From positions 2,530,200-2,594,199 of the forward strand of contig NZ_CP091740.1 of NCBI RefSeq assembly GCF_022014595.1: a stretch of DNA of 64,000 bases, in the 5' to 3' direction. The notes beneath the pieces are model-generated. The model was not told where the DNA came from, did not search any database, and saw nothing but the letters and a program-made list of their open reading frames with translations. This document shows, in pieces, positions 1-64,000 of the stretch. Position 1 is the first letter of the stretch; the number at the start of each line of letters is the position of its first letter. Source of the DNA: Solitalea lacus (GTDB lineage Bacteria > Bacteroidota > Bacteroidia > Sphingobacteriales > Sphingobacteriaceae). The position numbers were made by a program, and so were the translations under genes.

Positions 1-517
1 TTTGATAAATGGAGTAGGTGGTGGAGTGGCTTTGTTTGCCATGCAATTTGCCGTTGCCGAAGGATGTGAGGTTTATGTTACCTCAGGCTCTAATGAGAAA
101 ATTGAAAATGCCAAGTTTTTAGGCGCTTACGGAGGTGTAAACTATAAATCAACCAATTGGGTTCAGGATTTGAAAGAACTAGCAGGTGGTTTTGATGTGA
201 TTGTAGACAGCGCTGCCGGAGAGGGTTTTAAGGAGTTAGTAGAATTAGCTAATCCTGGTGGCCGAATCGTGTTTTATGGTGCTACCAAAGGAACAATTAA
301 AGACTTAGATCCAAGACGCATTTTTTGGAAACAACTTAACATTTTAGGATCAACAATGGGAAATAAGACTGATTTCGATTCTATGATTCGCTTTATTGAA
401 CAACACAAATTGTTACCGGTTATAGATAAAGTATTTCCTCTTGAGGAGGCAAATGACGCTCTTGACCGGATGAAAAAAGCAGAACAATTTGGAAAAATTA
501 TAATAAAGATAGAGTAG
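1..517 (+). CDS. Zinc-type alcohol dehydrogenase/quinone oxidoreductase (MDR family), 3' part
   Basis: C-terminal ~171 residues of a medium-chain dehydrogenase/reductase; the 5' part lies outside the window, so the apparent TTG at base 2 is not a start. The fragment opens inside the Rossmann domain with the glycine-rich NGVGGGVALFAMQFA motif of the NAD(P)H-binding site, followed by VYVTSGSNEK, FDVIVDSAAG and GGRIVFYGATKG, which are typical of the quinone reductase/zinc-binding dehydrogenase branch. It ends with the usual FPLEEANDALDRMK and GKIIIKI tail. Substrate and metal dependence cannot be judged without the N-terminal catalytic domain. No clear hairpin terminator follows. Confidence 0.85.
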   Translation, partial: LINGVGGGVALFAMQFAVAEGCEVYVTSGSNEKIENAKFLGAYGGVNYKSTNWVQDLKELAGGFDVIVDSAAGEGFKELVELANPGGRIVFYGATKGTIKDLDPRRIFWKQLNILGSTMGNKTDFDSMIRFIEQHKLLPVIDKVFPLEEANDALDRMKKAEQFGKIIIKIE

Positions 518-710
518 TCTTCTGTAAAGGGCCCAATTATTTACAGGTTGAAAACAATTAAAGAATCAATTTATGTAAATCTATATATATTACTGATATA
601 CAATTTATTACATAAGCAAAAAGAATTTTATTTGGCTAATTAAAACATAATTTATTTACCATCGAACTTTAAAGTTTTTTAAGTAGATTAAATAATTAAA
701 TAAATAGACT

Positions 711-1181
711 ATGAAAAAAATTACGTTCTCGCTCTTAATACTGTTTATCAGTATTTTTCCATTGCATAAAAGCTATGCACAGGATACCAAATCTCAGATT
801 GAAGTTACCAGAAGTGCCTTACAAACTATGAAACAGGACGTCATTGCACAGGTAATGAATTTATCCGAAGACCAGTCTGCCAAATTTTGGCCCCTATACA
901 AAGAGTTTCAAGCTGCAAAAATTAGCTTAAATGATAAAAGCATTAAGTTGATTGAAGACTACGCGAAATCATACGATTCCATTTCTGACAGTCAGGCCAA
1001 TACCCTACTGAAACAATATCAAGTAATTCAAAAGCAGTATTTAGATCTTGAAAACAAATACATCAAACGTTTTCAAAAAGAATTACCAGGAAAACTTGTG
1101 ACAAAATATTTTCAGGCCGAGCATAAACTGGATGCAGTAGCTAGGTATGACTTGGCAGGTACCATTCCATTAGTTAAGTAA
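711..1181 (+). CDS. Secreted helical protein of unknown function
   Basis: 156 residues with a clear signal peptide (MKK, hydrophobic core TFSLLILFISIFPL, then SYAQ as the cleavage region), so it should be periplasmic. The mature part is almost entirely helical and charged, with a segment around residues 45-65 (VMNLSEDQSAKFWPLYKEF) resembling the LTxxQ-type repeat of Spy/CpxP-like proteins and of many small Bacteroidota periplasmic proteins. No catalytic motif is visible. A Spy/CpxP-like chaperone role is only a guess from that motif. It stands alone, about 190 bp after the oxidoreductase and 100 bp before rpsO, and has its own AT-rich upstream region. Confidence 0.7.
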   Translation: MKKITFSLLILFISIFPLHKSYAQDTKSQIEVTRSALQTMKQDVIAQVMNLSEDQSAKFWPLYKEFQAAKISLNDKSIKLIEDYAKSYDSISDSQANTLLKQYQVIQKQYLDLENKYIKRFQKELPGKLVTKYFQAEHKLDAVARYDLAGTIPLVK

Positions 1182-1228
1182 TTTAAAGTAAATATTTATA
1201 TACGTTTCTTTTTTTTGTATAAGAAATG

Positions 1229-1236
1229 TAACTTTG
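1229..1236 (+). promoter_or_regulatory. TAnnTTTG -7 box upstream of rpsO
   Basis: TAACTTTG matches the Bacteroidota -7 consensus TAnnTTTG. Transcription would start near base 1243 and give a leader of about 40 nt before the rpsO ATG. No TTG sits at the usual 17-23 nt upstream, so only half of the promoter is supported. Confidence 0.45.
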
Positions 1237-1281
1237 CGCCTTAATTAAATTTTTGTTAAACGCTTTAATACCATTCAAGAA

Positions 1282-1551
1282 ATGTATTTAAGTTCAGAAG
1301 TAAAAAAAGAAATCTTCAAAAAACACGGTCAAAGCGAAACCAATACTGGTTCTGCGGAAGGTCAAATTGCGTTGTTTACTCACCGTATTAAACATTTGAC
1401 TGAACACTTAAAGAAGAATAAAAAAGACTTTGGTACGCAGTTAGCCGTTCAGAAACTAGTTGGTAAACGTCGTTCACAATTAGATTATCTAATGAAGAAA
1501 GACATTGCTCGTTACCGTGCAATTGTAAAAGAACTAGAATTAAGAAAATAG
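1282..1551 (+). CDS. rpsO: 30S ribosomal protein S15
   Basis: 89 residues, the normal length for S15. It binds 16S rRNA in the central domain of the small subunit and nucleates platform assembly. The signature runs from GSAEGQIALFTHRIKHLTEHL through LVGKRRSQLDYL to the C-terminal basic tail YRAIVKELELRK. The gene lies directly upstream of pnp, the classical rpsO-pnp order, but here a strong terminator lies between the two, so they are probably separately controlled or linked only by read-through. A -7 box and a ~40-nt leader precede it. Confidence 0.97.
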   Translation: MYLSSEVKKEIFKKHGQSETNTGSAEGQIALFTHRIKHLTEHLKKNKKDFGTQLAVQKLVGKRRSQLDYLMKKDIARYRAIVKELELRK

Positions 1552-1566
1552 TTTAAGATTTATCAT

Positions 1567-1600
1567 AAAGAGCCGTCTTTTTATTTTGACGGCTCTTTTT
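1567..1600 (+). terminator. rpsO terminator
   Basis: 11-bp stem AAAGAGCCGTC / GACGGCTCTTT with a 10-nt loop, followed by a T run. It begins 16 bp after the rpsO stop. Confidence 0.85.
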
Positions 1601-1764
1601 GTTTTACTTCTCCTTTAGATTTAAGAGCTTAGAAACCCAATTACGCAGCTCTTTATCATTAAACTCAGCAATCAAAAAGTCTAAAAAATATAAATCGCGA
1701 TTAACCTAATAAGTATTGAAGTTTTACTTATTTTTAGTCGCAAATAAGTTGTAGAAAAATAAAT

Positions 1765-3957
1765 ATGTCGCAAATTGGAATTACAAAAACGTTTGATATT
1801 GGTGATGGAAGACTAGTATCAATCGAAACAGGTAAACTGGCAAAACAAGCTGACGGCAGTGTAGTGGTAAAAATGGGTGATACCATGTTATTGGCTACTG
1901 TCGTGTCAGCAAAAGAGGCAAAGCCGGGAACCGACTTTTTACCTTTGTCTGTAGATTATCAAGAAAAATATGCATCTGCCGGTCGTATCCCTGGTGGATT
2001 TTTACGTCGTGAAGCTCGTCTTTCTGACTATGAAGTGTTAATTAGCCGTTTAGTTGACCGTGCACTACGTCCATTGTTCCCTGATGATTATCATGCTGAT
2101 ACTCAGGTAATGATCAGCTTAATTTCTGCTGATAAAGATATTATGCCAGATGCATTAGCTGCATTAGCTGCTTCTGCAGCGATCACTATCAGTGATATTC
2201 CATTTAATGGTCCAATCTCTGAAGTTCGTGTTGCTCGTATCGATGGTAAATTTGTTGTAAACCCTACCATCAAAGAACTTGAATTAGCTGATATGGATAT
2301 CATGCTTGCCGGTTCTGCCAAAGACATCGTAATGATGGAAGGTGAAATGAAAGAGTGTTCTGAACAAGATATGATTGAGGCTATTAAAGTTGGTCACAAT
2401 GCTATCAAAATTCAAGTTCAGGCTCAATTAGAATTACGTGAATTAACAGGTAACAAGCCTAAACGTGAATATAATCACGAAGACAATGATGCTGATCTTA
2501 AAAACCGTATCAGAGAAGAACTTTATGCTAAAATTTACGAAGTAGCTAAAGGTGGTAGCGGTAAAGATGAACGCAGTGTTGCTTTTAAAGCTGTACTTGA
2601 TGCCTTTATTGAAAAGGAAACTGCTGCCAAAGGCGAAGAAGGTCTTGATGATGTGACCTTAATGTTGATTAAACGTTACTACCATGATATCGAAAAAGAA
2701 GCAATGCGTAATATGATTTTAAACGAAGGAGTTCGTTTAGATGGTCGTAGCGTAACTCAAGTTCGTCCTATCTGGTCAGAAGTTGATTATTTACCTGCTG
2801 CACACGGTTCAGCTGTGTTCACACGTGGTGAAACTCAATCTTTAACAACTGTAACATTAGGTGCTAAAGATGATGAGCAAATGATCGACGGAGCAATTTT
2901 CTTCGGTTACAACAAATTCTTATTACACTACAATTTCCCAGGTTTCTCAACTGGTGAAGTTCGCCCTAATCGCGGTCCAGGTCGTCGTGAAGTGGGTCAT
3001 GGTAACCTTGCCATGCGCGCATTGAAACAAGTATTACCTGTTGAAGGCGAAAATCCTTATACCATCCGTATCGTTTCTGACATTTTAGAATCTAACGGTT
3101 CTTCATCAATGGCAACGGTTTGTGCTGGTACTTTAGCATTATTAGATGCAGGTATTAAGCTTAAAGGTTCAGTTTCTGGTATCGCAATGGGTTTAATCTC
3201 AGATAGTGAAACCGGTAAATTCGCTATTTTATCAGACATCTTAGGTGATGAAGATCACTTGGGTGATATGGACTTTAAAGTAACCGGTACTGCTAATGGT
3301 ATTACCGCTTGCCAAATGGACATTAAAATTGATGGTTTATCCTACGAAACATTAACTCAGGCATTAAACCAAGCTCGTGAGGGCCGTTTACATATCTTGG
3401 GTGAAATGAATAAAACCCTGTCAGAGCCTCGTGAAGATTACAAACCACATGCACCACGTATTATTGAAATGCTAATTCCTCGTGAATTCATCGGTGCAGT
3501 GATTGGCCCTGGAGGTAAAGTAATTCAGGAGATGCAACGTGAAACCGGTGCGACTATCAACATTGAAGAGGTTGGTGAGTTCGGTAAAGTGCAAATTTTT
3601 GGTACTGAAAAAGAAAGCGTTGATAAAGCTACCGCAAAAATTAAAGGAATCACTACAGTTCCTGAAATTGGTGAGGTATATGAAGGTACTGTTAAAAACA
3701 TTCAACCTTTTGGTGCTTTTGTTGAGATTTTACCAGGCAAAGATGGTCTATTGCATATTTCAGAAATTGACTGGAAACGCTTTGAAACCATGGATGGAGT
3801 GTTGGAAATAGGAGAGAAAATTAAAGTAAAATTGCTTGATATCGACAAGAAAACAGGCAAATTAAAACTTTCACGTAAAGTATTAATTCCTCGTCCAGAA
3901 CGTCCTGCTGGCGAAAAAAAGGAAAACAATCACAGTCAACCTAAATCAGAGCAATAA
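1765..3957 (+). CDS. pnp: Polyribonucleotide nucleotidyltransferase (PNPase)
   Basis: 730 residues. It is a 3'-5' phosphorolytic exoribonuclease that degrades mRNA and releases nucleoside diphosphates, and it forms a trimeric ring. Visible architecture: a first RNase PH-like domain ([36 protein letters not shown] split by the usual spacing), an alpha-helical linker, a second catalytic RNase PH domain ([43 protein letters not shown]), a KH domain with GPGG near residue 581, and an S1 domain from about residue 635 ([26 protein letters not shown]). The tail is short and charged. It is monocistronic, with a perfect hairpin terminator after the stop. Confidence 0.98.
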
Positions 3958-3971
3958 TTTAGGATTGCTAT

Positions 3972-4010
3972 AGAAAAAGGCTGCTTCCATATGGAAGCAG
4001 CCTTTTTCTA
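3972..4010 (+). terminator. pnp terminator (perfect inverted repeat)
   Basis: AGAAAAAGGCTGCTTCCAT is followed immediately by its exact reverse complement, forming a 19-bp palindrome with T runs on both strands. It lies 15 bp after pnp and could act in both directions. Confidence 0.85.
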
Positions 4011-4067
4011 TATATAGGATTGATAGGAATATCATTGTTTATGTAAATGTAATATCCTAAACATGAA

Positions 4068-4102
4068 GGCTAAAAAAGCAAAAGGTGCATTTTCATGCAC
4101 CT
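4068..4102 (-). terminator. Terminator of the SulP-carbonic anhydrase gene
   Basis: On the minus strand the stem AGGTGCAT / ATGCACCT has a GAAA loop and is followed by TTTTGCTTTTTT. It lies about 55 bp after the stop codon. Confidence 0.75.
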
Positions 4103-4156
4103 CTGCCAAAAAACTAACACAACTAAAAGCTCTTTAGTAATAAAAGTTGACACTTA

Positions 4157-6397
4157 TTACGCTTCCTGTAAAATTTGAATAGGGGTATCTTTTTGATTAT
4201 GCAAACCTTGATCGTAGAAGATTACTTTACCTGTTTCTACATTATACAATCCACCTACCAATGCAATTTCACCATTAGCAATCATTTCATCCAAAATTGG
4301 ACTCATCTGACGAATTTTCTTCTTGGTGGTGAAAACATTTAAGCGGGTAACATTATTAACAAAATCAACATTCTTAGAATTTCTGTTATTTATTGTTACA
4401 ATTTCGGCATCTAGTGCAGGTTTAACTTTGCTTAGTAAAGCTGTCAAATTCCCCATATCAACACAATCACAAGCCCCTTTAATAGCTCCGCAATTTGTAT
4501 GACCCAGTACAACTATGATTTTTGAACCTGCAACTTTACAAGCAAACTCCATACTACCCAGAATATCATCATTTACAATATTTCCAGCAATACGAATACT
4601 GAAAATATCACCGATACTTTGATCAAAAATTACCTCTGATGAAGTTCTGGAGTCAATACAGCTTAAAATTACAGCATGTGGGTACTGCCCATGAGAAGTA
4701 GTATGCACCAAATGGGAGTGATTTCTATTTAAACGACTGTTATTTACAAATCGTTCGTTACCATCTTTCAGGATCTGCAAAACCTGCTGATGAGTAAGCT
4801 GGGATTGTGTTTCTTTAGTAGGAGCGCTACTTATAAAGCTTACATTATTATAATCTTTATATTCATCCTTAAAACCTACAAGATTAAGTTGAATATTTCT
4901 ATCAGGTGCTTTAACATCCTTAAACTCTTTAATTAATTCTATAACATCAAAATCAATATAAACAGATTTTGAGGCATCAATAACCACATTGCTGTTATGA
5001 GGAATATTTTCAAGAGTTAACAATAATGATGCTTTATTTAAGAATGACACTTCTTCCGAAAGCTCTACACGGATAACCTCTCCAACATGGAATTGTTCCT
5101 TTTTGAAGAAATAAGCATTACGCAAGTTCTTATTTAAAATACTCAATGCAGAAATGGCAATACCTATTGCAATACCAATCAATAAGTCTGTAAATACAAT
5201 GGCCACAATGGTAACAACAAATGGAATGAACTGTCCCCAACCATTGTTGTACATCTCTTTGAACAGCTTGACCTTGGCAAGTTTATAGCCTGTCATAATT
5301 AGTATAGCTGCCAAAGCCGAGAGAGGAATCATATTCAAAAGTCCAGGGATAAACATGGCACATAATAGCAATAGCACACCATGCATAATTGCTGAAAGTT
5401 TGGTCTTTGCACCCGAGTTTACGTTTGCCGAGCTACGTACAATTACCGATGTTACTGGTAAACCACCTATTAAACCCGAAATCATATTGCCAATACCTTG
5501 AGCCTTTAACTCCTGATTGGTAGAAGAATATCTACGCTCTGGATCAAGTTTATCAACTGCCTCTAAACTTAACAACGATTCTATTGAAGCTACAATTGCC
5601 AATGTTATGGCAACAATATATACCTGCGGGTTTGTAAATGCTGAAAAATCAGGTGAAGTGAAATTATTAAAGAAACTACCTAAACTATCACTTACCGGAA
5701 TATTTACTAAATGAGAAGCCTGAATAGCCAAGCTTGAACCGGTACCAATAAATATTTGATTCAAAATTGTACCAACAGCCACCACTGCAAGAGGGGCAGG
5801 AAATAATTTAAACTTCTTGAAGAAAGGACGCTCCCAAAGCAATAAAATTCCAATGGAGATTGCTGCTATTATAGTGGCTCCATAATGTATTTTATTAAGC
5901 ATGAAATACAATTCAGAGAAAGTATTGTGTTGATCATGCTGAGAAAATGCCATATCACCCTCAATATTAGCATCATAACCAAACGCATAAGGGACCTGCT
6001 TTAAAATCAAAATAATACCAATAGCTGCAAGCATTCCTTTAATAACATTTGAAGGAATGTAATTTGAAACTGTACCTGCTTTAGCCAAACCTAAAATCAG
6101 CTGTAAAGCTCCTGCTATTACAACTGCTAATAAAAATGTTTCATAAGTTCCTAACTCAGTAATTGCACTTAATACAATGGCTGTTAAACCCGCAGCTGGC
6201 CCACTAACACTCAATTGTGAGCCACTTAAGCTGGCTACGACAATACCGCCAACCATACCGGCAATTAAACCTGAAAACAAAGATGGTGCCCCCGAGGCCA
6301 TGGCAACGCCTAAACACAAGGGCAGAGCTACCAGAAAGACTACAATACTAGCTGGAAAATCGCTTTTTATATTTGAAAACAAACCTGATTTGTTCAT
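4157..6397 (-). CDS. SulP-family anion transporter fused to beta-carbonic anhydrase
   Basis: 746 residues from the ATG at 6397; an in-frame TTG nine codons upstream is possible but less likely. The N-terminal ~400 residues are a SulP permease with many membrane helices (GLFSNIKSDFPASIVVFLVALPLC split, GLIGGLPVTSVIVRSSAN). A STAS domain follows (about 420-515; NVVIDASKSVYIDFDVIELI). The C-terminal ~210 residues are a beta-class carbonic anhydrase with the zinc ligands in place: C580 and D582 in CIDSR, H633 and C636 in HTNCGA. SulP proteins move bicarbonate or sulfate, and carbonic anhydrase interconverts CO2 and bicarbonate, so the fusion most simply handles bicarbonate uptake and use in one polypeptide. 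The substrate is inferred. It is single-gene, with its own terminator. Confidence 0.93.
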   Translation of the reverse strand: MNKSGLFSNIKSDFPASIVVFLVALPLCLGVAMASGAPSLFSGLIAGMVGGIVVASLSGSQLSVSGPAAGLTAIVLSAITELGTYETFLLAVVIAGALQLILGLAKAGTVSNYIPSNVIKGMLAAIGIILILKQVPYAFGYDANIEGDMAFSQHDQHNTFSELYFMLNKIHYGATIIAAISIGILLLWERPFFKKFKLFPAPLAVVAVGTILNQIFIGTGSSLAIQASHLVNIPVSDSLGSFFNNFTSPDFSAFTNPQVYIVAITLAIVASIESLLSLEAVDKLDPERRYSSTNQELKAQGIGNMISGLIGGLPVTSVIVRSSANVNSGAKTKLSAIMHGVLLLLCAMFIPGLLNMIPLSALAAILIMTGYKLAKVKLFKEMYNNGWGQFIPFVVTIVAIVFTDLLIGIAIGIAISALSILNKNLRNAYFFKKEQFHVGEVIRVELSEEVSFLNKASLLLTLENIPHNSNVVIDASKSVYIDFDVIELIKEFKDVKAPDRNIQLNLVGFKDEYKDYNNVSFISSAPTKETQSQLTHQQVLQILKDGNERFVNNSRLNRNHSHLVHTTSHGQYPHAVILSCIDSRTSSEVIFDQSIGDIFSIRIAGNIVNDDILGSMEFACKVAGSKIIVVLGHTNCGAIKGACDCVDMGNLTALLSKVKPALDAEIVTINNRNSKNVDFVNNVTRLNVFTTKKKIRQMSPILDEMIANGEIALVGGLYNVETGKVIFYDQGLHNQKDTPIQILQEA

Positions 6398-6582
6398 CGA
6401 ATTATTTTTTGTTGAGATGATCAATTTGAGTAAAACTCATAGAAATAGGCATACCTATATTAGATAAGCACCTAAAACCTAAGATTTACAATCTTTTAGT
6501 TTCATTTAAGCATAAGCAATTGATATAACTTGAAATTTCAAGAGTCAAAAGCTTACAGCAATTAGTTAAATAAGGGAAGAAA

Positions 6583-6891
6583 CTACGATAAGTTAGGAGG
6601 GGGGCAATGCATCTCTATATGAGGATCTTGATGCAAAATCAATTCAAATCCAGGATTTTTTGAACGCAGAAAAGCATCAATACTTTGCATTAGAACTGCA
6701 TTTCTATTAAAATACTCTTCAAATGCTTTTTTCTTTAACTTTTTAGCTGGATCATGATTGTCTTTATGATCTTCTTCTTCAACAAAAACCTGTTGAGTTG
6801 AATTGAACCACGAATACATAGTACAAACCTCAGCCAGCATAATATTTGCCAGTAAGAAAACGAATGTAATATGTATTAGTTTTTTCAACAT
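6583..6891 (-). CDS. Small secreted or membrane-anchored protein of unknown function
   Basis: 102 residues. The N-terminal hydrophobic segment (MLKKLIHITFVFLLANIMLAEVC) looks like a signal peptide or anchor. The remainder is charged, with an acidic and His-rich patch (EEEDHKDNHDP) followed by a Lys-rich stretch, and a His/Cys-containing end (HQDPHIEMHCPPPN). The His/Cys content could suit metal binding, but no family is recognised. A TACTTTTA box ends 6 nt before the ATG, so the transcript may be nearly leaderless. Confidence 0.6.
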   Translation of the reverse strand: MLKKLIHITFVFLLANIMLAEVCTMYSWFNSTQQVFVEEEDHKDNHDPAKKLKKKAFEEYFNRNAVLMQSIDAFLRSKNPGFELILHQDPHIEMHCPPPNLS

Positions 6892-6897
6892 CGGCCG

Positions 6898-6905
6898 TAA
6901 AAGTA
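6898..6905 (-). promoter_or_regulatory. -7-like box directly before the small secreted protein gene
   Basis: TACTTTTA on the minus strand differs from TAnnTTTG at one position. It ends 6 nt before the ATG at 6891, which would place the transcription start at or very near the start codon. Confidence 0.3.
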
Positions 6906-7061
6906 GAAATAATTACTTTAAAAATCTCGTAAAAAAATTATTACTACAAACTAAGTAGACTATTTAATCAAGCCCAAGATAGTCGATAAGACAACTTAAA
7001 TTTAAGAGCAAGACTCGATTTATCGCTATCAAATAATTTTTTTAGTAATTACTTTTACTAA

Positions 7062-8885
7062 TTAATTATTTGATTCCAGTTGTAATTCAGAAAGATATCG
7101 ATACAAACCATTATCTTTCAAGATCAACTCATTATGAGTGCCCTGTTCAATTACTTTTCCTTTTTCAAGGACTACAATTTTATCAGCTTCACGAATTGTG
7201 GATAAGCGGTGAGCAATAATTATTGACGTTCTGTTTTTCATTAACTCTTCTAAAGCTTCCTGAACCAAACGCTCCGACTCTGAATCAAGCGAGCTTGTGG
7301 CTTCATCTAAGATTAAAATAACAGGGTTTTTAAGCAATGCTCTAGCGATAGCAATACGTTGACGTTGACCTCCTGATAATTTTACCCCTCGTTCACCCAC
7401 CATGGTATCGTAGCCTTCAGGAAAAGTCATGATAAACTCATGAGCATTGGCCCTTTTGGCCGATTGGATAATTTCCTCATCCGTAGCGCCTATCTTTCCA
7501 TAAGCAATATTCTCTTTAATACTTCCACCGAATAAAAGTACATCCTGAGGAACTATTGCAACCTGACTACGGATATCTGTTAATGAATAAGCCGAAGCAG
7601 GTAAACCATCAAAAATTAGTTGCCCTTGTTGAGGTTCATAAAAACGTAATATTTGAGAAACAATAGTCGATTTTCCGGCACCACTCGGCCCAACAATCGC
7701 TACTTTTTCTCCAGCCTTTGCTGTAAAGCTGACATCATTCAACACCTTAACTTCCGGACGTGAAGGATAGTGAAAAGAAACATTCTCAAAGGCTAAATCC
7801 CCTTTAATTATTTGCTCTTTCTTATCTATATCCTTAAAATCAACAGGCTCACTAGATTCATTCAACAACTCTACAACGCGTTCAGTGGCTCCGAGCGTTT
7901 TCTGAATTTGAGCAAGAATTTCGGCAAAGCCTCCCATTGCACCGCCAACAAAACCAGCATACAAGATAAATGAAATAAAATCCTTGATTTCGATTTTACC
8001 CATTTGCACTAAACTAGCTCCATAAACAGCAATTGAAATAATAGCTCCAAAAAGGCCAAGAGTAATAAAAATTACAAATGTCCCCCTGAACTTAGCTCCC
8101 TTCATTGCCAAACCAACAACTTGATTTATACTTCTAGTATATCGGTTGGCTTCATATGCTTCGTTTGTAAATGCTTTTACATTTGAAATACCTTGCAATG
8201 TCTCTTCTACAATTGTATTTGATTCAGCTAATTTATCTTGTGCCTTGCGAGCAATTTTACGAATGAACCTTCCAAAAAATATAGCAATGAGAATTAAAAC
8301 AGGTAGCACACAGAGAATAAATAGGGTGAGTTCCTTCGATATAATTGTTACTGCTGCAATACCAATAATCAGAATAATCAACTGCCTTAAAAACTCTGCT
8401 AATGTAGTAGTAATACTATCCTGGATTTGTGAAAGATCAGATGAGATACGGCTATTCAATTCGCCTACTCGACTTTGAGCAAAGAAATGCATCGGTAGGC
8501 ATATTAAATTAGTATAAACATCCTTTCTAATAGCTGCAACTGTTTTTTCCGAAACCTCAACAAACCATAAAATGCGAAAAAATGAAAACATAGCAGCTAT
8601 AGCCAATGTTCCGAAAAGCACCAATGCTATTTCCTTAATTTTTGAAAGATCGCCGTGTTGAAGTGAACTCGTTGCAACACCTACCAATTTTCCCATTTCC
8701 ATAGGAATGTAAAGAAATGCAAAAGTTGAGCATACTAAGAAAAACATACCCATACCGAATTTATAGCGATAGGGCCTTATGTATTTCAATAAGGTTAATG
8801 CGTGTTTTAAAGATTCTTTGGAAATTTTTGCTTTGGGGAGTTCCTTTTCTGCAGGATTACCACTATTTAATCGCTGACGCGCCAT
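7062..8885 (-). CDS. ABC exporter, fused permease-ATPase (MsbA-like)
   Basis: 607 residues, the size of a half-transporter that works as a homodimer. Residues ~30-330 hold six membrane helices (ABC type-1 exporter fold). Residues ~360-607 are the nucleotide-binding domain with Walker A GPSGAGKST, Q-loop region VPQDVLLFGG, signature LSGGQRQR, Walker B VILILDEATSSLD and the H-loop IIAHRLSTI. All catalytic elements are intact. This family flips lipids or exports hydrophobic compounds and peptides; the cargo cannot be told from sequence. MsbA (lipid A flippase) is one possibility. No partner gene is adjacent. Confidence 0.92.
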   Translation of the reverse strand: MARQRLNSGNPAEKELPKAKISKESLKHALTLLKYIRPYRYKFGMGMFFLVCSTFAFLYIPMEMGKLVGVATSSLQHGDLSKIKEIALVLFGTLAIAAMFSFFRILWFVEVSEKTVAAIRKDVYTNLICLPMHFFAQSRVGELNSRISSDLSQIQDSITTTLAEFLRQLIILIIGIAAVTIISKELTLFILCVLPVLILIAIFFGRFIRKIARKAQDKLAESNTIVEETLQGISNVKAFTNEAYEANRYTRSINQVVGLAMKGAKFRGTFVIFITLGLFGAIISIAVYGASLVQMGKIEIKDFISFILYAGFVGGAMGGFAEILAQIQKTLGATERVVELLNESSEPVDFKDIDKKEQIIKGDLAFENVSFHYPSRPEVKVLNDVSFTAKAGEKVAIVGPSGAGKSTIVSQILRFYEPQQGQLIFDGLPASAYSLTDIRSQVAIVPQDVLLFGGSIKENIAYGKIGATDEEIIQSAKRANAHEFIMTFPEGYDTMVGERGVKLSGGQRQRIAIARALLKNPVILILDEATSSLDSESERLVQEALEELMKNRTSIIIAHRLSTIREADKIVVLEKGKVIEQGTHNELILKDNGLYRYLSELQLESNN

Positions 8886-8959
8886 CTATAATACTCTATC
8901 AGATTTTAACCATGCAAAATTAACAAAAATGCGACAGGCGCATTTTTCATGAGCGAATT

Positions 8960-9163
8960 TTACATTTTAATGATAAACATCTTTATAAATGTGATGACGG
9001 CTAATAGCCCACAAACAATCATTAATATTTTACCCGATCGATATAAATAAAAGTTTGTGCTTTTATCGGTATTCCACTTAATAAGGTTCATAACAACCAA
9101 AGTAAATCCCCCTAAACCGATTAAAGCCTCAAAAATAGAGATTATGACTAAATATACTTTCAT
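8960..9163 (-). CDS. Small membrane protein
   Basis: 67 residues from the ATG at 9163, which overlaps the stop of the preceding monooxygenase gene by one base (TAATG). This favours it over an upstream in-frame ATG at 9196 that would run 34 bp into that gene. There are two hydrophobic helices (VYLVIISIFEALIGLGGFTLV and GKILMIVCGLLAVITFIKMF with short charged linkers). No family is recognised. It is probably translationally coupled as the last gene of the three-gene operon with the monooxygenase and the SAM hydrolase. Confidence 0.55.
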   Translation of the reverse strand: MKVYLVIISIFEALIGLGGFTLVVMNLIKWNTDKSTNFYLYRSGKILMIVCGLLAVITFIKMFIIKM

Positions 9164-9459
9164 TAATATGTAATAGAATGCTGTGATAAAGACCATGCTT
9201 CGGCCTTTTCATTAAATAAGGGCTTGGTTTTAGCCCATGTACTTTTAAACAATTCTGATTGCCGATAGCTTTCTAAATCAGCTTCTGAATCCCAAAAACT
9301 TAAAGTAAAAAAACGATTCGATTCATTAACATCATTTAGTAACTCAAGATGTTTACAACCTTCAAATCCTCTGATCAATAGTTTTGATTCTTCAAAAATT
9401 TCTAAAAACTCTTCAACTTTTGAAGGTTCAAATGTCATTTTCACAACTCTCTTTATCAT
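9163..9459 (-). CDS. Antibiotic biosynthesis monooxygenase (ABM) domain protein
   Basis: 98 residues, a single dimeric alpha/beta-barrel domain. The pattern is typical of ABM: an N-terminal strand RVVKMTFEPSKVEEFLEIF, then GFEGCKHLELL, RFFTLSFWDSEADLESYRQSELF and a C-terminal FNEKAEAWSL. Family members act as small monooxygenases, haem-handling enzymes or proteins of unknown role, and the substrate is unknown. It starts 14 bp after the SAM hydrolase gene and its stop overlaps the next ATG. Confidence 0.8.
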   Translation of the reverse strand: MIKRVVKMTFEPSKVEEFLEIFEESKLLIRGFEGCKHLELLNDVNESNRFFTLSFWDSEADLESYRQSELFKSTWAKTKPLFNEKAEAWSLSQHSITY

Positions 9460-9473
9460 CTTTTTTAATTAAT

Positions 9474-10250
9474 CTATCGAAATTCTATCCGTACCATATC
9501 ACCTAAATGCAAGCCTAATAACCCGGCAGCATTTCCTTTATTAATGGCAATTTCTAAATATCCAGTAATGCTAAACAAGGCTAATTTTTCCCCTTCAGGA
9601 ACATCGTTATAATGTTTACTAATTCGACTAATTGATTCATTTCTTCTAAAAATAATATCAAAGTTGCGAGCTGCCACATTCATTTCATACACCTCACGTG
9701 ATATATTGGTGATCACATTTTGGAATGAATCAATGTACAAAACACTTCCCCTAATCATATTGCTTTCAACAATAGGCTGTATAAGTGTACGATGATTATA
9801 ATCCTTAATCTCGGTTCCAATATCCGCGGCTTTACCACCTTTTGCCAAATGACAAGCTGCCTTTACAAATACATCCAGCAGGGGGAAATGACCTAATTCG
9901 GCATTTGTAGAGAGCTTAATTTTAAAAATTTCAGTAGGGGCCTCATCAAACAACAATGAAAACACACCATTATCAGCACCTATAAATCTATGTCCATTAT
10001 ATTCAACTATCAGATAGTTAGGAGATTGATTATAATCAGGATCAATACCTATTATGTGGATAGAATCTTTTGGAAAAAATTTGTAACTATTTTTCAGAAT
10101 AAAGGCTGCTTGCGGTATATTGTAGGAAGAAATTTGATGGGAAATATCTACAATCCGAACCTCTGGAAGTTGACTTAAGATTGCCCCCTTTAGTGCTGCC
10201 TGATAAAAGTCACGATGCCCGAGGTCAGTTGTTAAGGTGATGATTGCCAT
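9474..10250 (-). CDS. S-adenosylmethionine hydrolase / hydroxide adenosyltransferase (DUF62 family)
   Basis: 258 residues. The family splits SAM into adenosine and methionine using water, and is related to fluorinases and chlorinases. Visible signatures: ITLTTDLGHRDFYQAALKG at the N-terminus (the Asp of TTDLG binds the ribose), VDISHQISSYNIPQAAF, the Asp/Asn-rich GADNGVFSLLF motif, and the C-terminal beta-barrel with GSVLYIDSFQNVITNI. No halogenase-specific loop is evident. It heads a minus-strand operon with the ABM protein and is divergent from phoH. Confidence 0.88.
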   Translation of the reverse strand: MAIITLTTDLGHRDFYQAALKGAILSQLPEVRIVDISHQISSYNIPQAAFILKNSYKFFPKDSIHIIGIDPDYNQSPNYLIVEYNGHRFIGADNGVFSLLFDEAPTEIFKIKLSTNAELGHFPLLDVFVKAACHLAKGGKAADIGTEIKDYNHRTLIQPIVESNMIRGSVLYIDSFQNVITNISREVYEMNVAARNFDIIFRRNESISRISKHYNDVPEGEKLALFSITGYLEIAINKGNAAGLLGLHLGDMVRIEFR

Positions 10251-10420
10251 TCGATATTATTTGGTTATTTTTACCGTTTGAAAATTTCCGGTCACAAATA
10301 TTGGAATTTTAAACAGAAAAATCCGCATCTGAAACCGCAACCATTAATGTTTATGCAACAATGCGATGAGGATAGCTGTTATTATATTAAGATATTTACT
10401 TTCATAAAATAAGTACGACT

Positions 10421-11389
10421 TTGAGTGAAGCTATTTTAAAACTTGAACATGTAGACCCAGTAGTTTTCTGGGGAGCGTCTAATGAAAACTTTGAGATTTT
10501 AAAACGGAATTTTCCAAAACTTAAAATCGTTGCCAGGGGAACTGTAGTAAAGGCTTTAGGTGATGAAAAGGAATTAGGGAATTTTACCGAAAAATTTAAT
10601 AATCTGACTGATCACCTTGAGAGATATAATCAACTGTCATCTCGAGATGTTGAAGTGATCTTAGGAATTCAACCAACCTCAACCATTAATATTAACCAGC
10701 AAGTTCATATAAATGGCGAAGGAGTTGGAAACAAAGAGGTTATTGTATTTGGTACAAACGGTATTATGGTGCGTGCGCGTAGTGAAAACCAACGTAAAAT
10801 GGTTGACAGCGCGCAAAAAAATGATATCATTTTTGCTATTGGCCCGGCGGGAACAGGTAAAACCTACACTGCTGTTGCATTGGCGGTACGAGCATTAAAA
10901 AACAAAGAAGTTAAGCGTATCATATTAACACGTCCTGCGGTAGAAGCAGGGGAGAACCTTGGCTTTTTACCTGGAGACTTAAAAGAAAAAATCGATCCGT
11001 ATTTACGTCCACTTTACGATGCGCTGGACGATATGATTCCGGCTGAAAAGCTAAAAACATATTTAGAGAATCGTACAATTGAAATAGCGCCATTAGCGTT
11101 TATGCGTGGACGTACGCTCGACAATGCTTTTGTAATTTTGGACGAGGCACAGAATGCAAGTGATATGCAGTTAAAAATGTTTTTAACTCGTATGGGACCC
11201 TCTGCAAAATTTATTGTAACAGGAGATATAACCCAGATTGACTTACCGAAAAAACAACAATCGGGTTTGTTTAAGGCACTTGAGGTTTTAAAGGGAATTG
11301 AAGGAATAGACTTGATTTACCTGAATGGATCAGATGTTGTTCGACATAAATTGGTTCGTCGAATTTTAGAAGCTTACGGTGATATATAA
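10421..11389 (+). CDS. PhoH-family ATPase
   Basis: 322 residues. The gene must start at TTG 10421: a stop lies in frame at 10388, no ATG or GTG lies between, and conserved sequence (EAILKLEHVDPVVFWGA) begins at once. A small N-terminal domain precedes a RecA-like P-loop core with Walker A GPAGTGKT (residues 141-148) and Walker B FVILDEAQNAS, followed by FIVTGDITQIDLP. PhoH proteins are cytoplasmic ATPases linked to RNA metabolism. The divergent SAM hydrolase and downstream purC are its neighbours. Confidence 0.92.
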   Translation: MSEAILKLEHVDPVVFWGASNENFEILKRNFPKLKIVARGTVVKALGDEKELGNFTEKFNNLTDHLERYNQLSSRDVEVILGIQPTSTININQQVHINGEGVGNKEVIVFGTNGIMVRARSENQRKMVDSAQKNDIIFAIGPAGTGKTYTAVALAVRALKNKEVKRIILTRPAVEAGENLGFLPGDLKEKIDPYLRPLYDALDDMIPAEKLKTYLENRTIEIAPLAFMRGRTLDNAFVILDEAQNASDMQLKMFLTRMGPSAKFIVTGDITQIDLPKKQQSGLFKALEVLKGIEGIDLIYLNGSDVVRHKLVRRILEAYGDI

Positions 11390-11477
11390 GCTTCCATTTT
11401 TTAAATTAAAGTAAACAGATTAAAAATCAGGGTAAGGTTGAGGCTGAATCTTTCAACTTGTACCAACAGCTAAAGTG

Positions 11478-12428
11478 ATGACAAACGTAATTAATAACAC
11501 CAATTTTAATTTTCCAAAACAACAATCTTTTTATCGCGGTAAAGTTCGCGATGTTTATAATATCGATGGAAAGTACCTTGCTATGGTAGTTTCCGATAGA
11601 ATTTCGGCATTTGATGTGGTATTGCCACGAGCCATCCCTTTTAAAGGTCAGGTATTAAATCAAATAGCTGCTAAATTCTTAAATGCAACAAAAGATATTG
11701 TTCCTAATTGGGTGGTTTCTGTACCTGACCCTAATGTTACCGTTGGGTTAGTATGCGAAACATACCCTGTAGAAATGGTTGTTAGAGGTTATTTAGCTGG
11801 TCATGCTGCGCGTGAGTACAAAGCAGGCAAACGTATATTATGTGGAGTTACCTTGCCTGAAGGATTAAAAGAAAACGACAAATTACCACAACCCATTATC
11901 ACCCCAACAACAAAAGCGAAAGAAGGGCATGATATGGATATTTCACGCGAGGAAATTATAGCCCAAGGAATTGTTTCTGAAAATGAATACTCACAATTGG
12001 AGCAATACACCTTGGCATTGTATAAACGAGGAACTGAGATAGCTGCTGAAAGAGGGTTAATTTTAGTTGATACAAAGTATGAATTTGGGAAGATAGACGG
12101 GCAGATTTATTTAATTGACGAAATTCACACTCCAGACTCTTCACGTTATTTTTATAAAGATACTTATGAGGAGTTGCAGGCGAAAAATGAGCCTCAACGC
12201 CAATTATCAAAAGAGTTTGTACGTCAATGGCTAATTGAAAACGGGTTTCAAGGAAAAGATGGACAACAAGTTCCAGAAATGACAGATTCAATTGTTAATT
12301 CAATTTCAGAAAGGTATATTGAGCTATATGAAAATATTACAGGAGAGAAGTTTATAAAGGATAATTCGAGTGATATTTTAACAAGGGTGGAAACAAACGT
12401 TAACAATTTCATCCAAAAAAACGTATAA
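11478..12428 (+). CDS. purC: Phosphoribosylaminoimidazole-succinocarboxamide synthase (SAICAR synthase)
   Basis: 316 residues from ATG 11478 (a GTG directly before it is in frame). It catalyses ATP-dependent joining of aspartate to CAIR in de novo purine synthesis. Motifs: [28 protein letters not shown] (split across the N-lobe), [54 protein letters not shown] and [13 protein letters not shown]. The length fits the longer SAICAR synthase type found in fungi and Bacteroidota rather than the ~240-residue bacterial form. It begins about 90 bp after phoH. Confidence 0.96.
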
Positions 12429-12457
12429 GTTCGCCTTAATTTTAGAAATAAAGTTTA

Positions 12458-12485
12458 ATTTGGTCAGCACAATTGAACCAAATTA
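12458..12485 (+). other. Hairpin between purC and the STAS gene
   Basis: AATTTGGT / ACCAAATT form an 8-bp stem about 30 bp after purC and 22 bp before the STAS gene. No T run follows on the plus strand, so it is a weak terminator or a leader structure. Confidence 0.35.
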
Positions 12486-12506
12486 AATTTTACAAACTTA
12501 CGCACT

Positions 12507-12893
12507 ATGAAATTTTCGGTTGATAAACACGAAAAATATGTAGTTTTTAAGCTTAACGACGACAAGCTTAATTCTATTATTACACCGATGCTTAAATCGG
12601 AATTGATTTTATTAAATGCAGAAGGCATTAGAAACATCATACTTGATCTTTCTGAAGTTAAATATTCTGATTCTTCAGGCTTAAGCGCCATCTTATTGGG
12701 GCATCGCTTATGCAAAGGTCCAGAACAGCAAGGAACCTTTGTTTTGACTGGAATTAGTCCATCGGTAGAAAAACTAATCAAAATTTCCCAATTAGAGAAT
12801 GTGCTAAATGTGATTCCAACCATTGACGAAGCCATTGACTACATTTTCATGGAGGAAATTGAGCGCGATTTAAAAGGTGAGGAAGAAGAATAA
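12507..12893 (+). CDS. STAS-domain protein (anti-sigma-factor antagonist type)
   Basis: 128 residues, one STAS domain: strand VFKLNDDKLNS, then IRNIILDLSEVKYSDSSGLSAIL, where the SDSSGL stretch carries the Ser that is phosphorylated in SpoIIAA-like proteins, then GTFVLTGISPSVEKLIKISQL. The C-terminal ~20 residues are very acidic (MEEIERDLKGEEEE). No anti-sigma kinase is nearby, so its partner is unknown. It is 13 bp upstream of the rnz start, so the two are almost certainly co-transcribed. Confidence 0.88.
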   Translation: MKFSVDKHEKYVVFKLNDDKLNSIITPMLKSELILLNAEGIRNIILDLSEVKYSDSSGLSAILLGHRLCKGPEQQGTFVLTGISPSVEKLIKISQLENVLNVIPTIDEAIDYIFMEEIERDLKGEEEE

Positions 12894-12906
12894 TAATTTG
12901 TAGCGT

Positions 12907-13830
12907 GTGACGAAGTTTGAAGTAACAATTTTAGGCAGCAGCTCTGCTACTCCGGCTCATCACCGCTTTCCAACTGCTCAAATCGTAAATTATAACCAAA
13001 AATACTTTATGGTTGATTGCGGCGAAGGTGCTCAATTTCAACTTGGGAGGTATGGATTTGGTTACAATAAAATTGATCACATTTTCATTAGTCATCTTCA
13101 TGGAGACCATTACCTTGGTCTAGTAGGATTAATCTCCAGTATGCATTTAAACGGGCGGGCAACGGAACTAACCATTGCCGGTCCACCAGAGCTACTGGAG
13201 ATTATTGATATACAGCTTAAATACTCACAAACAGTTTTACGCTATCCATTAAAATTTATTCCTACCCAAACAGAACGACCAGAGGTAATTTATAGAAATT
13301 CTGAAATTGAAGTAGAAACCATTATTCTTGATCATAGAATTCCATGCACCGGTTACTTATTTAAAGAATTACCGCGAGGAAGAAAGATTATTAAAGAATA
13401 TGTCAAGCAGTTTAATATTCCACCTGATCTTATACCTCACATAAAAGAAGGAGCCGATTTTATCTTGCCGGATGGAGAAGTTTTACCAAATGCAGTACTA
13501 ACTGTTGAGCCTCCTAAACCACGCTCATATGCTTATTGTTCCGACACAATAATGACAATCTCTATTCTTGAACAAATCAAGGGGGTTGATTTATTGTATC
13601 ATGAGGCTACGTTTTTGCATGACTTACTTCAACGGGCAACCGACACTCATCACACTACAGCACGCCAAGCAGGTGAAATTGCAACCATGGCCCAGGTTAA
13701 AAAGCTGATTATCGGTCATTTTTCTGCACGTTATCGTGATCTGCAACCTCACTTGGAAGAAAGCAAAGCTCACTTTGCAAACAGCCATTTAGCCAAAGAA
13801 GGATTTACATTTGAGATTGGTCAACAGTAA
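12907..13830 (+). CDS. rnz: Ribonuclease Z
   Basis: 307 residues, starting at GTG 12907: homology begins immediately (FEVTILGSSSATPAHHRFP) and no ATG occurs before the catalytic region. It is a metallo-beta-lactamase fold endonuclease that trims tRNA 3' ends. The zinc motif HLHGDH is at residues 63-68, with further ligands in FMVDCGEGAQ, the AYCSDT stretch, YHEATF and IGHFSARY. The exosite insertion typical of RNase Z lies in the middle (RGRKIIKEYVKQFNIPPDLI region). The operon partner is the STAS protein upstream. Confidence 0.95.
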   Translation: MTKFEVTILGSSSATPAHHRFPTAQIVNYNQKYFMVDCGEGAQFQLGRYGFGYNKIDHIFISHLHGDHYLGLVGLISSMHLNGRATELTIAGPPELLEIIDIQLKYSQTVLRYPLKFIPTQTERPEVIYRNSEIEVETIILDHRIPCTGYLFKELPRGRKIIKEYVKQFNIPPDLIPHIKEGADFILPDGEVLPNAVLTVEPPKPRSYAYCSDTIMTISILEQIKGVDLLYHEATFLHDLLQRATDTHHTTARQAGEIATMAQVKKLIIGHFSARYRDLQPHLEESKAHFANSHLAKEGFTFEIGQQ

Positions 13831-13846
13831 AAATTAATCAGACCGA

Positions 13847-14491
13847 TTATCTAAGATATCCTCTATCAATTAAATCTTCTTTACAATTTATAGGAAATGT
13901 TCTTTCATGCTGAATTATCATTAATGAATCACTCAGATTAATTACGTGTTCATATAAATGATCGGTGATAATAATGCCCTTTTCATTTTTTATTTTTTTA
14001 ATTTGCGTGGATAATTCTTCTACCTGCACAGGAGAAATATGGGTGAATGGCTCATCTAATAATGCAAATTTCGAATTAGAAAATAATACAGCGTAAGTTT
14101 GAACCAAACGCCGTTGCCCTCCCGATAACTCATAAATTTTACGATCGCGTATTCTTTGCATTTCATCAACCGTAAATATTCTATCTTCACAATTAAACCA
14201 TTTTACGATTCGACTAACAGACATATCTGATGGTAAAAAATCGAATTGGGGTAAGTAACTTATTAAACTTGGCTGTTTATAAAGTTGCTTTTGCGGTTTT
14301 CCATTTATGCTCATATACACAAAATCAGGCAATAATGTCCCGAATATTACCTTCAATAAACTTGATTTACCACTACCATTATGACCTAATAATCCGGTTA
14401 TACTGCCTGTTTGGCATTTTAGATAAGCCCCACTTAGAATCTTACGATCCCCGAACTGAATTGTTAAACTATCAATGTGTAATGTATTCAT
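13847..14491 (-). CDS. ABC transporter ATP-binding protein
   Basis: 214 residues, one nucleotide-binding domain with Walker A GHNGSGKSS, Q-loop SYLPQFDFLP, signature LSGGQRRL, Walker B FALLDEPF and switch His in IIITDHLYEH. It lacks its own membrane part. Its ATG overlaps the stop of the upstream small membrane-protein gene (TAATG), which points to a functional pair. Cargo unknown. Confidence 0.85.
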   Translation of the reverse strand: MNTLHIDSLTIQFGDRKILSGAYLKCQTGSITGLLGHNGSGKSSLLKVIFGTLLPDFVYMSINGKPQKQLYKQPSLISYLPQFDFLPSDMSVSRIVKWFNCEDRIFTVDEMQRIRDRKIYELSGGQRRLVQTYAVLFSNSKFALLDEPFTHISPVQVEELSTQIKKIKNEKGIIITDHLYEHVINLSDSLMIIQHERTFPINCKEDLIDRGYLR

Positions 14492-14805
14492 TAAATAAAG
14501 AGCTTAATGAGTAGGGTGGAGATTGCCAAATCAAGAATAAATGAAAATGAAAATAACTGAATTTTGCTGATTCCTAAATTGAAATAGAAGTAAAACAGGT
14601 TATCTCTTGTCAAGGTCAACAAACCATATGTAACAAACGATATAATAAGCTTTGACCAAATTGTGGCTATAAGAGCCGTACTGAAACTTGCTTCAATAAG
14701 ACTACTTTTGGCTCCAAATATTATAAAAACTGTAATTGCCAGGTTCCAAACTGCAATGCTTTTATAAAAGATAAGAATCAGTTTAATTCGATTGGTAAAT
14801 GTCAT
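14491..14805 (-). CDS. Small membrane protein paired with an ABC ATPase
   Basis: 104 residues with about three or four hydrophobic helices (IAVWNLAITVFIIFG, WSKLIISFVTYGLLTL, FSFSFILDLAISTLLIKL). No family is recognised. It is first in a two-gene unit and its stop shares one base with the ATPase start, so it may be the membrane subunit of a minimal ABC module. It is much shorter than usual permeases. Confidence 0.6.
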   Translation of the reverse strand: MTFTNRIKLILIFYKSIAVWNLAITVFIIFGAKSSLIEASFSTALIATIWSKLIISFVTYGLLTLTRDNLFYFYFNLGISKIQLFSFSFILDLAISTLLIKLFI

Positions 14806-14813
14806 TCAACTAA

Positions 14814-14848
14814 AATAAAAAAAGCCTTCCAAATTAACGAAAGGCTTT
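14814..14848 (-). terminator. gap terminator
   Basis: On the minus strand AAAGCCTT / AAGGCTTT form an 8-bp stem followed by a T run. It starts about 22 bp after the gap stop. Confidence 0.8.
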
Positions 14849-14870
14849 CTGAGAAATAAATCTACTTTTC

Positions 14871-16316
14871 TTAATAATATCTCAATCGGATTACTCCTGA
14901 AATATGCTTTGCCAAACGAATAACCTGACGGGTATAACCGTATTCATTATCGTACCAAACATACAGAACTACTGACTTGCCGTCTTTAGAAACAATAGTA
15001 GCAGGTCCATCTACGATTGAAGCGTGTGAGTTTCCAATCATATCGCTTGAAACTGATTCATTGGAAATTGAGAATTCAACTTGCTCAATCAATTCCCCAT
15101 GAAACGATTCATGTTTTAAAACATCGTTAATTGAATCTTTGGTAACAGCTTTATCCAAAGTCAGATTTAAAATTGCCAAAGAAACGTTAGGAGTAGGTAC
15201 ACGCACAGCATTACCGGTTAATTTACCAGCAAGATGAGGTAATACTTTGGCAACAGCTTTATCAGCTCCTGTTTCAGTAATTACCAGGTTCAATGCAGCT
15301 GAGCGGCCACGACGAGATTTTTTGTGATAGTTATCCAACAAATTCTGGTCGTTTGTATATGAGTGAACAGTTTCAATATGGCCTTTTTCAATACCAAACT
15401 TTTCACTAACGATTTTTAACACCGGTACAATGGCATTAGTTGTACATGAAGCAGCAGAGAAAATGGTTTCTTGACCATTAAACTCATTTTGATTTACACC
15501 GAAAACAATATTAGGTAAATCACCTTTACCAGGAGCTGTTAATAATACTTTTTCAACTCCTTTGGCTTTTAAATGCTTAGCTAATCCATCACGATCACGT
15601 GAAATACCAGTATTATCGATAATCAGTGCATCATGAATATCATACTGAGTATAATCAATCTCAGAAGGATCCTTAGCTGCAATCATATTTACGGTTTGTC
15701 CGTTAATAATTAAAGCTTTGTTAGTCAAGTCTTCAACTATAGTTCCGGAAAACGGTCCGTGAACAGAATCAGTACGTAACAATTCTGCACGTTTGATGAT
15801 ATCCTCATCACTATTGCTGCGGGTTACAATGGCTCTTAAACGTAATTGTTCACCTTTACCTGCCTGAACAATTAACTCACGGGCAGCAATACGACCAATA
15901 CGACCAAAACCATATAGCACCACATCCTTCGGTTTTAATTCGATCCTGTTTTTACCGATATGGGCAGCCAGTTTAGCTTTTACAAAACCACCTATGGTAT
16001 CAAACCATTGTTTTTCTTCTAACCACTCTTCGGCAAGGCGGCCTAAATCAATACGTGATGGAGCCAACTCAAGTTTTTCAATTTCCTTGGCTAAGCCCAA
16101 TGTGTCCTCAATTGTAATAGGCTTATTAGTGATTTCTTGTGCGTAAAGATGATTCTTTAAAATTTCACTTGATCCTATGTCAATAATAGGTTTTCGGAAA
16201 ATCACTAATTCGATGGACTTATCGTACCATAATTTTCCAACAGTGTTAATAAGCTCTAATGCCTTCTTTTCTTTTTGAATCCAGGCATTGAGTTCTGACT
16301 CATACTTATGCTTCAT
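14871..16316 (-). CDS. gap: Glyceraldehyde-3-phosphate dehydrogenase, long form
   Basis: 481 residues against ~335 for the common enzyme. It oxidises glyceraldehyde-3-phosphate to 1,3-bisphosphoglycerate with NAD(P) in glycolysis. The Rossmann motif VVLYGFGRIGRIAAREL begins near residue 130, the catalytic Cys is C291 in SCTTNA, and downstream are HSYTNDQNLLD, RRGRSAALN, LTGNAVRVPTPNVS and WYDNEYGY. The first ~125 residues are an extra helical, charged region, seen in Bacteroidota-type GAPDHs; their role is unknown to me. Monocistronic with its own terminator. Confidence 0.93.
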   Translation of the reverse strand: MKHKYESELNAWIQKEKKALELINTVGKLWYDKSIELVIFRKPIIDIGSSEILKNHLYAQEITNKPITIEDTLGLAKEIEKLELAPSRIDLGRLAEEWLEEKQWFDTIGGFVKAKLAAHIGKNRIELKPKDVVLYGFGRIGRIAARELIVQAGKGEQLRLRAIVTRSNSDEDIIKRAELLRTDSVHGPFSGTIVEDLTNKALIINGQTVNMIAAKDPSEIDYTQYDIHDALIIDNTGISRDRDGLAKHLKAKGVEKVLLTAPGKGDLPNIVFGVNQNEFNGQETIFSAASCTTNAIVPVLKIVSEKFGIEKGHIETVHSYTNDQNLLDNYHKKSRRGRSAALNLVITETGADKAVAKVLPHLAGKLTGNAVRVPTPNVSLAILNLTLDKAVTKDSINDVLKHESFHGELIEQVEFSISNESVSSDMIGNSHASIVDGPATIVSKDGKSVVLYVWYDNEYGYTRQVIRLAKHISGVIRLRYY

Positions 16317-16349
16317 AATGAACAGTAATATTGATTGATTGGTGAGGCA

Positions 16350-16385
16350 AAAATAAAAAAAAGCCCATGATTTAAATCATGGGCT
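16350..16385 (-). terminator. rpoD terminator
   Basis: Perfect inverted repeat AGCCCATGATTT / AAATCATGGGCT followed on the minus strand by TTTTTTTTATTTTT, about 24 bp after the sigma factor stop. Confidence 0.85.
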
Positions 16386-16408
16386 CGCAATATTATCTTT
16401 TAAAAATA

Positions 16409-17272
16409 TTATCCTAAATAGGATTTAAGGATCTTACTTCTAGAGGTATGACGTAAACGTTGCAAAGCCTTATCTTTAATTTGGCGTACACGCTCTCTTG
16501 TCAAATTAAATTTCTCTCCAATCTCTTCTAACGAAAGCGGATGATTTGACCCTAAACCAAAGAAAAGTACAATAATTTCACGTTCACGTTCTGTTAAAGT
16601 TGATAAAGCACGTTTAATTTCCTCTGAAAGAGACTCACTGATTAACATACTGTCGGTATTTGGAGTATCAGTATTCTCCAAAACGTCAAGTAATGTATTT
16701 TCTTCACCTTGAACAAATGGTGCATCCATAGAAACATGACGTCCCGAGTTACTAAGTGTATCCGAAATTTTATCAACGGTAGTCTCTAATATGTCAGCAA
16801 GTTCTTCTGGAGATGGCTCGCGTTCGTATTCCTGTTCCAATTTTGAATATGCTTTGCTGATTTTGCTAAGCGAACCAACCTGGTTTAATGGCAAACGGAC
16901 AATACGAGATTGCTCTGCGATAGCCTGCAGAATGGACTGACGGATCCACCAAACGGCATAAGAAATAAATTTAAAACCTTTTGTTTCATCAAAACGTTTT
17001 GCTGCTTTGATAAGGCCAAGGTTACCTTCATTAATCAAATCTCCAAGTGTTAATCCTTGGTTTTGGTACTGCTTGGCAACAGATACTACGAAACGTAAGT
17101 TAGTTTTCGTAAGCCTCTCCAAGGCTACCTGATCGCCTTCGCGAATTTTTTGGGCAAGTATTACCTCTTCTTCAGCGGTAATCAGATCAACTTTCCCGAT
17201 CTCATGTAAATACTTGTCTAAAGATTGACTTTCACGATTAGTGATAGATTGAGTGATCTTTAGTTGTCTCAT
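16409..17272 (-). CDS. rpoD: Primary RNA polymerase sigma factor (RpoD/SigA type)
   Basis: 287 residues, the short Bacteroidota form that lacks region 1.1 and the non-conserved insert. Region 1.2 begins at [16 protein letters not shown]. Region 2 contains [33 protein letters not shown] and [15 protein letters not shown] (-10 recognition). Region 3 follows, and region 4 carries [13 protein letters not shown]-type sequence and the helix-turn-helix [20 protein letters not shown]. It directs transcription from the TAnnTTTG promoters seen in this window. About 290 bp of non-coding DNA lies upstream. Confidence 0.96.
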
Positions 17273-17558
17273 TATGTGTCCTTAAGTGAAAAATAAGCTG
17301 ATTTAGGCGTAGAATCGCAATAAACAGTATACATCTTATACGATGAATCGCAGAAAATGTTTTAAAAAAAATCAAAAAAAGTTAACACGGTAGTTATTTA
17401 CAGCAAAATAAAAAGGAGTATATTGTCTGAGAGCGATTTTTCAATTAACTGCAATTTCTGAATTCTAATTGATTTTAGCAAATTTTTCATGAAAAAGTCA
17501 CTTAAAACCAAATTATGCTTGGCAATTACTATTATTTCAAAATATAATAAACAAAGAG

Positions 17559-17933
17559 CTAAAACGATTCTTCACGCTCCAACATTAAAATTGCACTTTG
17601 AGGAACAATGAAAAATTTCTCATCGTCATAGATAACTTCAATCGAATTGCTTTGCAAAAAAATGGCGAGATCTCCTTCCTTGGCTTGCAATGGTATGTAT
17701 TTAACCTTTTCTTCCGGATTTTTCCAATAATCCTCCTCATCACTTGGTAATGGAAGAGGAAAGCCAGGACCAGATTTTATTACGTAACCTCTTTGCACCT
17801 TATCTTTTTCTTGAATACCAGGAGGTAGTACTAAACCGCTAGCTGTCCTGTCACTGGGTTTTATTGGTTTTATTAAAATCCGGTCACCAACTACAATTAG
17901 CTTCTTAAATTTATTATCTGGGGTTAATTTCAT
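17559..17933 (-). CDS. GroES-like co-chaperonin paralog
   Basis: 124 residues; typical GroES has ~95. The fold-defining elements are present: VGDRILIKPIKPSDRTASGLVLPP (split by the mobile loop), GYVIKSGPG, GDLAIFLQSNSIEVIYDDEKFFIVPQSAIL. There is an acidic insert of ~25 residues (SDEEDYWKNPEEKVKYIPL) between the two halves. No groEL lies next door, so this is a divergent orphan copy, not the standard groES. It starts 9 bp after the MBL hydrolase stop, so the two genes are probably one operon. Confidence 0.82.
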   Translation of the reverse strand: MKLTPDNKFKKLIVVGDRILIKPIKPSDRTASGLVLPPGIQEKDKVQRGYVIKSGPGFPLPLPSDEEDYWKNPEEKVKYIPLQAKEGDLAIFLQSNSIEVIYDDEKFFIVPQSAILMLEREESF

Positions 17934-17942
17934 TCTTATTAA

Positions 17943-18782
17943 TTAAATTTCACTTAACTGAAACACCTCATCAACTCTTACACCTTTTTCAGTTCTTGTT
18001 AAAGTACAGCACTCATTAACCGGATCATGCTCAAAGAAAAGGATGTAATTGTTATCCACTGCCTCTTGTAAAAACACTTTTTTCTCCTTTAATGTTTCAA
18101 GCGGTCTGGTATCATAAGCCATAACGTAGGGAACAGGTAGGTGCCCTACTGAAGGCAAGAGATCTGCACAATAGATAATAGTTTTGTTTTTATACCTAAT
18201 CTGAGGCAGCATCATTGCATCGGTATGACCGTACACGAAACGAACAGCTATATTATCTTGAAATTGAACGCCTTCTTTATGCTCAACGAAGCTCAATTGA
18301 CCGCTTTCCTGAATCGGCAAAATGTTTTCTTTTAGAAACGAAGCTTTTTCTCTGTCGTTTGGCTCTATAGCCCAACTCCAGTGCTCCTGATTGCTCCAAA
18401 AAGTGGCATTTTTGAAGGAAGGAACTAGCTTTTGCTCCTCACGAACGATTGCTCCTCCACAATGGTCAAAATGGAGGTGAGTGAGGAAAACATCTGTTAT
18501 ATCATTGCGATGAAACCCCAACTTACCTAAAGAGGAGTCTAAAGAGTCATTGCCATGCAAATAATAGTGTCCAAAAAACTTATCATCCTGCTTATTACCA
18601 ATACCTGTATCTATTAAAATTAATCGATTACCATCTTCAATAAGCAACAAACGCATTGCCCAAGTACAAAGGTTATTTTCATCAGCAGGGTTAGAGCGTT
18701 GCCATATAGTCTTGGGTACCACACCAAACATGGCGCCACCATCCAGCTTAAAGTAGCCAGTATCAATAGTATGTAATTTCAT
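17943..18782 (-). CDS. MBL-fold metallo-hydrolase
   Basis: 279 residues, a metallo-beta-lactamase fold enzyme with the zinc motif HLHFDH (in FLTHLHFDHCGG), an upstream LILIDTGIG strand, VRFVYGHTDAMM and a late FEHDP. The layout resembles lactonase-type members (N-acyl-homoserine lactonase-like), but the substrate is unknown. No signal peptide, so cytoplasmic. It is first in a two-gene unit with the GroES-like protein. Confidence 0.85.
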   Translation of the reverse strand: MKLHTIDTGYFKLDGGAMFGVVPKTIWQRSNPADENNLCTWAMRLLLIEDGNRLILIDTGIGNKQDDKFFGHYYLHGNDSLDSSLGKLGFHRNDITDVFLTHLHFDHCGGAIVREEQKLVPSFKNATFWSNQEHWSWAIEPNDREKASFLKENILPIQESGQLSFVEHKEGVQFQDNIAVRFVYGHTDAMMLPQIRYKNKTIIYCADLLPSVGHLPVPYVMAYDTRPLETLKEKKVFLQEAVDNNYILFFEHDPVNECCTLTRTEKGVRVDEVFQLSEI

Positions 18783-18836
18783 ACAACGAATTTAAGAAAC
18801 GAACAACAATAACTAATCCTTGATAGATAACAATAA

Positions 18837-18870
18837 AACTAAAACAAAGAACGCCCAAACTTGGGCGTTC
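18837..18870 (-). terminator. Terminator of the lipocalin-like gene
   Basis: GAACGCCCAA / TTGGGCGTTC form a tight stem; on the minus strand TTTGTTTTAGTTTT follows. It lies about 27 bp after the stop. Confidence 0.8.
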
Positions 18871-18896
18871 CTTTCAAATACGATAAATATGGGCGC

Positions 18897-19409
18897 TTAA
18901 GCTGCTTTTTTTAAACAAACTGTGTATTGCTGACCGTTATATGTCACCAACCACTCTAAATGATCATACACAACTGCTCCATTTAAAGTAGCAGGGCTAA
19001 ATAAAGGGCCTGTAAATTGAGAAAAAGGATGAGGAACTGTAATACCTGCTAATTTCGCATCTCCTAAAATATCTTTAGATATCCAAACATGTTGAACTCC
19101 AAAAACATCTTTTGCAGACCAATTCAAATCAGCATAATCACCATTTCCCTGAGCGGTGCTAAAAGTCATTTTACATTTTCCACTTAAGGAAAACTCAATG
19201 TCCAATTTATTAATTGGAAAGGTAGTAACTACTTTCTTGTCTTTATCAACAATTTTTTCGAGAGTCCATTTTCCTGCAAAATTTTCAACACCAACTGCTA
19301 TTGTTGTCAATCTGTGTGCAGAACTACTGTTTGAATTTGCCTTAGTGTTTCCTAACAAAAAGATAAAAAATAATGCGAAGACAATGGAGGTTTTTGTTGT
19401 TAATTGCAT
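18897..19409 (-). CDS. Secreted lipocalin-like protein
   Basis: 170 residues with a signal peptide (IVFALFFIFLLGNTKA). The mature part starts with a GKWTLEKIVDKDKK segment resembling the first strand of lipocalin-like domains (GxW...I), followed by alternating beta strands and a C-terminal YTVCLKKA. It is probably a small periplasmic or outer-membrane-associated beta-barrel. The ligand is unknown and the family call is tentative. Flanked by two clear terminators, so it is monocistronic. Confidence 0.65.
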   Translation of the reverse strand: MQLTTKTSIVFALFFIFLLGNTKANSNSSSAHRLTTIAVGVENFAGKWTLEKIVDKDKKVVTTFPINKLDIEFSLSGKCKMTFSTAQGNGDYADLNWSAKDVFGVQHVWISKDILGDAKLAGITVPHPFSQFTGPLFSPATLNGAVVYDHLEWLVTYNGQQYTVCLKKAA

Positions 19410-19435
19410 TTGAGTTTGATCTAAAAGTTTGCGCC

Positions 19436-19482
19436 AAAATAGAAAAAGGAGATGGATAATTCATCAAATTACCATCTCCTTT
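19436..19482 (-). terminator. lpdA terminator
   Basis: AAAAGGAGATGG / CCATCTCCTTTT form a 12-bp stem with T residues on the minus-strand 3' side, about 35 bp after the lpdA stop. Confidence 0.8.
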
Positions 19483-19517
19483 TGTAAAAAAATTGAATTA
19501 TTAGTTAAAATAATTGA

Positions 19518-20906
19518 TTATAAGTGAATTACTTCACCATAAGCATCAGCTGTTGCCTCCATTACTGCTTCGCTCATAGTAGGGTGAGGGTGAACCGCTT
19601 TCAAAATTTCATTGCCTGTTGTCTCTAACTTACGTGCAACAACTGCTTCAGCAATCATTTCAGTTACGTTTGCGCCAATCATATGGCAGCCTAAAAACTC
19701 ACCATATTTAGCATCAAAAATAACTTTAACAAAACCATCTTTAGCTCCTGCAGCGCTAGCTTTACCTGAAGCTGAGAATGGGAATTTACCTACTTTAATT
19801 TCATATCCGGCTTCTTTAGCTGCTTTTTCAGTTAATCCAACTGAAGCAATTTCAGGTGTACAATAAGTACAGCCAGGAATATTATTGTAGTTTAACGACT
19901 CTGGATGATGACCTGCAATTTTCTCTACACAAATGATTCCTTCTGCTGATGCAACGTGAGCTAAGGCTTGTCCTGGAACGATATCACCTATAGCATACAC
20001 ACCCGGAACATTAGTACGATAAAACTCATCCACAAGAACACGGCCTTTATCGGTTTTCACACCAACTTCTTCCAAGCCAATGTTTTCAATATTAGGAGTA
20101 ATACCTACTGCAGAAAGTACAACTTCGGCTTCAATGGTTTGCATGCCTGCAGCTGTTTTAATATATACCTTACATAACTCACCGCTTGTATCAACCGACT
20201 CAACCGATGCATTAGTCATAATGTTAATTCCAGTCTTTTTAAAGCTTCTTTCTAAGTTTTTAGAAATATCTACATCTTCAACAGGAACAATATTTGGCAT
20301 AAACTCAACAATAGTAACCTTTGTTCCAATTGAGTTATAGAAGTATGCAAATTCAACCCCAATAGCACCCGAACCTACAACCACTAATGATTTGGGTTGT
20401 TTTTCAAGCGTCATTGCTTGACGGTAACCGATAATCTTTTTGCCGTCCTGTGGAAGATTAGGCAATTCGCGTGAACGAGCTCCTGTAGCTAAGATGGTAT
20501 GTTTTGCAGTGTACTCTGCAATCCTTCCATCCGCAGACTTAACTTCTACCTTACCACCTTTTTTAATTTTACCAAAGCCGGTAAGAACATCGATTTTGTT
20601 CTTTTTCATCAAGAACTGAATACCTTTGCTCATACCATCAGCAACACCACGGCTACGCTTAATAATTGCAGCAAAGTCAGCTTCATGACCATTAACTTTA
20701 ACACCATAATCTGCTGCGTGTTCAATATATTCAAAAACCTGGGCACTCTTCAATAAGGCTTTAGTAGGAATACATCCCCAGTTCAAACAAATACCGCCAA
20801 GGTTTTCAGCTTCAACAATAGCTGTTTTTAAACCCAATTGCGAAGCTCTAATAGCAGTTACATAACCGCCCGGTCCGCTACCGATTACAATTACATCGTA
20901 ATTCAT
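19518..20906 (-). CDS. lpdA: Dihydrolipoyl dehydrogenase
   Basis: 462 residues. It is the E3 flavoenzyme that reoxidises lipoamide in 2-oxoacid dehydrogenase complexes and the glycine cleavage system. FAD motif IGSGPGGYVTAIRA, redox disulfide C40/C45 in GGICLNWGCIPTKALL, NAD motif VVVGSGAIGVEFA, second FAD motif VYAIGDIVPG, and the C-terminal catalytic HPHPTMSE. No E1 or E2 gene is adjacent. A TACATTTG -7 box lies ~120 bp upstream. Confidence 0.96.
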   Translation of the reverse strand: MNYDVIVIGSGPGGYVTAIRASQLGLKTAIVEAENLGGICLNWGCIPTKALLKSAQVFEYIEHAADYGVKVNGHEADFAAIIKRSRGVADGMSKGIQFLMKKNKIDVLTGFGKIKKGGKVEVKSADGRIAEYTAKHTILATGARSRELPNLPQDGKKIIGYRQAMTLEKQPKSLVVVGSGAIGVEFAYFYNSIGTKVTIVEFMPNIVPVEDVDISKNLERSFKKTGINIMTNASVESVDTSGELCKVYIKTAAGMQTIEAEVVLSAVGITPNIENIGLEEVGVKTDKGRVLVDEFYRTNVPGVYAIGDIVPGQALAHVASAEGIICVEKIAGHHPESLNYNNIPGCTYCTPEIASVGLTEKAAKEAGYEIKVGKFPFSASGKASAAGAKDGFVKVIFDAKYGEFLGCHMIGANVTEMIAEAVVARKLETTGNEILKAVHPHPTMSEAVMEATADAYGEVIHL

Positions 20907-21023
20907 AGTTCGTTCAGAAAATTATATGAAAGTGTCGTTTAAAAAGCTAAATCCTTAACTAATAGAAGAAGGAGCTACAGTAAACAATTAACCAAAGTAA
21001 AGCTACAGCAGTTTTTAGCTGTG

Positions 21024-21031
21024 CAAATGTA
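21024..21031 (-). promoter_or_regulatory. TAnnTTTG -7 box upstream of lpdA
   Basis: TACATTTG on the minus strand, giving a leader of ~110 nt that contains a small ACAGC / GCTGT hairpin at 21005-21022. No well-placed TTG -33 element is seen. Confidence 0.35.
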
Positions 21032-21137
21032 ACAAATGATTCAATATTTTACTTAAATAATCCTCAGAGAGATACCTAATGCATCCAGCAAAGAGAAACA
21101 GGTGTTAACTTAATGGAAACTTAACACATATGCCTAA

Positions 21138-21165
21138 TTGATGTTATTCATGCATTATAATTTTG
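21138..21165 (+). promoter_or_regulatory. Promoter of the TonB-dependent receptor
   Basis: TTG (21138-21140), 17-nt spacer, TAATTTTG (21158-21165). This is the best full match in the window to the Bacteroidota pattern TTG-N17-23-TAnnTTTG. It leaves a ~30-nt leader before the ATG at 21204. Confidence 0.6.
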
Positions 21166-21203
21166 CGATCGAGAAAGAATTGTTACTCACTTAATTAATC
21201 TTT

Positions 21204-24200
21204 ATGAATACTCGTCTACGTAAAATTTCATGCTTTTTCAATGGATTTATTATGGTTTTAGTAATGCTTAGTGCATTTCAAACAACCATATCGGCTCAGG
21301 TTACTACTGCTTCAATAAATGGCATTGTTACCGATAAAGCAGGGCCTATGTCTGGAGTTACCGTAACAGCGGTACATACTCCAACAGGATCAAAGTACCA
21401 AACTAGTACCAGAGGCGATGGTCGTTACAATCTACCTAACGTTCGAGTTGGAGGTCCGTATGTAATTACAACAATATTGGTGGGTTACAAAGAAGAAAAA
21501 CAAGAAAACATCATTTTATCATTAGGTCAAAGCTTTAAAGCTGAATTTAAAATTTCTGAATCGAATGTTGAATTGGCGGAAGTAGTTGTTAATGGATCAC
21601 AAGACAAGGTGATTAATTCGTCGCGTACTGGAGCTAAACAAACTATTTCGAAAGACCAGTTACAGAATATGCCTACCTTAGGCCGTAGTTTTAGTGATTT
21701 CACCAAACTTTCACCTTTAGCTGGTGGATCTTCGGTTTCAGCAGGTAGCGGTACCAGTTTTGCCGGCAGAAGCAATTTGTACAATAACTTTACTGTTGAT
21801 GGTGCTATTTTCAACAACGCGTTCGGTTTGCAGGGGACAATTGGTAGCCAAACTAGTTCTCAGCCAATTAACCTTGACGCATTTGAAGAAATTACGGTAA
21901 GTGTTGCTCCTTATGATGTTAAGCAAAGTGGTTTTACAGGTGCTGCAATCAATGCTGTAACAAAAAGCGGTACAAATGAATTCTCGGGCTCATTAAATAC
22001 TTATTTTCGCAATGAGTCATTAACTGGTGATAAAACTTATAACGGTTTTAATGTACCTCTTTCCGACTTTTCATTAAAAGGTTATGGGTTTACTGTAGGA
22101 GGCCCTATTCTAAAGAATAAACTATTTTTCTTTGCAAGTGGTGAGTTAGAACGCAAAAATGAGCCTTCAACTATATGGATTGCAGGTGGCCCCAGTGCTA
22201 CCGGTTCTGTTTCCAAAGCGCAGGCTGCTGATCTAGATGCTTTAAGTAGTTTCTTAAAAACTAAATATGGGTATGACGCCGGGGCATATGGTAATTTTCC
22301 ACTTGACCAGAAAAGTGATAAACTTTCATTCAAATTCGATTGGAATGCAACTAGTAATACAACTGTAAGTTTAAAGTATTTCTACTTCCGTTCATATAAA
22401 GACATTGCCCCTAGTCCTTCGGGTGCAATTGGTGGTTCTCGTGTCGCCAGCGTGGAAGGCCTTCCTTTCCGTTCAGCGTATTATGGTATTAATAATAATA
22501 TGGATAATATCAATGCGGAGGTTCGTACTGCAATTAGCAACAAATATTCGAACGAATTAACTGTTGGTTATAACCGCATGCGCGATTTCCGTACGAGTTT
22601 AGGAAATAAAGAATTTCCATTGGTAGATATCGGTAATGGTTCAGGTCAAACCTTTACTTCATTTGGTTATGAGCCATTTACGGCTTATAACAAACTAAAT
22701 ACTAATATTTTCCAGTTTACGGATAACTTCAATATGTATTTAGGTAAACATGTTGTTACTACCGGCTTTAACTTTGAAGCTTATAAAACTTTAAATGGTT
22801 TTGCTCCAAACTATTATGGTAGCTACCAGTTTAATACATTGGCCGATTTCTACAATAGTGCTAATAACGGAGTTTCAAACGCTTCAAAATATCAAATACA
22901 ATACTCTGTTTTACCTAATGGATCTTTCCCGTTTGCAGTTTTAAAAACTCAAATGTATGGTTTGTATGCACAGGATGAATTCTCTGCTACCGAGAATTTA
23001 AAGGTAACATTGGGCTTACGTGCAGATCTTCCAATTATAAATGTTGTTGATGGGCAATCAAATGCTAATGTGACTTCATTAACTTTTGCTGATGGACAAA
23101 AAATAGATGTAAGTCAATTTCCTAAAGCCCGAGTTTTATGGTCACCTCGCTTCGGTTTTAACTGGGATGCCTTCGGAAACGGAGAAACCCAGGTACGTGG
23201 CGGTACTGGAATCTTTACTGGTCGTCCACCAATTGTGTGGTTGTCAAATCAAGCAAGTAACAATGGGGCCCAGTTTGGTTCTCAAAGCACTAACAATCCT
23301 AATAATCGTCCGTTTACAGATAATGTTAATGCTTATCGCAACCCAAATAGTCAAACAGCTGCGAATAATTCGGCTTATAACTTAGCGGTAACGGCAAATA
23401 ATTTCCGTTTCCCACAATTATGGAGAAGTAACCTTGCTATTGATCAAAAACTTCCTTATGGAGTTATTGCTACTTTAGAAGGTACTTATGCAAGTGACAT
23501 TGCTGCTGTTTACATGCAAAATATCAACTTAAATTCTGCCAACGGAACAGCATTGGTAGCTCCAGAGGGTGGAGATAAGCGTATCCGTTATACTTCATCA
23601 AGAATTTATGGTGGTGTTGGTGGAGCTACTCCTTCTAATCCTAACATTTCTGATGCTATCTTAATGGATAACACTTCTAAAGGTTTTAGTTGGACTATCA
23701 CCGGTCAATTACAGAAAAGTTTTACAAATGGCTTCTCTGCAATGATGGCTTATACTCGTTCTGATTCGAGATCTGTGAATGATGGAGGTTCAATTGCTCA
23801 ATCTATGTGGAGAGACCGTCAGGTTTCAGGTGATCCTAATGCTGATGTGTTGTCTTATTCTAACTATATGGTTAAAAACAGGTTTATTGCATCGATGGTT
23901 TACCGCAAAGAGTACATCAAACATTTTGCTACTACTATTTCAATGTTCTTTAGCATAATGGACGGTGATCGCACTTCGTATGTTTATAATGGAGATTTAA
24001 ACAACGATGGTTTAACTACGAATGATTTGATTTTTATTCCACGTGATAAAAACGATATCATTTTGGCTCCTAACGACGCAAGTGATAGTCGTACACCTGA
24101 TCAAATTTGGTCACAACTAGATAACTACATTAAACAAGATAAGTACCTTGTTAATCACCGGGGAGAGTACGCCAAACGTAATGCAGTAATAACTCCAATA

Positions 24201-24509
24201 GTAAGCTATTTAGATATACGTATTGCTCAAGACCTAATTGCCAATATTGGGGGTAAACGCAACAGCTTACAATTTACTTTTGATATGTTCAATTTAGGTA
24301 ACTTAATTAATCCTGAATGGGGCGTTTCTCAATTTGTAAGCAGAGCCAACTTTTTAACAGTTAAATCAGTAACTAACGGTGCTGCTACATTTGCATTTCC
24401 TTATTTAGATGCAAAATCAGGTTCGCCTTTAACTTCTACGTTCCAACCATCAACTTCTGAAGCTTCTAGATGGAGAATTCAGTTTGGTTTGAAATATAAG
24501 TTCAATTAG
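21204..24509 (+). CDS. TonB-dependent receptor, Oar-like
   Basis: 1101 residues. A signal peptide (to about residue 32, SAQ) is followed by a carboxypeptidase-regulatory-like beta-sandwich (ASINGIVTDKAGPMSGVTV, TRGDGRYNLPNVRVGGPYVI). Next comes a plug domain (TISKDQLQNMPTLGRSFSDF; NNFTVDGAIFNNAFG; YDVKQSGFTGAAINAVTKSG) and a large barrel ending in WRIQFGLKYKFN, the aromatic C-terminus of outer-membrane proteins. Oar proteins of Myxococcus and Bacteroidota have this order. The ligand is unknown and no SusD-like partner follows, so it is not a polysaccharide-utilisation pair. Single gene with promoter and terminator. Confidence 0.93.
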   Translation: MNTRLRKISCFFNGFIMVLVMLSAFQTTISAQVTTASINGIVTDKAGPMSGVTVTAVHTPTGSKYQTSTRGDGRYNLPNVRVGGPYVITTILVGYKEEKQENIILSLGQSFKAEFKISESNVELAEVVVNGSQDKVINSSRTGAKQTISKDQLQNMPTLGRSFSDFTKLSPLAGGSSVSAGSGTSFAGRSNLYNNFTVDGAIFNNAFGLQGTIGSQTSSQPINLDAFEEITVSVAPYDVKQSGFTGAAINAVTKSGTNEFSGSLNTYFRNESLTGDKTYNGFNVPLSDFSLKGYGFTVGGPILKNKLFFFASGELERKNEPSTIWIAGGPSATGSVSKAQAADLDALSSFLKTKYGYDAGAYGNFPLDQKSDKLSFKFDWNATSNTTVSLKYFYFRSYKDIAPSPSGAIGGSRVASVEGLPFRSAYYGINNNMDNINAEVRTAISNKYSNELTVGYNRMRDFRTSLGNKEFPLVDIGNGSGQTFTSFGYEPFTAYNKLNTNIFQFTDNFNMYLGKHVVTTGFNFEAYKTLNGFAPNYYGSYQFNTLADFYNSANNGVSNASKYQIQYSVLPNGSFPFAVLKTQMYGLYAQDEFSATENLKVTLGLRADLPIINVVDGQSNANVTSLTFADGQKIDVSQFPKARVLWSPRFGFNWDAFGNGETQVRGGTGIFTGRPPIVWLSNQASNNGAQFGSQSTNNPNNRPFTDNVNAYRNPNSQTAANNSAYNLAVTANNFRFPQLWRSNLAIDQKLPYGVIATLEGTYASDIAAVYMQNINLNSANGTALVAPEGGDKRIRYTSSRIYGGVGGATPSNPNISDAILMDNTSKGFSWTITGQLQKSFTNGFSAMMAYTRSDSRSVNDGGSIAQSMWRDRQVSGDPNADVLSYSNYMVKNRFIASMVYRKEYIKHFATTISMFFSIMDGDRTSYVYNGDLNNDGLTTNDLIFIPRDKNDIILAPNDASDSRTPDQIWSQLDNYIKQDKYLVNHRGEYAKRNAVITPIVSYLDIRIAQDLIANIGGKRNSLQFTFDMFNLGNLINPEWGVSQFVSRANFLTVKSVTNGAATFAFPYLDAKSGSPLTSTFQPSTSEASRWRIQFGLKYKFN

Positions 24510-24531
24510 CAAAAGTTTAATTTTAGATTGT

Positions 24532-24564
24532 AGGAGCGTTCCATTGACAACGGAGCGCTTTTTT
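24532..24564 (+). terminator. Terminator of the TonB receptor gene
   Basis: AGCGTTCC / GGAGCGCT (one G-U pair) with a 9-nt loop, followed by a T run. Confidence 0.7.
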
Positions 24565-24648
24565 ATTTTCCAATTTTAAAAAGAAATGAAGGCGGAAAAA
24601 CAACTATTTGAAATTAAGAATATTAGTATTAAATTATGTATATAAAAC

Positions 24649-24654
24649 GGAGGT
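24649..24654 (+). promoter_or_regulatory. Shine-Dalgarno GGAGGT before the DoxX gene
   Basis: GGAGGT lies 5 nt before the ATG. Such a strong ribosome-binding site is rare in this window, where most genes have A-rich leaders without one. Confidence 0.6.
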
Positions 24655-24659
24655 AAACC

Positions 24660-25106
24660 ATGAATTTAGTTCAAAAAGCTGAGCATTGGGGAGACACCCA
24701 TCACACACGATGGCTCGATGCCATCAGGTTCTTATTAGGTGTTTTCATTTTTATCAAGGGAATCACGTTTGTTAGTGATATGAAACCCCTACAAGATTTA
24801 ATGAGTCTAAGATTTAGTTACATACCTGTATTTATAGTTCACTACGTTGCTTTTGCCCATTTGGTATTTGGACCTTTTATAGCAATTGGATTACTCACCC
24901 GTTTTTCTTGTGCAGTGCAAATTCCAATTTTGCTTGGTGCGGTATTTTTTATCAACATGGCTCCAGGTTTTGATATAATAAATTCAGAATTATGGCTTTC
25001 TATCATAGTTTTATCTCTCTTGATATTTTTCTTTATTTCAGGATCCGGTCCGTTATCTGTTGATGAATACATGAAAAAGCATATTAAACTACCTGATGGT
25101 TATTAA
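24660..25106 (+). CDS. DoxX-family membrane protein
   Basis: 148 residues with four hydrophobic helices: a first in WLDAIRFLLGVFIFIKGI, then FIVHYVAFAHLVFGPFIAIGLLTRF (amphipathic, with the HLVFGPF segment typical of DoxX/DoxD-like proteins), IPILLGAVFFINM and LSIIVLSLLIFFFI. Inner-membrane, exact role unclear; relatives are linked to redox stress or quinone chemistry. Preceded by an unusually good Shine-Dalgarno and followed by a terminator. Confidence 0.8.
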   Translation: MNLVQKAEHWGDTHHTRWLDAIRFLLGVFIFIKGITFVSDMKPLQDLMSLRFSYIPVFIVHYVAFAHLVFGPFIAIGLLTRFSCAVQIPILLGAVFFINMAPGFDIINSELWLSIIVLSLLIFFFISGSGPLSVDEYMKKHIKLPDGY

Positions 25107-25128
25107 AAGATTTTAAAAGGAAATTTCA

Positions 25129-25164
25129 AAAGCTGAATCCGGCCCCTGGTTTCAGCTTTTTTTT
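25129..25164 (+). terminator. Terminator of the DoxX gene
   Basis: AAGCTGAATCC / GGTTTCAGCTT (one mismatch) followed by eight T. Confidence 0.75.
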
Positions 25165-25273
25165 AATAGGATTTCTTTTTGCTCAAAATTTATTATTTGT
25201 AACATTTTAAATAAAAAAAAGATGCAATAGCGTAAAAACCGCTATTTTTCGCCTTTAGAAATTAATCTTTTGT

Positions 25274-27412
25274 ATGAAATTCAAAAAAATTCTGTTTATA
25301 GCTTTAGCTGTACTTGGATTTACCAATGCAGTTAAGGCTGATGAAGGCATGTGGTTGCCTATGCTGATCAACAAAAACTACGATCAGATGAAACGCCAAG
25401 GTTTCAAACTTACACCTCAGGATATCTATGATATCAATAAAGGAAGTTTAAAAGATGCTATTGTTTGGTTTGGTGGATTCTGTACCGGTGAAATTGTATC
25501 TGAAAAAGGTTTAGTCTTAACTAACCATCACTGCGGCTACGATGTTATTGCATCAAAAAGTACTCCTCAAGATAACATCTTAGATAATGGTTTTTGGGCT
25601 AAAAATCTTTCCGAAGAAAAACCGGCCGAAGGACTGTTTGTATCTATTTTAGTTAGAATGGAAGATGTAACAGCTGAGGTAAATGCAGCTACTAAAGGCC
25701 TTAGCGGTGCAGAAAGAGCAGCCAAATATGCAGAAGTTAGTAAAGAAATAGTCTCAAAAGCAACTGCAGGAACCGGCTATGAAGCGTTTGTACGCGATAT
25801 GTTTAAAGGCAACCAGTATTTTGTTTTTGTTACCGAGAAATTCACCGACATTCGTTTGGTAGGAACCCCTCCTCAATCAGTTGGAAAATTTGGTGGTGAT
25901 ACGGATAACTGGATGTGGCCTCGTCATACAGGTGATTTTTCAATGTTTCGTATTTATGCAGGTAAAGACAATAAACCTGCTACTTACTCAAAAGATAATA
26001 CTCCATACAAGCCTAAACGCTCTTTAGCCGTTTCTTTAAAAGGAGTTAAAGATGGCGACTTTAGTATGGTTTTTGGATACCCTGGTCGTACAAATCGCTA
26101 CGAAAACTCTTATGGTATTAAACTGGCAATTGAAAAAGTAAATCCTGCCATTGTAAAACTTCGTGATATCCGTTTAAAGTCTTGGAAAGAACAAATGGAT
26201 AAAAGTGATAGCGTGCGCTTATTACTTTCGTCTGAGTATGCAAATATTGCCAATTACTGGAAATACTTCATTGGTCAGACCGAGCAGTTAAAACACTTAA
26301 AGGTTTACGATTTTAAAAAATCTGAAGAAGCTAAATTTCAATCTTGGGCAACTAACAAACCAGAATATGCCTCAATTTTAGCTGATTATGGAAAAGCATA
26401 CGAAGCCTATACGCCTTACGCGTTGTATCCAGTTTACCTGTCACAAGGAATTTTCGGCGCATCAGCTATTTCATTTGCCCGATCATTTATGGCAGTTGAA
26501 GCAGGATTAAAAGCCGGTAAACCAGATGTTGCTACTTCAATGAAGGAGCAAGCGGATGAATATTACAAATCATTCAACTTGCCTTCAGATAAGAAAATCT
26601 TAGCAGGAACCTTATTGGCATTCTATAATGACATCCCTAAGTCTCAGCATCCTGCAATTATTAGTGAAATTTTAGCTAAATATGGATCAGCAGATCCAGA
26701 GGAGGCTTTCAAAAAATACAGCAATGATCTTTATGCAACCACCATGTTTGCATCAAAAGAAAAAACAGAGGCATTTTTGGCAACTCCGGAATTAGGAAAA
26801 CTACAAAATGACCCTGCATATCAATACGTTATGGCATTTATTTCTAACTATCGTGAGAAATTCATGAAGAATGTTGATGCATTTAACGCAACTAACACAT
26901 CTCTTGGTCAGCAATATGTTAAGGGAATAATGGCAATGAACTCAGGTAAGCTGATGTACCCTGATGCGAACTCAACAATGCGCTTAACTTATGGTAATAT
27001 TAAAGCTTATGCTCCTAAAGACGCTGTTAAATATGACTTTGTTACGACTATTGATGGGGTAATTGAAAAGTACATTCCTAAAGATGGAGAGTTTGATTTA
27101 CCTGCCAATTACCTGGAACTGTATAAGAAAAAGGACTATGGTCAGTATGCCAATGAAAAAGGACAGTTAATTGTTGGTTTTATCAGTAATAATGACATCA
27201 CCGGCGGAAACTCAGGAAGTCCTGTATTAAATGGTAATGGAGAGTTGATTGGATTGGCCTTTGACGGTAACTGGGAAGCTATGTCAGGCGATATTGTATT
27301 CGACCAAAAATATAAACGTACTATTTGCGCTGACATTCGTTATGTATTATGGTGCATAGATAAACTAGGAAATGCTCCACACATTGTTAAAGAAATGAAA
27401 CTGATAAAGTAA
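25274..27412 (+). CDS. S46-family dipeptidyl-peptidase (DPP7-like)
   Basis: 712 residues with a signal peptide ending near VKA; mature protein starts DEGMWLPMLI, the standard S46 N-terminus. It is a periplasmic serine exopeptidase removing dipeptides for uptake. The catalytic His is in NHHCGYD (first His at residue 85) and the nucleophile is S647 in GGNSGSPV; the Asp is expected in the DTDNWMWPRHTGD region. Eighteen residues after the Ser is Gly (AFDGNWE); from memory, P. gingivalis DPP7 has Gly and DPP11 has Arg here, so cleavage after hydrophobic residues is inferred. A terminator follows. Confidence 0.94.
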   Translation: MKFKKILFIALAVLGFTNAVKADEGMWLPMLINKNYDQMKRQGFKLTPQDIYDINKGSLKDAIVWFGGFCTGEIVSEKGLVLTNHHCGYDVIASKSTPQDNILDNGFWAKNLSEEKPAEGLFVSILVRMEDVTAEVNAATKGLSGAERAAKYAEVSKEIVSKATAGTGYEAFVRDMFKGNQYFVFVTEKFTDIRLVGTPPQSVGKFGGDTDNWMWPRHTGDFSMFRIYAGKDNKPATYSKDNTPYKPKRSLAVSLKGVKDGDFSMVFGYPGRTNRYENSYGIKLAIEKVNPAIVKLRDIRLKSWKEQMDKSDSVRLLLSSEYANIANYWKYFIGQTEQLKHLKVYDFKKSEEAKFQSWATNKPEYASILADYGKAYEAYTPYALYPVYLSQGIFGASAISFARSFMAVEAGLKAGKPDVATSMKEQADEYYKSFNLPSDKKILAGTLLAFYNDIPKSQHPAIISEILAKYGSADPEEAFKKYSNDLYATTMFASKEKTEAFLATPELGKLQNDPAYQYVMAFISNYREKFMKNVDAFNATNTSLGQQYVKGIMAMNSGKLMYPDANSTMRLTYGNIKAYAPKDAVKYDFVTTIDGVIEKYIPKDGEFDLPANYLELYKKKDYGQYANEKGQLIVGFISNNDITGGNSGSPVLNGNGELIGLAFDGNWEAMSGDIVFDQKYKRTICADIRYVLWCIDKLGNAPHIVKEMKLIK

Positions 27413-27440
27413 TTTCTTACAACTTACTTATAAACAGAAA

Positions 27441-27471
27441 AGAGGCCTCAAATTTGAGGTCTCTTTTTTTG
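27441..27471 (+). terminator. Terminator of the S46 peptidase gene
   Basis: AGAGGCCTCAAA / TTTGAGGTCTCT (one G-U pair), then seven T. Confidence 0.85.
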
Positions 27472-27572
27472 TTTATAACATATTGAAAATAATTCAATTA
27501 ATCATTAAATTAATAAGGTCAACATTGAAACCTAACGAACTGAATTATTCTTTAAATTAAACCCACTCAGGT

Positions 27573-28223
27573 ATGAAAACACTTAGATTTACTCTCCTGT
27601 TTGTTTTAGCCCCAATGCTAATACTAGCACAGAATTATCGTTATGAACAAAATGTTCCGATTAAAATAGGATTTGTAGGGGGATACAATCTTTCACGTAT
27701 TACTAACAGTCAACCTTCCTATACAATTGATAATTATTCAGGATATTCGTTCGGAGGCTCTGCTCTTTGGCAAAAATGGGGAAAGACTGGCATGCAAGCA
27801 GATTTATTTTTCTCAAGACAAGGATACCACTATAATGAATTTGGTACTGCTGATGGCTATTTGATCAGTAGTTATGCCTATTTAACTCCATCTATGAATT
27901 ATAAACCTATATCTTGGGCTAGTTTTTTCGCCGGTATTCAAATGGGTTTCTTAATTAAAGCCAATTGCGGTTGTGGCAACACTGAAAACCAATCGACAAT
28001 TACTCATCACTTTAACAGATTTGACTATGGTTTGAACGGAGGGATAGAGTTTTCGGCCAAATCAATAGCTGATGGTTTTGTTTTAGGACTCAAATACTAT
28101 TATGGCTTAAAAAATATTGTTAACGAATCAGCCGCTCAATCTGAAGAAGACCTACCTATAACATTGCCTAATTTTTCAACACAAAATTCAGTAATGAATT
28201 TTTACTTTGGGTACAGGTTTTAA
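27573..28223 (+). CDS. Outer-membrane beta-barrel protein (PorT-like family)
   Basis: 216 residues with a signal peptide (TLLFVLAPMLILAQ). Alternating amphipathic strands (KIGFVGGYNLSRI, GMQADLFFSRQGYHY, YLTPSMNYKPISWASFFAGIQMGFL split) and the C-terminal MNFYFGYRF with terminal Phe mark a small outer-membrane barrel. A CGCG cysteine cluster (NCGCGNTEN) is unusual in such proteins. Function unknown. Confidence 0.78.
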   Translation: MKTLRFTLLFVLAPMLILAQNYRYEQNVPIKIGFVGGYNLSRITNSQPSYTIDNYSGYSFGGSALWQKWGKTGMQADLFFSRQGYHYNEFGTADGYLISSYAYLTPSMNYKPISWASFFAGIQMGFLIKANCGCGNTENQSTITHHFNRFDYGLNGGIEFSAKSIADGFVLGLKYYYGLKNIVNESAAQSEEDLPITLPNFSTQNSVMNFYFGYRF

Positions 28224-28281
28224 TATGGAAGAAAGTATTAAGTGTTAATTGCAAGAATAGTGCTTTCAGAGTTTTATGAAA

Positions 28282-28314
28282 AAAAGCATAGGTAATATTC
28301 CTATGCTTTTTATT
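28282..28314. terminator. Bidirectional terminator between the barrel gene and the VOC gene
   Basis: AAAAGCATAGG / CCTATGCTTTT, 11-bp stem with a T run on each strand, placed between two convergent genes. Confidence 0.85.
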
Positions 28315-28339
28315 TAGGTTTAAAGTCCTGCTGCATTAT

Positions 28340-28732
28340 TTATTTACCCGCATGTAAAGCTACGCGGTTGCCTTCTGTATCCATAATGAAGGCCAAATAA
28401 CCTATTTCGTCACTAATTAACGTCTTAGGAACAATAATTTTGCCTCCATTAACCTCAACTTTATCAATTACTTTTTGAATCTCAGGATTCGCATTTAGAT
28501 ATACCACCGCTCCATCAGCAGAAGGCTTGAACATTTCCCCTTTAACTAATGCTCCTGAAACTTTTCCATTCATCCCATCAGAAGGGAAAAAAGTCATAGT
28601 TAAGCCCATCATATCAGTAGTTTCCATCTCAATATCTAAAATGGTCTGATAAAATTTTTTTGCCCTTTCAACATCTACCACCGGAATTTCAAACCAATTG
28701 AGCGCATTGGTGTTTTTGCCTAATTTTTCCAT
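28340..28732 (-). CDS. VOC-family (glyoxalase-like) protein
   Basis: 130 residues, a two-module vicinal oxygen chelate domain: NWFEIPVVDVERAKKFYQTILDIEM, then MTFFPSDGMNGKVSGALVKG, YLNANPEIQKVIDKVEVNGGKII and IMDTEGNRVALHA. The ELH-type metal positions are present in part (E of NWFEIP, final H of ALHA). Substrate unknown; small predicted-lactoylglutathione-lyase-like proteins of this size are common. Confidence 0.85.
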   Translation of the reverse strand: MEKLGKNTNALNWFEIPVVDVERAKKFYQTILDIEMETTDMMGLTMTFFPSDGMNGKVSGALVKGEMFKPSADGAVVYLNANPEIQKVIDKVEVNGGKIIVPKTLISDEIGYLAFIMDTEGNRVALHAGK

Positions 28733-28845
28733 TGTAAATAATATTTAAAGTTGATTGATTAAGCGTATCTGGAGAAGTTCAAGGTGGCGGATTAGCACCT
28801 TGGATTTGGAATTAATTTACAACAATTGCAAGAGAAACGACAAGA

Positions 28846-28902
28846 AAAAATGCAAAAAAGAATGGTGAATTTCTAACTACTAATTTTTAGAAATTCACCA
28901 TT
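28846..28902 (-). terminator. yajQ-family gene terminator
   Basis: A 16-bp perfect stem, AATGGTGAATTTCTAA with its complement, and T-rich sequence on the minus-strand 3' side, about 45 bp after the stop. Confidence 0.75.
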
Positions 28903-28947
28903 AAACGCAAGTATTATAAATTTAATACTGAGCCGGGTACAAAAACT

Positions 28948-29439
28948 TTATGCCCTCATATTGATGTATTGCAACGGTTGTTCAAAGTTTTCACCACGCA
29001 TCAGCGAAATAACTGCTTGCAAGTCGTCGATTTTCTTACCTTGAACCCGTACCTGCTCATCCATAATTGAAGCCTGTACCTTTAAACCACTGTCTTTTAT
29101 CTTTTTCACAATTTTCTTTGCTAGCTCCTTGTCAATACCTTCTTTGACTTTAATGTCTTTCCTAATCATATTTCCTGAAGCATACTCTTCCTCACCAAAG
29201 TCAAGGCAATTGGCGTCCAGATGCTGTTTAACCATTCGACCAATAATCACATCTTGAATTGCCTTCATTCTCATGTCGTTTTCTGTGAGCACTTTAACAA
29301 TATTCGTTTTCTTATCCAGCTCAATTTCAGTCTTTGAATCATGAAAATCGTAGCGATTAGCAATCTCTTTTTTAGCATTGTTGATGGCATTATCAAGTGT
29401 CTGTCCATCAACCTTACTTACAATGTCAAATGAAGGCAT
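28948..29439 (-). CDS. YajQ-family nucleotide-binding protein
   Basis: 163 residues, the normal YajQ length. Signatures: MPSFDIVSKVDGQTLDNAINNA, NRYDFHDSKTEIE, VLTENDMRMKAIQDVI, then KEGIDKELAKKIVKKIKDSGLKVQASI and EQVRVQGKKIDDLQAVI. Two ferredoxin-like domains; family members bind nucleotides, and some bind cyclic di-GMP or act as transcription cofactors. The role here is inferred only from the family. Confidence 0.93.
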   Translation of the reverse strand: MPSFDIVSKVDGQTLDNAINNAKKEIANRYDFHDSKTEIELDKKTNIVKVLTENDMRMKAIQDVIIGRMVKQHLDANCLDFGEEEYASGNMIRKDIKVKEGIDKELAKKIVKKIKDSGLKVQASIMDEQVRVQGKKIDDLQAVISLMRGENFEQPLQYINMRA

Positions 29440-29537
29440 ATGCTTAAACTTTTATTAAAAATATTTAATATGATTTTTTGAAAACTAAGTAATTGTAAAT
29501 AACTTTAAGTAGAACATTAGCACCCTATTTTAAAACT

Positions 29538-30044
29538 ATGACTCCTTCAAAAAAAGACGCTAAAAAAACTTCTCAAAAGATATTGGAAACAAATATAGCG
29601 TTAAAAATCAAAGAAGCCTTGAAAGACATTGAGCATGGTGAATCTAAAAAAGTGCTTAAAACCATTCAAGAAGCAAGTAAGAAATTAGCTAAAAGAGTAT
29701 TAAAAGCTAATTCTGAGATAGAAAAAAGCGAGTTAACAACGCCTACAACTAAGAAACCGGTTAAAACAAGCGTTCCAGTTAAACTTTCAAAGACCAAGGC
29801 CACAAAGGTTGTTGAACGTATAAAAAGAGTAACCCCAAAGACTGATTCTTCGGAACCAAAAACAGGTATCGAAAAACCTAAAATAACAAGTGTGGCGCTT
29901 CCTCCGGCAAAAAAAATAAAAGCACCTGTCAAAAAAAGTATTTCTAAAAATGTAAGTGCTCCTAAAAAACAAAGAGTTATTAAAGCAAACTCAAAAGCTA
30001 AAAAACTGGGAACAGATGCTGATGAGGAACTAGGACACTCTTAA
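29538..30044 (+). CDS. Lysine-rich, histone-H1-like protein
   Basis: 168 residues, very rich in Lys with Thr, Ser, Pro and Val. Residues ~1-60 look helical (ALKIKEALKDIEHGESKKVLKTIQEA region), then a low-complexity tail with KKPVKTSVPVKLSK- and KKIKAPVKK-type runs, ending acidic (DADEELGHS). The composition resembles histone H1/Hc1-like DNA-binding proteins of bacteria, so nucleic-acid binding is plausible but unproven. A strong terminator follows. Confidence 0.7.
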   Translation: MTPSKKDAKKTSQKILETNIALKIKEALKDIEHGESKKVLKTIQEASKKLAKRVLKANSEIEKSELTTPTTKKPVKTSVPVKLSKTKATKVVERIKRVTPKTDSSEPKTGIEKPKITSVALPPAKKIKAPVKKSISKNVSAPKKQRVIKANSKAKKLGTDADEELGHS

Positions 30045-30103
30045 TAGTATGAAAATAAACAAGTTATTCACCTTAATAATTATTTAACAATAATTTAATC
30101 AAT

Positions 30104-30147
30104 AAAAATAGTTCCGTTTATATGAATGGAACTATTTTTATTTTTTA
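30104..30147 (+). terminator. Terminator after the lysine-rich gene
   Basis: AAAAATAGTTCC / GGAACTATTTTT, 12-bp stem, then a T-rich run. Confidence 0.8.
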
Positions 30148-30267
30148 AAGAACAAGTGTAAATTATTAAGTGAAATATATTTTCAACGAACTATCGATTC
30201 ATGCTATCGATTTTCAACAGAAAATGACAATTATTAATTCTAAATAGATTTGGTGAAAACTGAAGTT

Positions 30268-32358
30268 ATGATCAGAAAAAAAATGCCTTTGGTAAACAGG
30301 GAAGTAAGCTGGCTGGCCTTTAATGACCGTGTACTGCAGGAAGCCTGTGATCCAACTGTGCCGTTAATTGATCGAATTCGTTTTCTAGCCATTTTCTCCT
30401 CCAACCTTGATGAATTTTTTAGAGTTAGGGTTGCAACCGTTACACGACTCTCCAAACTAAAAAATGCGGCCCGTTTCAATATGGGGTTCCAACCAATAAA
30501 AATTTTGGCCGAAATTCAGGAAATTGTAAAAAAGCAACAAGTTAGGTTTGATCATATTTACAACAACGTAATTATCCCTGAACTGGCCGAGGAGAAAATA
30601 TTTATCATCAACGATGCCCAACTTAACGTTTCAAGAGGACAGTTTGTGCGCAATTATTTCAAGGAAAAGCTGCTTTCAACTCTAGTACCGATTATGCTTG
30701 ACGGGTTAACTGAGTTCCCTGAATTGAAGGATGAATCAATTTACCTTATTGTTCAGCTCTCAAAATTAAAAGGAAGCAGTAAACCTAAACGGGCTTTAAT
30801 TGAAATCCCTACTGATGTTCATTCCCGGTTCCTGATATTACCCGAAACCAATAACCTTAAATACATTATTCTGTTGGATGATGTAATTCGTTATTGCCTT
30901 GAAGACCTGTTTTCAATCTTTAAATACGATACTTTTCAAGCCCATAGCATAAAGCTAACGCGTGATGCTGAAATGGATCTTGACAATGATCTGAACCTTA
31001 GTTTAGTTGACAACATTTCTAAAAATCTGAAACTTAGAAAAAAAGGAAACCCTGTTCGTTTTACATATGATTCCGATATGTCTGATGAATTGTTAACCTA
31101 TCTGATCAGGCGAATCGGACTGAAACCAACAAACTTAATTCCAGGAGGTCATTATCATAATTTCAAAGACTTTATGTCTTTTCCAAATGTCGGACGTAAG
31201 GAACTTGAATATTCTAAGATGTCGGCTTTGCCAATTCCAGATATTGCCATTGGCGAAAGTATACTGAATGTAATATCTAAACGCAACCTATTAATCAACC
31301 TGCCGTACCAAAGTTTTGATTATGTGATCCATTTTTTGCGCGAATCGGCTATAGACCCTAAAGTTGTTTCAATTAAAATTACACTGTACCGTCTAGCACA
31401 AAACTCCAGAATTATAAATGCACTAATAAACGCAGCAAAAAATGGCAAAAATGTATTGGTGTTACTCGAGTTAAAGGCTCGTTTTGATGAAGAAAACAAT
31501 ATATATTGGACTCAAAAATTAGAAGAAGAGGGCATAAAAGTTTTGTATGGAATTTCTCAATTAAAAGTGCATTCAAAAATATGTCTAGTAACTCGTAAAG
31601 AAAACAATAAGCTCGTCCATTATGGCAATTTAGCTACCGGTAACTTTAATGAGAAAACGGCTAATATCTATGCTGATCACAGCTACTTCACTGCCGATCC
31701 ATTGATTACCAAAGACATGGACAATCTTTTTGCTGATTTAGAGAAAGGCCTATTGCTTTCAACCTATAAAATTCTTTTGGTTGCTCCATTGGAAATGCGA
31801 AAAAAAATCACTCGTTTAATTGATCGTGAAATATCGAACGCAAAAAAAGGCGTCGACAGCTACATAATTCTAAAAATGAATAGCTTAAATGATGAAAGAA
31901 TGATTTACAAACTTTATGAAGCAAGCAGGGTAGGAGTTAAAATAAAATTGATCATCAGAGGCATCTGTTGTTTAGTACCAGGAATAAAGGGTGTAAGTGA
32001 AAATATTGAAGTAATAAGTATAGTAGATAAGTACCTTGAACACGCTAGGGTATTTATCTTTGCAAATAATGGTAAGGAACAAATTTACCTTTCATCAGCC
32101 GACTTGATGAACCGCAATCTGGATAATCGGGTTGAAGTGGCATTTCCGATTATTGATAAGGAAAGTAAATCTATTGTGAAGGAAATTATCAATATACAGC
32201 TAAGAGACAATACAAAAGCTCGAATTATTGATAAAGAACAAGAAAACAATTATAAGGAAAAACACAACGACGAAAGTATAAATGTACGATCCCAGATTGA
32301 AACATATAACTTTTTAAAAAGTCGTTTAAAAAAAACTCAACTGAATGTCAACTTTTAA
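30268..32358 (+). CDS. ppk1: Polyphosphate kinase 1
   Basis: 696 residues from ATG 30268 (in-frame TTG and GTG lie six and five codons upstream). It makes polyphosphate from ATP by a phospho-histidine intermediate. The N-terminal domain has the standard NREVSWLAFNDRVLQEA and IFSSNLDEFFRVRVA. The catalytic C-terminal half is phospholipase-D-like: LKARFDEENNIYW, LKVHSKICLV (active-site His), YGNLATGNFNEKTA, and YLEHARVFIF carrying the second conserved His. The C-terminal ~40 residues are charged. Its stop is 12 bp before the ppx start, so synthesis and breakdown genes form one operon. Confidence 0.95.
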   Translation: MIRKKMPLVNREVSWLAFNDRVLQEACDPTVPLIDRIRFLAIFSSNLDEFFRVRVATVTRLSKLKNAARFNMGFQPIKILAEIQEIVKKQQVRFDHIYNNVIIPELAEEKIFIINDAQLNVSRGQFVRNYFKEKLLSTLVPIMLDGLTEFPELKDESIYLIVQLSKLKGSSKPKRALIEIPTDVHSRFLILPETNNLKYIILLDDVIRYCLEDLFSIFKYDTFQAHSIKLTRDAEMDLDNDLNLSLVDNISKNLKLRKKGNPVRFTYDSDMSDELLTYLIRRIGLKPTNLIPGGHYHNFKDFMSFPNVGRKELEYSKMSALPIPDIAIGESILNVISKRNLLINLPYQSFDYVIHFLRESAIDPKVVSIKITLYRLAQNSRIINALINAAKNGKNVLVLLELKARFDEENNIYWTQKLEEEGIKVLYGISQLKVHSKICLVTRKENNKLVHYGNLATGNFNEKTANIYADHSYFTADPLITKDMDNLFADLEKGLLLSTYKILLVAPLEMRKKITRLIDREISNAKKGVDSYIILKMNSLNDERMIYKLYEASRVGVKIKLIIRGICCLVPGIKGVSENIEVISIVDKYLEHARVFIFANNGKEQIYLSSADLMNRNLDNRVEVAFPIIDKESKSIVKEIINIQLRDNTKARIIDKEQENNYKEKHNDESINVRSQIETYNFLKSRLKKTQLNVNF

Positions 32359-32370
32359 ACCTTTATACTC

Positions 32371-33288
32371 TTGAGATACGCTGCTATTGACATAGGATCA
32401 AATGCCGTAAGGCTACTAATTGCCGATATTGTAGAGATCAATGAGGAAATTAGTTTTAAGAAAAACACCCTGGTAAGGGTTCCACTCCGCTTAGGTGACG
32501 ATGCGTTTTTAGATAAACGAATCTCTGATCGTAAAGTGAAAGATTTGATGAAATCCATGTCGGCCTTTAAAAACCTCATGGAAGTTTACAAAGTTCAAGA
32601 TTATATGGCTTGTGCCACCTCTGCTATGCGCGAGGCAGAGAATGGACAGGAGGTCGTAGATCTAATAGCAAGTGAAGCCGGCATACAACTTGATATTGTT
32701 ACTGGAAAACGAGAAGCAAATATTATTTATTCCAGCCATATTGAAAAATACCTCGACTCGCGACGTACGTATTTATACATAGATGTTGGAGGAGGGAGTA
32801 CTGAAGTTTCGGTATTCTCAAACGGAGTCTTAATAGATTCAAACTCATTCAATATAGGAACAATTCGTATGCTTGATAATCAGGACACTGAAGAAACCTG
32901 GAGGGAACTAAAAAACTGGATCAAAGAAAACACTAAAAACTATAAAACCATTTTTGGAATTGGTACCGGGGGTAATATCAATAAAATATTTAAAATTTCC
33001 GGGGAAAAATTAGGAACACCGCTAACATTTACCAAGTTAAAAGCCATGTATGATTATCTCAACTCATTTTCGCTAAAAGACCGGATTAACGTTTTGGGAT
33101 TAAAAGAAGACCGGGCCGATGTAATTATTCCTGCTTCTGAAATTTTCCTTACCCTGATGCGTTGGGCAGGTATTAAACAAATGTATGTTCCAAAAGTGGG
33201 TTTGGTTGATGGAATTGTCCATTTACTAATTGAAAAGAATTACCCTAAAGTGGTTTCTATAACTGAGTTTAAAGAAAACTTAAACTAA
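32371..33288 (+). CDS. ppx: Exopolyphosphatase (Ppx/GppA family)
   Basis: 305 residues starting at TTG 32371: the frame is open only back to the ppk1 stop, there is no ATG, and the ASKHA phosphate-1 motif AAIDIGSNAVRLLIA begins at once. Other signatures: ACATSAMREAENG, YIDVGGGSTEVSVF and FGIGTGGNI. At ~300 residues it is the short form with only the two-lobed ATPase-like core, lacking the HD domain of E. coli Ppx/GppA. It hydrolyses polyphosphate from the ends, or pppGpp; which one is not decided by sequence. Confidence 0.92.
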   Translation: MRYAAIDIGSNAVRLLIADIVEINEEISFKKNTLVRVPLRLGDDAFLDKRISDRKVKDLMKSMSAFKNLMEVYKVQDYMACATSAMREAENGQEVVDLIASEAGIQLDIVTGKREANIIYSSHIEKYLDSRRTYLYIDVGGGSTEVSVFSNGVLIDSNSFNIGTIRMLDNQDTEETWRELKNWIKENTKNYKTIFGIGTGGNINKIFKISGEKLGTPLTFTKLKAMYDYLNSFSLKDRINVLGLKEDRADVIIPASEIFLTLMRWAGIKQMYVPKVGLVDGIVHLLIEKNYPKVVSITEFKENLN

Positions 33289-33292
33289 TAAC

Positions 33293-33334
33293 AAAAGGCC
33301 AAAGATTTGAAATTTCACAAAGCTTTGGCCTTTT
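33293..33334. terminator. Bidirectional terminator between ppx and the NIPSNAP-like gene
   Basis: AAAAGGCCAAAG / CTTTGGCCTTTT, 12-bp stem, between convergent genes, 4 bp after the ppx stop and 5 bp from the next stop. Confidence 0.8.
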
Positions 33335-33339
33335 AAAAT

Positions 33340-33648
33340 TTAGGCTTGGCTTTCCTCATGAATGCTAAAAATCTCTCGTCTACCACTGCGGCATAACGGA
33401 ACAAATTTAGCATACCAGTTTTTCCATTCAATTGAGCCCATGTCTTTACTTGCCGCATTTTCAAAATGGGCCAAACTTTCAAAGGTAAATTCTAAAACCA
33501 TGGTGTATGAATCGCCAGTGAGATCAAATAACACCCTGTAAGGCTTATTATTCACAGACGAAATTAACATCTTTCCTTCTTTCCATAGTTCTTTAGCCTC
33601 TCTGGCTTTGCCAAATTTTAGCTGAAAAATGTTTCTTACAAGTATCAT
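33340..33648 (-). CDS. NIPSNAP-like dimeric alpha/beta-barrel protein
   Basis: 102 residues, a single small alpha/beta domain: MILVRNIFQLKFGKAREAKELW, YRVLFDLTGDSYTMVLEFTFES (split), HFENAASKD and EWKNWYAKFVPLC. The strand-helix order and the W-x-x-W/F end resemble NIPSNAP or other ferredoxin-like dimeric barrels. No catalytic residues recognised; the family call is tentative. Confidence 0.65.
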   Translation of the reverse strand: MILVRNIFQLKFGKAREAKELWKEGKMLISSVNNKPYRVLFDLTGDSYTMVLEFTFESLAHFENAASKDMGSIEWKNWYAKFVPLCRSGRREIFSIHEESQA

Positions 33649-33837
33649 ATAACATTAATAATTAGATTGGTTGATTTCTAAATTTAATTATTTTAAATTC
33701 AATAAATCAATGAACTTAAACAGTAAAGTAATGTTCATCTCTGCTATTTAGGAATGCGCTCTTTCCCTTCGTCCCAATTACTAATTGTACAAATCGCACT
33801 GTTTAAGCATAAACTTAGGACTTAAAAACTTTAATCT

Positions 33838-34368
33838 ATGGAGACTCTAAAATGGTTAGTTGATCCGCTGCATAGCCAAATAATGTTTAAGGTCAAACAT
33901 TTAATGATTGCAACATTAACGGGTCGATTCCAGGATTTCGACCTGATGGTAGAAACTGAAAATGAAAGCTTTAACAAAGCAACTACTATTCAGTTCAATG
34001 CAAAAGTAAAATCTATCGATACACATAATGTTGATAGGGACGAGCATCTAAAATCAGCCGATTTTTTTAACTCCGATAAGTTTCCCCTGATCAGCTTTAC
34101 AACAACAAACTATCAAAAAAGTAAAGACCATGGCAACTTGGATGGCAAGCTTACAATTAGAGATGTAACCTTGCCGATCACATTTTCAGTTGAATTTGGC
34201 GGTATTATAGTTGACCAATATGGAAAAACAAGAGCTGGATTTAGCTTAACAAGTACTATTAGCCGCAAAGCATACGGTTTAGTTTGGAATGCAGTAACCG
34301 AGAGTGGCGGTATTGTGGTTAGCGACGAGGTTAAACTTATAGGTGAATTTGAACTAATAATGCAATAA
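33838..34368 (+). CDS. YceI-family protein
   Basis: 176 residues, the full lipocalin-like YceI domain without a signal peptide: KWLVDPLHSQIMFKVKHLMIATLTGRF (split), SIDTHNVDRDEHLKSADFFNSDKFPLISF, LTIRDVTLPITFSVEF and AGFSLTSTISRKAYGL. YceI proteins bind polyisoprenoids or similar lipids; here the missing signal peptide suggests a cytoplasmic version. It is first of a closely spaced group with the phosphoesterase-barrel gene, HD-PycTM gene and lipoprotein gene. Confidence 0.9.
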   Translation: METLKWLVDPLHSQIMFKVKHLMIATLTGRFQDFDLMVETENESFNKATTIQFNAKVKSIDTHNVDRDEHLKSADFFNSDKFPLISFTTTNYQKSKDHGNLDGKLTIRDVTLPITFSVEFGGIIVDQYGKTRAGFSLTSTISRKAYGLVWNAVTESGGIVVSDEVKLIGEFELIMQ

Positions 34369-34410
34369 AACCATAAATAAAATTGCCTAATGATAAGCAG
34401 GAGTTGGCAA

Positions 34411-37400
34411 ATGAAGCGAGCTTTTACTCTTCTAATATTTTTGGGCACAATCGGTCTGGCAAAGGCACAACAAGTTGATTCGATAATAAATCGAATACTT
34501 TTTATTGGTGATGCAGGGAAAATTGATGCACAACAAAAAGCGGTTATCAATGCCGCTGTAAGTAAAATAATTGGAGGAAAAACAATTGTATTCTACTTGG
34601 GAGATAACATATACCCAAAAGGAATGGAGCTGCCTGGAAGCAAAAAAAAGGAAGACACCGAAGAAATACTCAAGACACAATACTTGCCGTTCCAACAAAA
34701 GCAAACATCAGTTTACTTTATTCCTGGTAATCATGATTGGGACCGGATGGGAGCCGAAGGATTGCTCAAAGTAAAACGTCAATGGGCATTTCTTGAAGAA
34801 CAACAAGACACACTGATTAAAATGTTGCCTCCTAATGGTTGTCCGGGTCCGGTTGAAATACTTATTAATGAAAACACTGTTGTACTAGCCCTAGACAGTG
34901 AATGGTGGTTATTTCCATACAATAAAGAAAACCCGGATGCTGATTGTGAATGCAAAACTAAAGATGAAATCATAGCAAAGCTCCAGGAGTTACTGCATAA
35001 GCATTCCTCAAAAAATATAATTCTAGCTACCCACCATCCATTTTACAGTTATGGCAATCATGGAGGCTATTTCTCATTTACGGATCATGTATTTCCTTTT
35101 ACGGCCCTTAATAAAAGCCTTTATATTCCCCTTCCCGTCATCGGTTCGCTATATCCATTACTTAGATCATTGCTTCCTAACCCTGAAGATTTAAAGCATC
35201 CTAATTATGAAAACTTAAGAAACAGAGTAGGGAATGTATTTACAGACTATCCTAATATGGTTCAACTTTCCGGACACGAACACGGAGTACAGTTTATTCA
35301 AAGGCAAAATTTACATTTAGTGAGTGGATCAGGTGCTAAAAACAGTTATGCAAAAAAAGGAGGAGGCTCTTTATTTTCAAGTTCGTCATCTGGTTTTATT
35401 ATGGCTGATTTTTTAATTAATAAGGACATAGTTTTCACCGTTTATACGCAGGATGATGATCAAATTAAACCTCAATTTACATTTAGAAAGCAATATGTAC
35501 CCATTCCGTTAATACCGAAAGACATTTATCAACCAATTTTTAAAGACAGTATTGATTTACGGTTATTCGCTCGCTACGATAGCGTTAGCAAATTTCATCG
35601 TTTTTGGCTGGGGGAAAACTACCGAAAAGAATATGCTGCCCTTACCCGACTCCCAGTACTGAAAATGTCAATAATAGAAGGTGGGTTAATTCCAACTCAA
35701 CGTGGAGGAGGATTTCAAACCGTCTCAATTCGATTGAAAGATAATAATGGTAAAGAATGGGCCTTGAGGAGTGTAGAAAAATACCCTGAAGTAATTGTAC
35801 CAGAAAACTTAAGGGAAACGTTTGCAAAAGACTGGGTCAAAGATAACATGTCATCACAACACCCATTTGCGGCATTAATTGTTCCACCAATTGCCCAGGC
35901 TGTTGAAGTACCCCATTCTAATCCTACAATAGGAGTGGTTTCTGCCGATAAAAATTTAGGACAGTATAATCAATTATTTGCCAACAAAGTAGCACTGTTA
36001 GAAGAACGAGAACCTTGGGGAAAATCGGATAACTCAGAAAAAATGCTGGCAACACTAAATGCTGATAATGATAATTCAGTTGATAAAGAAACCTACCTAC
36101 GCGCCCGAATACTGGACTTACTTATTGGGGATTGGGATCGGCACTTGGATCAATGGCGGTGGGCCTATCAAAAGACAGGAAAAAATAAACATTACATTCC
36201 TGTACCAAGGGATCGAGATCAGGTATTTTATTTAAATAATGGTGTAATACCCAAAATTGCATCTCAACGCTGGCTATTTCCATTTCTACAAGGGTTTAAT
36301 GATGAAGTTAGAAATGTAAACACGTTTTTCTGGAAGGCAAGATTGCTCGATGGTCGTTTTCTAACAGCCCTAAGTCAGCAGTACTGGAGTCAAACGACCC
36401 ACCAATTTGAAACAACAGTAACAGACAGTTTACTCAACTACGCACTAAAACAAATGCCAGCATCAGCCTATAGCTTAAGGCATCAGCAATTATTCAGTGT
36501 ATTGCAAAAGCGCAGGTCAAATTTGGTTAGTGAAATGAACCGTTATTACAGTTTTCTACATAAAATAGTTGATATACAAGGGAGCGATAAAAACGAATAC
36601 ATCAATGTAAGGGATAATGTTCAGGATGGCTTAGAAGTACTGATCAGAAAAATCAGTAAAGAAGGAATACTAGAAGATACCATTTATCAAAAAACATTTA
36701 CTCCTGAATTAACTAAAGAAATAAGGATATATACGCTAAAGGGAAACGATAGCCTAATAGTAAACAATCTAAATTCTAACATAAACATCAGGTTAATTGG
36801 AGGCCAGGGAGATAAAAAATACGATATTCAAAAATCAAAGGAAAACATAAGGCTTTACGACAAGGAACAAGGCTCAACATTTACTGGAAATGATGCTAAA
36901 AAACTAAAAAAACACCTTTCCAATGATAGTCTAAATACAGCATTTGAAATGGTAAATTTATACAATGTTCCCATGTTTATTATTGCGGGAACCTATAATG
37001 TTGATGATGGTGTATTACTTGGATTAGGATACAAATTTATTAGACAGGAAAGTTTCCGAAAAAAACCTTACGCTAGCATGCATCAAATAAGTGTTATCCA
37101 TTCTTTTTCTACCAAAGCCTATCGAATACGTTACAGCGGGGAATGGATACATACAATCAATAATGCAGATTTTACTGTCAAAGCCTATATAAATGCCCCT
37201 AACAATACCATGAATTTTTTTGGCAGGGGAAACGAAACCGAATTAGATAAATCAGAAGGTTACAAAACCTATTACCGTACCCGCTTCAATTATTATGTAC
37301 TTGAAACGGGGTTTCGTTGGCGCTTTAATACAGCTTCTTCCTTAACAATTGGGCCGGCAGTTCAATATTACAATTATAATTCGCAGGATAATGAAGACCG

Positions 37401-38025
37401 GTTTATCAACAATTCATCACAAATTGGTTCTTACGACAGCACATCTATTGATCAAAACAAAACTCATATCGGATTTGCAGCCGGATATCTACTAGATAAA
37501 CGAAACAACAAAATATTACCGCAATGGGGAACTTACTTAAGCTTAAAATTAGTGGGATATTTTGGAGTCGGTTCTGAAGTAAAATCCTATGGGCAGATAA
37601 TCCCCGAGCTTGCAGTTTACAAAAATATCAACGCAAAATCATCATTGGTATTGGCAAACAGAATAGGAGGAGTGGTTACAGCTGGAAAATCTACTTTTTA
37701 CCAATCAGCATTTTTAGGTGGACACGAAAATTTGTTAGGATACCTCCAGTACCGCTTTGCCGGAACTCATTGCTTTTATAACAATTTAGAATTAAGAGCT
37801 AAAGTAAGCAATGTTGCCGGATATATTCTCACAGGTCAGCTGGGTGTTATTGGTTTTTATGATCTTGGCAGAGTTTGGGAAACAGGGGAGCACTCAAAAA
37901 AATGGCATAACGGTTTTGGCGGCGGTATATATTTTGCACCTGCTCAACTGGCCGTTTTAAAATTTGTTATGGGTAAATCGACAGAAGGTTTTTATCCATA
38001 CTTAACAATTGGTATGAGGTTTTAA
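34411..38025 (+). CDS. Calcineurin-type phosphoesterase - kinase-like domain - outer-membrane barrel protein
   Basis: 1204 residues from ATG 34411 (an in-frame ATG at 34390 adds seven codons before the signal peptide AFTLLIFLGTIGLAKA). Residues ~30-330: metallophosphoesterase with GDAG, GDNIYP, GNHDW, THHP and SGHEHG, all metal ligands in place. Residues ~430-660: a region with WALRSVEK, a later LEERE, GDWDRHLDQW near residue 583 (counted from 34390) and PRDRDQVF near 608, a layout reminiscent of atypical kinases (HipA/FAM20-like); this is inference. Residues ~870 to the end: 16-strand-type barrel like BamA/TamA, ending LTIGMRF. It probably sits in the outer membrane with the enzyme domains in the periplasm. 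It starts about 40 bp after YceI and ends 28 bp before the HD-PycTM gene. Confidence 0.85.
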   Translation: MKRAFTLLIFLGTIGLAKAQQVDSIINRILFIGDAGKIDAQQKAVINAAVSKIIGGKTIVFYLGDNIYPKGMELPGSKKKEDTEEILKTQYLPFQQKQTSVYFIPGNHDWDRMGAEGLLKVKRQWAFLEEQQDTLIKMLPPNGCPGPVEILINENTVVLALDSEWWLFPYNKENPDADCECKTKDEIIAKLQELLHKHSSKNIILATHHPFYSYGNHGGYFSFTDHVFPFTALNKSLYIPLPVIGSLYPLLRSLLPNPEDLKHPNYENLRNRVGNVFTDYPNMVQLSGHEHGVQFIQRQNLHLVSGSGAKNSYAKKGGGSLFSSSSSGFIMADFLINKDIVFTVYTQDDDQIKPQFTFRKQYVPIPLIPKDIYQPIFKDSIDLRLFARYDSVSKFHRFWLGENYRKEYAALTRLPVLKMSIIEGGLIPTQRGGGFQTVSIRLKDNNGKEWALRSVEKYPEVIVPENLRETFAKDWVKDNMSSQHPFAALIVPPIAQAVEVPHSNPTIGVVSADKNLGQYNQLFANKVALLEEREPWGKSDNSEKMLATLNADNDNSVDKETYLRARILDLLIGDWDRHLDQWRWAYQKTGKNKHYIPVPRDRDQVFYLNNGVIPKIASQRWLFPFLQGFNDEVRNVNTFFWKARLLDGRFLTALSQQYWSQTTHQFETTVTDSLLNYALKQMPASAYSLRHQQLFSVLQKRRSNLVSEMNRYYSFLHKIVDIQGSDKNEYINVRDNVQDGLEVLIRKISKEGILEDTIYQKTFTPELTKEIRIYTLKGNDSLIVNNLNSNINIRLIGGQGDKKYDIQKSKENIRLYDKEQGSTFTGNDAKKLKKHLSNDSLNTAFEMVNLYNVPMFIIAGTYNVDDGVLLGLGYKFIRQESFRKKPYASMHQISVIHSFSTKAYRIRYSGEWIHTINNADFTVKAYINAPNNTMNFFGRGNETELDKSEGYKTYYRTRFNYYVLETGFRWRFNTASSLTIGPAVQYYNYNSQDNEDRFINNSSQIGSYDSTSIDQNKTHIGFAAGYLLDKRNNKILPQWGTYLSLKLVGYFGVGSEVKSYGQIIPELAVYKNINAKSSLVLANRIGGVVTAGKSTFYQSAFLGGHENLLGYLQYRFAGTHCFYNNLELRAKVSNVAGYILTGQLGVIGFYDLGRVWETGEHSKKWHNGFGGGIYFAPAQLAVLKFVMGKSTEGFYPYLTIGMRF

Positions 38026-38052
38026 TAAACTTTTATTTAAATGATCTAAAAA

Positions 38053-39267
38053 ATGAACTACACTGAACTTACCAGGCAAATTGAAGATCATATAAAGCAA
38101 TCTTTTACAGAAAATATATCTCAAAAACTGCCGTATCACAATTTTGGCCATGTTGAAAAAGTGGCTAAAAATGTATTGTTAATGGCAGAATACTACCGGC
38201 TTAATGATAAAGACAAATTTATAGTAACTGCCTCAGCATGGTTTCATGATATTGGGTATTTAACTGGTTGTAACAACCATGAAGAGAAAGGAGCTGATGA
38301 AGCTACTGTTTTTTTAACAAAATATGGTATTGAAGCCAGCATAAATGAGGTTGTGACAAGCTGTATATTAGCAACTAAACTACCACAATCACCTAAAAAT
38401 TTACTTGAGCAAATAGTTTGTGATGCTGATTTATTTCACCTTGGAACAGACGACTTTAATGAGGGCAACAAATTAATGCGCCAAGAATATGAATTAAAAA
38501 GCGGGAAGAAAATTGGAAAAAATAAATGGCGAAAAAAGACCGTGACATTCATGCAGGAGCATCATTTTCAAACAGAATATTGCCAAACCAACCTAAATGC
38601 CAAAAAGGCTCAAAACCTTGCTGATTTAAAGCTGAAAATTAGTGAAGCCGAAAAGGAAGAAAGCCCTGATCTGTCCAAGGATATAAATGCGTTAAATCTT
38701 AATCCGATTCTTAATCAGGATAAAGAAAAAAAAGACAACCGCCCATCCCGAGGCATTGAAACCATGTTTAGAATCAGTTCCAATAATCACCAACGTTTAA
38801 GTGATATGGCTGATAATAAAGCCCATATTATGATTTCTACAACTGCAATAATCCTATCGGTTGTATTGAGTTTGCTGCTGCGAAAACTGGAGGACAATCC
38901 CTACTTAGTCTTCCCTACATTTCTTTTGCTGGTTATTTGCGTGATCACCTTGGTTTTCTCGATTTTAGCAACCCGTCCATCAATACCATCAGGTGTTTTT
39001 ACACAGGAAGATATCGATAAGAAAAAGGTTAACTTGTTGTTTTTTGGCAATTTTTATAGAATGAGTTTAGAAGATTATACCAAAGGTATGCTTGAAATGA
39101 TGGACAGTCGGGAATTTCTGTATGGCAGTCTTATTCGCGATTTATATTTTCAAGGGGTGGTTCTGGGGAGAAAATACCGCTTGCTTCGCCAGGCCTATAA
39201 TGTATTTATGTTTGGAATTACAACCTCTGTTCTGGCTTTTATTATTGCTTCGTTTACTAAAATGTAA
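38053..39267 (+). CDS. HD phosphohydrolase fused to a Pycsar-effector-like membrane domain (PycTM)
   Basis: 404 residues. Residues ~25-170 are an HD domain with H29, H33, H65-D66 (WFHDIGYL) and D124/D126 (CDADLFHLG), so the metal site looks intact. A charged linker (~170-240) follows. Residues ~245-404 match the PycTM/DUF5706 type: ISSNNHQRLSDMADNKAHIMIS, two helices (TTAIILSVVLSLLL and FPTFLLLVICVITLVFSIL), a cytoplasmic segment with FFGNFYRMSLEDY, and a final helix. In Pycsar defence, PycTM proteins respond to cCMP or cUMP made by a PycC cyclase and disrupt the membrane. No cyclase is nearby; HD-PycTM fusions also occur as ordinary chromosomal genes in Bacteroidota. Its stop is 10 bp before the next ATG. 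Confidence 0.85.
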   Translation: MNYTELTRQIEDHIKQSFTENISQKLPYHNFGHVEKVAKNVLLMAEYYRLNDKDKFIVTASAWFHDIGYLTGCNNHEEKGADEATVFLTKYGIEASINEVVTSCILATKLPQSPKNLLEQIVCDADLFHLGTDDFNEGNKLMRQEYELKSGKKIGKNKWRKKTVTFMQEHHFQTEYCQTNLNAKKAQNLADLKLKISEAEKEESPDLSKDINALNLNPILNQDKEKKDNRPSRGIETMFRISSNNHQRLSDMADNKAHIMISTTAIILSVVLSLLLRKLEDNPYLVFPTFLLLVICVITLVFSILATRPSIPSGVFTQEDIDKKKVNLLFFGNFYRMSLEDYTKGMLEMMDSREFLYGSLIRDLYFQGVVLGRKYRLLRQAYNVFMFGITTSVLAFIIASFTKM

Positions 39268-39277
39268 AATCCTCCAT

Positions 39278-40138
39278 ATGAAAAAAATATTGGCAATTGT
39301 TTGCTGCTTTTTTTGGGTGTTATTGGCCACTGCATGCAATATAGATGCAAAACAATATAATTCTCCAAAAGGATATGATTTAAATAAGCCTGAAAAGTTT
39401 AATCTGCCACAAAGCATGCTTGAAGTATCAGGAATTACATTCAATAACAATAATCCCGATACGATTTATGCTATTCAAGATGAGGAAGGTAAACTTTTTA
39501 AACTGAACTGGAAAATAAAGAAGCAGAAGCACTCCCGGTTTGGAGTTAATGGCGATTATGAAGATGTAGCCATATTGAATGAAACCGTTTTTATATTGAA
39601 AAGTAACGGTCAACTTTTTTCGTTCCCCCTCAAACAAGCTTGGAAGGAAGATATTGAACATGTTAAAGTATATAAAAAGCTAATCCCGAAAGCTGAATAC
39701 GAAGGTTTATTTGCTAATAATGCCAGCAATCAGTTATATGTTTTGGTGAAAAAATCACCTGGAAATAAAAAACAGAAACTTTTAACAGGCGAAATTTTAA
39801 CCTATGAGAAAACCCCCGATTCGCTGTATAAATCAGGAAACTTCGAAATAAAACCACCAACCGATAAACAATTAACTGTTAAGGCTAAAGAACGTATTAA
39901 ACCCACTGCACTTTCTAAACATCCTATTACTGGGGAATGGTACATACTTACTTCTGCCAACAAATTATTGATTTTAGCTGATGTAAATTGGAATATCACC
40001 CAGGTCTATCAACTTAATTCATCAATCTTTAATCAACCCGAAGGAATTACCTTTGACAGCAAGGGAACACTTTATATCTCAAACGAAGGAGACGAACTTA
40101 ATGAAGGAAATATACTTCGATTCGAATATCGCCCCTAA
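39278..40138 (+). CDS. SdiA-regulated-like lipoprotein (beta-propeller)
   Basis: 286 residues from ATG 39278, chosen because it begins a lipoprotein signal peptide (KKILAIVCCFFWVLLATAC, lipobox LATAC) 10 bp after the HD-PycTM gene; the open frame extends further back only inside that gene. Mature part: LPQSMLEVSGITF, TIYAIQDEEGKLFKLNW, GDYEDVAILNETVFILKSNG, IKPTALSKHPITGEWYILTS, NQPEGITFDSKGTLYISNEGD. This repeat pattern fits the SdiA-regulated family, predicted six-bladed propellers. Function unknown. Confidence 0.75.
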   Translation: MKKILAIVCCFFWVLLATACNIDAKQYNSPKGYDLNKPEKFNLPQSMLEVSGITFNNNNPDTIYAIQDEEGKLFKLNWKIKKQKHSRFGVNGDYEDVAILNETVFILKSNGQLFSFPLKQAWKEDIEHVKVYKKLIPKAEYEGLFANNASNQLYVLVKKSPGNKKQKLLTGEILTYEKTPDSLYKSGNFEIKPPTDKQLTVKAKERIKPTALSKHPITGEWYILTSANKLLILADVNWNITQVYQLNSSIFNQPEGITFDSKGTLYISNEGDELNEGNILRFEYRP

Positions 40139-40253
40139 TTTTTAGTAACTTAAGGGTAAATGCAAATATCCTCATAAACCAGATGAAGGCAACAATACTC
40201 AGTGCAGTAAAAAATCTACTTCCATCTACTCCGTAACCAACCTATGTGAACAG

Positions 40254-41021
40254 ATGGAAGGAGAGGAGGCCCTGCAATTAGAAGATTTCATAAGCAACGT
40301 TGCCACTCCATTGCTGCAGCGCTTAAAATTTACTCACCCATTGGCAAGTGATTCAATCGATACTTACTTTTTCAATTCTGATTACAATGATCCGGCACAC
40401 AAACACCGTAAATTTTTAGAACAATCAATGCAAACCATAAATATTGCTATAAATCAATATTTAGACCTATTTAGTAATGAATTACAACAAATTTACACTT
40501 GCTATTTTGAAAAATTCAGAACCGATGGGGTAGATTATGACATTTATATTGGCCAATTACTAGCGCCAGACAAACCTTTTGATTTGCTGTATGTTAAGAA
40601 TCTTCGTTTATGGCAATTAAAGTCAATGGCTGCAGTTGCAAAGCTTACTCACAGTTTATTGCCATTATTACCAATTCAACTGCAAACCACTCAGCTCATA
40701 TTTACTCATCCCAATACCATCGACATTTCATTCAGATATGATGAGCGAAGATTTGATGTTAAAGGTGCATACAACATCCGCTACCAGGTAATCAAGAAAA
40801 GAATTGATAAAGCTACTATCAAAAACACTGATGAGCACCTTACCCAAGTGGGCAAGATTGCCATTATCTACTTTAATCAAAAAGATGCAGATGAATACAT
40901 CCAGTTCATTCAATATCTTCAACAAGAAAATTTACATGAAGATGATATTGAAGAACTTGAACTTGAAAATTTACAAGGCATAAGTGGACTGAAAGCATTG
41001 CGGATATCGGTTAAACTTTAA
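40254..41021 (+). CDS. Protein of unknown function, resembles the C-terminal part of larger Bacteroidota proteins
   Basis: 255 residues, soluble, mixed alpha/beta, no signal peptide. Features: MEGEEALQLEDFISNVATPL at the start, an ITYFF-like middle with FEKFRTDGVDYDIYIGQLL, RRFDVKGAYNIRYQVIKKRID, KIAIIYFNQKDADEYIQFIQYLQ and LELENLQGISGLKALRISV at the end. From memory this resembles the C-terminal region of Bacteroidota GAF-domain proteins, which are much longer; low confidence. The frame stays open for ~35 codons upstream of the ATG (from 40149) without another start codon, as would be seen in a 5'-truncated gene. Confidence 0.55.
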   Translation: MEGEEALQLEDFISNVATPLLQRLKFTHPLASDSIDTYFFNSDYNDPAHKHRKFLEQSMQTINIAINQYLDLFSNELQQIYTCYFEKFRTDGVDYDIYIGQLLAPDKPFDLLYVKNLRLWQLKSMAAVAKLTHSLLPLLPIQLQTTQLIFTHPNTIDISFRYDERRFDVKGAYNIRYQVIKKRIDKATIKNTDEHLTQVGKIAIIYFNQKDADEYIQFIQYLQQENLHEDDIEELELENLQGISGLKALRISVKL

Positions 41022-41035
41022 CCCTGTATTGTTCC

Positions 41036-41566
41036 CTATTTCATTTTCTTAGTTCTGCTTTGATACTCCCCCCATTTCATTTTCTTGTAAAAATCACCAC
41101 CGAAATAGTTAAGAATTGGAATAAATTCATCAGCATTTACAAAACCTGGAACACTGGTTAGCATCTCCAAGCTTTCGTCCAGAAATACTGTATGCGGATA
41201 CGACATTTGACCATTCAACAGGTAAACTGCTAATTCATTAGATCTATAATCCCTCCGATAAACATATTCCTTTCCTTTAAACATCAATTTATCCTTGGTT
41301 TCAGCATCCAGCTTTACAGCATAATAGTTTTTGTTGATAATATTGATCACTGCTTCGTTTTGATAAGTTTTTTTATCCATTGTTTTACACCACCCACACC
41401 AATCTGTATAAATATCAATTAAAACTTTACGTGGATTTTTCTTTTGTAACGCTTCCAATTCTTGGATATTTAACCATTTAACCTCATTTTTTTGCTGACT
41501 GTAACAAAGTTTAGACATGACCAAAAAGATCAATACAGGTATCACAAAGTGCATTTTTTTATACAT
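41036..41566 (-). CDS. Secreted thioredoxin-like protein
   Basis: 176 residues from ATG 41566, chosen because it puts the signal peptide (HFVIPVLIFLVMSKLCYSQ) at the N-terminus; a frame-open extension to 41659 would overlap the candidate small RNA on the other strand. A thioredoxin fold with the redox pair in YTDWCGWCKTMDKKTY (CGWC), then AVKLDAETKDKL, and the cis-Pro region SYPHTVFLD. It is probably a periplasmic disulfide oxidoreductase or thiol-reducing protein. It converges with the preceding plus-strand gene, with 14 bp between stops. Confidence 0.83.
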   Translation of the reverse strand: MYKKMHFVIPVLIFLVMSKLCYSQQKNEVKWLNIQELEALQKKNPRKVLIDIYTDWCGWCKTMDKKTYQNEAVINIINKNYYAVKLDAETKDKLMFKGKEYVYRRDYRSNELAVYLLNGQMSYPHTVFLDESLEMLTSVPGFVNADEFIPILNYFGGDFYKKMKWGEYQSRTKKMK

Positions 41567-41623
41567 AACTAATATCATTTTAACTTTTTTTTGAAAATAT
41601 TTTAATAATATAAGAAATCTTTC

Positions 41624-41703
41624 TACTTTTGTAGTGCCCACCCAGGGCATGTTTTTCATAGGTAGATGTGGGGTCGATTAAGAGATTAATCGGCCCTTTT
41701 TTT
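41624..41703 (+). ncRNA. Candidate small RNA with -7 box and terminator
   Basis: TACTTTTG at 41624-41631 is an exact TAnnTTTG box. Just downstream, TGCCC-ACCCA-GGGCA (41635-41649) is a small hairpin. Then comes an 11-bp terminator stem GGGTCGATTAA / TTAATCGGCCC with a GAGA loop (41671-41696) and seven T. The unit would give an RNA of about 65-70 nt, without an ORF, between divergent genes. The 3' hairpin is unrelated to any plus-strand gene end, as the nearest ends 600 bp upstream. A matching -33 box is not evident. I recognise no known RNA class. It could also be an attenuated leader of ubiX. Confidence 0.45.
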
Positions 41704-41836
41704 ATGTCTACATTATAGCATTGTATATTCGACAACATAATTAGTTTATAAATAGATTTTTTTTGCTAACTATTATGATTGATTTCAAACATTTAATTCT
41801 CATAAAAACGAAATTAGAAATTTGGAAAAGCAATTT

Positions 41837-42400
41837 ATGAAACATAAAATTATCATAGCAATAACCGGTGCCAGTGGCTCAATATATGCAAAAGTTTTAT
41901 TGGACAAACTATCTCTACTTAGTAAGCAAATTGAAGATGTTGGGATTGTCATGTCTGATAACGCTAAGCAAGTTTGGGAGTTTGAGCTTGGCAATAAGTC
42001 TTATGAAGCTTATGATTTCAGATTTTATAATAAAAAGGATTTCATGGCTCCCTTTGCTTCCGGTTCAGCTCGTTTTAACACGATGATTATTACTCCATGT
42101 TCAATGGGTACCCTAGCACGCATTGCAACCGGTGTTTCAGATGATTTAATTACCAGAGCAGCGGATGTGATTCTAAAAGAACGCAGAAAATTGATTCTGG
42201 TTACTCGTGACACCCCTTTGAACCTCATCCATATCAACAATATGAAAACGGTTACAGAAGCGGGAGGAATTATTTGTCCGGCTAGCCCATCATTTTACAG
42301 CAGACCACAAACTCATGAAGAAATTGCCTTAACTGTAATTAACAGAGTAATTGATCTTGCTGGCCTTGAAAGTGATTCATACAGGTGGGGTAATCAATAA
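41837..42400 (+). CDS. ubiX: UbiX-family flavin prenyltransferase
   Basis: 187 residues from ATG 41837 (a TTG five codons upstream is in frame). It makes prenylated FMN, the cofactor of UbiD-type decarboxylases, from FMN and dimethylallyl phosphate. Motifs: IAITGASGSIYAKVLLDKL, an FMN-binding start; ITPCSMGTLARIATGVSDDLI (split); ERRKLILVTRDTPLNLIHINNM. No ubiD neighbour. Followed within 100 bp by mtaB, which has its own promoter box. Confidence 0.93.
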   Translation: MKHKIIIAITGASGSIYAKVLLDKLSLLSKQIEDVGIVMSDNAKQVWEFELGNKSYEAYDFRFYNKKDFMAPFASGSARFNTMIITPCSMGTLARIATGVSDDLITRAADVILKERRKLILVTRDTPLNLIHINNMKTVTEAGGIICPASPSFYSRPQTHEEIALTVINRVIDLAGLESDSYRWGNQ

Positions 42401-42483
42401 AACAATTTATTTTCAAATAATTACACCATAAACATCTCATTTTCAAATTGTAAAATTTACAATTTATCAAATTTAAAAATTCG

Positions 42484-42491
42484 TACCTTTG
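42484..42491 (+). promoter_or_regulatory. TAnnTTTG -7 box directly before mtaB
   Basis: TACCTTTG ends 7 nt before the mtaB ATG, so transcription should begin at or within a base or two of the start codon, implying a leaderless mRNA. Confidence 0.5.
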
Positions 42492-42498
42492 CGGCCTT

Positions 42499-43833
42499 AT
42501 GAATACCCCTAAAAAAGTTAGTTTTTATACCTTAGGATGCAAATTGAATTTCTCTGAAACTTCAACAATTGGCCGTTTGTTTACCGAAAACGGTTACAAG
42601 CAGGTTGAATTTCATGAGGGTGCCGATGTATATGTGATTAATACTTGTTCTGTAACAGAAAACGCCGACAAGAAATGCAAAAAGGTAGTAAAAGAAGCTT
42701 TAAAGTATTCTCCTAAAGCATATATTGTTATTATTGGCTGTTATGCACAGTTAAAACCAGCTGAAATAGCTGAAATTCCAGGTGTGGATTTGGTATTGGG
42801 GGCCGCTGAAAAATTCAGATTAATGGATTTCATCAATGACCTTACCAAAAAGCCAAAGGCTGAGATTCATAATCAACCCATTGCTGAAGCAAACACTTTT
42901 ATTTCATCTTATTCAATTGGCGACCGTACCCGTGCTTTCCTGAAAGTGCAGGATGGTTGCGATTATACTTGTTCATTTTGTACCATTCCACTGGCCCGAG
43001 GGGCCAGCCGGAGCGATACAGTTACTAATATTGTACAATCAGCCGCTTCTATTGCTGCCTCTGGTGTTAAAGAAATTGTTTTAACCGGCGTAAACATTGG
43101 TGATTATGGAAAAGGAGAACATGGCAACAAAAAACATGAGAACACATTTTTGGAGCTAGTTCAAGCATTAGATAAAGTTGAAGGAATTGAGAGAATTCGT
43201 ATTTCTTCAATAGAGCCTAATTTGCTAACCAATGAAATAATTGAGTTTGTTGCTCAGTCGGGTAAGTTTGTTCCGCATTTCCATATCCCATTACAATCAG
43301 GTAATAATAAAATTTTAGGGTTGATGCGACGCCGCTACAAACGTGAACTATATACTGAACGAGTAGCTAAAATCAAATCCTTAATGCCCGACTGTTGTAT
43401 CGGTGTTGATGTAATTGTTGGTTTTCCTGGCGAAACAAAAGAAGACTTTCTGGATACATACAACTTCTTAAACGAACTTGATATTTCATACCTACATGTC
43501 TTCACATATTCAGAACGTGAAAACACACCAGCAGCTGAATTTGACGATGTAGTAGGAGGCTCAGAACGAGCTGATCGAAGTAAAATGCTACATATTCTCT
43601 CTGAGAAAAAACGCCGATATTTTTACAAACAACACCTCAATAAAAACTTCCAGGTTCTATTCGAAGCGGATTGCAAGGAGGGCAAAATGCACGGCTTTAC
43701 GCGTAATTACATCAAGGTTTCTGTTAAATACGACCCTGTTTTAGTAAACGAACTAAAAGAAGTTCAGTTAATTTCTATCAATAATGAGGGTGATGTTGAC
43801 ATAAAAGAAGCAGAAGAAATATTGACTCATTAA
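42499..43833 (+). CDS. mtaB: tRNA (N6-threonylcarbamoyladenosine-37-C2) methylthiotransferase
   Basis: 444 residues. A radical-SAM methylthiotransferase converting t6A37 to ms2t6A37 in ANN-decoding tRNAs. UPF0004 domain with three Cys (LGCKLN, INTCSVTENADKKC, IIGCYAQ), radical-SAM motif CDYTCSFCTIP (CxxxCxxC), then GVKEIVLTGVNIGDYG and PHFHIPLQSGN, and a short TRAM-like end. The MtaB rather than MiaB or RimO call rests on the LGCKLNFSE start and the short C-terminus. It is probably leaderless. Confidence 0.92.
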   Translation: MNTPKKVSFYTLGCKLNFSETSTIGRLFTENGYKQVEFHEGADVYVINTCSVTENADKKCKKVVKEALKYSPKAYIVIIGCYAQLKPAEIAEIPGVDLVLGAAEKFRLMDFINDLTKKPKAEIHNQPIAEANTFISSYSIGDRTRAFLKVQDGCDYTCSFCTIPLARGASRSDTVTNIVQSAASIAASGVKEIVLTGVNIGDYGKGEHGNKKHENTFLELVQALDKVEGIERIRISSIEPNLLTNEIIEFVAQSGKFVPHFHIPLQSGNNKILGLMRRRYKRELYTERVAKIKSLMPDCCIGVDVIVGFPGETKEDFLDTYNFLNELDISYLHVFTYSERENTPAAEFDDVVGGSERADRSKMLHILSEKKRRYFYKQHLNKNFQVLFEADCKEGKMHGFTRNYIKVSVKYDPVLVNELKEVQLISINNEGDVDIKEAEEILTH

Positions 43834-43908
43834 TAGTATAGTCAAATATTGCTTTTTTCAATCAAATCTTACTAGCAAAACTAACCAACCTAAAACCAAT
43901 ATAAATTA

Positions 43909-44379
43909 ATGGCAAACGGACAACGCAGAAAACAAGCTTTGTCGCTCTCCAAAAAGTTACTTGAAAACAATGTCTTCCGCTTTCTAATTTCAGGAGGAAC
44001 ATCAACCGCAGTTGATATTGTAGTTTATTTTATTGTTTTCAACTTTATCCTTTACAAACAGCCTGTTGAATTTTTAGGTTCAATTGTAAGTGGGCATACA
44101 GCCGCTTTATGTATATCATTTTCTGCCGGCTTTATCACTAATTTTTTTATCAGCAAATATTTTGTTTTCAGTAATTCAAATCTGCAAACACGCATTCAGT
44201 TATTCAGGTATTTGATTGTTGCGTCCGTCAATTTCGGAGCCAACTACTTTTTACTGAAATTTTTTGTTGAGTTTTTAAACTGGTATCCAACACCTTCAAG
44301 AGCTTTAGCAGCTATGATAGTTGCTGTAATGAGTTTTTTATTAGGCAAATACTTCGCCTTCAAGGTTAAAACAGCATAA
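43909..44379 (+). CDS. GtrA-family membrane protein
   Basis: 156 residues, four membrane helices: VFRFLISGGTSTAVDIVVYFIVF at the start (the GtrA N-terminal signature FLxxGxxxT), SGHTAALCISFSAGFITNFFIS, FRYLIVASVNFGANYFLL and a last AAMIVAVMSFLLGKYFAFK. GtrA-like proteins are thought to flip polyprenyl-phosphate-linked sugars. It is 1 bp from the inositol-monophosphatase-family gene, so co-transcribed. Confidence 0.88.
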   Translation: MANGQRRKQALSLSKKLLENNVFRFLISGGTSTAVDIVVYFIVFNFILYKQPVEFLGSIVSGHTAALCISFSAGFITNFFISKYFVFSNSNLQTRIQLFRYLIVASVNFGANYFLLKFFVEFLNWYPTPSRALAAMIVAVMSFLLGKYFAFKVKTA

Positions 44380-44380
44380 T

Positions 44381-45172
44381 ATGATTGATTTAGAAAACAT
44401 CTTCTTAGCCGTAAAAGAAATTACATTAGAAACTGGTGCATTTATCCGAAATGAGCGTAAAAAGTTCAATGTTGATAAAATTGAATATAAAGGTTTAAAC
44501 AACCTGGTTTCTTACGTTGACAAAAAATCGGAAGAAATGCTGGTGGAAGCTTTGCAGACTATTTTACCAGAGGCTGGCTTTGTGACCGAAGAGGAAACCA
44601 TTAACAAGCATGGAGAAGTTTACAACTGGATAGTAGACCCATTAGATGGCACCACAAACTTCATCCACGGTATTCCGAACTACTCAATAAGCATTGCATT
44701 GCATGAAAACGACCAACCTGTTTTAGGAGTGGTATATGAAGTTAATCTGGATGAATTATTTTATTCTTGGAAAGGAGAGAAGGCTTACTTAAATGGAAAA
44801 GTAATCACAGTTTCCGCTAATAAAACACTTGGCGACTCACTATTAGCAACTGGTTTTCCGTACTACGACTTTGAAAAAGCGGAACAATACCTGCAAACCT
44901 TTAAAGAACTTATGCAACTAACTCACGGTCTGCGTAGAATAGGTTCTGCAGCTGTAGACTTAGCCTATGTCGCCTGCGGCCGTTTTGACGGATACTTTGA
45001 ATATAACCTAAACGCTTACGATGTGGCAGCTGGAGCTTACTTAGTTAAGCAGGCAGGAGGAACTATTACTAACTTTTCCGGTGGAAATGAATATATAAAT
45101 TCCAGAGAAATTATAGCTGGAAATGGTTATACTGGCAATGAAATATTAAAAATAGCCCAAAACCATTTTTAA
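44381..45172 (+). CDS. Inositol monophosphatase family protein
   Basis: 263 residues, a Li+-sensitive-type sugar phosphatase fold: FVTEEET (metal Glu), the signature WIVDPLDGTTNFIHGIPNYS, then GLRRIGSAAVDLAYVACGRFDGYFE (split) and YDVAAGAYLVKQAGG. Acts on inositol-1-phosphate or related sugar phosphates; SuhB-like. Start at 44381 is one base after the GtrA stop. A terminator follows. Confidence 0.93.
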   Translation: MIDLENIFLAVKEITLETGAFIRNERKKFNVDKIEYKGLNNLVSYVDKKSEEMLVEALQTILPEAGFVTEEETINKHGEVYNWIVDPLDGTTNFIHGIPNYSISIALHENDQPVLGVVYEVNLDELFYSWKGEKAYLNGKVITVSANKTLGDSLLATGFPYYDFEKAEQYLQTFKELMQLTHGLRRIGSAAVDLAYVACGRFDGYFEYNLNAYDVAAGAYLVKQAGGTITNFSGGNEYINSREIIAGNGYTGNEILKIAQNHF

Positions 45173-45220
45173 TAGTTAACACTAAAGACATCGCTTAAGT
45201 AAATAAATCTGACAAATTTT

Positions 45221-45266
45221 AAAAAGCTGTCACTTATGTTTGAAAAAACTAAGAGACAGCTTTTTT
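45221..45266 (+). terminator. Terminator after the inositol monophosphatase family gene
   Basis: AAAAAGCTGTC / GACAGCTTTTTT with an imperfect inner stem; a T run follows. Confidence 0.75.
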
Positions 45267-45364
45267 AATTTTTAAGTACATTTTTTAAATGCTAAATAAA
45301 AGTTATTTTCGAATCGTTTTTTATATTTTTTGATCAAGCCTACCTTAAGTAAACCATTTACTAA

Positions 45365-45814
45365 ATGAACAACCTATTTAATCAATCAGACGTTACCCAA
45401 ATTTTGGATCGAATTGAAAAACTGACACCAAAATCCAACAGACAATGGGGTAAAATGAATGTTGCTCAAATGTTAGCCCATTGTAATATGTCAATAGAAA
45501 CAGCTATGGGTCTGAATTTTGTAAAACAACCTTTTATTGGCAAAATCATAGGCTCTTTTCTGAAGTCTGTGGCTCTTGGAGAAAAACCGTTTGCTAAAAA
45601 CTCCCCAACCGACAAAAGCTATATCTTTCCTGACAATCTTACATTTAAGGCGGAAAAATCGAAAGCAATAGTATCAATCAAAAAGTTTTTTGAGGGAGGG
45701 CCTTCCCAATGCACTACTCATCCACATCCATTTTTTGGCAAATTTACTCCTGAAGAATGGGCGGTTTTCCAATGGAAACATCTCGATCATCATTTAAGAC
45801 AATTCGGAGTTTAA
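45365..45814 (+). CDS. DUF1569-family protein (DinB-like fold)
   Basis: 149 residues: IEKLTPKSNRQWGKMNVAQMLAHCNMSIE at the N-terminal side, with a His (AHC) and later HHLRQFGV, both typical DUF1569/DinB-like metal positions. A soluble helical bundle; function unknown, possibly a thiol-related metalloenzyme. Followed at 37 bp by the frameshifted methyltransferase. Confidence 0.8.
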   Translation: MNNLFNQSDVTQILDRIEKLTPKSNRQWGKMNVAQMLAHCNMSIETAMGLNFVKQPFIGKIIGSFLKSVALGEKPFAKNSPTDKSYIFPDNLTFKAEKSKAIVSIKKFFEGGPSQCTTHPHPFFGKFTPEEWAVFQWKHLDHHLRQFGV

Positions 45815-45850
45815 ATCCATTATTACTTCAATCAAAAAAGCAATATAGCA

Positions 45851-46556
45851 ATGTTTCTAAAAGAACAAGAATATACACTTAAGGACGGGATCTATTCCTT
45901 TATAGACGAACAGCTGCTATCCGGAGATAATCTTAAATACAATAAACTCTACAATAAAATTGCATGGTCATATAATTGGTCTCAACGATTTTTCTTCTGG
46001 CTTAAGTTTGGCGGAGAACAAAAATTCAGAGAGCCTTTTTTGAATGAATTAGGCATTAAGAACACCGACAAGGTATTGGAAATTTCAACGGGTACAGGTG
46101 ACAATTTTCGATTTTTTAAATTAACATGCAGAATATTTTGTCGTAGACATTTCAATGGGAATGTTGCGGCAAGCTAAAAAGCATTTAAGAAAATGGGGGA
46201 TTAAATCAACATTAGTTCATTGCGAAGGAGAAGCTTTACCATTTGAAGATGAATATTTTGATGTAGTTTTTCATTGTGGTGGCATCTATTACTTTAATGA
46301 CAAACAAAGAGCCATTTTGGAAATGACTAGGGTTGCAAAACCAGGGACAAAACTTTTAATAGTTAACGAAACAGATAAGTTAGTTAGAGAAAACTATCAG
46401 AAAAACCCTGTATTGAAAGGGAAATTTAATGACTCCGGCAAAGCAACTATTCCAACAGACTTGGTTCCTCAAGAAATGTTGTCTATAAAATCAGAAATCA
46501 TTTGCAAAGGGTTGATGTATAAATTGACCTTTATTAAACCGAAAACAAACAGATAA
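45851..46556 (+). pseudogene. Class I SAM methyltransferase, frameshifted
   Basis: Two overlapping frames together make one methyltransferase. The first (108 codons from 45851) holds the N-terminal part and motif I (KVLEISTGTGDNFRF) and then turns into nonsense (CRIFCRRHFNGNVAAS). The second frame holds the continuation AEYFVVDISMGMLRQAKKHL, CEGEALPFEDEYFDVVFHCGG, MTRVAKPGTKLLIV to the end at 46556. The switch must fall after a TAA at 46122-46124 that is in the second frame, so about 46125-46133; removing one base there (such as 46127) gives KLTAEYFVVDIS in frame. Either a real frameshift or an assembly error. Homologous Bacteroidota proteins are known to be continuous. Confidence 0.8.
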
Positions 46557-46717
46557 TTGTTTATGGAGGTGAAGGAAAGAGCCCGTTAACAAGTTTATTA
46601 TAAAACATAAAAAATCCAAATCAATACTTTATTAAGATTACATTGAGTATTTTTGCCCACGAATGGAAACACGTTACCAATCAACTAATTAAGTTTCCGT
46701 TACAAAAAGCAAAAAGA

Positions 46718-47389
46718 ATGAAACAAATTATTGCCCCTTCAATTTTATCGGCTGATTTTGCCAACCTGCAGGATGATGTAGAGATGATTAACGAAAGCAG
46801 CGCTGACTGGTTTCATGTGGACGTGATGGACGGAGTTTTTGTTCCGAACATTTCTTTTGGATTTCCAGTTGTAGCAGCTGTAAACCATCACGCTAAAAAA
46901 CCGTTGGATGTTCACTTAATGATTGTTGACCCAGATCGCTACTTAGAAGATTTCAAAAAAGTAGGAGCCAAAATTTTAACAGTACATTACGAAGCCTGCA
47001 CGCACTTGCATCGTACGGTTACTAAAATTAAAGAATTAGGTATGAAAGCCGGGGTAGCTCTTAACCCGCATACACCTGTTAGCGTGTTGGAAGACATTAT
47101 TAACGATGTGGACTTAGTATTGATCATGTCGGTTAATCCAGGTTTTGGCGGTCAAAAGTTTATTGAAAACACCTACAATAAAATTAAAGCTTTACGCAGT
47201 TTATGCGAGCGCAAGAATGCTGAAGTAATTATTGAGGTTGATGGCGGTGTTAACAAACATAATGCGGCGGCTTTGCTAAAGGCTGGTGCAGATGCTTTGG
47301 TTGCAGGCAATGCTGTTTTTTCTGCCGAAGATCCGATTGCTGAGATTGCTGAACTTAAAAAAATCAATATCGAGGCACTTCAAGCATAA
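46718..47389 (+). CDS. rpe: Ribulose-phosphate 3-epimerase
   Basis: 223 residues from ATG 46718, selected because the family start (KQIIAPSILSADFANLQ) begins there; an open extension to 46643 is unrelated. Pentose-phosphate and Calvin-cycle enzyme interconverting ribulose-5-P and xylulose-5-P in a TIM barrel. Motifs: WFHVDVMDGVFVPNISFG, DVHLMIVDP, HYEACTH, SVNPGFGGQKFI, EVDGGVNKHNA. Catalytic Asp residues in DVMDG and VDGGV are intact. Confidence 0.95.
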   Translation: MKQIIAPSILSADFANLQDDVEMINESSADWFHVDVMDGVFVPNISFGFPVVAAVNHHAKKPLDVHLMIVDPDRYLEDFKKVGAKILTVHYEACTHLHRTVTKIKELGMKAGVALNPHTPVSVLEDIINDVDLVLIMSVNPGFGGQKFIENTYNKIKALRSLCERKNAEVIIEVDGGVNKHNAAALLKAGADALVAGNAVFSAEDPIAEIAELKKINIEALQA

Positions 47390-47412
47390 ATATAGCTTCA
47401 TATTATTTTTGT

Positions 47413-47452
47413 AAAGCCTGATGGGATATCAAATTACCATCAGGCTTTCCTA
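47413..47452 (+). terminator. rpe terminator
   Basis: AAAGCCTGATGG / CCATCAGGCTTT, 12-bp stem, 24 bp after the stop, followed by TATTTTTT. Confidence 0.8.
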
Positions 47453-47718
47453 TTTTTTACACTCGCTAAAATATCTAAATCTCAATTACTTATTATCAAT
47501 TTTGTATTATTAGTTATCAATTATTGCGTTTTAAATTATAAAAATTCATTTTAATAAAGTAACTTCACCACCATTACATCTCTGCTATCAACTTGCTATT
47601 ACCTTTATTCATGCTATAATGTTCTGTCAAATTATTTTTTACAGTCCTATAATTTTACTACAAAGATATTAATCCAAATAAAAATTATTTTTTTTACAAA
47701 ATTTTGGTTTATAAATAA
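47453..47718 (+). other. Gene-free AT-rich stretch before serC
   Basis: No ORF, tRNA or strong hairpin seen in this 266-bp stretch. The whole rpe-serC gap (410 bp) is unusually long for this window. Confidence 0.4.
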
Positions 47719-47761
47719 TAAATTTGTCAATAATTACTCCACATTGTTGAAAAACAACAAT
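47719..47761 (+). promoter_or_regulatory. serC promoter box and leader hairpin
   Basis: TAAATTTG (47719-47726) is an exact TAnnTTTG box, giving a ~65-nt leader. Inside it ATTGTTG-AAAAA-CAACAAT (47743-47761) makes a perfect 7-bp hairpin with no T run, so a leader structure or stabilising hairpin rather than a terminator. Confidence 0.4.
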
Positions 47762-47799
47762 AATAACTATCACGTTTATAGATAAATTAATATAGAAAG

Positions 47800-48867
47800 A
47801 TGAAACACAATTTCGGAGCCGGTCCAGGTATTTTACCGCAGGAGGTACTAAAGCAAGCTGCAGAGGCAGTGTTAAATTTTAATAACAGTGGATTGTCCAT
47901 TTTGGAAATCTCCCACCGTACCCCTGATTTTGAGTCCGTTGTTTCCGAAGCTTGTAGTTTGGTTAAAGAATTATTGAACCTTAACGATGATTACGCCATC
48001 ACCTTCTTACATGGGGGCGCGAGTATGCAATTTGCTATGGTTCCCTTTAATTTATTGGGTGCAGGTGAAACGGCTGCCTACCTTGATTCAGGAACATGGG
48101 CAAGCAAAGCCATTAAAGAAGCTAAATTTTTCGGCAATGTAAATGTAATAGCCTCATCAAAAGAAGCAAACTACACTTTTATTCCTAAGGATTATACAAT
48201 CCCTGCCGATGCAAAGTATTTTCACGTAACCTCAAACAATACAATTTACGGCACGCAGTTACATGAGTTTCCGGAGTCTCCTGTTCCATTGGTAAGCGAT
48301 ATGTCTTCTGATATTTTCAGCCGTGTTTTTGACGCCAACAAATTCGGGTTGATTTATGCTGGTGCGCAAAAAAACATGGGGCCCGCAGGCGTTGCATTAG
48401 CCATTATCAAAAAGGATTTACTTGGTAAACTTGACCGTAAAATTCCTTCTATGTTAAATTATCAATTGCATATAGAGAACGGTTCAATGTATAATACCCC
48501 TCCGGTATTTGCTATTTACGTATCGATGCTCACCTTACGCTGGGTAAAGGCGCAAGGAGGAGTGGCAGCAATGGAAAAAATCAATAATAAAAAAGCAGCT
48601 ACTTTATATGCTGAAATTGATCGTAATTCATTGTTCAAAGGTACCTGTGTTGCTGAAGATCGTTCTCGCATGAACGTATGTTTTATTATGGAGAATCAAG
48701 AGCTTGAGAAAGAATTCCTTGATTTTGTAAAAAAAGCTGATATCGTTGGACTAAAAGGTCATCGTAGTGTTGGCGGTTTCAGAGCATCTATTTACAATGC
48801 ATTACCACAAAGCAGTGTTGATCATTTGGTTAACGTAATGCAAGAATTTGAGAATTTAAAAAAGTAA
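47800..48867 (+). CDS. serC: Phosphoserine aminotransferase
   Basis: 355 residues. PLP enzyme making phosphoserine in serine synthesis (also used in vitamin B6 synthesis). Motifs: [45 protein letters not shown], the PLP Lys K191 in [12 protein letters not shown], and [18 protein letters not shown]. Upstream of serA by 29 bp, so a serine-synthesis operon in the order serC-serA. Confidence 0.96.
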
Positions 48868-48896
48868 TAGCATCCCATCTTATTCATAAATAATTT

Positions 48897-49847
48897 ATGG
48901 CAAAAATATTAGCAAATGACGGAATTGATCCGGTTGGAAAGTCATTATTAGAACGTGCCGGCCATACCGTTGATACACAAAATATACCTCAAGATCAGTT
49001 AGCATCGCGTTTAAATGAATATGATGCTATCACAGTTCGATCAGCAACAAAAGTTCGTAAAGATTTAATTGATGCCACTCCAAATTTGAAATTAATTGGA
49101 AGAGGAGGCGTTGGTATGGATAATATTGATGTTGAGTATGCTAAAGGTAAGGGTCTTGCTGTTGTGAACACGCCTGCATCTTCATCTTTATCAGTTGCAG
49201 AATTGGTTTTTGCGCACTTATTTACAGGAGTTCGTTTTTTACATGACGCTAACCGTAAAATGCCAATTGAAGGCACCGATAAATTTAATGACCTAAAAAA
49301 AGCTTACACAAAAGGTATTGAGCTTCGTGGTAAAACCATTGGCATTTTAGGTTTTGGTCGTATTGGCCGTGAAGTAGCAAAGATTGCTTTAGGCTTAGGT
49401 ATGGAAGTTTTAGCCTACGATTTGTACGATTTTAATCCAGAAGTTGAATTAACGTTCATGGGTGCTTCAAAAGTTAAACTACATGTAAAAAAAGCAAGTA
49501 AAGAAGAGCTATTAAAAAACAGCGACTTTATTTCAGTTCATACTCCGGCAGTTGAAAAACCTGAATTAGGAGCAGCCGAGTTTGCATTAATGAAAGACGG
49601 TGTTTTTGTAGTGAATGCTTCTCGTGGTGGTGTAATTGACGAAAATGCATTATTAACAGCTTTAGAAAGTGGCAAAGTGGCATTTGCAGGCTTAGATGTT
49701 TTTGAAAACGAACCTAAACCCTTAGAGGCATTGTTAAAGCATCCTAAAATTTCATTAACTCCACACATTGGTGCATCAACCGGTGAAGCTCAAGAACGCA
49801 TAGGAGCTGAGTTAGCGAATTTGATTATTGATTTCTTCAGAAAATAA
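48897..49847 (+). CDS. serA: D-3-phosphoglycerate dehydrogenase, short form
   Basis: 316 residues. First step of serine synthesis, oxidising 3-phosphoglycerate. NAD motif GKTIGILGFGRIGREVAKIA, active-site Arg region VNASRGGVIDE, Glu in FENEPKP, and His in HIGASTGEAQ. It lacks the C-terminal ACT or ASB regulatory domains, so no serine feedback by that route. The 3' ~85 bp of this gene were copied into the tandem duplication downstream. Confidence 0.95.
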   Translation: MAKILANDGIDPVGKSLLERAGHTVDTQNIPQDQLASRLNEYDAITVRSATKVRKDLIDATPNLKLIGRGGVGMDNIDVEYAKGKGLAVVNTPASSSLSVAELVFAHLFTGVRFLHDANRKMPIEGTDKFNDLKKAYTKGIELRGKTIGILGFGRIGREVAKIALGLGMEVLAYDLYDFNPEVELTFMGASKVKLHVKKASKEELLKNSDFISVHTPAVEKPELGAAEFALMKDGVFVVNASRGGVIDENALLTALESGKVAFAGLDVFENEPKPLEALLKHPKISLTPHIGASTGEAQERIGAELANLIIDFFRK

Positions 49848-49871
49848 TCCTTTTTAAAGTATCACAATAGA

Positions 49872-49914
49872 GGCGGTCTCCTGATATTTAATTTCAGGAG
49901 ACCGTCTTTTTTTT
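49872..49914 (+). terminator. serA terminator
   Basis: GCGGTCTCCTGA / TCAGGAGACCGT(C) stem with one G-U pair and a run of T, 25 bp after the stop. Confidence 0.85.
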
Positions 49915-49990
49915 GTGCCCCTAGTTAAGCCTTCCTTAATTTTTCCTTTTTCTCTTATCACTTTTTTCCCACAACGTAATAGCTACAATT

Positions 49991-50014
49991 AATTGTAACC
50001 GAAGTGTTACAATT
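49991..50014 (+). promoter_or_regulatory. Operator-like palindrome, copy 1
   Basis: AATTGTAAC-N6-GTTACAATT, perfect 9-bp half-sites. The core TGTAAC-N6-GTTACA is also present upstream of the second C1 peptidase gene, with a different spacer. About 220 bp before the ATG. The dyad is of the kind bound by dimeric helix-turn-helix proteins such as the CRP/FNR fold, though spacing differs from canonical CRP. Confidence 0.45.
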
Positions 50015-50172
50015 AATAAAATCTTAACATAGATATAACAGATATTGATAAAAATTTCAACATATAATGTATACAAAATACATTTAAAGCATCAAAAGAA
50101 ACTAATAATCATGTTATTATAATTTAATATAACGTTTGCAATATAAATTTTACAATCAAACCAGAAATATTG

Positions 50173-50208
50173 TTAACAATCAAGGAAGCCGAAAATTGTT
50201 TAGAGTAG
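50173..50208 (+). promoter_or_regulatory. Conserved leader hairpin, copy 1
   Basis: AACAAT (50175-50180) and ATTGTT (50195-50200) flank CAAGGAAGCCGAAA. The ~36-nt block is essentially identical to the block 26-60 nt before the second gene. It lies 26-60 nt before the ATG. Confidence 0.45.
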
Positions 50209-50233
50209 ACATAATATGACAACCAATTTAAAA

Positions 50234-51106
50234 ATGAAAAAAAGCTTTTACTTTCTAAGCGCAGTTGCATTACTAACTGTAGCTTCTTGTCGCAAAGAAA
50301 GCGACTCAATTAATCAACAAGCGGACAACACTCACCATGCATTAGGATTACTACCTCAAACCAGGGAAAAGTATAACAGTTTTCCGAAAGTAGACGTAAA
50401 TACAATAAGAAAACAACAAGTGGAAGGTTTAAACGCAACAGAAGCTGTTCCTACTAGTTATTTTATTGACATGCCAACTCCAGGTGATCAAGGTGGTGAA
50501 TCATCATGCACCTCTTGGGCAACTGCTTATGCTGCATTAAGTTCATTCGAGCATAATTTCGACGGTATGTCTTATCCTGATGCTCAAAGAAGCCCTGCTT
50601 ATGTTTACAATCAAGTTAAGGGATCAGTTGATTGCAGTGCAGGAACTTACTTTTCTGACAATTTAAATGTTCTAAAGAATCAAGGGGCATGTAGTCTTGC
50701 TGAAATGCCTTATCAAAATGGCTTATGTAACATTCTACCTACTGCTCAACAAACTCAGGCAGCTAGTGCACATAAGATTACTAGCTGGGGAACCGTTAAC
50801 TGGAAAAACCTTACTGATGTAAAAACACTAGTGAGCTCAAATGTTCCGGTACTAGTTGGTCTTACTGTGGATGACAGTTTTTACAACATGGGCAATAACG
50901 GTTGGGTTTGGAAGAGGAAATCTGGCAGAGCATATGGGGGGCATGCTGTAGCTATAGTAGGTTATGACGATGCTAAAAATGCAGTTAAAGTACAAAATTC
51001 ATGGGGTACAGGCTGGGGCTTAGGCGGTTACTTTTGGATTGATTATTCTTTGTTAACTTCAGGAGCAACAAATCCTATTTATGAGGGTTATGCAGCGTAC
51101 AATTAA
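50234..51106 (+). CDS. C1-family (papain-like) cysteine peptidase lipoprotein, copy 1
   Basis: 290 residues from ATG 50234 (an in-frame ATG at 50216 only adds six residues before the signal). A lipoprotein signal (SFYFLSAVALLTVASC; lipobox VASC) is followed by ~60 residues of propeptide-like sequence and the papain fold: active-site Cys in ESSCTSWATAYA, His in GGHAVAIVGYDD, Asn in VQNSWGTGWGLGGYFWIDY. All three catalytic residues are present. It should be membrane-anchored, on the periplasmic or outer face. Its tandem paralog lies immediately downstream. Confidence 0.9.
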   Translation: MKKSFYFLSAVALLTVASCRKESDSINQQADNTHHALGLLPQTREKYNSFPKVDVNTIRKQQVEGLNATEAVPTSYFIDMPTPGDQGGESSCTSWATAYAALSSFEHNFDGMSYPDAQRSPAYVYNQVKGSVDCSAGTYFSDNLNVLKNQGACSLAEMPYQNGLCNILPTAQQTQAASAHKITSWGTVNWKNLTDVKTLVSSNVPVLVGLTVDDSFYNMGNNGWVWKRKSGRAYGGHAVAIVGYDDAKNAVKVQNSWGTGWGLGGYFWIDYSLLTSGATNPIYEGYAAYN

Positions 51107-51129
51107 TAGAAAATAAAATTAATTTGGAT

Positions 51130-51163
51130 AAGCTGTCCTCTGTTACCTGGGGACAGCTTTTTT
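51130..51163 (+). terminator. Terminator of C1 peptidase copy 1
   Basis: AAGCTGTCC / GGACAGCTT, 12-nt loop, then T run. A related hairpin ends the second copy. Confidence 0.8.
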
Positions 51164-51179
51164 ATGGCTGCTTTAGAAA

Positions 51180-51265
51180 ATGGTGTACATCAACCAGTGA
51201 AACTTAAGAACGCATAGCAACAGAGCAGCTAATTTGAATATTGATTTCTTTCTTCAAGAAATAGT
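51180..51265 (+). pseudogene. Relic of the 3' end of serA
   Basis: Matches serA bases ~49769-49845 at most positions: GGTGTACATCAACCAGTGAA against GGTGCATCAACCGGTGAA, AAGAACGCATAG in both, AATTTGAATATTGATTTC against AATTTGATTATTGATTTC. It contains frameshifts, so it is a non-coding scar that marks the upstream end of the duplicated unit. It starts right after the terminator of the first peptidase gene. Confidence 0.8.
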
Positions 51266-51380
51266 ACCTTTTAAAAGTATCAATAAACGATGCTGTCTCC
51301 CGATTTTACAGCAGACATCCTTGTTTTTTGAGCTCATTATTAAGCCTTCATTCATACCTCATTTTTTCTTTCTACCACTC

Positions 51381-51404
51381 TATTGTAACAGATTGGTTAC
51401 AGTT
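51381..51404 (+). promoter_or_regulatory. Operator-like palindrome, copy 2
   Basis: TATTGTAAC-N6-GTTACAGTT. The core TGTAAC/GTTACA half-sites are intact while the spacer (AGATTG instead of CGAAGT) and flanks have changed. About 260 bp before the ATG. Confidence 0.45.
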
Positions 51405-51601
51405 AACAAACACCTAACGTTCCCGTTTTAGTATGATCAATAAAATTCTAACATACATATATAGGATATTGATAAATAATTCAATTTATAATGTATACAA
51501 AATATATTTATATATAACGAAACATCTGACCCTCACGATTTTGCCTCCATTAAATAATAACAAGTAACAAAAACCTTACAACAAACCTTAAGACATTGTT
51601 T

Positions 51602-51637
51602 TTAACAATCAAGGAAGCCGAAAATTGTTTAGAGTAG
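51602..51637 (+). promoter_or_regulatory. Conserved leader hairpin, copy 2
   Basis: Same AACAAT...ATTGTT block (51604-51609 and 51624-51629) with the same 14-nt loop as upstream of the first gene, 26-60 nt before the ATG. Confidence 0.45.
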
Positions 51638-51663
51638 GCGTAAGATCAATCCAATCTTTTAAA

Positions 51664-52536
51664 ATGAAAAGAAGTATTTATTTACTAAGTGTAGCAGTAG
51701 CGTTACTTACTGTTGCTTCTTGTCGCAAAGAGAGCGACACAGTTAATCAACAAGTAAACCAAACTGATCATGTGTTAGGTTTACTATTTCAAACTAAGGA
51801 AAAGTATAACAGTTTTCCGAAAGTAGATGTAAATGCGATAAGAAAGCAATATGTGGAAAGCGAAAACGCAACAGAAGCTGTTCCTACTAGTTATTTTATT
51901 GACATGCCGACCCCGGGTGATCAAAAGAGTGAATCATCGTGCACATCATGGGCAACTGCCTATGCTGCAGCAAGTTCATTCGAGCATAATTTCGATGGTA
52001 TGAATTACCCTCAGGCTTACAGAAGCCCATCTTATGTTTACAATCAAATTGTTCAAGGTAATTGCGGTTGGGGAACTTATTTTTCTGATAATTTAAATAT
52101 TTTAAAAAATCAAGGAGCATGCAGCCTTAATGAAATGCCTTATACTGATGGTGTTTGCAATTTACAGCCGACTTCTCAACAAGCACAGGCAGCTAGTACA
52201 CATAAGATTAGTAACTGGGGAACAGTTAATTGGAGAAATCTTACTGATGTAAAAACATTAGTGAGCTCAAAAGTTCCAGTGTTGCTTGGATTTATGGTGG
52301 ATGACAGTTTTTATGACATGGGTAAAACCGGTTGGGTTTGGAAAAGGAAATCAGGCAGACAATACGGAGGACATGCTGTAGCAATAATGGGTTATGATGA
52401 CGCTAAGCAGGCCTTTAAAGTGCAAAATTCATGGGGTACAGGCTGGGGCCTAGGAGGTTACTTTTGGATTGATTATGCTTTGTTAAGTGCAGGAGCAGCA
52501 ACTCCTGTTTATGAAGCTTATGTAGCGTACAATTAA
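51664..52536 (+). CDS. C1-family (papain-like) cysteine peptidase lipoprotein, copy 2
   Basis: 290 residues from ATG 51664 (an open extension upstream to 51625 is the leader). Signal SIYLLSVAVALLTVASC with lipobox VASC. Catalytic Cys in ESSCTSWATAYA, His in GGHAVAIMGYDD, Asn in VQNSWGTGWGLGGYFWIDY, all present. It is the same length as the first copy. Changes concentrate in the propeptide region and in surface stretches such as KSESS for GGESS before the Cys, which may shift specificity. Both copies look functional. Confidence 0.9.
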   Translation: MKRSIYLLSVAVALLTVASCRKESDTVNQQVNQTDHVLGLLFQTKEKYNSFPKVDVNAIRKQYVESENATEAVPTSYFIDMPTPGDQKSESSCTSWATAYAAASSFEHNFDGMNYPQAYRSPSYVYNQIVQGNCGWGTYFSDNLNILKNQGACSLNEMPYTDGVCNLQPTSQQAQAASTHKISNWGTVNWRNLTDVKTLVSSKVPVLLGFMVDDSFYDMGKTGWVWKRKSGRQYGGHAVAIMGYDDAKQAFKVQNSWGTGWGLGGYFWIDYALLSAGAATPVYEAYVAYN

Positions 52537-52561
52537 TTAAGAAATAAAATTTATTTTATAT

Positions 52562-52593
52562 AAGGCTGTCCTTGTTAAAGGGGGCAGCTTTTA
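52562..52593 (+). terminator. Terminator of C1 peptidase copy 2
   Basis: AAGGCTGTCC / GGGGCAGCTT stem (with G-U pairs) and short T run, just touching the end of the convergent helicase gene. Confidence 0.65.
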
Positions 52594-54519
52594 TTGTAAA
52601 TAATTTAACTCCCAGGCACTTTGATAAGCATTATTTGCTTGTACATAAGTTAAAAAGTCAGCATAAAATGAATGTGAAGACAACGTTGCACTATCTCCAA
52701 TTACAAGCAGTTTCTTTTTTGCCCGGGTAAGGGCAACATTCATCCGACGAGTATCGGCCAAAAAGCCAATTTCATTCTTGCCGTTGCTTCTAACCAAACT
52801 AATGGCAATCAAGTCACATTCCTGCCCTTGGAAACCATCAACTGTATTAAAACTTATCTTGTCTTTTAGTAATGTCAGGTTATCAAAGTTCATCGATTGT
52901 TCTGCCAGATAACCTACCTGAGCTTTGTAAGGAGAAATAACACCGACTCGTTTAAGGTTCTCCCAAGCCCTCTCATCAACGATGCTTAATTGCTGTAAAA
53001 AGTCGTTTAAATAATTCAGCAGCAAATTCCCTTCTTCCGGATTACATGCACTCCGTCCATTCTCTGTTTTCTCATCAAAACCGCAACCTGCGGTATCAAT
53101 AAATAGGAAGGGAGTTTCATCATTAATTCCAAGAGTTCGGGTTGCAACCGATTCACAGGCAGCGAGCTTACCATTATAAAACTGCTGGTTTGAAAACTCC
53201 ATAATGGATTGATTCATCCTGTATTGAACCTTCAAAAGCGTATCAACTTTTTGTCGTGAAATCACCTTTTCAAACAACGTCACATTTAAACCTTGTTTAC
53301 CTGCTTCATATGATTTAACAGTAGGAGGGAGCTGATGATGATCACCGGCCATTATTACTCGCTCGGCTTTCATAAGCGGAATCCAACAAGCCGGCTCCAA
53401 GGCTTGAGCAGCTTCATCGATAAAAACGGTTTTGAAGGTTCGCTCACGCAACAAGGGGTTATTTGCACCAACAAGTGTACATGCTATTACATTGGCTTGC
53501 GAAAGAATATCACTAACAATGTAATCTTCAAGCTTTAAGGCCTCTTGCTTTAACGATCGAGCCTCATTAAACAATAACTGACGTTGTTTGCTTTCTTCCT
53601 TTCCAAAATTCCGTTTGTACTTAAAAGCCATGCTTCTGAATTCCTCAGCTTTTTTCCGCAAGTTTTTAATATCTCCGAAATATTCATGCTGGGTAATCTT
53701 ATTATCGATCACCAAATCCGCAAGATGCTCTCCAACTCGCGCCGGATGGCCAATCCTAACAACATTCAAACCTTTTTCTGAAAGCCTTTCACACAACAAA
53801 TCTACAGCAGTATTACTGGGTGCAGTTACCAGAACTTGTTTCTCGTTCTTGGCAATTAAATTGATGGCCTCAATAAAGGTTGTGGTTTTACCGGTACCAG
53901 GAGGACCGTGTACAATAGCAACATCCACCGCATTTAGCATATTGCCGATGGACTCATTCTGAGATTGATTAAGATTTCCAAAGGATGGGATTGGATGATC
54001 TCCAGAAAATCTGGCCGGCACATGCCCCAGTAATAGTTCTCTTAATTCAGCCAAACGGTTATTTTGAGCATCAGCTACTAACCGCAAAGTGTCATCCATC
54101 TCTTTGTATGAAGTTTCATCAAAGAGCAGATCAACACCAATTTTCCCGTCGTTAATCCATTCGGGAAGTTCGTCAGCGTTAAGATATATACGTAATCGAT
54201 CCTTTAAGGCTGTGCCTATAACACCTTCAATTCGCTGTTTGGCTGCCTGATTATTTACATTGCAAAATAAAGATGCACGTTTTCCTGATTGTAATTGATG
54301 GTCTTTTTCTTTTGCAGAGGTGCGTTCTAGCTCCACAAATACCTGCTCACCCCGCCCGTAACCTGTTTGTGTAATTTTAACCGGATACCAACTACTGCCG
54401 TTTCTAACACGCTCACTAATTTCAGATTCCACAACAAACTTTCGGTATTGTTGTAAATCTTCTTCCTTCTCTATTTTAAGTACTTTTCGTAAGTGCTTTA
54501 ACTCTTCAGCAGCGGTCAT
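52591..54519 (-). CDS. Upf1-like superfamily 1 helicase (AAA domain-containing)
   Basis: 642 residues from ATG 54519 (an in-frame TTG at 54552 adds eleven). An N-terminal beta-barrel region (~1-180) like that of IGHMBP2/Upf1 is followed by the helicase core: Walker A GPPGTGKTTT, motif II DEAAQALEPA, motif III GDHHQLPPTV, LKVQYRMNQSIMEFSNQQFYNG-type motif IV (split), SPYKAQVGYL, TVDGFQGQE and NVALTRAKKKLLVIGD. An ATP-dependent 5'-3' nucleic-acid helicase by family. All motifs intact. Confidence 0.92.
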   Translation of the reverse strand: MTAAEELKHLRKVLKIEKEEDLQQYRKFVVESEISERVRNGSSWYPVKITQTGYGRGEQVFVELERTSAKEKDHQLQSGKRASLFCNVNNQAAKQRIEGVIGTALKDRLRIYLNADELPEWINDGKIGVDLLFDETSYKEMDDTLRLVADAQNNRLAELRELLLGHVPARFSGDHPIPSFGNLNQSQNESIGNMLNAVDVAIVHGPPGTGKTTTFIEAINLIAKNEKQVLVTAPSNTAVDLLCERLSEKGLNVVRIGHPARVGEHLADLVIDNKITQHEYFGDIKNLRKKAEEFRSMAFKYKRNFGKEESKQRQLLFNEARSLKQEALKLEDYIVSDILSQANVIACTLVGANNPLLRERTFKTVFIDEAAQALEPACWIPLMKAERVIMAGDHHQLPPTVKSYEAGKQGLNVTLFEKVISRQKVDTLLKVQYRMNQSIMEFSNQQFYNGKLAACESVATRTLGINDETPFLFIDTAGCGFDEKTENGRSACNPEEGNLLLNYLNDFLQQLSIVDERAWENLKRVGVISPYKAQVGYLAEQSMNFDNLTLLKDKISFNTVDGFQGQECDLIAISLVRSNGKNEIGFLADTRRMNVALTRAKKKLLVIGDSATLSSHSFYADFLTYVQANNAYQSAWELNYLQ

Positions 54520-54613
54520 CCTGTTATTTTTACAAAACGCAAAGATGCTCAATTACTTTGAAAGTGAACATAAATAGGGTAGTTTTGGATCATATTTACT
54601 TAAATATCCTAAA

Positions 54614-55378
54614 ATGATTATTAAAACTGACCAGGAGCTAGAGGGAATGAAGCGTGCAAGTCAAGCAGTAGCCTTAACACTTAAGGAAATGCAAGCCTTG
54701 GCTAAACCAGGTATGAGCACGAAAGAGCTGGATGAATTCGGAGCTGAAATGTTAGCTAAATTCGGAGCCAAATCAGCACCAAAATTAAGTTATAATTTCC
54801 CTGGACACACCTGTATTTGCGTTAATCATGAAGCAGCCCATGGCATTCCTTCTGAGAAAACAATTCTGCAGGAAGGCGATTTGATCAATATTGATGTTTC
54901 GGCTGAACTTAATGGTTTTTGGTCAGACAATGGAGGTTCTTTTGTGTTAGGTAAAGATATTCACATTCATCAGCCACTGGTGAATGCGTCCAAAGAAATT
55001 CTACAGAAAGCCATCAGTCAAATTAAGGGAGGCGTTAGAATTTCTGATATTGGATTATTAATTGAAACTGAAGCTAAAAAACGTGGATTTAAAGTAATTA
55101 AAAACCTTACCGGACATGGTATTGGCAGGAGTTTACATGAAGAGCCTAGTGAAATTGCCAATTATTGCGACAAAAACAACACTGCTCGTTTTAGAAAGAA
55201 CTCAGTTGTAGCTATTGAAACATTTATTTCAACCCAGTCAACCTTTACAACCGAGTTAGAAGATGGCTGGACTATGGTTGGTAATTTGGGTGGTTTTGTT
55301 GCCCAGCATGAACATACCATATTGATTTCTGATAATGCTCCGATACTCCTGACTGAACAAAACGGTATTTTCTCATAA
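54614..55378 (+). CDS. map: Methionine aminopeptidase, type I
   Basis: 254 residues. Removes the initiator Met from nascent proteins. Metal ligands: D in NIDVS, D in WSDNGGS, H in TGHGIGRSLHE, E in VAIETFI and E in AQHEHT. Pita-bread fold; no zinc-finger extension. The reading frame is complete and ends 3' with no obvious terminator before the convergent lipoprotein gene. Not in the usual ribosomal-protein cluster, so it may be a second copy. Confidence 0.93.
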   Translation: MIIKTDQELEGMKRASQAVALTLKEMQALAKPGMSTKELDEFGAEMLAKFGAKSAPKLSYNFPGHTCICVNHEAAHGIPSEKTILQEGDLINIDVSAELNGFWSDNGGSFVLGKDIHIHQPLVNASKEILQKAISQIKGGVRISDIGLLIETEAKKRGFKVIKNLTGHGIGRSLHEEPSEIANYCDKNNTARFRKNSVVAIETFISTQSTFTTELEDGWTMVGNLGGFVAQHEHTILISDNAPILLTEQNGIFS

Positions 55379-55420
55379 AAAATACCAGTTAATATTTAAC
55401 CGGCATTCTTATTTTTTTAG

Positions 55421-56281
55421 TTATCCCTTTTGGGGAACTCTCTTAAATGTAAAATACACGTAAGTATTAATTTTTTCACCCAAAGTGGTGCCGGGCTCAA
55501 AGCGTATTTTGTTTTCTACAAAATGTTTAATGTATTTAAATGTATTGGGTAAAATTTCTTCTGTTCCTCCCCAAGCCATAAGCCCCACATCAAATGAACC
55601 TATCTTACCATTTTCACGGAGGATAAATTTGCCGGAATACAAATGCTCATGCTGAGTGTTTGCGTTAATCTCAGTAATCTTAAACTCAATACGTCCATCT
55701 GAAGCAGTTGCTGTGTCAATTCTCACTTCATTTGAAAGTGGCTTTGCCAAAGGAAACTTATCTGCAGTAAAGAAATACTCTGGTGATTTTTTACATGAAT
55801 CACTTAACTTTTTCAAAAACAAGGTATCCTTAGCTGTCAATTCCTGCAACTTTGTTAACTGATTTTTGCTAATCTTTTTGAAAACTTTTTCAGTTACAAA
55901 AAACAAATGATGTGGTTTATTGATCGAGTCTCCTTTGTTTGGAATATATTGAAGAACTAATGTATCCGTTTTCAGTTTTACGATACGATACTTATACTTA
56001 TCCCATTTAATAATGGAATCAGGACGAACGAAAATGCTCTTAAAATAATCTTTTGGTGTTTTAACCGTCGCAAAGCCTTTATCATCTACAAACATCATCC
56101 AATCAGCTTTATAACGCTCACCATAAGTGCTGTAAAGACCACCTTCAAGATTGGTTCGGTTTATTTCAACCCAATTATTATTTAATTTCTTTCTGAAGTC
56201 AGCCTCTTTCTCTTCGTATTTAGAAGAACAAGAAGCTCCAAAGAACAATAAGATAATCAGCGTTATACCCAAATTTTTCAT
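55421..56281 (-). CDS. Lipoprotein of unknown function, paralog A
   Basis: 286 residues with lipobox FGASC after a short hydrophobic stretch (GITLIILLFFGASC). Common blocks with paralog B upstream: LNNNWVEINRTNLEGGLYSTYGERYKADW, YRIVKLKTDTLVLQY, LTAKDTLFLKKLSDSCKK, YSGKFILRENGKIGSFDVGLMAWG and FVENKIRFEPGTTLGEKINTYVYFTFKR (each split here only by size). Beta-rich, no catalytic signature known to me. Outer-membrane or periplasmic anchoring is expected. Confidence 0.7.
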   Translation of the reverse strand: MKNLGITLIILLFFGASCSSKYEEKEADFRKKLNNNWVEINRTNLEGGLYSTYGERYKADWMMFVDDKGFATVKTPKDYFKSIFVRPDSIIKWDKYKYRIVKLKTDTLVLQYIPNKGDSINKPHHLFFVTEKVFKKISKNQLTKLQELTAKDTLFLKKLSDSCKKSPEYFFTADKFPLAKPLSNEVRIDTATASDGRIEFKITEINANTQHEHLYSGKFILRENGKIGSFDVGLMAWGGTEEILPNTFKYIKHFVENKIRFEPGTTLGEKINTYVYFTFKRVPQKG

Positions 56282-56378
56282 GGTGCCGAAAATAAGCCAA
56301 ATACTTCTGACTTAAAAATTGTAAAGATTAGAAGATATATTCCTGAGTTTTTAAAACCAGGAATTGATACTGAGAAAA

Positions 56379-57272
56379 TTAACTATTGGTCTTTGGTAAG
56401 CGCACATAGGTAAAATATACATAAGAATTATGTTTTACGCCCAAGGTTGTTGCCGGTTCAAACTTTACTTTGCTTTCAACTACATGCTTAATATAGTTAA
56501 AAGTGCTGGGCAATATTATTTCATCATCCCACATAGTCATCAAGCCTACATCAAAGGCTGCAATTTTGCCGTTTTCCCGAACAATAAATCTTCCTGAGTA
56601 AGCATGCGAATAACGAGTATTTGAGTCCCAATCGTAAATAAAGAATTCAATATTATTTTTGGGTCCATCAAAGCCCATAGAAAACAAGGCCGTATCTATT
56701 TTAATATCACTCGACAAAGAAGTGGCATGGGGGAGTTTTTCTCCAATAAAATGAAACGTAGGAACTCTTCGGCACGAATCGCTTAGCCGCCTTAAAAATA
56801 AGGTATCATTCTTAGTCAACTGTTTGAGCTTACTCAACTGTTCAGGTTGAGATTTATTGAAAAGGTTACTACTTATAAATAACAAACGATGTGATTTATT
56901 AATCGTATTTCGCAATGAAGGATTATACTGCAATACTAATGTATCCTGATTTACTTTAATAATTCTGTATTGGAATTGGTTCCATTGCAAAATGGAATCA
57001 TTGGTAATTTTAATCTTACTAAAAATTTCATGAGAGGCCACCTTACAAGTTGCAAAACCTAAGGAATCAATTTTTAAATTCCAATCAGGCGTATAACGTT
57101 CTCCTATACTGCTATAAAGGCCATCCATAATATTACTGCGCTTTATTTCTACCCAATTATTATTAAGTAATTTTTTAAAAGCTAATTGCCGTTCAGAATA
57201 TTGATGGGTACAAGCAAGTGTAAATAATACCAAAATGAAGATTGATAATCTTGGTTTCGATAGATGTTTCAT
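56379..57272 (-). CDS. Lipoprotein of unknown function, paralog B
   Basis: 297 residues, lipobox-like FTLAC after IFILVLFTLAC. Aligns along its length with paralog A (LLNNNWVEIKRSNIMDGLYS, GERYTPDW, YRIIKVNQDTLVLQYN, NDTLFLRRLSDSCRR, ENGKIAAFDVGLMTMWDD). Tandem duplication, about 97 bp apart, so possibly one transcript. Role unknown. Confidence 0.7.
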   Translation of the reverse strand: MKHLSKPRLSIFILVLFTLACTHQYSERQLAFKKLLNNNWVEIKRSNIMDGLYSSIGERYTPDWNLKIDSLGFATCKVASHEIFSKIKITNDSILQWNQFQYRIIKVNQDTLVLQYNPSLRNTINKSHRLLFISSNLFNKSQPEQLSKLKQLTKNDTLFLRRLSDSCRRVPTFHFIGEKLPHATSLSSDIKIDTALFSMGFDGPKNNIEFFIYDWDSNTRYSHAYSGRFIVRENGKIAAFDVGLMTMWDDEIILPSTFNYIKHVVESKVKFEPATTLGVKHNSYVYFTYVRLPKTNS

Positions 57273-57498
57273 AAATAAAATACAATGTTAAAATAGGTAA
57301 CCCTGTTTAGTTGTATGGTTTTAAAAAAACCATAAGAACAAATAGACCTTAGATATTTGTTATGTTAATTTTCATTTAGTAGAACTCAATATTACAATAT
57401 ATTAAGAGTAATATCAAAATAATAGATGGTAGAATTTAAGGTTGCGATAGCTAACAAATTGTTAAAAACTACACATTGTCTAAATAGATAAACCTCCT

Positions 57499-57506
57499 TA
57501 TTTTCG
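57499..57506 (+). promoter_or_regulatory. -7-like box before mutS
   Basis: TATTTTCG, one mismatch from TAnnTTTG, gives a ~15-nt leader before the TTG start. Weak. Confidence 0.25.
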
Positions 57507-57527
57507 CCTTCTTAAACTGCAATTAAC

Positions 57528-60149
57528 TTGGCAAAAAGTAAAGACGGAAAAGAAACGCCTTTAATGGCACAATACAACCAGATAAAAGGAAAATATCCTG
57601 GTGCTATTTTGTTGTTTCGTGTTGGAGATTTTTATGAGACCTTTGGAGAGGATGCAATAAAAGCTTCCGAAATTTTGGGCATAACCCTTACCAAAAGAGC
57701 TAATGGAGCTGCTTCACACATTGAACTGGCAGGGTTTCCACATCACTCGCTCGATACTTACTTACCCAAACTGGTTCGTGCCGGCCAACGTGTGGCCATT
57801 TGTGACCAACTGGAAGATCCTAAAACCGTTAAAACTATTGTAAAACGGGGTGTTACCGAAATGGTTTCGCCAGGAGTAGCATACAATGATACCATCCTGA
57901 ACAATAAAGTCAATAACTACCTGGCGGCCGTTCATTTTGACAAGGATATCATGGGTATTGCCTTATTGGATATTTCTACGGGAGAGTTCTTAACCGCACA
58001 GGGTGATGCCGATTATATCGATAAACTACTCCAAAGTTTCCGACCAACTGAAGTTATTTTTGCTAAACCCAAAGGCAGAGAATTTGTCAATTTATTTGGA
58101 GACAAATTTTACACTTTTGGATTGGATGAATGGGTATTTGGTTTTGACTATGCTCATGAAACACTTTTAAAGCACTTCGGAACCGTTTCTTTAAAAGGTT
58201 TCGGTATTGAAAACCTGCATCATGGAATTGTTGCAGCCGGAGCCTGTTTGCATTATATTTTTGAGGCAGAACATCGTAATGTACAGCATATTGCTCAAAT
58301 ATCTCGGATTGAAGAAGAGCGTTATGTTTGGTTAGATCGTTTTACTATCCGCAATTTGGAATTAGTTTACTCTCCAAACGAAGGAGCAACACCGTTAATT
58401 TCAGTTCTAGATCAAACCAGCACTCCAATGGGTGCCCGTTTATTACGCAAATGGATGGTAATGCCTTTAAAAGAGAAGGTTTTAATTGAGGAGCGATTGA
58501 AAGTGGTTGAACATTTGGTAAACCAACCCGAACTTGGTGCAGAACTTCAATCAAAATTAAAGCCTATTGGAGATTTGGAGCGCTTGATATCTAAAGTAGC
58601 CCTTCAAAAAGCCAATCCCCGGGAACTGGTGCAATTGGGCAGGGCTTTAACGGCTATTGCAGAAGTAAAATCCATAGCTGAAAACGCACAACAAGAAAGT
58701 CTTCAAAAAATTGCCGATCAATTAAATCCTTGCAAACTGATCAGGGAGAAAATAGAAAAAGAATTGAATCCTGAACCTCCTGCATTGCTGCAAAAAGGAG
58801 GAGTAATTGCTCAAGGGGTGCATGAAGAACTTGATCAATTACGCAAAATTGCTTTCAGTGGAAAAGATTACCTGTTGGATATGCAGCGCCGGGAAAGTGA
58901 AAACACAGGTATTCCTTCTTTAAAAATTGCCTTCAACAACGTATTTGGTTATTATTTAGAGGTAACCAATGCCCATAAAGATAAAGTACCTGCCGAATGG
59001 ATCCGCAAGCAAACGCTGGTTAACGCCGAAAGATACATTACCCCTGAACTTAAGGAATATGAAGATCAGATTTTAGGGGCTGAGGAAAAAATAAGTGCTC
59101 TGGAAAATAAGCTATACTGTGATATATTACTGAGCATGGCCGAATACATAAGGCCGATACAGGTAAACGCTTTATTGATTGCTCAGCTCGATGTGTTGCT
59201 AAGTTTTGCCATAACTGCTACCAAAAACAATTATTGTCTGCCCCAAATGGTTGAGGATAATGTAATTGACATTAAGTCCGGCCGACACCCAGTAATTGAA
59301 AAAAGCCTGCCATTAGGCGAGGAATATATTCCAAATGATGTTTTGCTGGATGACGAACAGCAACAAATCATTATGATTACCGGACCGAATATGGCCGGTA
59401 AATCCGCATTGCTTCGTCAAACAGCGTTGATTGTCCTTATGGCTCAAATTGGCAGTTTTGTTCCGGCTAAAGCTGCCCGTTTAGGCATCACCGATAAAAT
59501 ATTCACTAGGGTAGGAGCTTCAGACAACCTATCGTCTGGTGAATCAACCTTTATGGTGGAAATGAATGAAACAGCCAGCATTCTGAACAACCTTTCGAAT
59601 AGAAGTTTAGTGTTGCTAGATGAAATTGGACGCGGTACCAGTACTTATGATGGAATTTCCATTGCCTGGTCAATTGCAGAGTACATACATAACGATCCCA
59701 AATCAAGAGCCAAAACCCTGTTTGCCACTCACTATCATGAGCTTAATGAAATGGAGACTCAATTTGAAAGGATCAAAAACTTCAACGTTTCGATCAAAGA
59801 AATTGATAATAAGGTCATCTTTTTAAGAAAATTAGTTCCGGGAGGAAGCGAACACAGCTTTGGTATTCATGTGGCTCGTATGGCTGGAATGCCTCCAAAA
59901 GTAATTAAAAAGGCGGAAGAGGTTTTACGCAAATTGGAAGAGGAACGCAGTTCGGACGAAGGAACGGCAAGCATTAAAAACGGAGTGAAAAAACTTAAAA
60001 AGTCTGACAATATGCAGCTGAATATTTTTTCTCTGGATGATCCGATTTTGATAAAAATCCGGGATTCATTAACTGATCTTGATGTAAATGTGCTTACACC
60101 TGTTGAAGCTTTACTAAAACTGAACGAAATACAGAAACTGATAAAATAG
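57528..60149 (+). CDS. mutS: DNA mismatch repair protein MutS
   Basis: 873 residues, starting at TTG 57528, because conserved sequence ([16 protein letters not shown]) lies before the first in-frame ATG at 57564. Domain I has the mismatch-reading F35-Y36-E37 in [11 protein letters not shown]. Walker [12 protein letters not shown] lies at residues 619-626 on, then the signature region [17 protein letters not shown], Walker [13 protein letters not shown] and FATHYHEL, and a C-terminal tail with LxLF-like [10 protein letters not shown]. Complete MutS. Monocistronic with terminator. Confidence 0.97.
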
Positions 60150-60184
60150 CCCTGAGTGGCAAGAATTCCAACATCCTTTTAAAT

Positions 60185-60221
60185 AAAGAGCGTTCATGTT
60201 TATCATTAACGCTCTTTCTAT
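60185..60221 (+). terminator. mutS terminator
   Basis: AAAGAGCGTT / AACGCTCTTT, 10-bp stem with 13-nt loop, then T-rich sequence. Confidence 0.75.
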
Positions 60222-60253
60222 TTCACCACTACTAAAACTTAATACTCTTTTAT

Positions 60254-60877
60254 CTAATAAATAATAAAATTCAATCCTAGATTAATAATATCATACCTTC
60301 GTTGGGGCAAGATTTGTACTTCTGAAAAAGTTCTATCTTTTAGGTTCCCGAAATCATAATTCAAAGAAACTCCAAAGCCAAAATTATTATTAACAATGTA
60401 TTCATAACCTGTACCTATTGAATACCCCATTCCATTGCCTTTTTGATTAGTTTTAGATGTCGGTATATAAAAACACCAGCCTAAACTTGCCTTTAAATAA
60501 ACAGGCCACCTTAATGGATATGTTTGTAATAAAAATGCAGTATTGATCAACATATCGGTAGCCGCATTTGAAGGACTTCTATTTCCATCAAAACTTAAAA
60601 AGGGTCTGCTTGAAAGATTCCAACCGTTAAATTCAACACCTGTCAGCAAAAATTGGCTTACTGCATATCCGCCCTTTAAGTTAATACCAAATTTGCCTGA
60701 TCGCTGTGCTGTATCCTTAGTAAAAGAGGATTTTAAAAAACCAGGTCCAACTCCTCCCGATGCCCACCAGCCATGCCTTATATACCTGAGGTCCTTCTGG
60801 GCAAATACATTGAGCGAAAATAGTAATAGACCGATTAATACAATTAGAAGATGTTTTACTTCAGTTAAGATGTTCAT
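60254..60877 (-). CDS. Outer-membrane beta-barrel protein
   Basis: 207 residues with signal peptide (LLIVLIGLLLFSLNVFAQ). Beta-barrel strands: GKFGINLKGGYAVSQFLLTGVEFNGW (split), YPLRWPVYLKASLGWCFY, GYSIGTGYEYIVNNNFGFGVSLNYDF (split), YDIINLGLNFIIY with a terminal aromatic. OmpA-like or porin-like small barrel; function unknown. Confidence 0.75.
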   Translation of the reverse strand: MNILTEVKHLLIVLIGLLLFSLNVFAQKDLRYIRHGWWASGGVGPGFLKSSFTKDTAQRSGKFGINLKGGYAVSQFLLTGVEFNGWNLSSRPFLSFDGNRSPSNAATDMLINTAFLLQTYPLRWPVYLKASLGWCFYIPTSKTNQKGNGMGYSIGTGYEYIVNNNFGFGVSLNYDFGNLKDRTFSEVQILPQRRYDIINLGLNFIIY

Positions 60878-60949
60878 TTGGAGGTAAATATTAGAATATG
60901 AGAAAAATACAGAAAATTTTATGCCAGTATTACAAATGAGTAAGAGTGA

Positions 60950-60983
60950 AAATTAAAAAGCAAAGGCTTATAACCTTTGCTTT
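60950..60983 (-). terminator. Terminator of the DUF3575 gene
   Basis: AAAGCAAAGG / CCTTTGCTTT, 7-nt loop; on the minus strand TTTTTAATTTT follows. Confidence 0.75.
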
Positions 60984-61058
60984 AAATTGTTGGTTGGTAT
61001 AATTGTAAAGAAAAGTGCCGATAATACTTTCCGCCTCCTCAAGTGAAGTTACTTTTTC

Positions 61059-61622
61059 TTAGAATCCTAATCCTAACGAAACGCCAAAGCGTAAAGTAAA
61101 GCCTTTAAAGCGGTTAGCACCCTGAATATCAAAAGCGTCATTGCCCTCAGTTTTAGCACTTCCAGAGTTAAATGCAGGACCGCCAAAAATGTCTAAAGCG
61201 AATTTACCCCAAACCCATTGACGACCAATTACTGCACCACCACCGAAAGTATTCAATGTTGACTTAATCTCAGATTGGTTACCAATTTCGTCAAAAGAAG
61301 GACTTGTTATTTTCAAGTTTTGATAACGCAGGAATGGAGCTACATAGAAACCTTGAATTGCAGTTGCGCTTTGTCCTAAGTGGATTCTGTACTCAGGAGT
61401 AATACCAAAACCACTCCATTTGGTATCTGTAATTGAATAACCAGTGTAGTAACCGCCTAATTGAAAACTTGACTTTTCTCCGGCAGCTCTTTCATAAGAA
61501 ATGTTAATTGTTGATACACCAATTGAAAGTGGGTTAACTTTAATTGCATTCTTAGGACCATCTTGTGCCATTGCTGCTCCAGCCATAAATAAGGCCGCCA
61601 CTAATGCGTAGATTTTTTTCAT
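61059..61622 (-). CDS. DUF3575-type outer-membrane protein
   Basis: 187 residues from ATG 61622, where the signal peptide begins (KKIYALVAALFMAGAAMAQ); an open extension to 61658 is not needed. Mature part begins with NAIKVNPLSIGVSTINISYERA, the typical DUF3575 first strand, and alternates barrel strands up to FTLRFGVSLGLGF. Outer-membrane location expected, role unknown. Its upstream region is next to the group II intron. Confidence 0.8.
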   Translation of the reverse strand: MKKIYALVAALFMAGAAMAQDGPKNAIKVNPLSIGVSTINISYERAAGEKSSFQLGGYYTGYSITDTKWSGFGITPEYRIHLGQSATAIQGFYVAPFLRYQNLKITSPSFDEIGNQSEIKSTLNTFGGGAVIGRQWVWGKFALDIFGGPAFNSGSAKTEGNDAFDIQGANRFKGFTLRFGVSLGLGF

Positions 61623-61655
61623 AAAATAAATAGATAAATAGTTTTTTGTTCGCAG

Positions 61656-61663
61656 CAAACATA
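61656..61663 (-). promoter_or_regulatory. TAnnTTTG -7 box of the DUF3575 gene
   Basis: TATGTTTG on the minus strand, ~34 nt before the ATG. The intron 3' end lies about 160 bp upstream, so the insertion leaves this promoter intact. Confidence 0.4.
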
Positions 61664-61862
61664 AATCAAAAATTCATAAAAGGAATATTTAATAACTATA
61701 AATTAAAAATACTGACTAATTTGTCGGCATAACCAAACAATTTACCTGATAATCAACATGTAAGTATCAAACCATGTCTTCAAATATTCATCCACTTGAC
61801 CTTTATAGTTAAAATTAATCGAGTAGGAAGATAGGGATTATTTCCCTATCTGTCCTCTCACA

Positions 61863-61893
61863 CCACCGTACGTACGGTTCTCGTATACGGCGG
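61863..61893 (-). ncRNA. Group II intron domain V
   Basis: The minus-strand 31-mer has a 7-bp lower stem (CCGCCGT / ACGGTGG with one G-U), a short upper stem (TACG / CGTA) and the near-invariant ACGTACGG block. It immediately precedes the domain VI hairpin (about 61826-61856). Confidence 0.7.
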
Positions 61894-61897
61894 TTTC

Positions 61898-63304
61898 TTA
61901 ATTTACACAACGCAATTTTTGATAGTAGTCAGCAAAGAACAGATAGCCCGATTGCTTAAGACGTTCGTTGGTGATACTTCTGCTAAGGATTTGGCTATTA
62001 GCTGTACGCCAGTAGCTTTTCCTCGTATTGCCGTATTCCATTGCCTTGTTTTTCGGGATACCCAGTTTTATCAGGTTCCTAATTCGGGTTTTGATACTTT
62101 TCCATTGTTTCCATATCAATGACCTGATTCTTCTTCGATACCATTCATCTATGCGTTCCAACAATCCTTTCATGTCTGCCAGCTGAAAGTAATTAAGCCA
62201 GCCTGTGATGTACCGTCTTATTGCTTCCTTTCGGCGTTCATTGCCCCATCCGTTGCTCCGTGAGGTCAGTTCTCGGATTTTGTCTTTCATCTTTTCAACA
62301 CTTTTCTTATGGGTGCGCATTTTGCAACCATTTTTGTTGAAATAAAATCCATACCCCAAGAACTTAACATCCTTGACGTGTGCAACTGTGGTTTTCTCTC
62401 TATTTACTTTCAGATAAAGCTTTTGTTCGATATAGTTTGTAAGGCTGACAAGCACTCTTTCAGCAGCTCGGCGGCTTTTACAGAATACCATACAGTCGTC
62501 AGCGTATCTGACAAAACGATGTCCTCTTTCCTTTAGTTCCTTGTCCAGTTCGTTGAGCATTACATTGCTCAACAGCGGACTTAGGTTTCCTCCTTGCGGA
62601 ACTCCCATCGATGTCTCTTGAAATTCCCCCTGTATCATTACGCCTGCTTTTAGGTATTTATGTATCAATGATACTACCCTGCCATCAGGGATGGTTCGGG
62701 ATAAAATCTCTATCAGCTTGCTTTGGTTAACAGTATCGAAGAATTTTTCCAGATCCATGTCCACAACGTAACGATAACCGTCGTTTGCGTTGGTTTGGCA
62801 CTGCTTTATGGCTTGATGAGCACTGCGTTTTGGACGGAAGCCGTAACTGTTGGGCGAGAATTGTCGTTCGTAAATAGGTGTTAATTGTTGGGTGATTGCC
62901 TGTTGAATGACTCTTTCCACTACTGTAGGTATGCCTAAAGCTCGCTTTTTGCCGTTCTCTTTGGATATCTCGACCCTACGAACGGCTTGCGGTTTATACC
63001 GCCCATTTTGTAGTGAGTCAAGCAGTTCTTCTCGATGGGATTGTAAGTAGGGCAAAAGCTTTTCCACATTCATCCCATCAACCCCGCCTGTTCCATTGTT
63101 ACGCTTAACTTGTTTGTAGGCCGCATTAAGGTTGGATGGCGAGAGTATATACTCTAAAAGTTGGGCTTGTTGCCCTTGCGTTGTGTTGGTGTTTCCTTTT
63201 TCAGTCATCCATAGATATGTCTGCCCTCCAGAGCCTGATTCGGTTTCCGACCTATTTCCGCTCTGCCAGGTGTCTTGCTCCGTTTTCTGCTTTCTACCAT
63301 TCAT
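61898..63304 (-). CDS. ltrA: Group II intron reverse transcriptase/maturase
   Basis: 468 residues. RT blocks: RT0 (LEYILSPSNLNAAYKQV), GTGGVDGM, RT1 (KKRALGIPTVVERVIQQAI), RT2 (FSPNSYGFRPKRSAHQAI), RT3 (VVDMDLEKFFDTVN), RT4 (GVPQGGNLSPLLSNVML), RT5 with the catalytic YADD (FVRYADDCMVF), RT7 (VKFLGYGFYF). Then the maturase domain X/GIIM (RRYITGWLNYFQ, RRRIRSLIWKQWK). There is no HNH endonuclease domain, so mobility would rely on nicks at replication forks or on retro-transposition. No frameshift, so probably active. Higher GC than its neighbours, which fits recent arrival. Confidence 0.95.
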   Translation of the reverse strand: MNGRKQKTEQDTWQSGNRSETESGSGGQTYLWMTEKGNTNTTQGQQAQLLEYILSPSNLNAAYKQVKRNNGTGGVDGMNVEKLLPYLQSHREELLDSLQNGRYKPQAVRRVEISKENGKKRALGIPTVVERVIQQAITQQLTPIYERQFSPNSYGFRPKRSAHQAIKQCQTNANDGYRYVVDMDLEKFFDTVNQSKLIEILSRTIPDGRVVSLIHKYLKAGVMIQGEFQETSMGVPQGGNLSPLLSNVMLNELDKELKERGHRFVRYADDCMVFCKSRRAAERVLVSLTNYIEQKLYLKVNREKTTVAHVKDVKFLGYGFYFNKNGCKMRTHKKSVEKMKDKIRELTSRSNGWGNERRKEAIRRYITGWLNYFQLADMKGLLERIDEWYRRRIRSLIWKQWKSIKTRIRNLIKLGIPKNKAMEYGNTRKSYWRTANSQILSRSITNERLKQSGYLFFADYYQKLRCVN

Positions 63305-63651
63305 ACAGTAACCTTCATTTGATGCTCACCTCTTAAGATTCGACCCTTCCCCTGCTAACTCGTAGCAGCGTACTTTGATCTCTGCTGATTTCTGACAGCA
63401 ATTGTTAGCCGTGTTTCATACTGCTTGTTTCCGCACGTCTGCCAGACCTCCCGTGGTAAACCTATACACTTTCTCCCCATGTAACCGCCTTATTTACACT
63501 CCAGTATCCGGGTAGTTATTGGACTTCGATTTGTATTGCAACCTCATCCTGCTGGATATGCCTGATAGGGTTCGTGTTCCTCGGTTCAGGGATTTGCCTC
63601 AAGCTTCCTTCTATGTTGTAAAGCAAGAGATCTGGAAGTTTTTTTAATGAT

Positions 63652-63768
63652 TACCTTTGTGATATAAATCCGAAGAGGAAGTGGGCGCTGCTGGAGAGCA
63701 ACTCACCAGCAATAGGATTTATGACGGTGAATATAGCTTTGAAGCCCCACAATGACAGGGGCTTTTTT
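63652..63768 (+). ncRNA. Candidate small RNA with -7 box, internal hairpins and terminator
   Basis: TACCTTTG (63652-63659) is an exact TAnnTTTG box. The transcript would begin near 63666. ATAAATCC (63664-63671) pairs with GGATTTAT (63715-63722), enclosing a hairpin TGCTGG-A-GAG-CAA-CTC-A-CCAGCA (63689-63711). Then AGCCCC / GGGGCT (63743-63763) and six T make an intrinsic terminator. No ORF. About 100 nt. I recognise no known family. Part of it may instead be intron domain I read on the other strand. Confidence 0.4.
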
Positions 63769-64000
63769 GCTGTATTCATTGTCCTAAATGGCTAAAGAAA
63801 ACTCTCTTGCCCTGAATCTTCAGACACACCTGTCTTTTCAATGAACTAAAAGCCTATAAAAACATCCTTCTATTAGCAGAACCGGTAAATCGGGCTGCAA
63901 TGCCGTGTTTAATTTTTTATAGATAGTGAGCTGTAGCCTTCAGATAGCAGATACAGAATGACCAGCACTGCAGGAAGCGTGTTATCAGTCTCAGATTAAA
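63769..64000 (+). other. Gene-free stretch at the window end
   Basis: No ORF with coding character, no tRNA and no strong hairpin seen. The only point of note is a minus-strand GTGTG near 63832, a possible intron 5' end. Confidence 0.4.

Follow-up and report, generated by a model that had tools for sequence, protein, structure and literature searches.

A gene in the 64,000-nucleotide stretch of Solitalea lacus DNA analyzed here (the window) encodes a putative outer-membrane protein, P0001, in which a TRAP-like phosphoesterase and a domain with a predicted kinase fold precede an Omp85 barrel in a single chain. We give even chances to the reading of P0001 as a kinase/phosphatase pair that is exported, anchored in the outer membrane, and directed at a substrate in the cell envelope; its activity, the opposition of the two reactions and their placement on the periplasmic side are what we infer. 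The three-part layout had been proposed from the DNA alone and is borne out by Pfam, predicted folds and profile matches.

A Pfam scan of P0001 placed two families above cut-off, Metallophos at residues 28–221 (E = 9e-9) and Omp85 at residues 913–1167 (E = 4.8e-11). Residues 350–760 between them have no Pfam match, and the middle domain belongs to no family in the copies of Pfam and NCBIfam searched. The full-length model has a pLDDT of 89.9 and a pTM of 0.80. An earlier ATG at 34390 extends the frame (34390–38025, 1211 aa), and the residue numbers of the original prediction are those used here plus 7. The start of the protein, MKRAFTLLIFLGTIGLAKAQ, is predicted to be a typical signal peptide, supporting the earlier view of a secreted protein. 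Orthologues have signal peptides of a similar kind; lipobox-like sequences take their place in several lineages, three-part proteins included.

Table 1. Features of P0001 and its neighborhood (positions are those of the window).
Feature	Positions	Strand	Residues or length	Basis or remark
P0001, three-part protein	34411..38025	+	1204 aa	ORF; single copy in its own 4.4-Mb genome
Predicted signal peptide, MKRAFTLLIFLGTIGLAKAQ	34411..34470	+	1–20	Read from sequence
TRAP/purple-acid-phosphatase-like phosphoesterase	34474..35445	+	22–345	Pfam PF00149, profile
Kinase-fold middle domain	35458..36690	+	350–760	AlphaFold2, Foldseek, VIA, conservation
Gly-rich turn			432–434	Model
Strand beta3			449–454	Model
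Helix alphaC			471–482	Model
Strand beta5			527–532	Model
Beta5/hinge			527–534	Model
Catalytic loop			D576-R-H-x-x-Q581	Middle domain
Metal motif			D601-R-D603	Middle domain
All-beta linker	36565..36918	+	about 719–836	Full-length model secondary structure
16-stranded Omp85 barrel, C-terminal Phe	36967..38022	+	853–1204	Pfam, model
Polyphosphate kinase PPK1	30250..32358	+		Pfam; recurrent neighbor
Ppx/GppA exopolyphosphatase	32371..33288	+		Pfam
YceI-like protein	33838..34368	+		Pfam; 42 bp upstream of the 34411 start
HD-PycTM membrane protein	38053..39267	+		Pfam PycTM E = 1.3e-35, HD E = 1.4e-4; most consistent neighbor
SdiA-regulated/phytase-like lipoprotein	39278..40138	+		Pfam PF06977 E = 8.7e-11; recurrent neighbor

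The N-terminal domain is a calcineurin-type phosphoesterase, as first proposed from its motifs, and a profile of 33 such domains with intact motifs matched human TRAP/ACP5 (2bq8) with an E value of 3.6e-16. Residues D34, D65, N66, Y68, N107, H108, D109, H208, H217, H289, and H291 are invariant in this 33-sequence subset. The seven metal ligands, including the purple-acid-phosphatase Tyr, and the two catalytic His residues are present in P0001 at what we take to be the corresponding TRAP positions, and are invariant or nearly so in the 33 relatives. Unlike TRAP, the P0001 phosphoesterase shares its chain with a kinase fold and a barrel. In a wider set of 50 sequences, several phosphoesterase motifs are degenerate, with the kinase motifs kept. 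We judged a metallophosphoesterase from Riemerella, whose phosphatase activity has been published, to be a different protein, as it is classed among the type IX secretion effectors.

The C-terminal barrel, likened to BamA/TamA in the original prediction, has the 16 strands of an Omp85 barrel in the full-length model, and its best Foldseek matches are BamA barrels. A POTRA domain was looked for ahead of the barrel in this model and not found; the region is all beta, with no POTRA-like pattern of helices and strands. P0001 thus has the barrel of the BamA/TamA/PlpD-type Omp85 proteins but not their POTRA. PF00149 and an Omp85 barrel, both of which Pfam finds in P0001, define the ‘Metallo’ subfamily of Omp85 proteins, and both there and in P0001 PF00149 is joined to a POTRA-less barrel (Heinz and Lithgow, 2014; PMC4104836). 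That study labels PF00149 a metalloprotease, whereas PF00149 is a calcineurin-like phosphoesterase family, and its description of the subfamily reports no kinase-like domain between PF00149 and the barrel. The phosphoesterase-Omp85 architecture is already published; for an Omp85-kinase fusion, or for the kinase domain of P0001, we found no report in the open-access literature.

An AlphaFold2 model of the middle domain, built on an alignment of 97 relatives, is of high confidence (pLDDT of 94.2, pTM of 0.91) and has the two lobes of a kinase. Eight structures match in Foldseek at E ≤ 1e-3, each of them with a kinase fold (CtkA, PI4KII, and Rio2), the best being CtkA of Helicobacter pylori (E = 1.5e-5); weaker matches are to a FAM20C-type Golgi casein kinase (4kqa, E = 2.8e-3), CotH, and HipA. 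VIA-align Z scores were 15.1 for PI4KII(beta), 13.9 for CotH, 13.2 for CtkA, 11.6 for VPS34, and 10.8 for HipA, and the PI4KII superposition has an rmsd of 4.4 Å over 258 residues at ∼14% identity. The modeling and fold comparison by which the kinase-like reading was to be judged thus returned kinase folds and no unrelated fold. Although the type II phosphatidylinositol 4-kinases give the highest Z score, P0001 is unlike them in being bacterial and exported and in its low identity.

By sequence alone, nothing in PDB or Pfam matched the middle domain significantly, known kinase families included, a point against the kinase/phosphatase pair. Matches to a beta-lactamase and a telomerase protein (E of 0.06–0.5) were taken as chance because they missed the motif region. 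The best PDB match of the middle-domain profile is CtkA, at an E value of 0.11 that is weak alone, over the catalytic loop LGNFDRHNGNW; a DRH loop is common to both proteins. Profile-profile comparison with CotH gave a P value of 2.5e-4 over 324 columns (0.013–0.83 for reversed and unrelated controls), pairing D576 with the N-W-D and D601/D603 with the D-x-D metal motif of the spore-coat kinases, which supports distant kinship only. The CotH family model itself (PF08757) scores above cut-off in none of the 97 members and touches only one (E = 0.018). For HipA, the profile-profile P value of 0.04 is near background, and PF07804 has no match in Pfam scans of P0001 and the middle-domain relatives; CtkA and HipA are also cytosolic or translocated, whereas P0001 would be anchored in the outer membrane. 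Nor did the Pfam PI3_PI4_kinase models match in these scans, though the PI4KII fold is the closest. Elsewhere in the same genome, outside the window (L189, G000:C1:2647467-2648088), stop-broken HipA_C matches probably mark a hipA pseudogene.

The kinase-like reading had been drawn from four strings, WALRSVEK, LEERE, GDWDRH, and PRDRDQ, which start at residues 449, 530, 573, and 599 of P0001, all present and in that order; their conservation shows this to be more than chance, and the poor conservation that would have told against the reading was not seen. Among the 97 relatives, which are 26–53% identical to the P0001 middle domain, R453, D478, E531, D569, D574, D601, D603, and G611 are invariant, and K457, R577, and H578 (96 each) and D576 (95) nearly so, D576 being lost in two. 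Order and conservation agree with GDWDRH and PRDRDQ as the catalytic D-R-H and the metal Asp, so the catalytic and metal Asp residues of the kinase superfamily are in place. The other two assignments changed. LEERE, proposed to hold the helix Glu, lies at residues 530–534 in strand beta5 and the hinge and was rejected for that role; the alphaC acid appears to be D478, the only invariant residue of that helix. The proposed beta3 Lys, K457, is well conserved but sits three residues beyond the strand, whereas R453 lies inside it; from the strand boundaries in the model, R453 appears to occupy the expected Lys position, with K457 just after. Kinases carry Asn at the catalytic-loop position of Q581, five residues past D576, which is Gln in 95 of the 97 relatives and Asn in 2.

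To our knowledge, the periplasm is normally without ATP, and this, together with the apparent Arg at the beta3 Lys position and the loss of D576 in two relatives, counts against the kinase/phosphatase pair. In the main rival reading, the middle domain would be a pseudokinase that binds a nucleotide, polyphosphate, or a phosphorylated lipid as a sensor and controls the phosphoesterase or the barrel, with no phosphate transfer. The missing ATP, the invariant R453, the Gln in place of the catalytic-loop Asn, and neighbors concerned with phosphate and nucleotides would all suit such a sensor, but retention of the catalytic Asp and of both metal Asp residues is the pattern expected of enzymes, and the module persists where there is no phosphoesterase or barrel to regulate; we consider a pseudokinase possible, though somewhat unlikely. 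The kinase superfamily also includes SelO and SidJ, which transfer other groups, and the unusual beta3 and catalytic-loop residues could instead reflect transfer of, for example, AMP, as by SelO, to an envelope protein. We doubt this strongly: the D-R-H order fits PI3K/CtkA-type phosphotransferases, and neither a SelO nor a SidJ structure is among the Foldseek and VIA matches listed for the model, itself weak evidence. For the kinase/phosphatase pair speak the high-confidence model, the Foldseek and VIA matches, the CtkA-loop and CotH alignments, the near-invariant catalytic residues, and the TRAP-like active site.

The middle domain is present in 141 of 395 sampled Bacteroidota genomes, and in 73 of 171 genera, as the three-part fusion, with a barrel only and no phosphoesterase, or stand-alone. 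At two loci (L018 and L022), a lipoprotein kinase-domain gene directly adjoins a separate lipoprotein phosphoesterase gene, the frames overlapping in L022, an adjacency that favors the pair. Stand-alone forms at L113 and L114 carry a membrane anchor at the N-terminus; given these lipoprotein and membrane-anchored forms and the lipobox-like N-termini of three-part proteins, all inspected forms look exported, again in line with the pair. Against it, the phosphoesterase is missing or degenerate in several relatives with intact kinase motifs, so the two activities need not always go together. On a tree of the 97 sequences, the three-part form is gained or lost at least seven times along branches with good support, and it clusters far more than in shuffles; the counts of change are approximate because two ‘mid only’ rows (L079 and L088) may be frameshifts or contig ends. 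At L126, two divergent stand-alone, lipoprotein-like kinase-domain genes lie back to back (7435–9091 and 9161–10775), one of which has Ser for the catalytic Asp and looks like a pseudokinase. A Bacteroidota-type locus on a MAG contig labeled Williamsia (Actinomycetota; L065) is probably mis-binned.

The barrel might instead display the enzyme domains on the cell surface, where they would act on environmental phosphate compounds and not on envelope targets. An Omp85 barrel with N-terminal enzyme domains recalls PlpD, a patatin-Omp85 protein proposed to reach the surface (PMC4104836). We find this distinctly improbable for P0001, whose model lacks a POTRA between the passenger domains and the barrel; in several lineages the N-terminus is lipobox-like and an obvious surface-export signal is missing, the stand-alone forms are lipoproteins or membrane-anchored, and phosphate scavenging would have little use for a kinase domain.

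The YceI, P0001, HD-PycTM, and SdiA-regulated lipoprotein genes all have the same orientation in the window and are separated by short gaps. Across 49 three-part loci with adequate flanks, an HD-PycTM relative occurs in 43, a GAF-like protein of 770–820 aa in 35, an SdiA-regulated protein in 33, and PPK1 in 25. An HD-PycTM relative is found in 121 of 141 genomes with the kinase domain, vs 45 of 254 without it (related species, not independent points; many of the relatives counted match the PycTM part alone), and lies within 6 kb of the kinase domain in 88 of the 112 genomes where both could be placed. The linkage is kept across families despite changed gene orientation and, with the co-occurrence, supports the kinase/phosphatase pair; we found no report of the PycTM/PPK1 link in the open-access literature. 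PF18967 (PycTM) is named for Pycsar anti-phage effectors; here, HD-PycTM is a phylum-wide conserved neighbor of PPK1 and an outer-membrane protein, and the setting does not look like a defense island. At 40254–41021, where relatives carry the GAF-like protein, the window has a 255-aa copy matching only its C-terminal third, and the same genome has a relative of full length elsewhere (802 aa, 39% identity).

If P0001 is a kinase/phosphatase pair, the barrel would fix it in the outer membrane and the middle domain would belong with the PI4KII/CtkA/CotH/HipA phosphotransferases, D576 being the likely catalytic base, Q581 standing in for the usual Asn, and D601 and D603 probably binding metal. The middle domain would modify a protein, lipid, or glycan of the envelope, and the TRAP-like domain would take phosphate off the same or a linked substrate. 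HD-PycTM, at the inner membrane, and PPK1, both genetically linked, might supply or sense the phosphate currency. A more specific and decidedly tentative version, which we consider unlikely, is a self-contained phosphorylation switch at the outer membrane, in which a periplasmic kinase using a non-ATP or exported donor such as polyphosphate is opposed by the phosphatase of the same chain and tied to HD-PycTM for trans-envelope phosphate signaling in Bacteroidota.

The weak fold match to FAM20C, a secretory-pathway kinase, concerns an enzyme that acts outside the cytosol. In animals, FAM20C and TRAP are separate proteins that share secreted phosphoproteins as substrates, whereas P0001 has both kinds of domain in one chain. 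The middle domain defines an exported kinase-fold family that keeps its catalytic residues, occurs in about a third of the sampled Bacteroidota genomes, and has no entry in the Pfam and NCBIfam copies that were searched. It gives the ‘Metallo’ Omp85 subfamily, already published but still unexplained, a function to seek, with HD-PycTM as a suggested partner. If phosphate is transferred, P0001 would offer a test of reversible phosphorylation where ATP is absent, and would resemble, in a single bacterial chain, the FAM20C–TRAP pairing of kinase and phosphatase in animal secretion.

Follow-up and report, generated by a model that had tools for sequence, protein, structure and literature searches.

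A tandemly duplicated C1 peptidase gene with DUF805b RNA leaders and a serA relic in Solitalea lacus

Organisation of the duplicated locus

The window analysed here, a stretch of 64,000 nucleotides from Solitalea lacus (contig NZ_CP091740.1, positions 2,530,200 to 2,594,199), carries on its forward strand an intact serA-like 2-hydroxyacid dehydrogenase gene (48897-49847; an open reading frame matching Pfam PF02826 and PF00389), followed by the serA terminator, an inverted repeat with 26-nt arms, 81% complementarity and a T run (49863-49915), and by two successive genes for papain-family peptidases, copy A (50234-51106) and copy B (51664-52536). The tandem duplication of about 1.4 kb described in the initial annotation is borne out: the upstream unit spans 49769-51166, with a left end possibly at 49659, and the downstream unit 51181-52597, both delimited by repeats and alignment, and the repeat families share a near-constant offset of 1413-1433 that holds from 49771 through the second gene.

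On the left, the duplicated unit begins with the final ~80 bases of serA, and its second copy opens, ahead of the second peptidase gene, with a decayed duplicate of the serA end and terminator (51181-51335), made up of a relic of those ~80 bases (51181-51265) and a relic of the terminator (51267-51335). The serA tail (49769-49850) aligns with 51180-51265 at a score of 79, the highest among 500 dinucleotide shuffles being 25; for the terminator parts of the two copies the score is 44 (maximum 24 in 500 shuffles), and for the intergenic spacers 143 (maximum 40 in 500 shuffles). These scores uphold the earlier view that a degraded serA end with its terminator precedes the second peptidase gene, and support the inclusion of the serA end in the duplicated unit. 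On the right, the homology does not stop with the two reading frames but takes in a small terminator downstream of each, extending to about 51161-51166 in one copy and 52592-52597 in the other by alignment and by eye; after copy A this element is a small hairpin with a T run (51131-51162), homologous to that after copy B.

Additionally, 13 of the 14 bases at 51170-51183 match serA at 49659-49672 (score 23, shuffle maximum 22), which hints that the relic may begin some 110 bases earlier and have lost about 96 bases internally, a weak reading. The duplication as such is ordinary and of textbook kind: it shares with other tandem duplications that truncate a neighbour the direct repeat, the near-constant offset and the partial gene at the joint, and differs from them in nothing of principle.

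The peptidases and the selection acting on them

The listed open reading frame of copy A begins at 50216, and the ATG common to both copies and to the single homologue in S. agri lies at 50234 in copy A and 51664 in copy B, giving 290 residues in each. Both products exceed the curated PF00112 cut-off of 20.7 bits (E 5.6e-14 for copy A, 1.4e-13 for copy B), and copies A and B as well as the S. agri protein retain the Cys-His-Asn triad together with the oxyanion Gln six residues before the Cys, a spacing like that of papain. Gln, Cys, His and Asn stand at residues 86, 92, 237 and 255 in copy A and at 87, 93, 237 and 255 in copy B, so the catalytic Cys, His and Asn are intact in both as had been noted, and the Gln is kept too. 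By profile and catalytic residues both copies are accordingly placed in Peptidase C1 (papain family), with proteolysis as their predicted activity.

Among solved sequences the closest is PDB 3ois, the bacterial cysteine protease xylellain of Xylella, matched at E 4.6e-17 across residues 70-275. The Solitalea enzymes share with it and with PF00112 peptidases the domain and the positions of Gln, Cys, His and Asn, but differ in being distant in sequence, very rare, and equipped with a lipoprotein-like N-terminus bearing a putative lipobox (ASC in copy A). Both copies read LTVASCRKES in this region; the NCBIfam lipoprotein model matches copy A weakly (22.1 against a cut-off of 50) and gives no match to copy B, and the NCBIfam search of the peptidases returned no useful family. 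The enzymes are probably envelope- or surface-anchored lipoproteins that cut proteins outside the cytoplasm. Relatives at E 1e-30 or better occur in four of the 301 genomes sampled in the family, two of these being only 35% identical, and close relatives in two of the 301, namely the window's own genome and S. agri; the S. lacus genome also holds two further, larger relatives at 34-36%. Codon adaptation of the peptidase gene (0.61) is similar to that of serA (0.66), serC (0.59) and rpe (0.62), reflecting similar bias.

Copies A and B are 78.5% identical in protein sequence, with dN 0.133, dS 0.526 and a dN/dS of 0.25; both are under purifying selection, in keeping with the earlier statement that both genes have been kept. 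Against S. agri, copy A shows 85.9% protein identity (dN 0.081, dS 0.541) and copy B 78.9% (dN 0.135, dS 0.639), and the pairwise dN values resolve into branch lengths of about 0.094 for copy B, 0.040 for copy A and 0.042 for S. agri. The copy B protein is thus changing about twice as fast and is nonetheless constrained. The claim that the downstream copy is the derived one survives in part: copy B is the positional extra lying behind the relic and the faster of the two, whereas neither copy of a tandem duplication is the original by descent, so that the relic marks position rather than ancestry.

The DUF805b leaders and their pseudoknot

The two spacers share one long stretch of uninterrupted identity, which is a DUF805b RNA (Rfam RF02914, clan CL00115), located at 50179-50211 before copy A (30.7 bits, E 5.8e-6) and at 51608-51640 before copy B (33.3 bits, E 7.3e-7); 31 of its 33 bases are kept in S. 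agri, and no other non-coding part of the duplicated unit is as well conserved. Neither this leader nor the relic behind the single S. agri gene figured in the initial annotation. The motif lies on the same strand as the gene and ends 22-25 nt before the ATG, and the match spans all model positions, 1-35, in both leaders. The leaders of copies A and B agree with the known family in its consensus GGAAGCCGAAAA...AGAGUAGGC, in all 35 positions, in the place of stem 1 and in the position before the start codon; they differ in scoring below the gathering threshold of 35.6, which the S. agri leader (39.7) exceeds, in having a stem 1 reduced to three pairs, and in a broken stem 2 pair in copy A. The peptidase's nearest outside relatives (L147 and L148) yielded no DUF805b leader, and an L20_leader match in the window was set aside as chance (18 of 58.7 bits).

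The motif was reportedly described in a 2017 paper, and the literature searched, as judged from its titles, offered no account of its function. Of 60 genomes, among them that of the window, 39 had RF02914 matches at E 0.001 and 29 had matches over the cut-off; in 14 control genomes there was none at E 0.001, and when the limit was relaxed to E 0.1 matches appeared in seven of these 14, none over the cut-off. The sites examined number 93 among the 102 matches listed, comprising 90 that were fetched together with copies A, B and S. agri and leaving out nine weak ones.

The structure line given with the Rfam match displays stem 1 only; the second stem was examined here on the 93 sites. Stem 2 joins the three bases before GAAAA to the three after AGAGUA, and because it lies across stem 1 a pseudoknot results. 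Full pairing of stem 2 is seen at 76 of the 93 sites, compared with a mean of 44.6 and a maximum of 56 in 2000 shuffles, and at no more than two of 93 once the partner is shifted by one to three bases; with one site per genome the count is 33 of 37 (shuffle maximum 27). The pairs of stem 2 change together on both sides, and in stem 1 pairing holds in 297 of 372 cells (shuffle maximum 213). The covariation supporting a DUF805b pseudoknot before the start codon is strong. Its middle pair in stem 2 is standard at 92 of the 93 sites, the sole exception being copy A, whose 3' side reads GAC in place of GGC and leaves a C-A mismatch, while copy B (GCC/GGC) and S. agri are intact. This loss in copy A concerns a single base and could be tolerated.

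Behind the 90 sites other than those of the peptidases, an open reading frame of at least 35 residues starts within 75 nt in 74 cases (median 21 nt) and none does in 16. Pfam searches of these 74 found no single family: DUF6520 occurs four times, rhodopsin three times, and DUF805 and TM2 twice each, and single matches include Peptidase_S8, Neprosin, Peptidase_C70, C58, C39_2 and Patatin. Under a crude hydrophobicity rule, the N-terminus is hydrophobic in 33 of the 47 downstream proteins that have at least 100 residues, compared with 23 of 83 other open reading frames at the same loci (Fisher p 3e-6); the window's own open reading frames give 16 of 55. This enrichment suggests that the DUF805b RNA has a role at genes whose products are exported or lie in the membrane.

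Age of the duplication

The S. agri genome holds a single copy of the peptidase gene, in the order serA, peptidase, purB, whereas serA adjoins purB without any peptidase in a third Solitalea genome (G003) and is followed by a Fic-like gene and a helicase in a fourth (G002). When the DNA behind the S. agri gene (locus L022, about 6906-6995) was compared with both strands of the 64-kb window, its best match was the relic, at a score of 49, followed by the genuine serA tail at 38, with everything else at or below 30. In the reverse search the relic again scored 49 at this segment, with nothing above 29 in the rest of the 12.9-kb locus and nothing above 33 in a further 22.8 kb of S. agri sequence. 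The segment gives no match to the serA tail of S. agri itself. Some of this match may derive from the purB terminator, but most matching bases precede that element.

A relic behind the single S. agri gene argues that the unit had already doubled when that gene and copy A diverged, S. agri having probably lost copy B since. On this evidence the duplication is not a recent one confined to the S. lacus genome. A rival reading, in which the S. agri scrap matches by AT-rich chance and only the window's lineage underwent the duplication, is improbable, for although the match covers only ~49 columns, part of which may belong by eye to a purB terminator common to G003, it is a reciprocal best match at a collinear place, with the genuine serA tail ranking second and none of 500 shuffles reaching the observed score in either comparison.

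Dating by gene trees was tried and set aside, the groupings being in conflict and not significant by the AU test. A maximum-likelihood tree with one outgroup joins copy A to S. agri (support 66/88), one with 16 outgroup rows joins copy B to S. agri (91/68), and in both the AU test rejects no grouping. Shared derived sites rooted on the closest outgroup (L147) number 8 for A with S. agri, 1 for A with B and 0 for B with S. agri; polarisation by the majority of the 16 distant rows gives 15, 2 and 4 in the same order, a weak count given the fast copy B branch and the remoteness of the outgroups. Fourfold sites lean slightly towards A with B (16 against 11 and 12), which could be due to gene conversion.

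Vertical descent and horizontal transfer

How the block came to be present in S. lacus and S. agri can be explained in two ways, vertical descent with losses and transfer of a leader-peptidase-relic block, which are about equally likely. Under transfer, for which the odds stand somewhat short of even, the lineage leading to the window's genome would have undergone the duplication, and the block would then have passed horizontally to the S. agri lineage. The peptidase is more similar at silent positions than three genes compared with it: between copy A and S. agri, 67 of 237 codons for the same residue differ, compared with 124 of 283 in serA (Fisher p 2.6e-4), 128 of 309 in serC (p 0.0016) and 97 of 202 in rpe (p 3e-5), and in interspecies alignment the peptidase leader scores 215 against 71 for an rpe-serC spacer of similar length. 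Furthermore, the serA tree, which is starred, reads ((window,G002),(agri,G003)), yet the peptidase gene occurs only in the window's genome and in S. agri, and the relic tail rejects a grouping with the serA of S. agri or G003 (AU p 0.026). Weighing against transfer are the dS of pnp, which at 0.437 is lower still than the 0.541 of the peptidase, a placement of the relic outside the window and G002 that stands unrejected (p 0.226), and the lack of any mobile element among the open reading frames listed around the genes.

Vertical inheritance of a doubling that took place before the four Solitalea genomes diverged, after which G002 and G003 lost both copies and S. agri one, has a comparable claim to belief. 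It accords with the finding of the relic in both lineages and with the lability of the spot downstream of serA, which holds a Fic-like gene in G002 and nothing in G003; it sits less well with the synonymous divergence of the peptidase, which is below that of neighbouring genes, and with the relic being nearest to the window's own serA (66 of 78 bases, against 53-57 for other serA genes). Dating by the serA relic was likewise tried, and excludes only an origin on the side of S. agri and G003.

Proposed history and significance

The best explanation as a whole, to which a probability of roughly 0.7 is assigned, starts from an ancestral unit that would have comprised the 3' end of serA with its terminator, a long leader with the DUF805b pseudoknot RNA, a gene for an exported C1 peptidase and a small terminator. 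This unit was doubled in tandem, as the repeats and alignments demonstrate, and the serA piece of the second copy decayed into the relic now seen; the doubling would have preceded the divergence of copy A and the S. agri gene, an order deduced from demonstrated homology, with S. agri losing copy B and keeping a scrap of the relic. The two peptidase genes are probably transcribed as separate units, and the pseudoknot, whose end lies about 25 nt upstream of the start codon, probably tunes translation of the peptidase. Loss of the middle pseudoknot pair in copy A would make the regulation of the two copies unlike, copy B probably remaining under intact control.

The locus thus reaches beyond a textbook duplication in that the unit carries a little-studied RNA element: its parts of interest are the intact and broken RNA pair, which side by side in one genome provides a natural comparison of what the DUF805b RNA does, and the link of this RNA to exported proteins. 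A broader proposition, namely that across the Bacteroidota the DUF805b pseudoknot occupies the initiation region of mRNAs encoding exported proteins, that it controls their translation, and that duplication let one Solitalea copy escape, is speculative and rather unlikely to hold in full. Within the S. lacus genome there are four RF02914 matches, comprising the two peptidase leaders, one site before a small secreted protein and one before a patatin-like gene (L079), for which the open reading frame was seen and the assignment of the single Patatin match is our own.

Gene neighbourhood of the tandem peptidases

The position after serA is labile in the genus Solitalea: in G002, one of the four Solitalea genomes compared, the place held in the window by the two C1 peptidase genes is filled by a gene of Fic-type appearance (L045:3512-4537), judged by its motif. 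A few kilobases downstream of the peptidase pair, two neighbouring and similar lipoprotein-like genes (55421-57272, minus strand), encoding 286 and 297 aa and both containing NNNWVEI and GLYS, constitute another tandem paralogue pair. Elsewhere in the window, a methyltransferase-like reading frame (45851-46556) is broken, as a frameshift or a sequence error would do, into ORFs at 45851-46177 and 46155-46556, which overlap but are not in the same frame.

DUF805b RNA at other loci

A core resembling that of DUF805b RNA (Rfam RF02914), with two mismatches to the window's 22-base core, lies 5' of a small secreted repeat protein at about L025:1501-1540 (G000:C1:2014175) and is absent among the Rfam matches of its genome, G000. 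Among the 74 proteins encoded directly downstream of surveyed DUF805b sites, a Pfam search detected rhodopsin (PF01036) in three; by eye, these matches were assigned to L054, L108 and L135, where rhodopsin genes directly follow the RNA in three genomes of other genera. At L056, L071, L086 and L097, the RNA is followed by short peptides resembling, by eye, double-glycine leader peptides.
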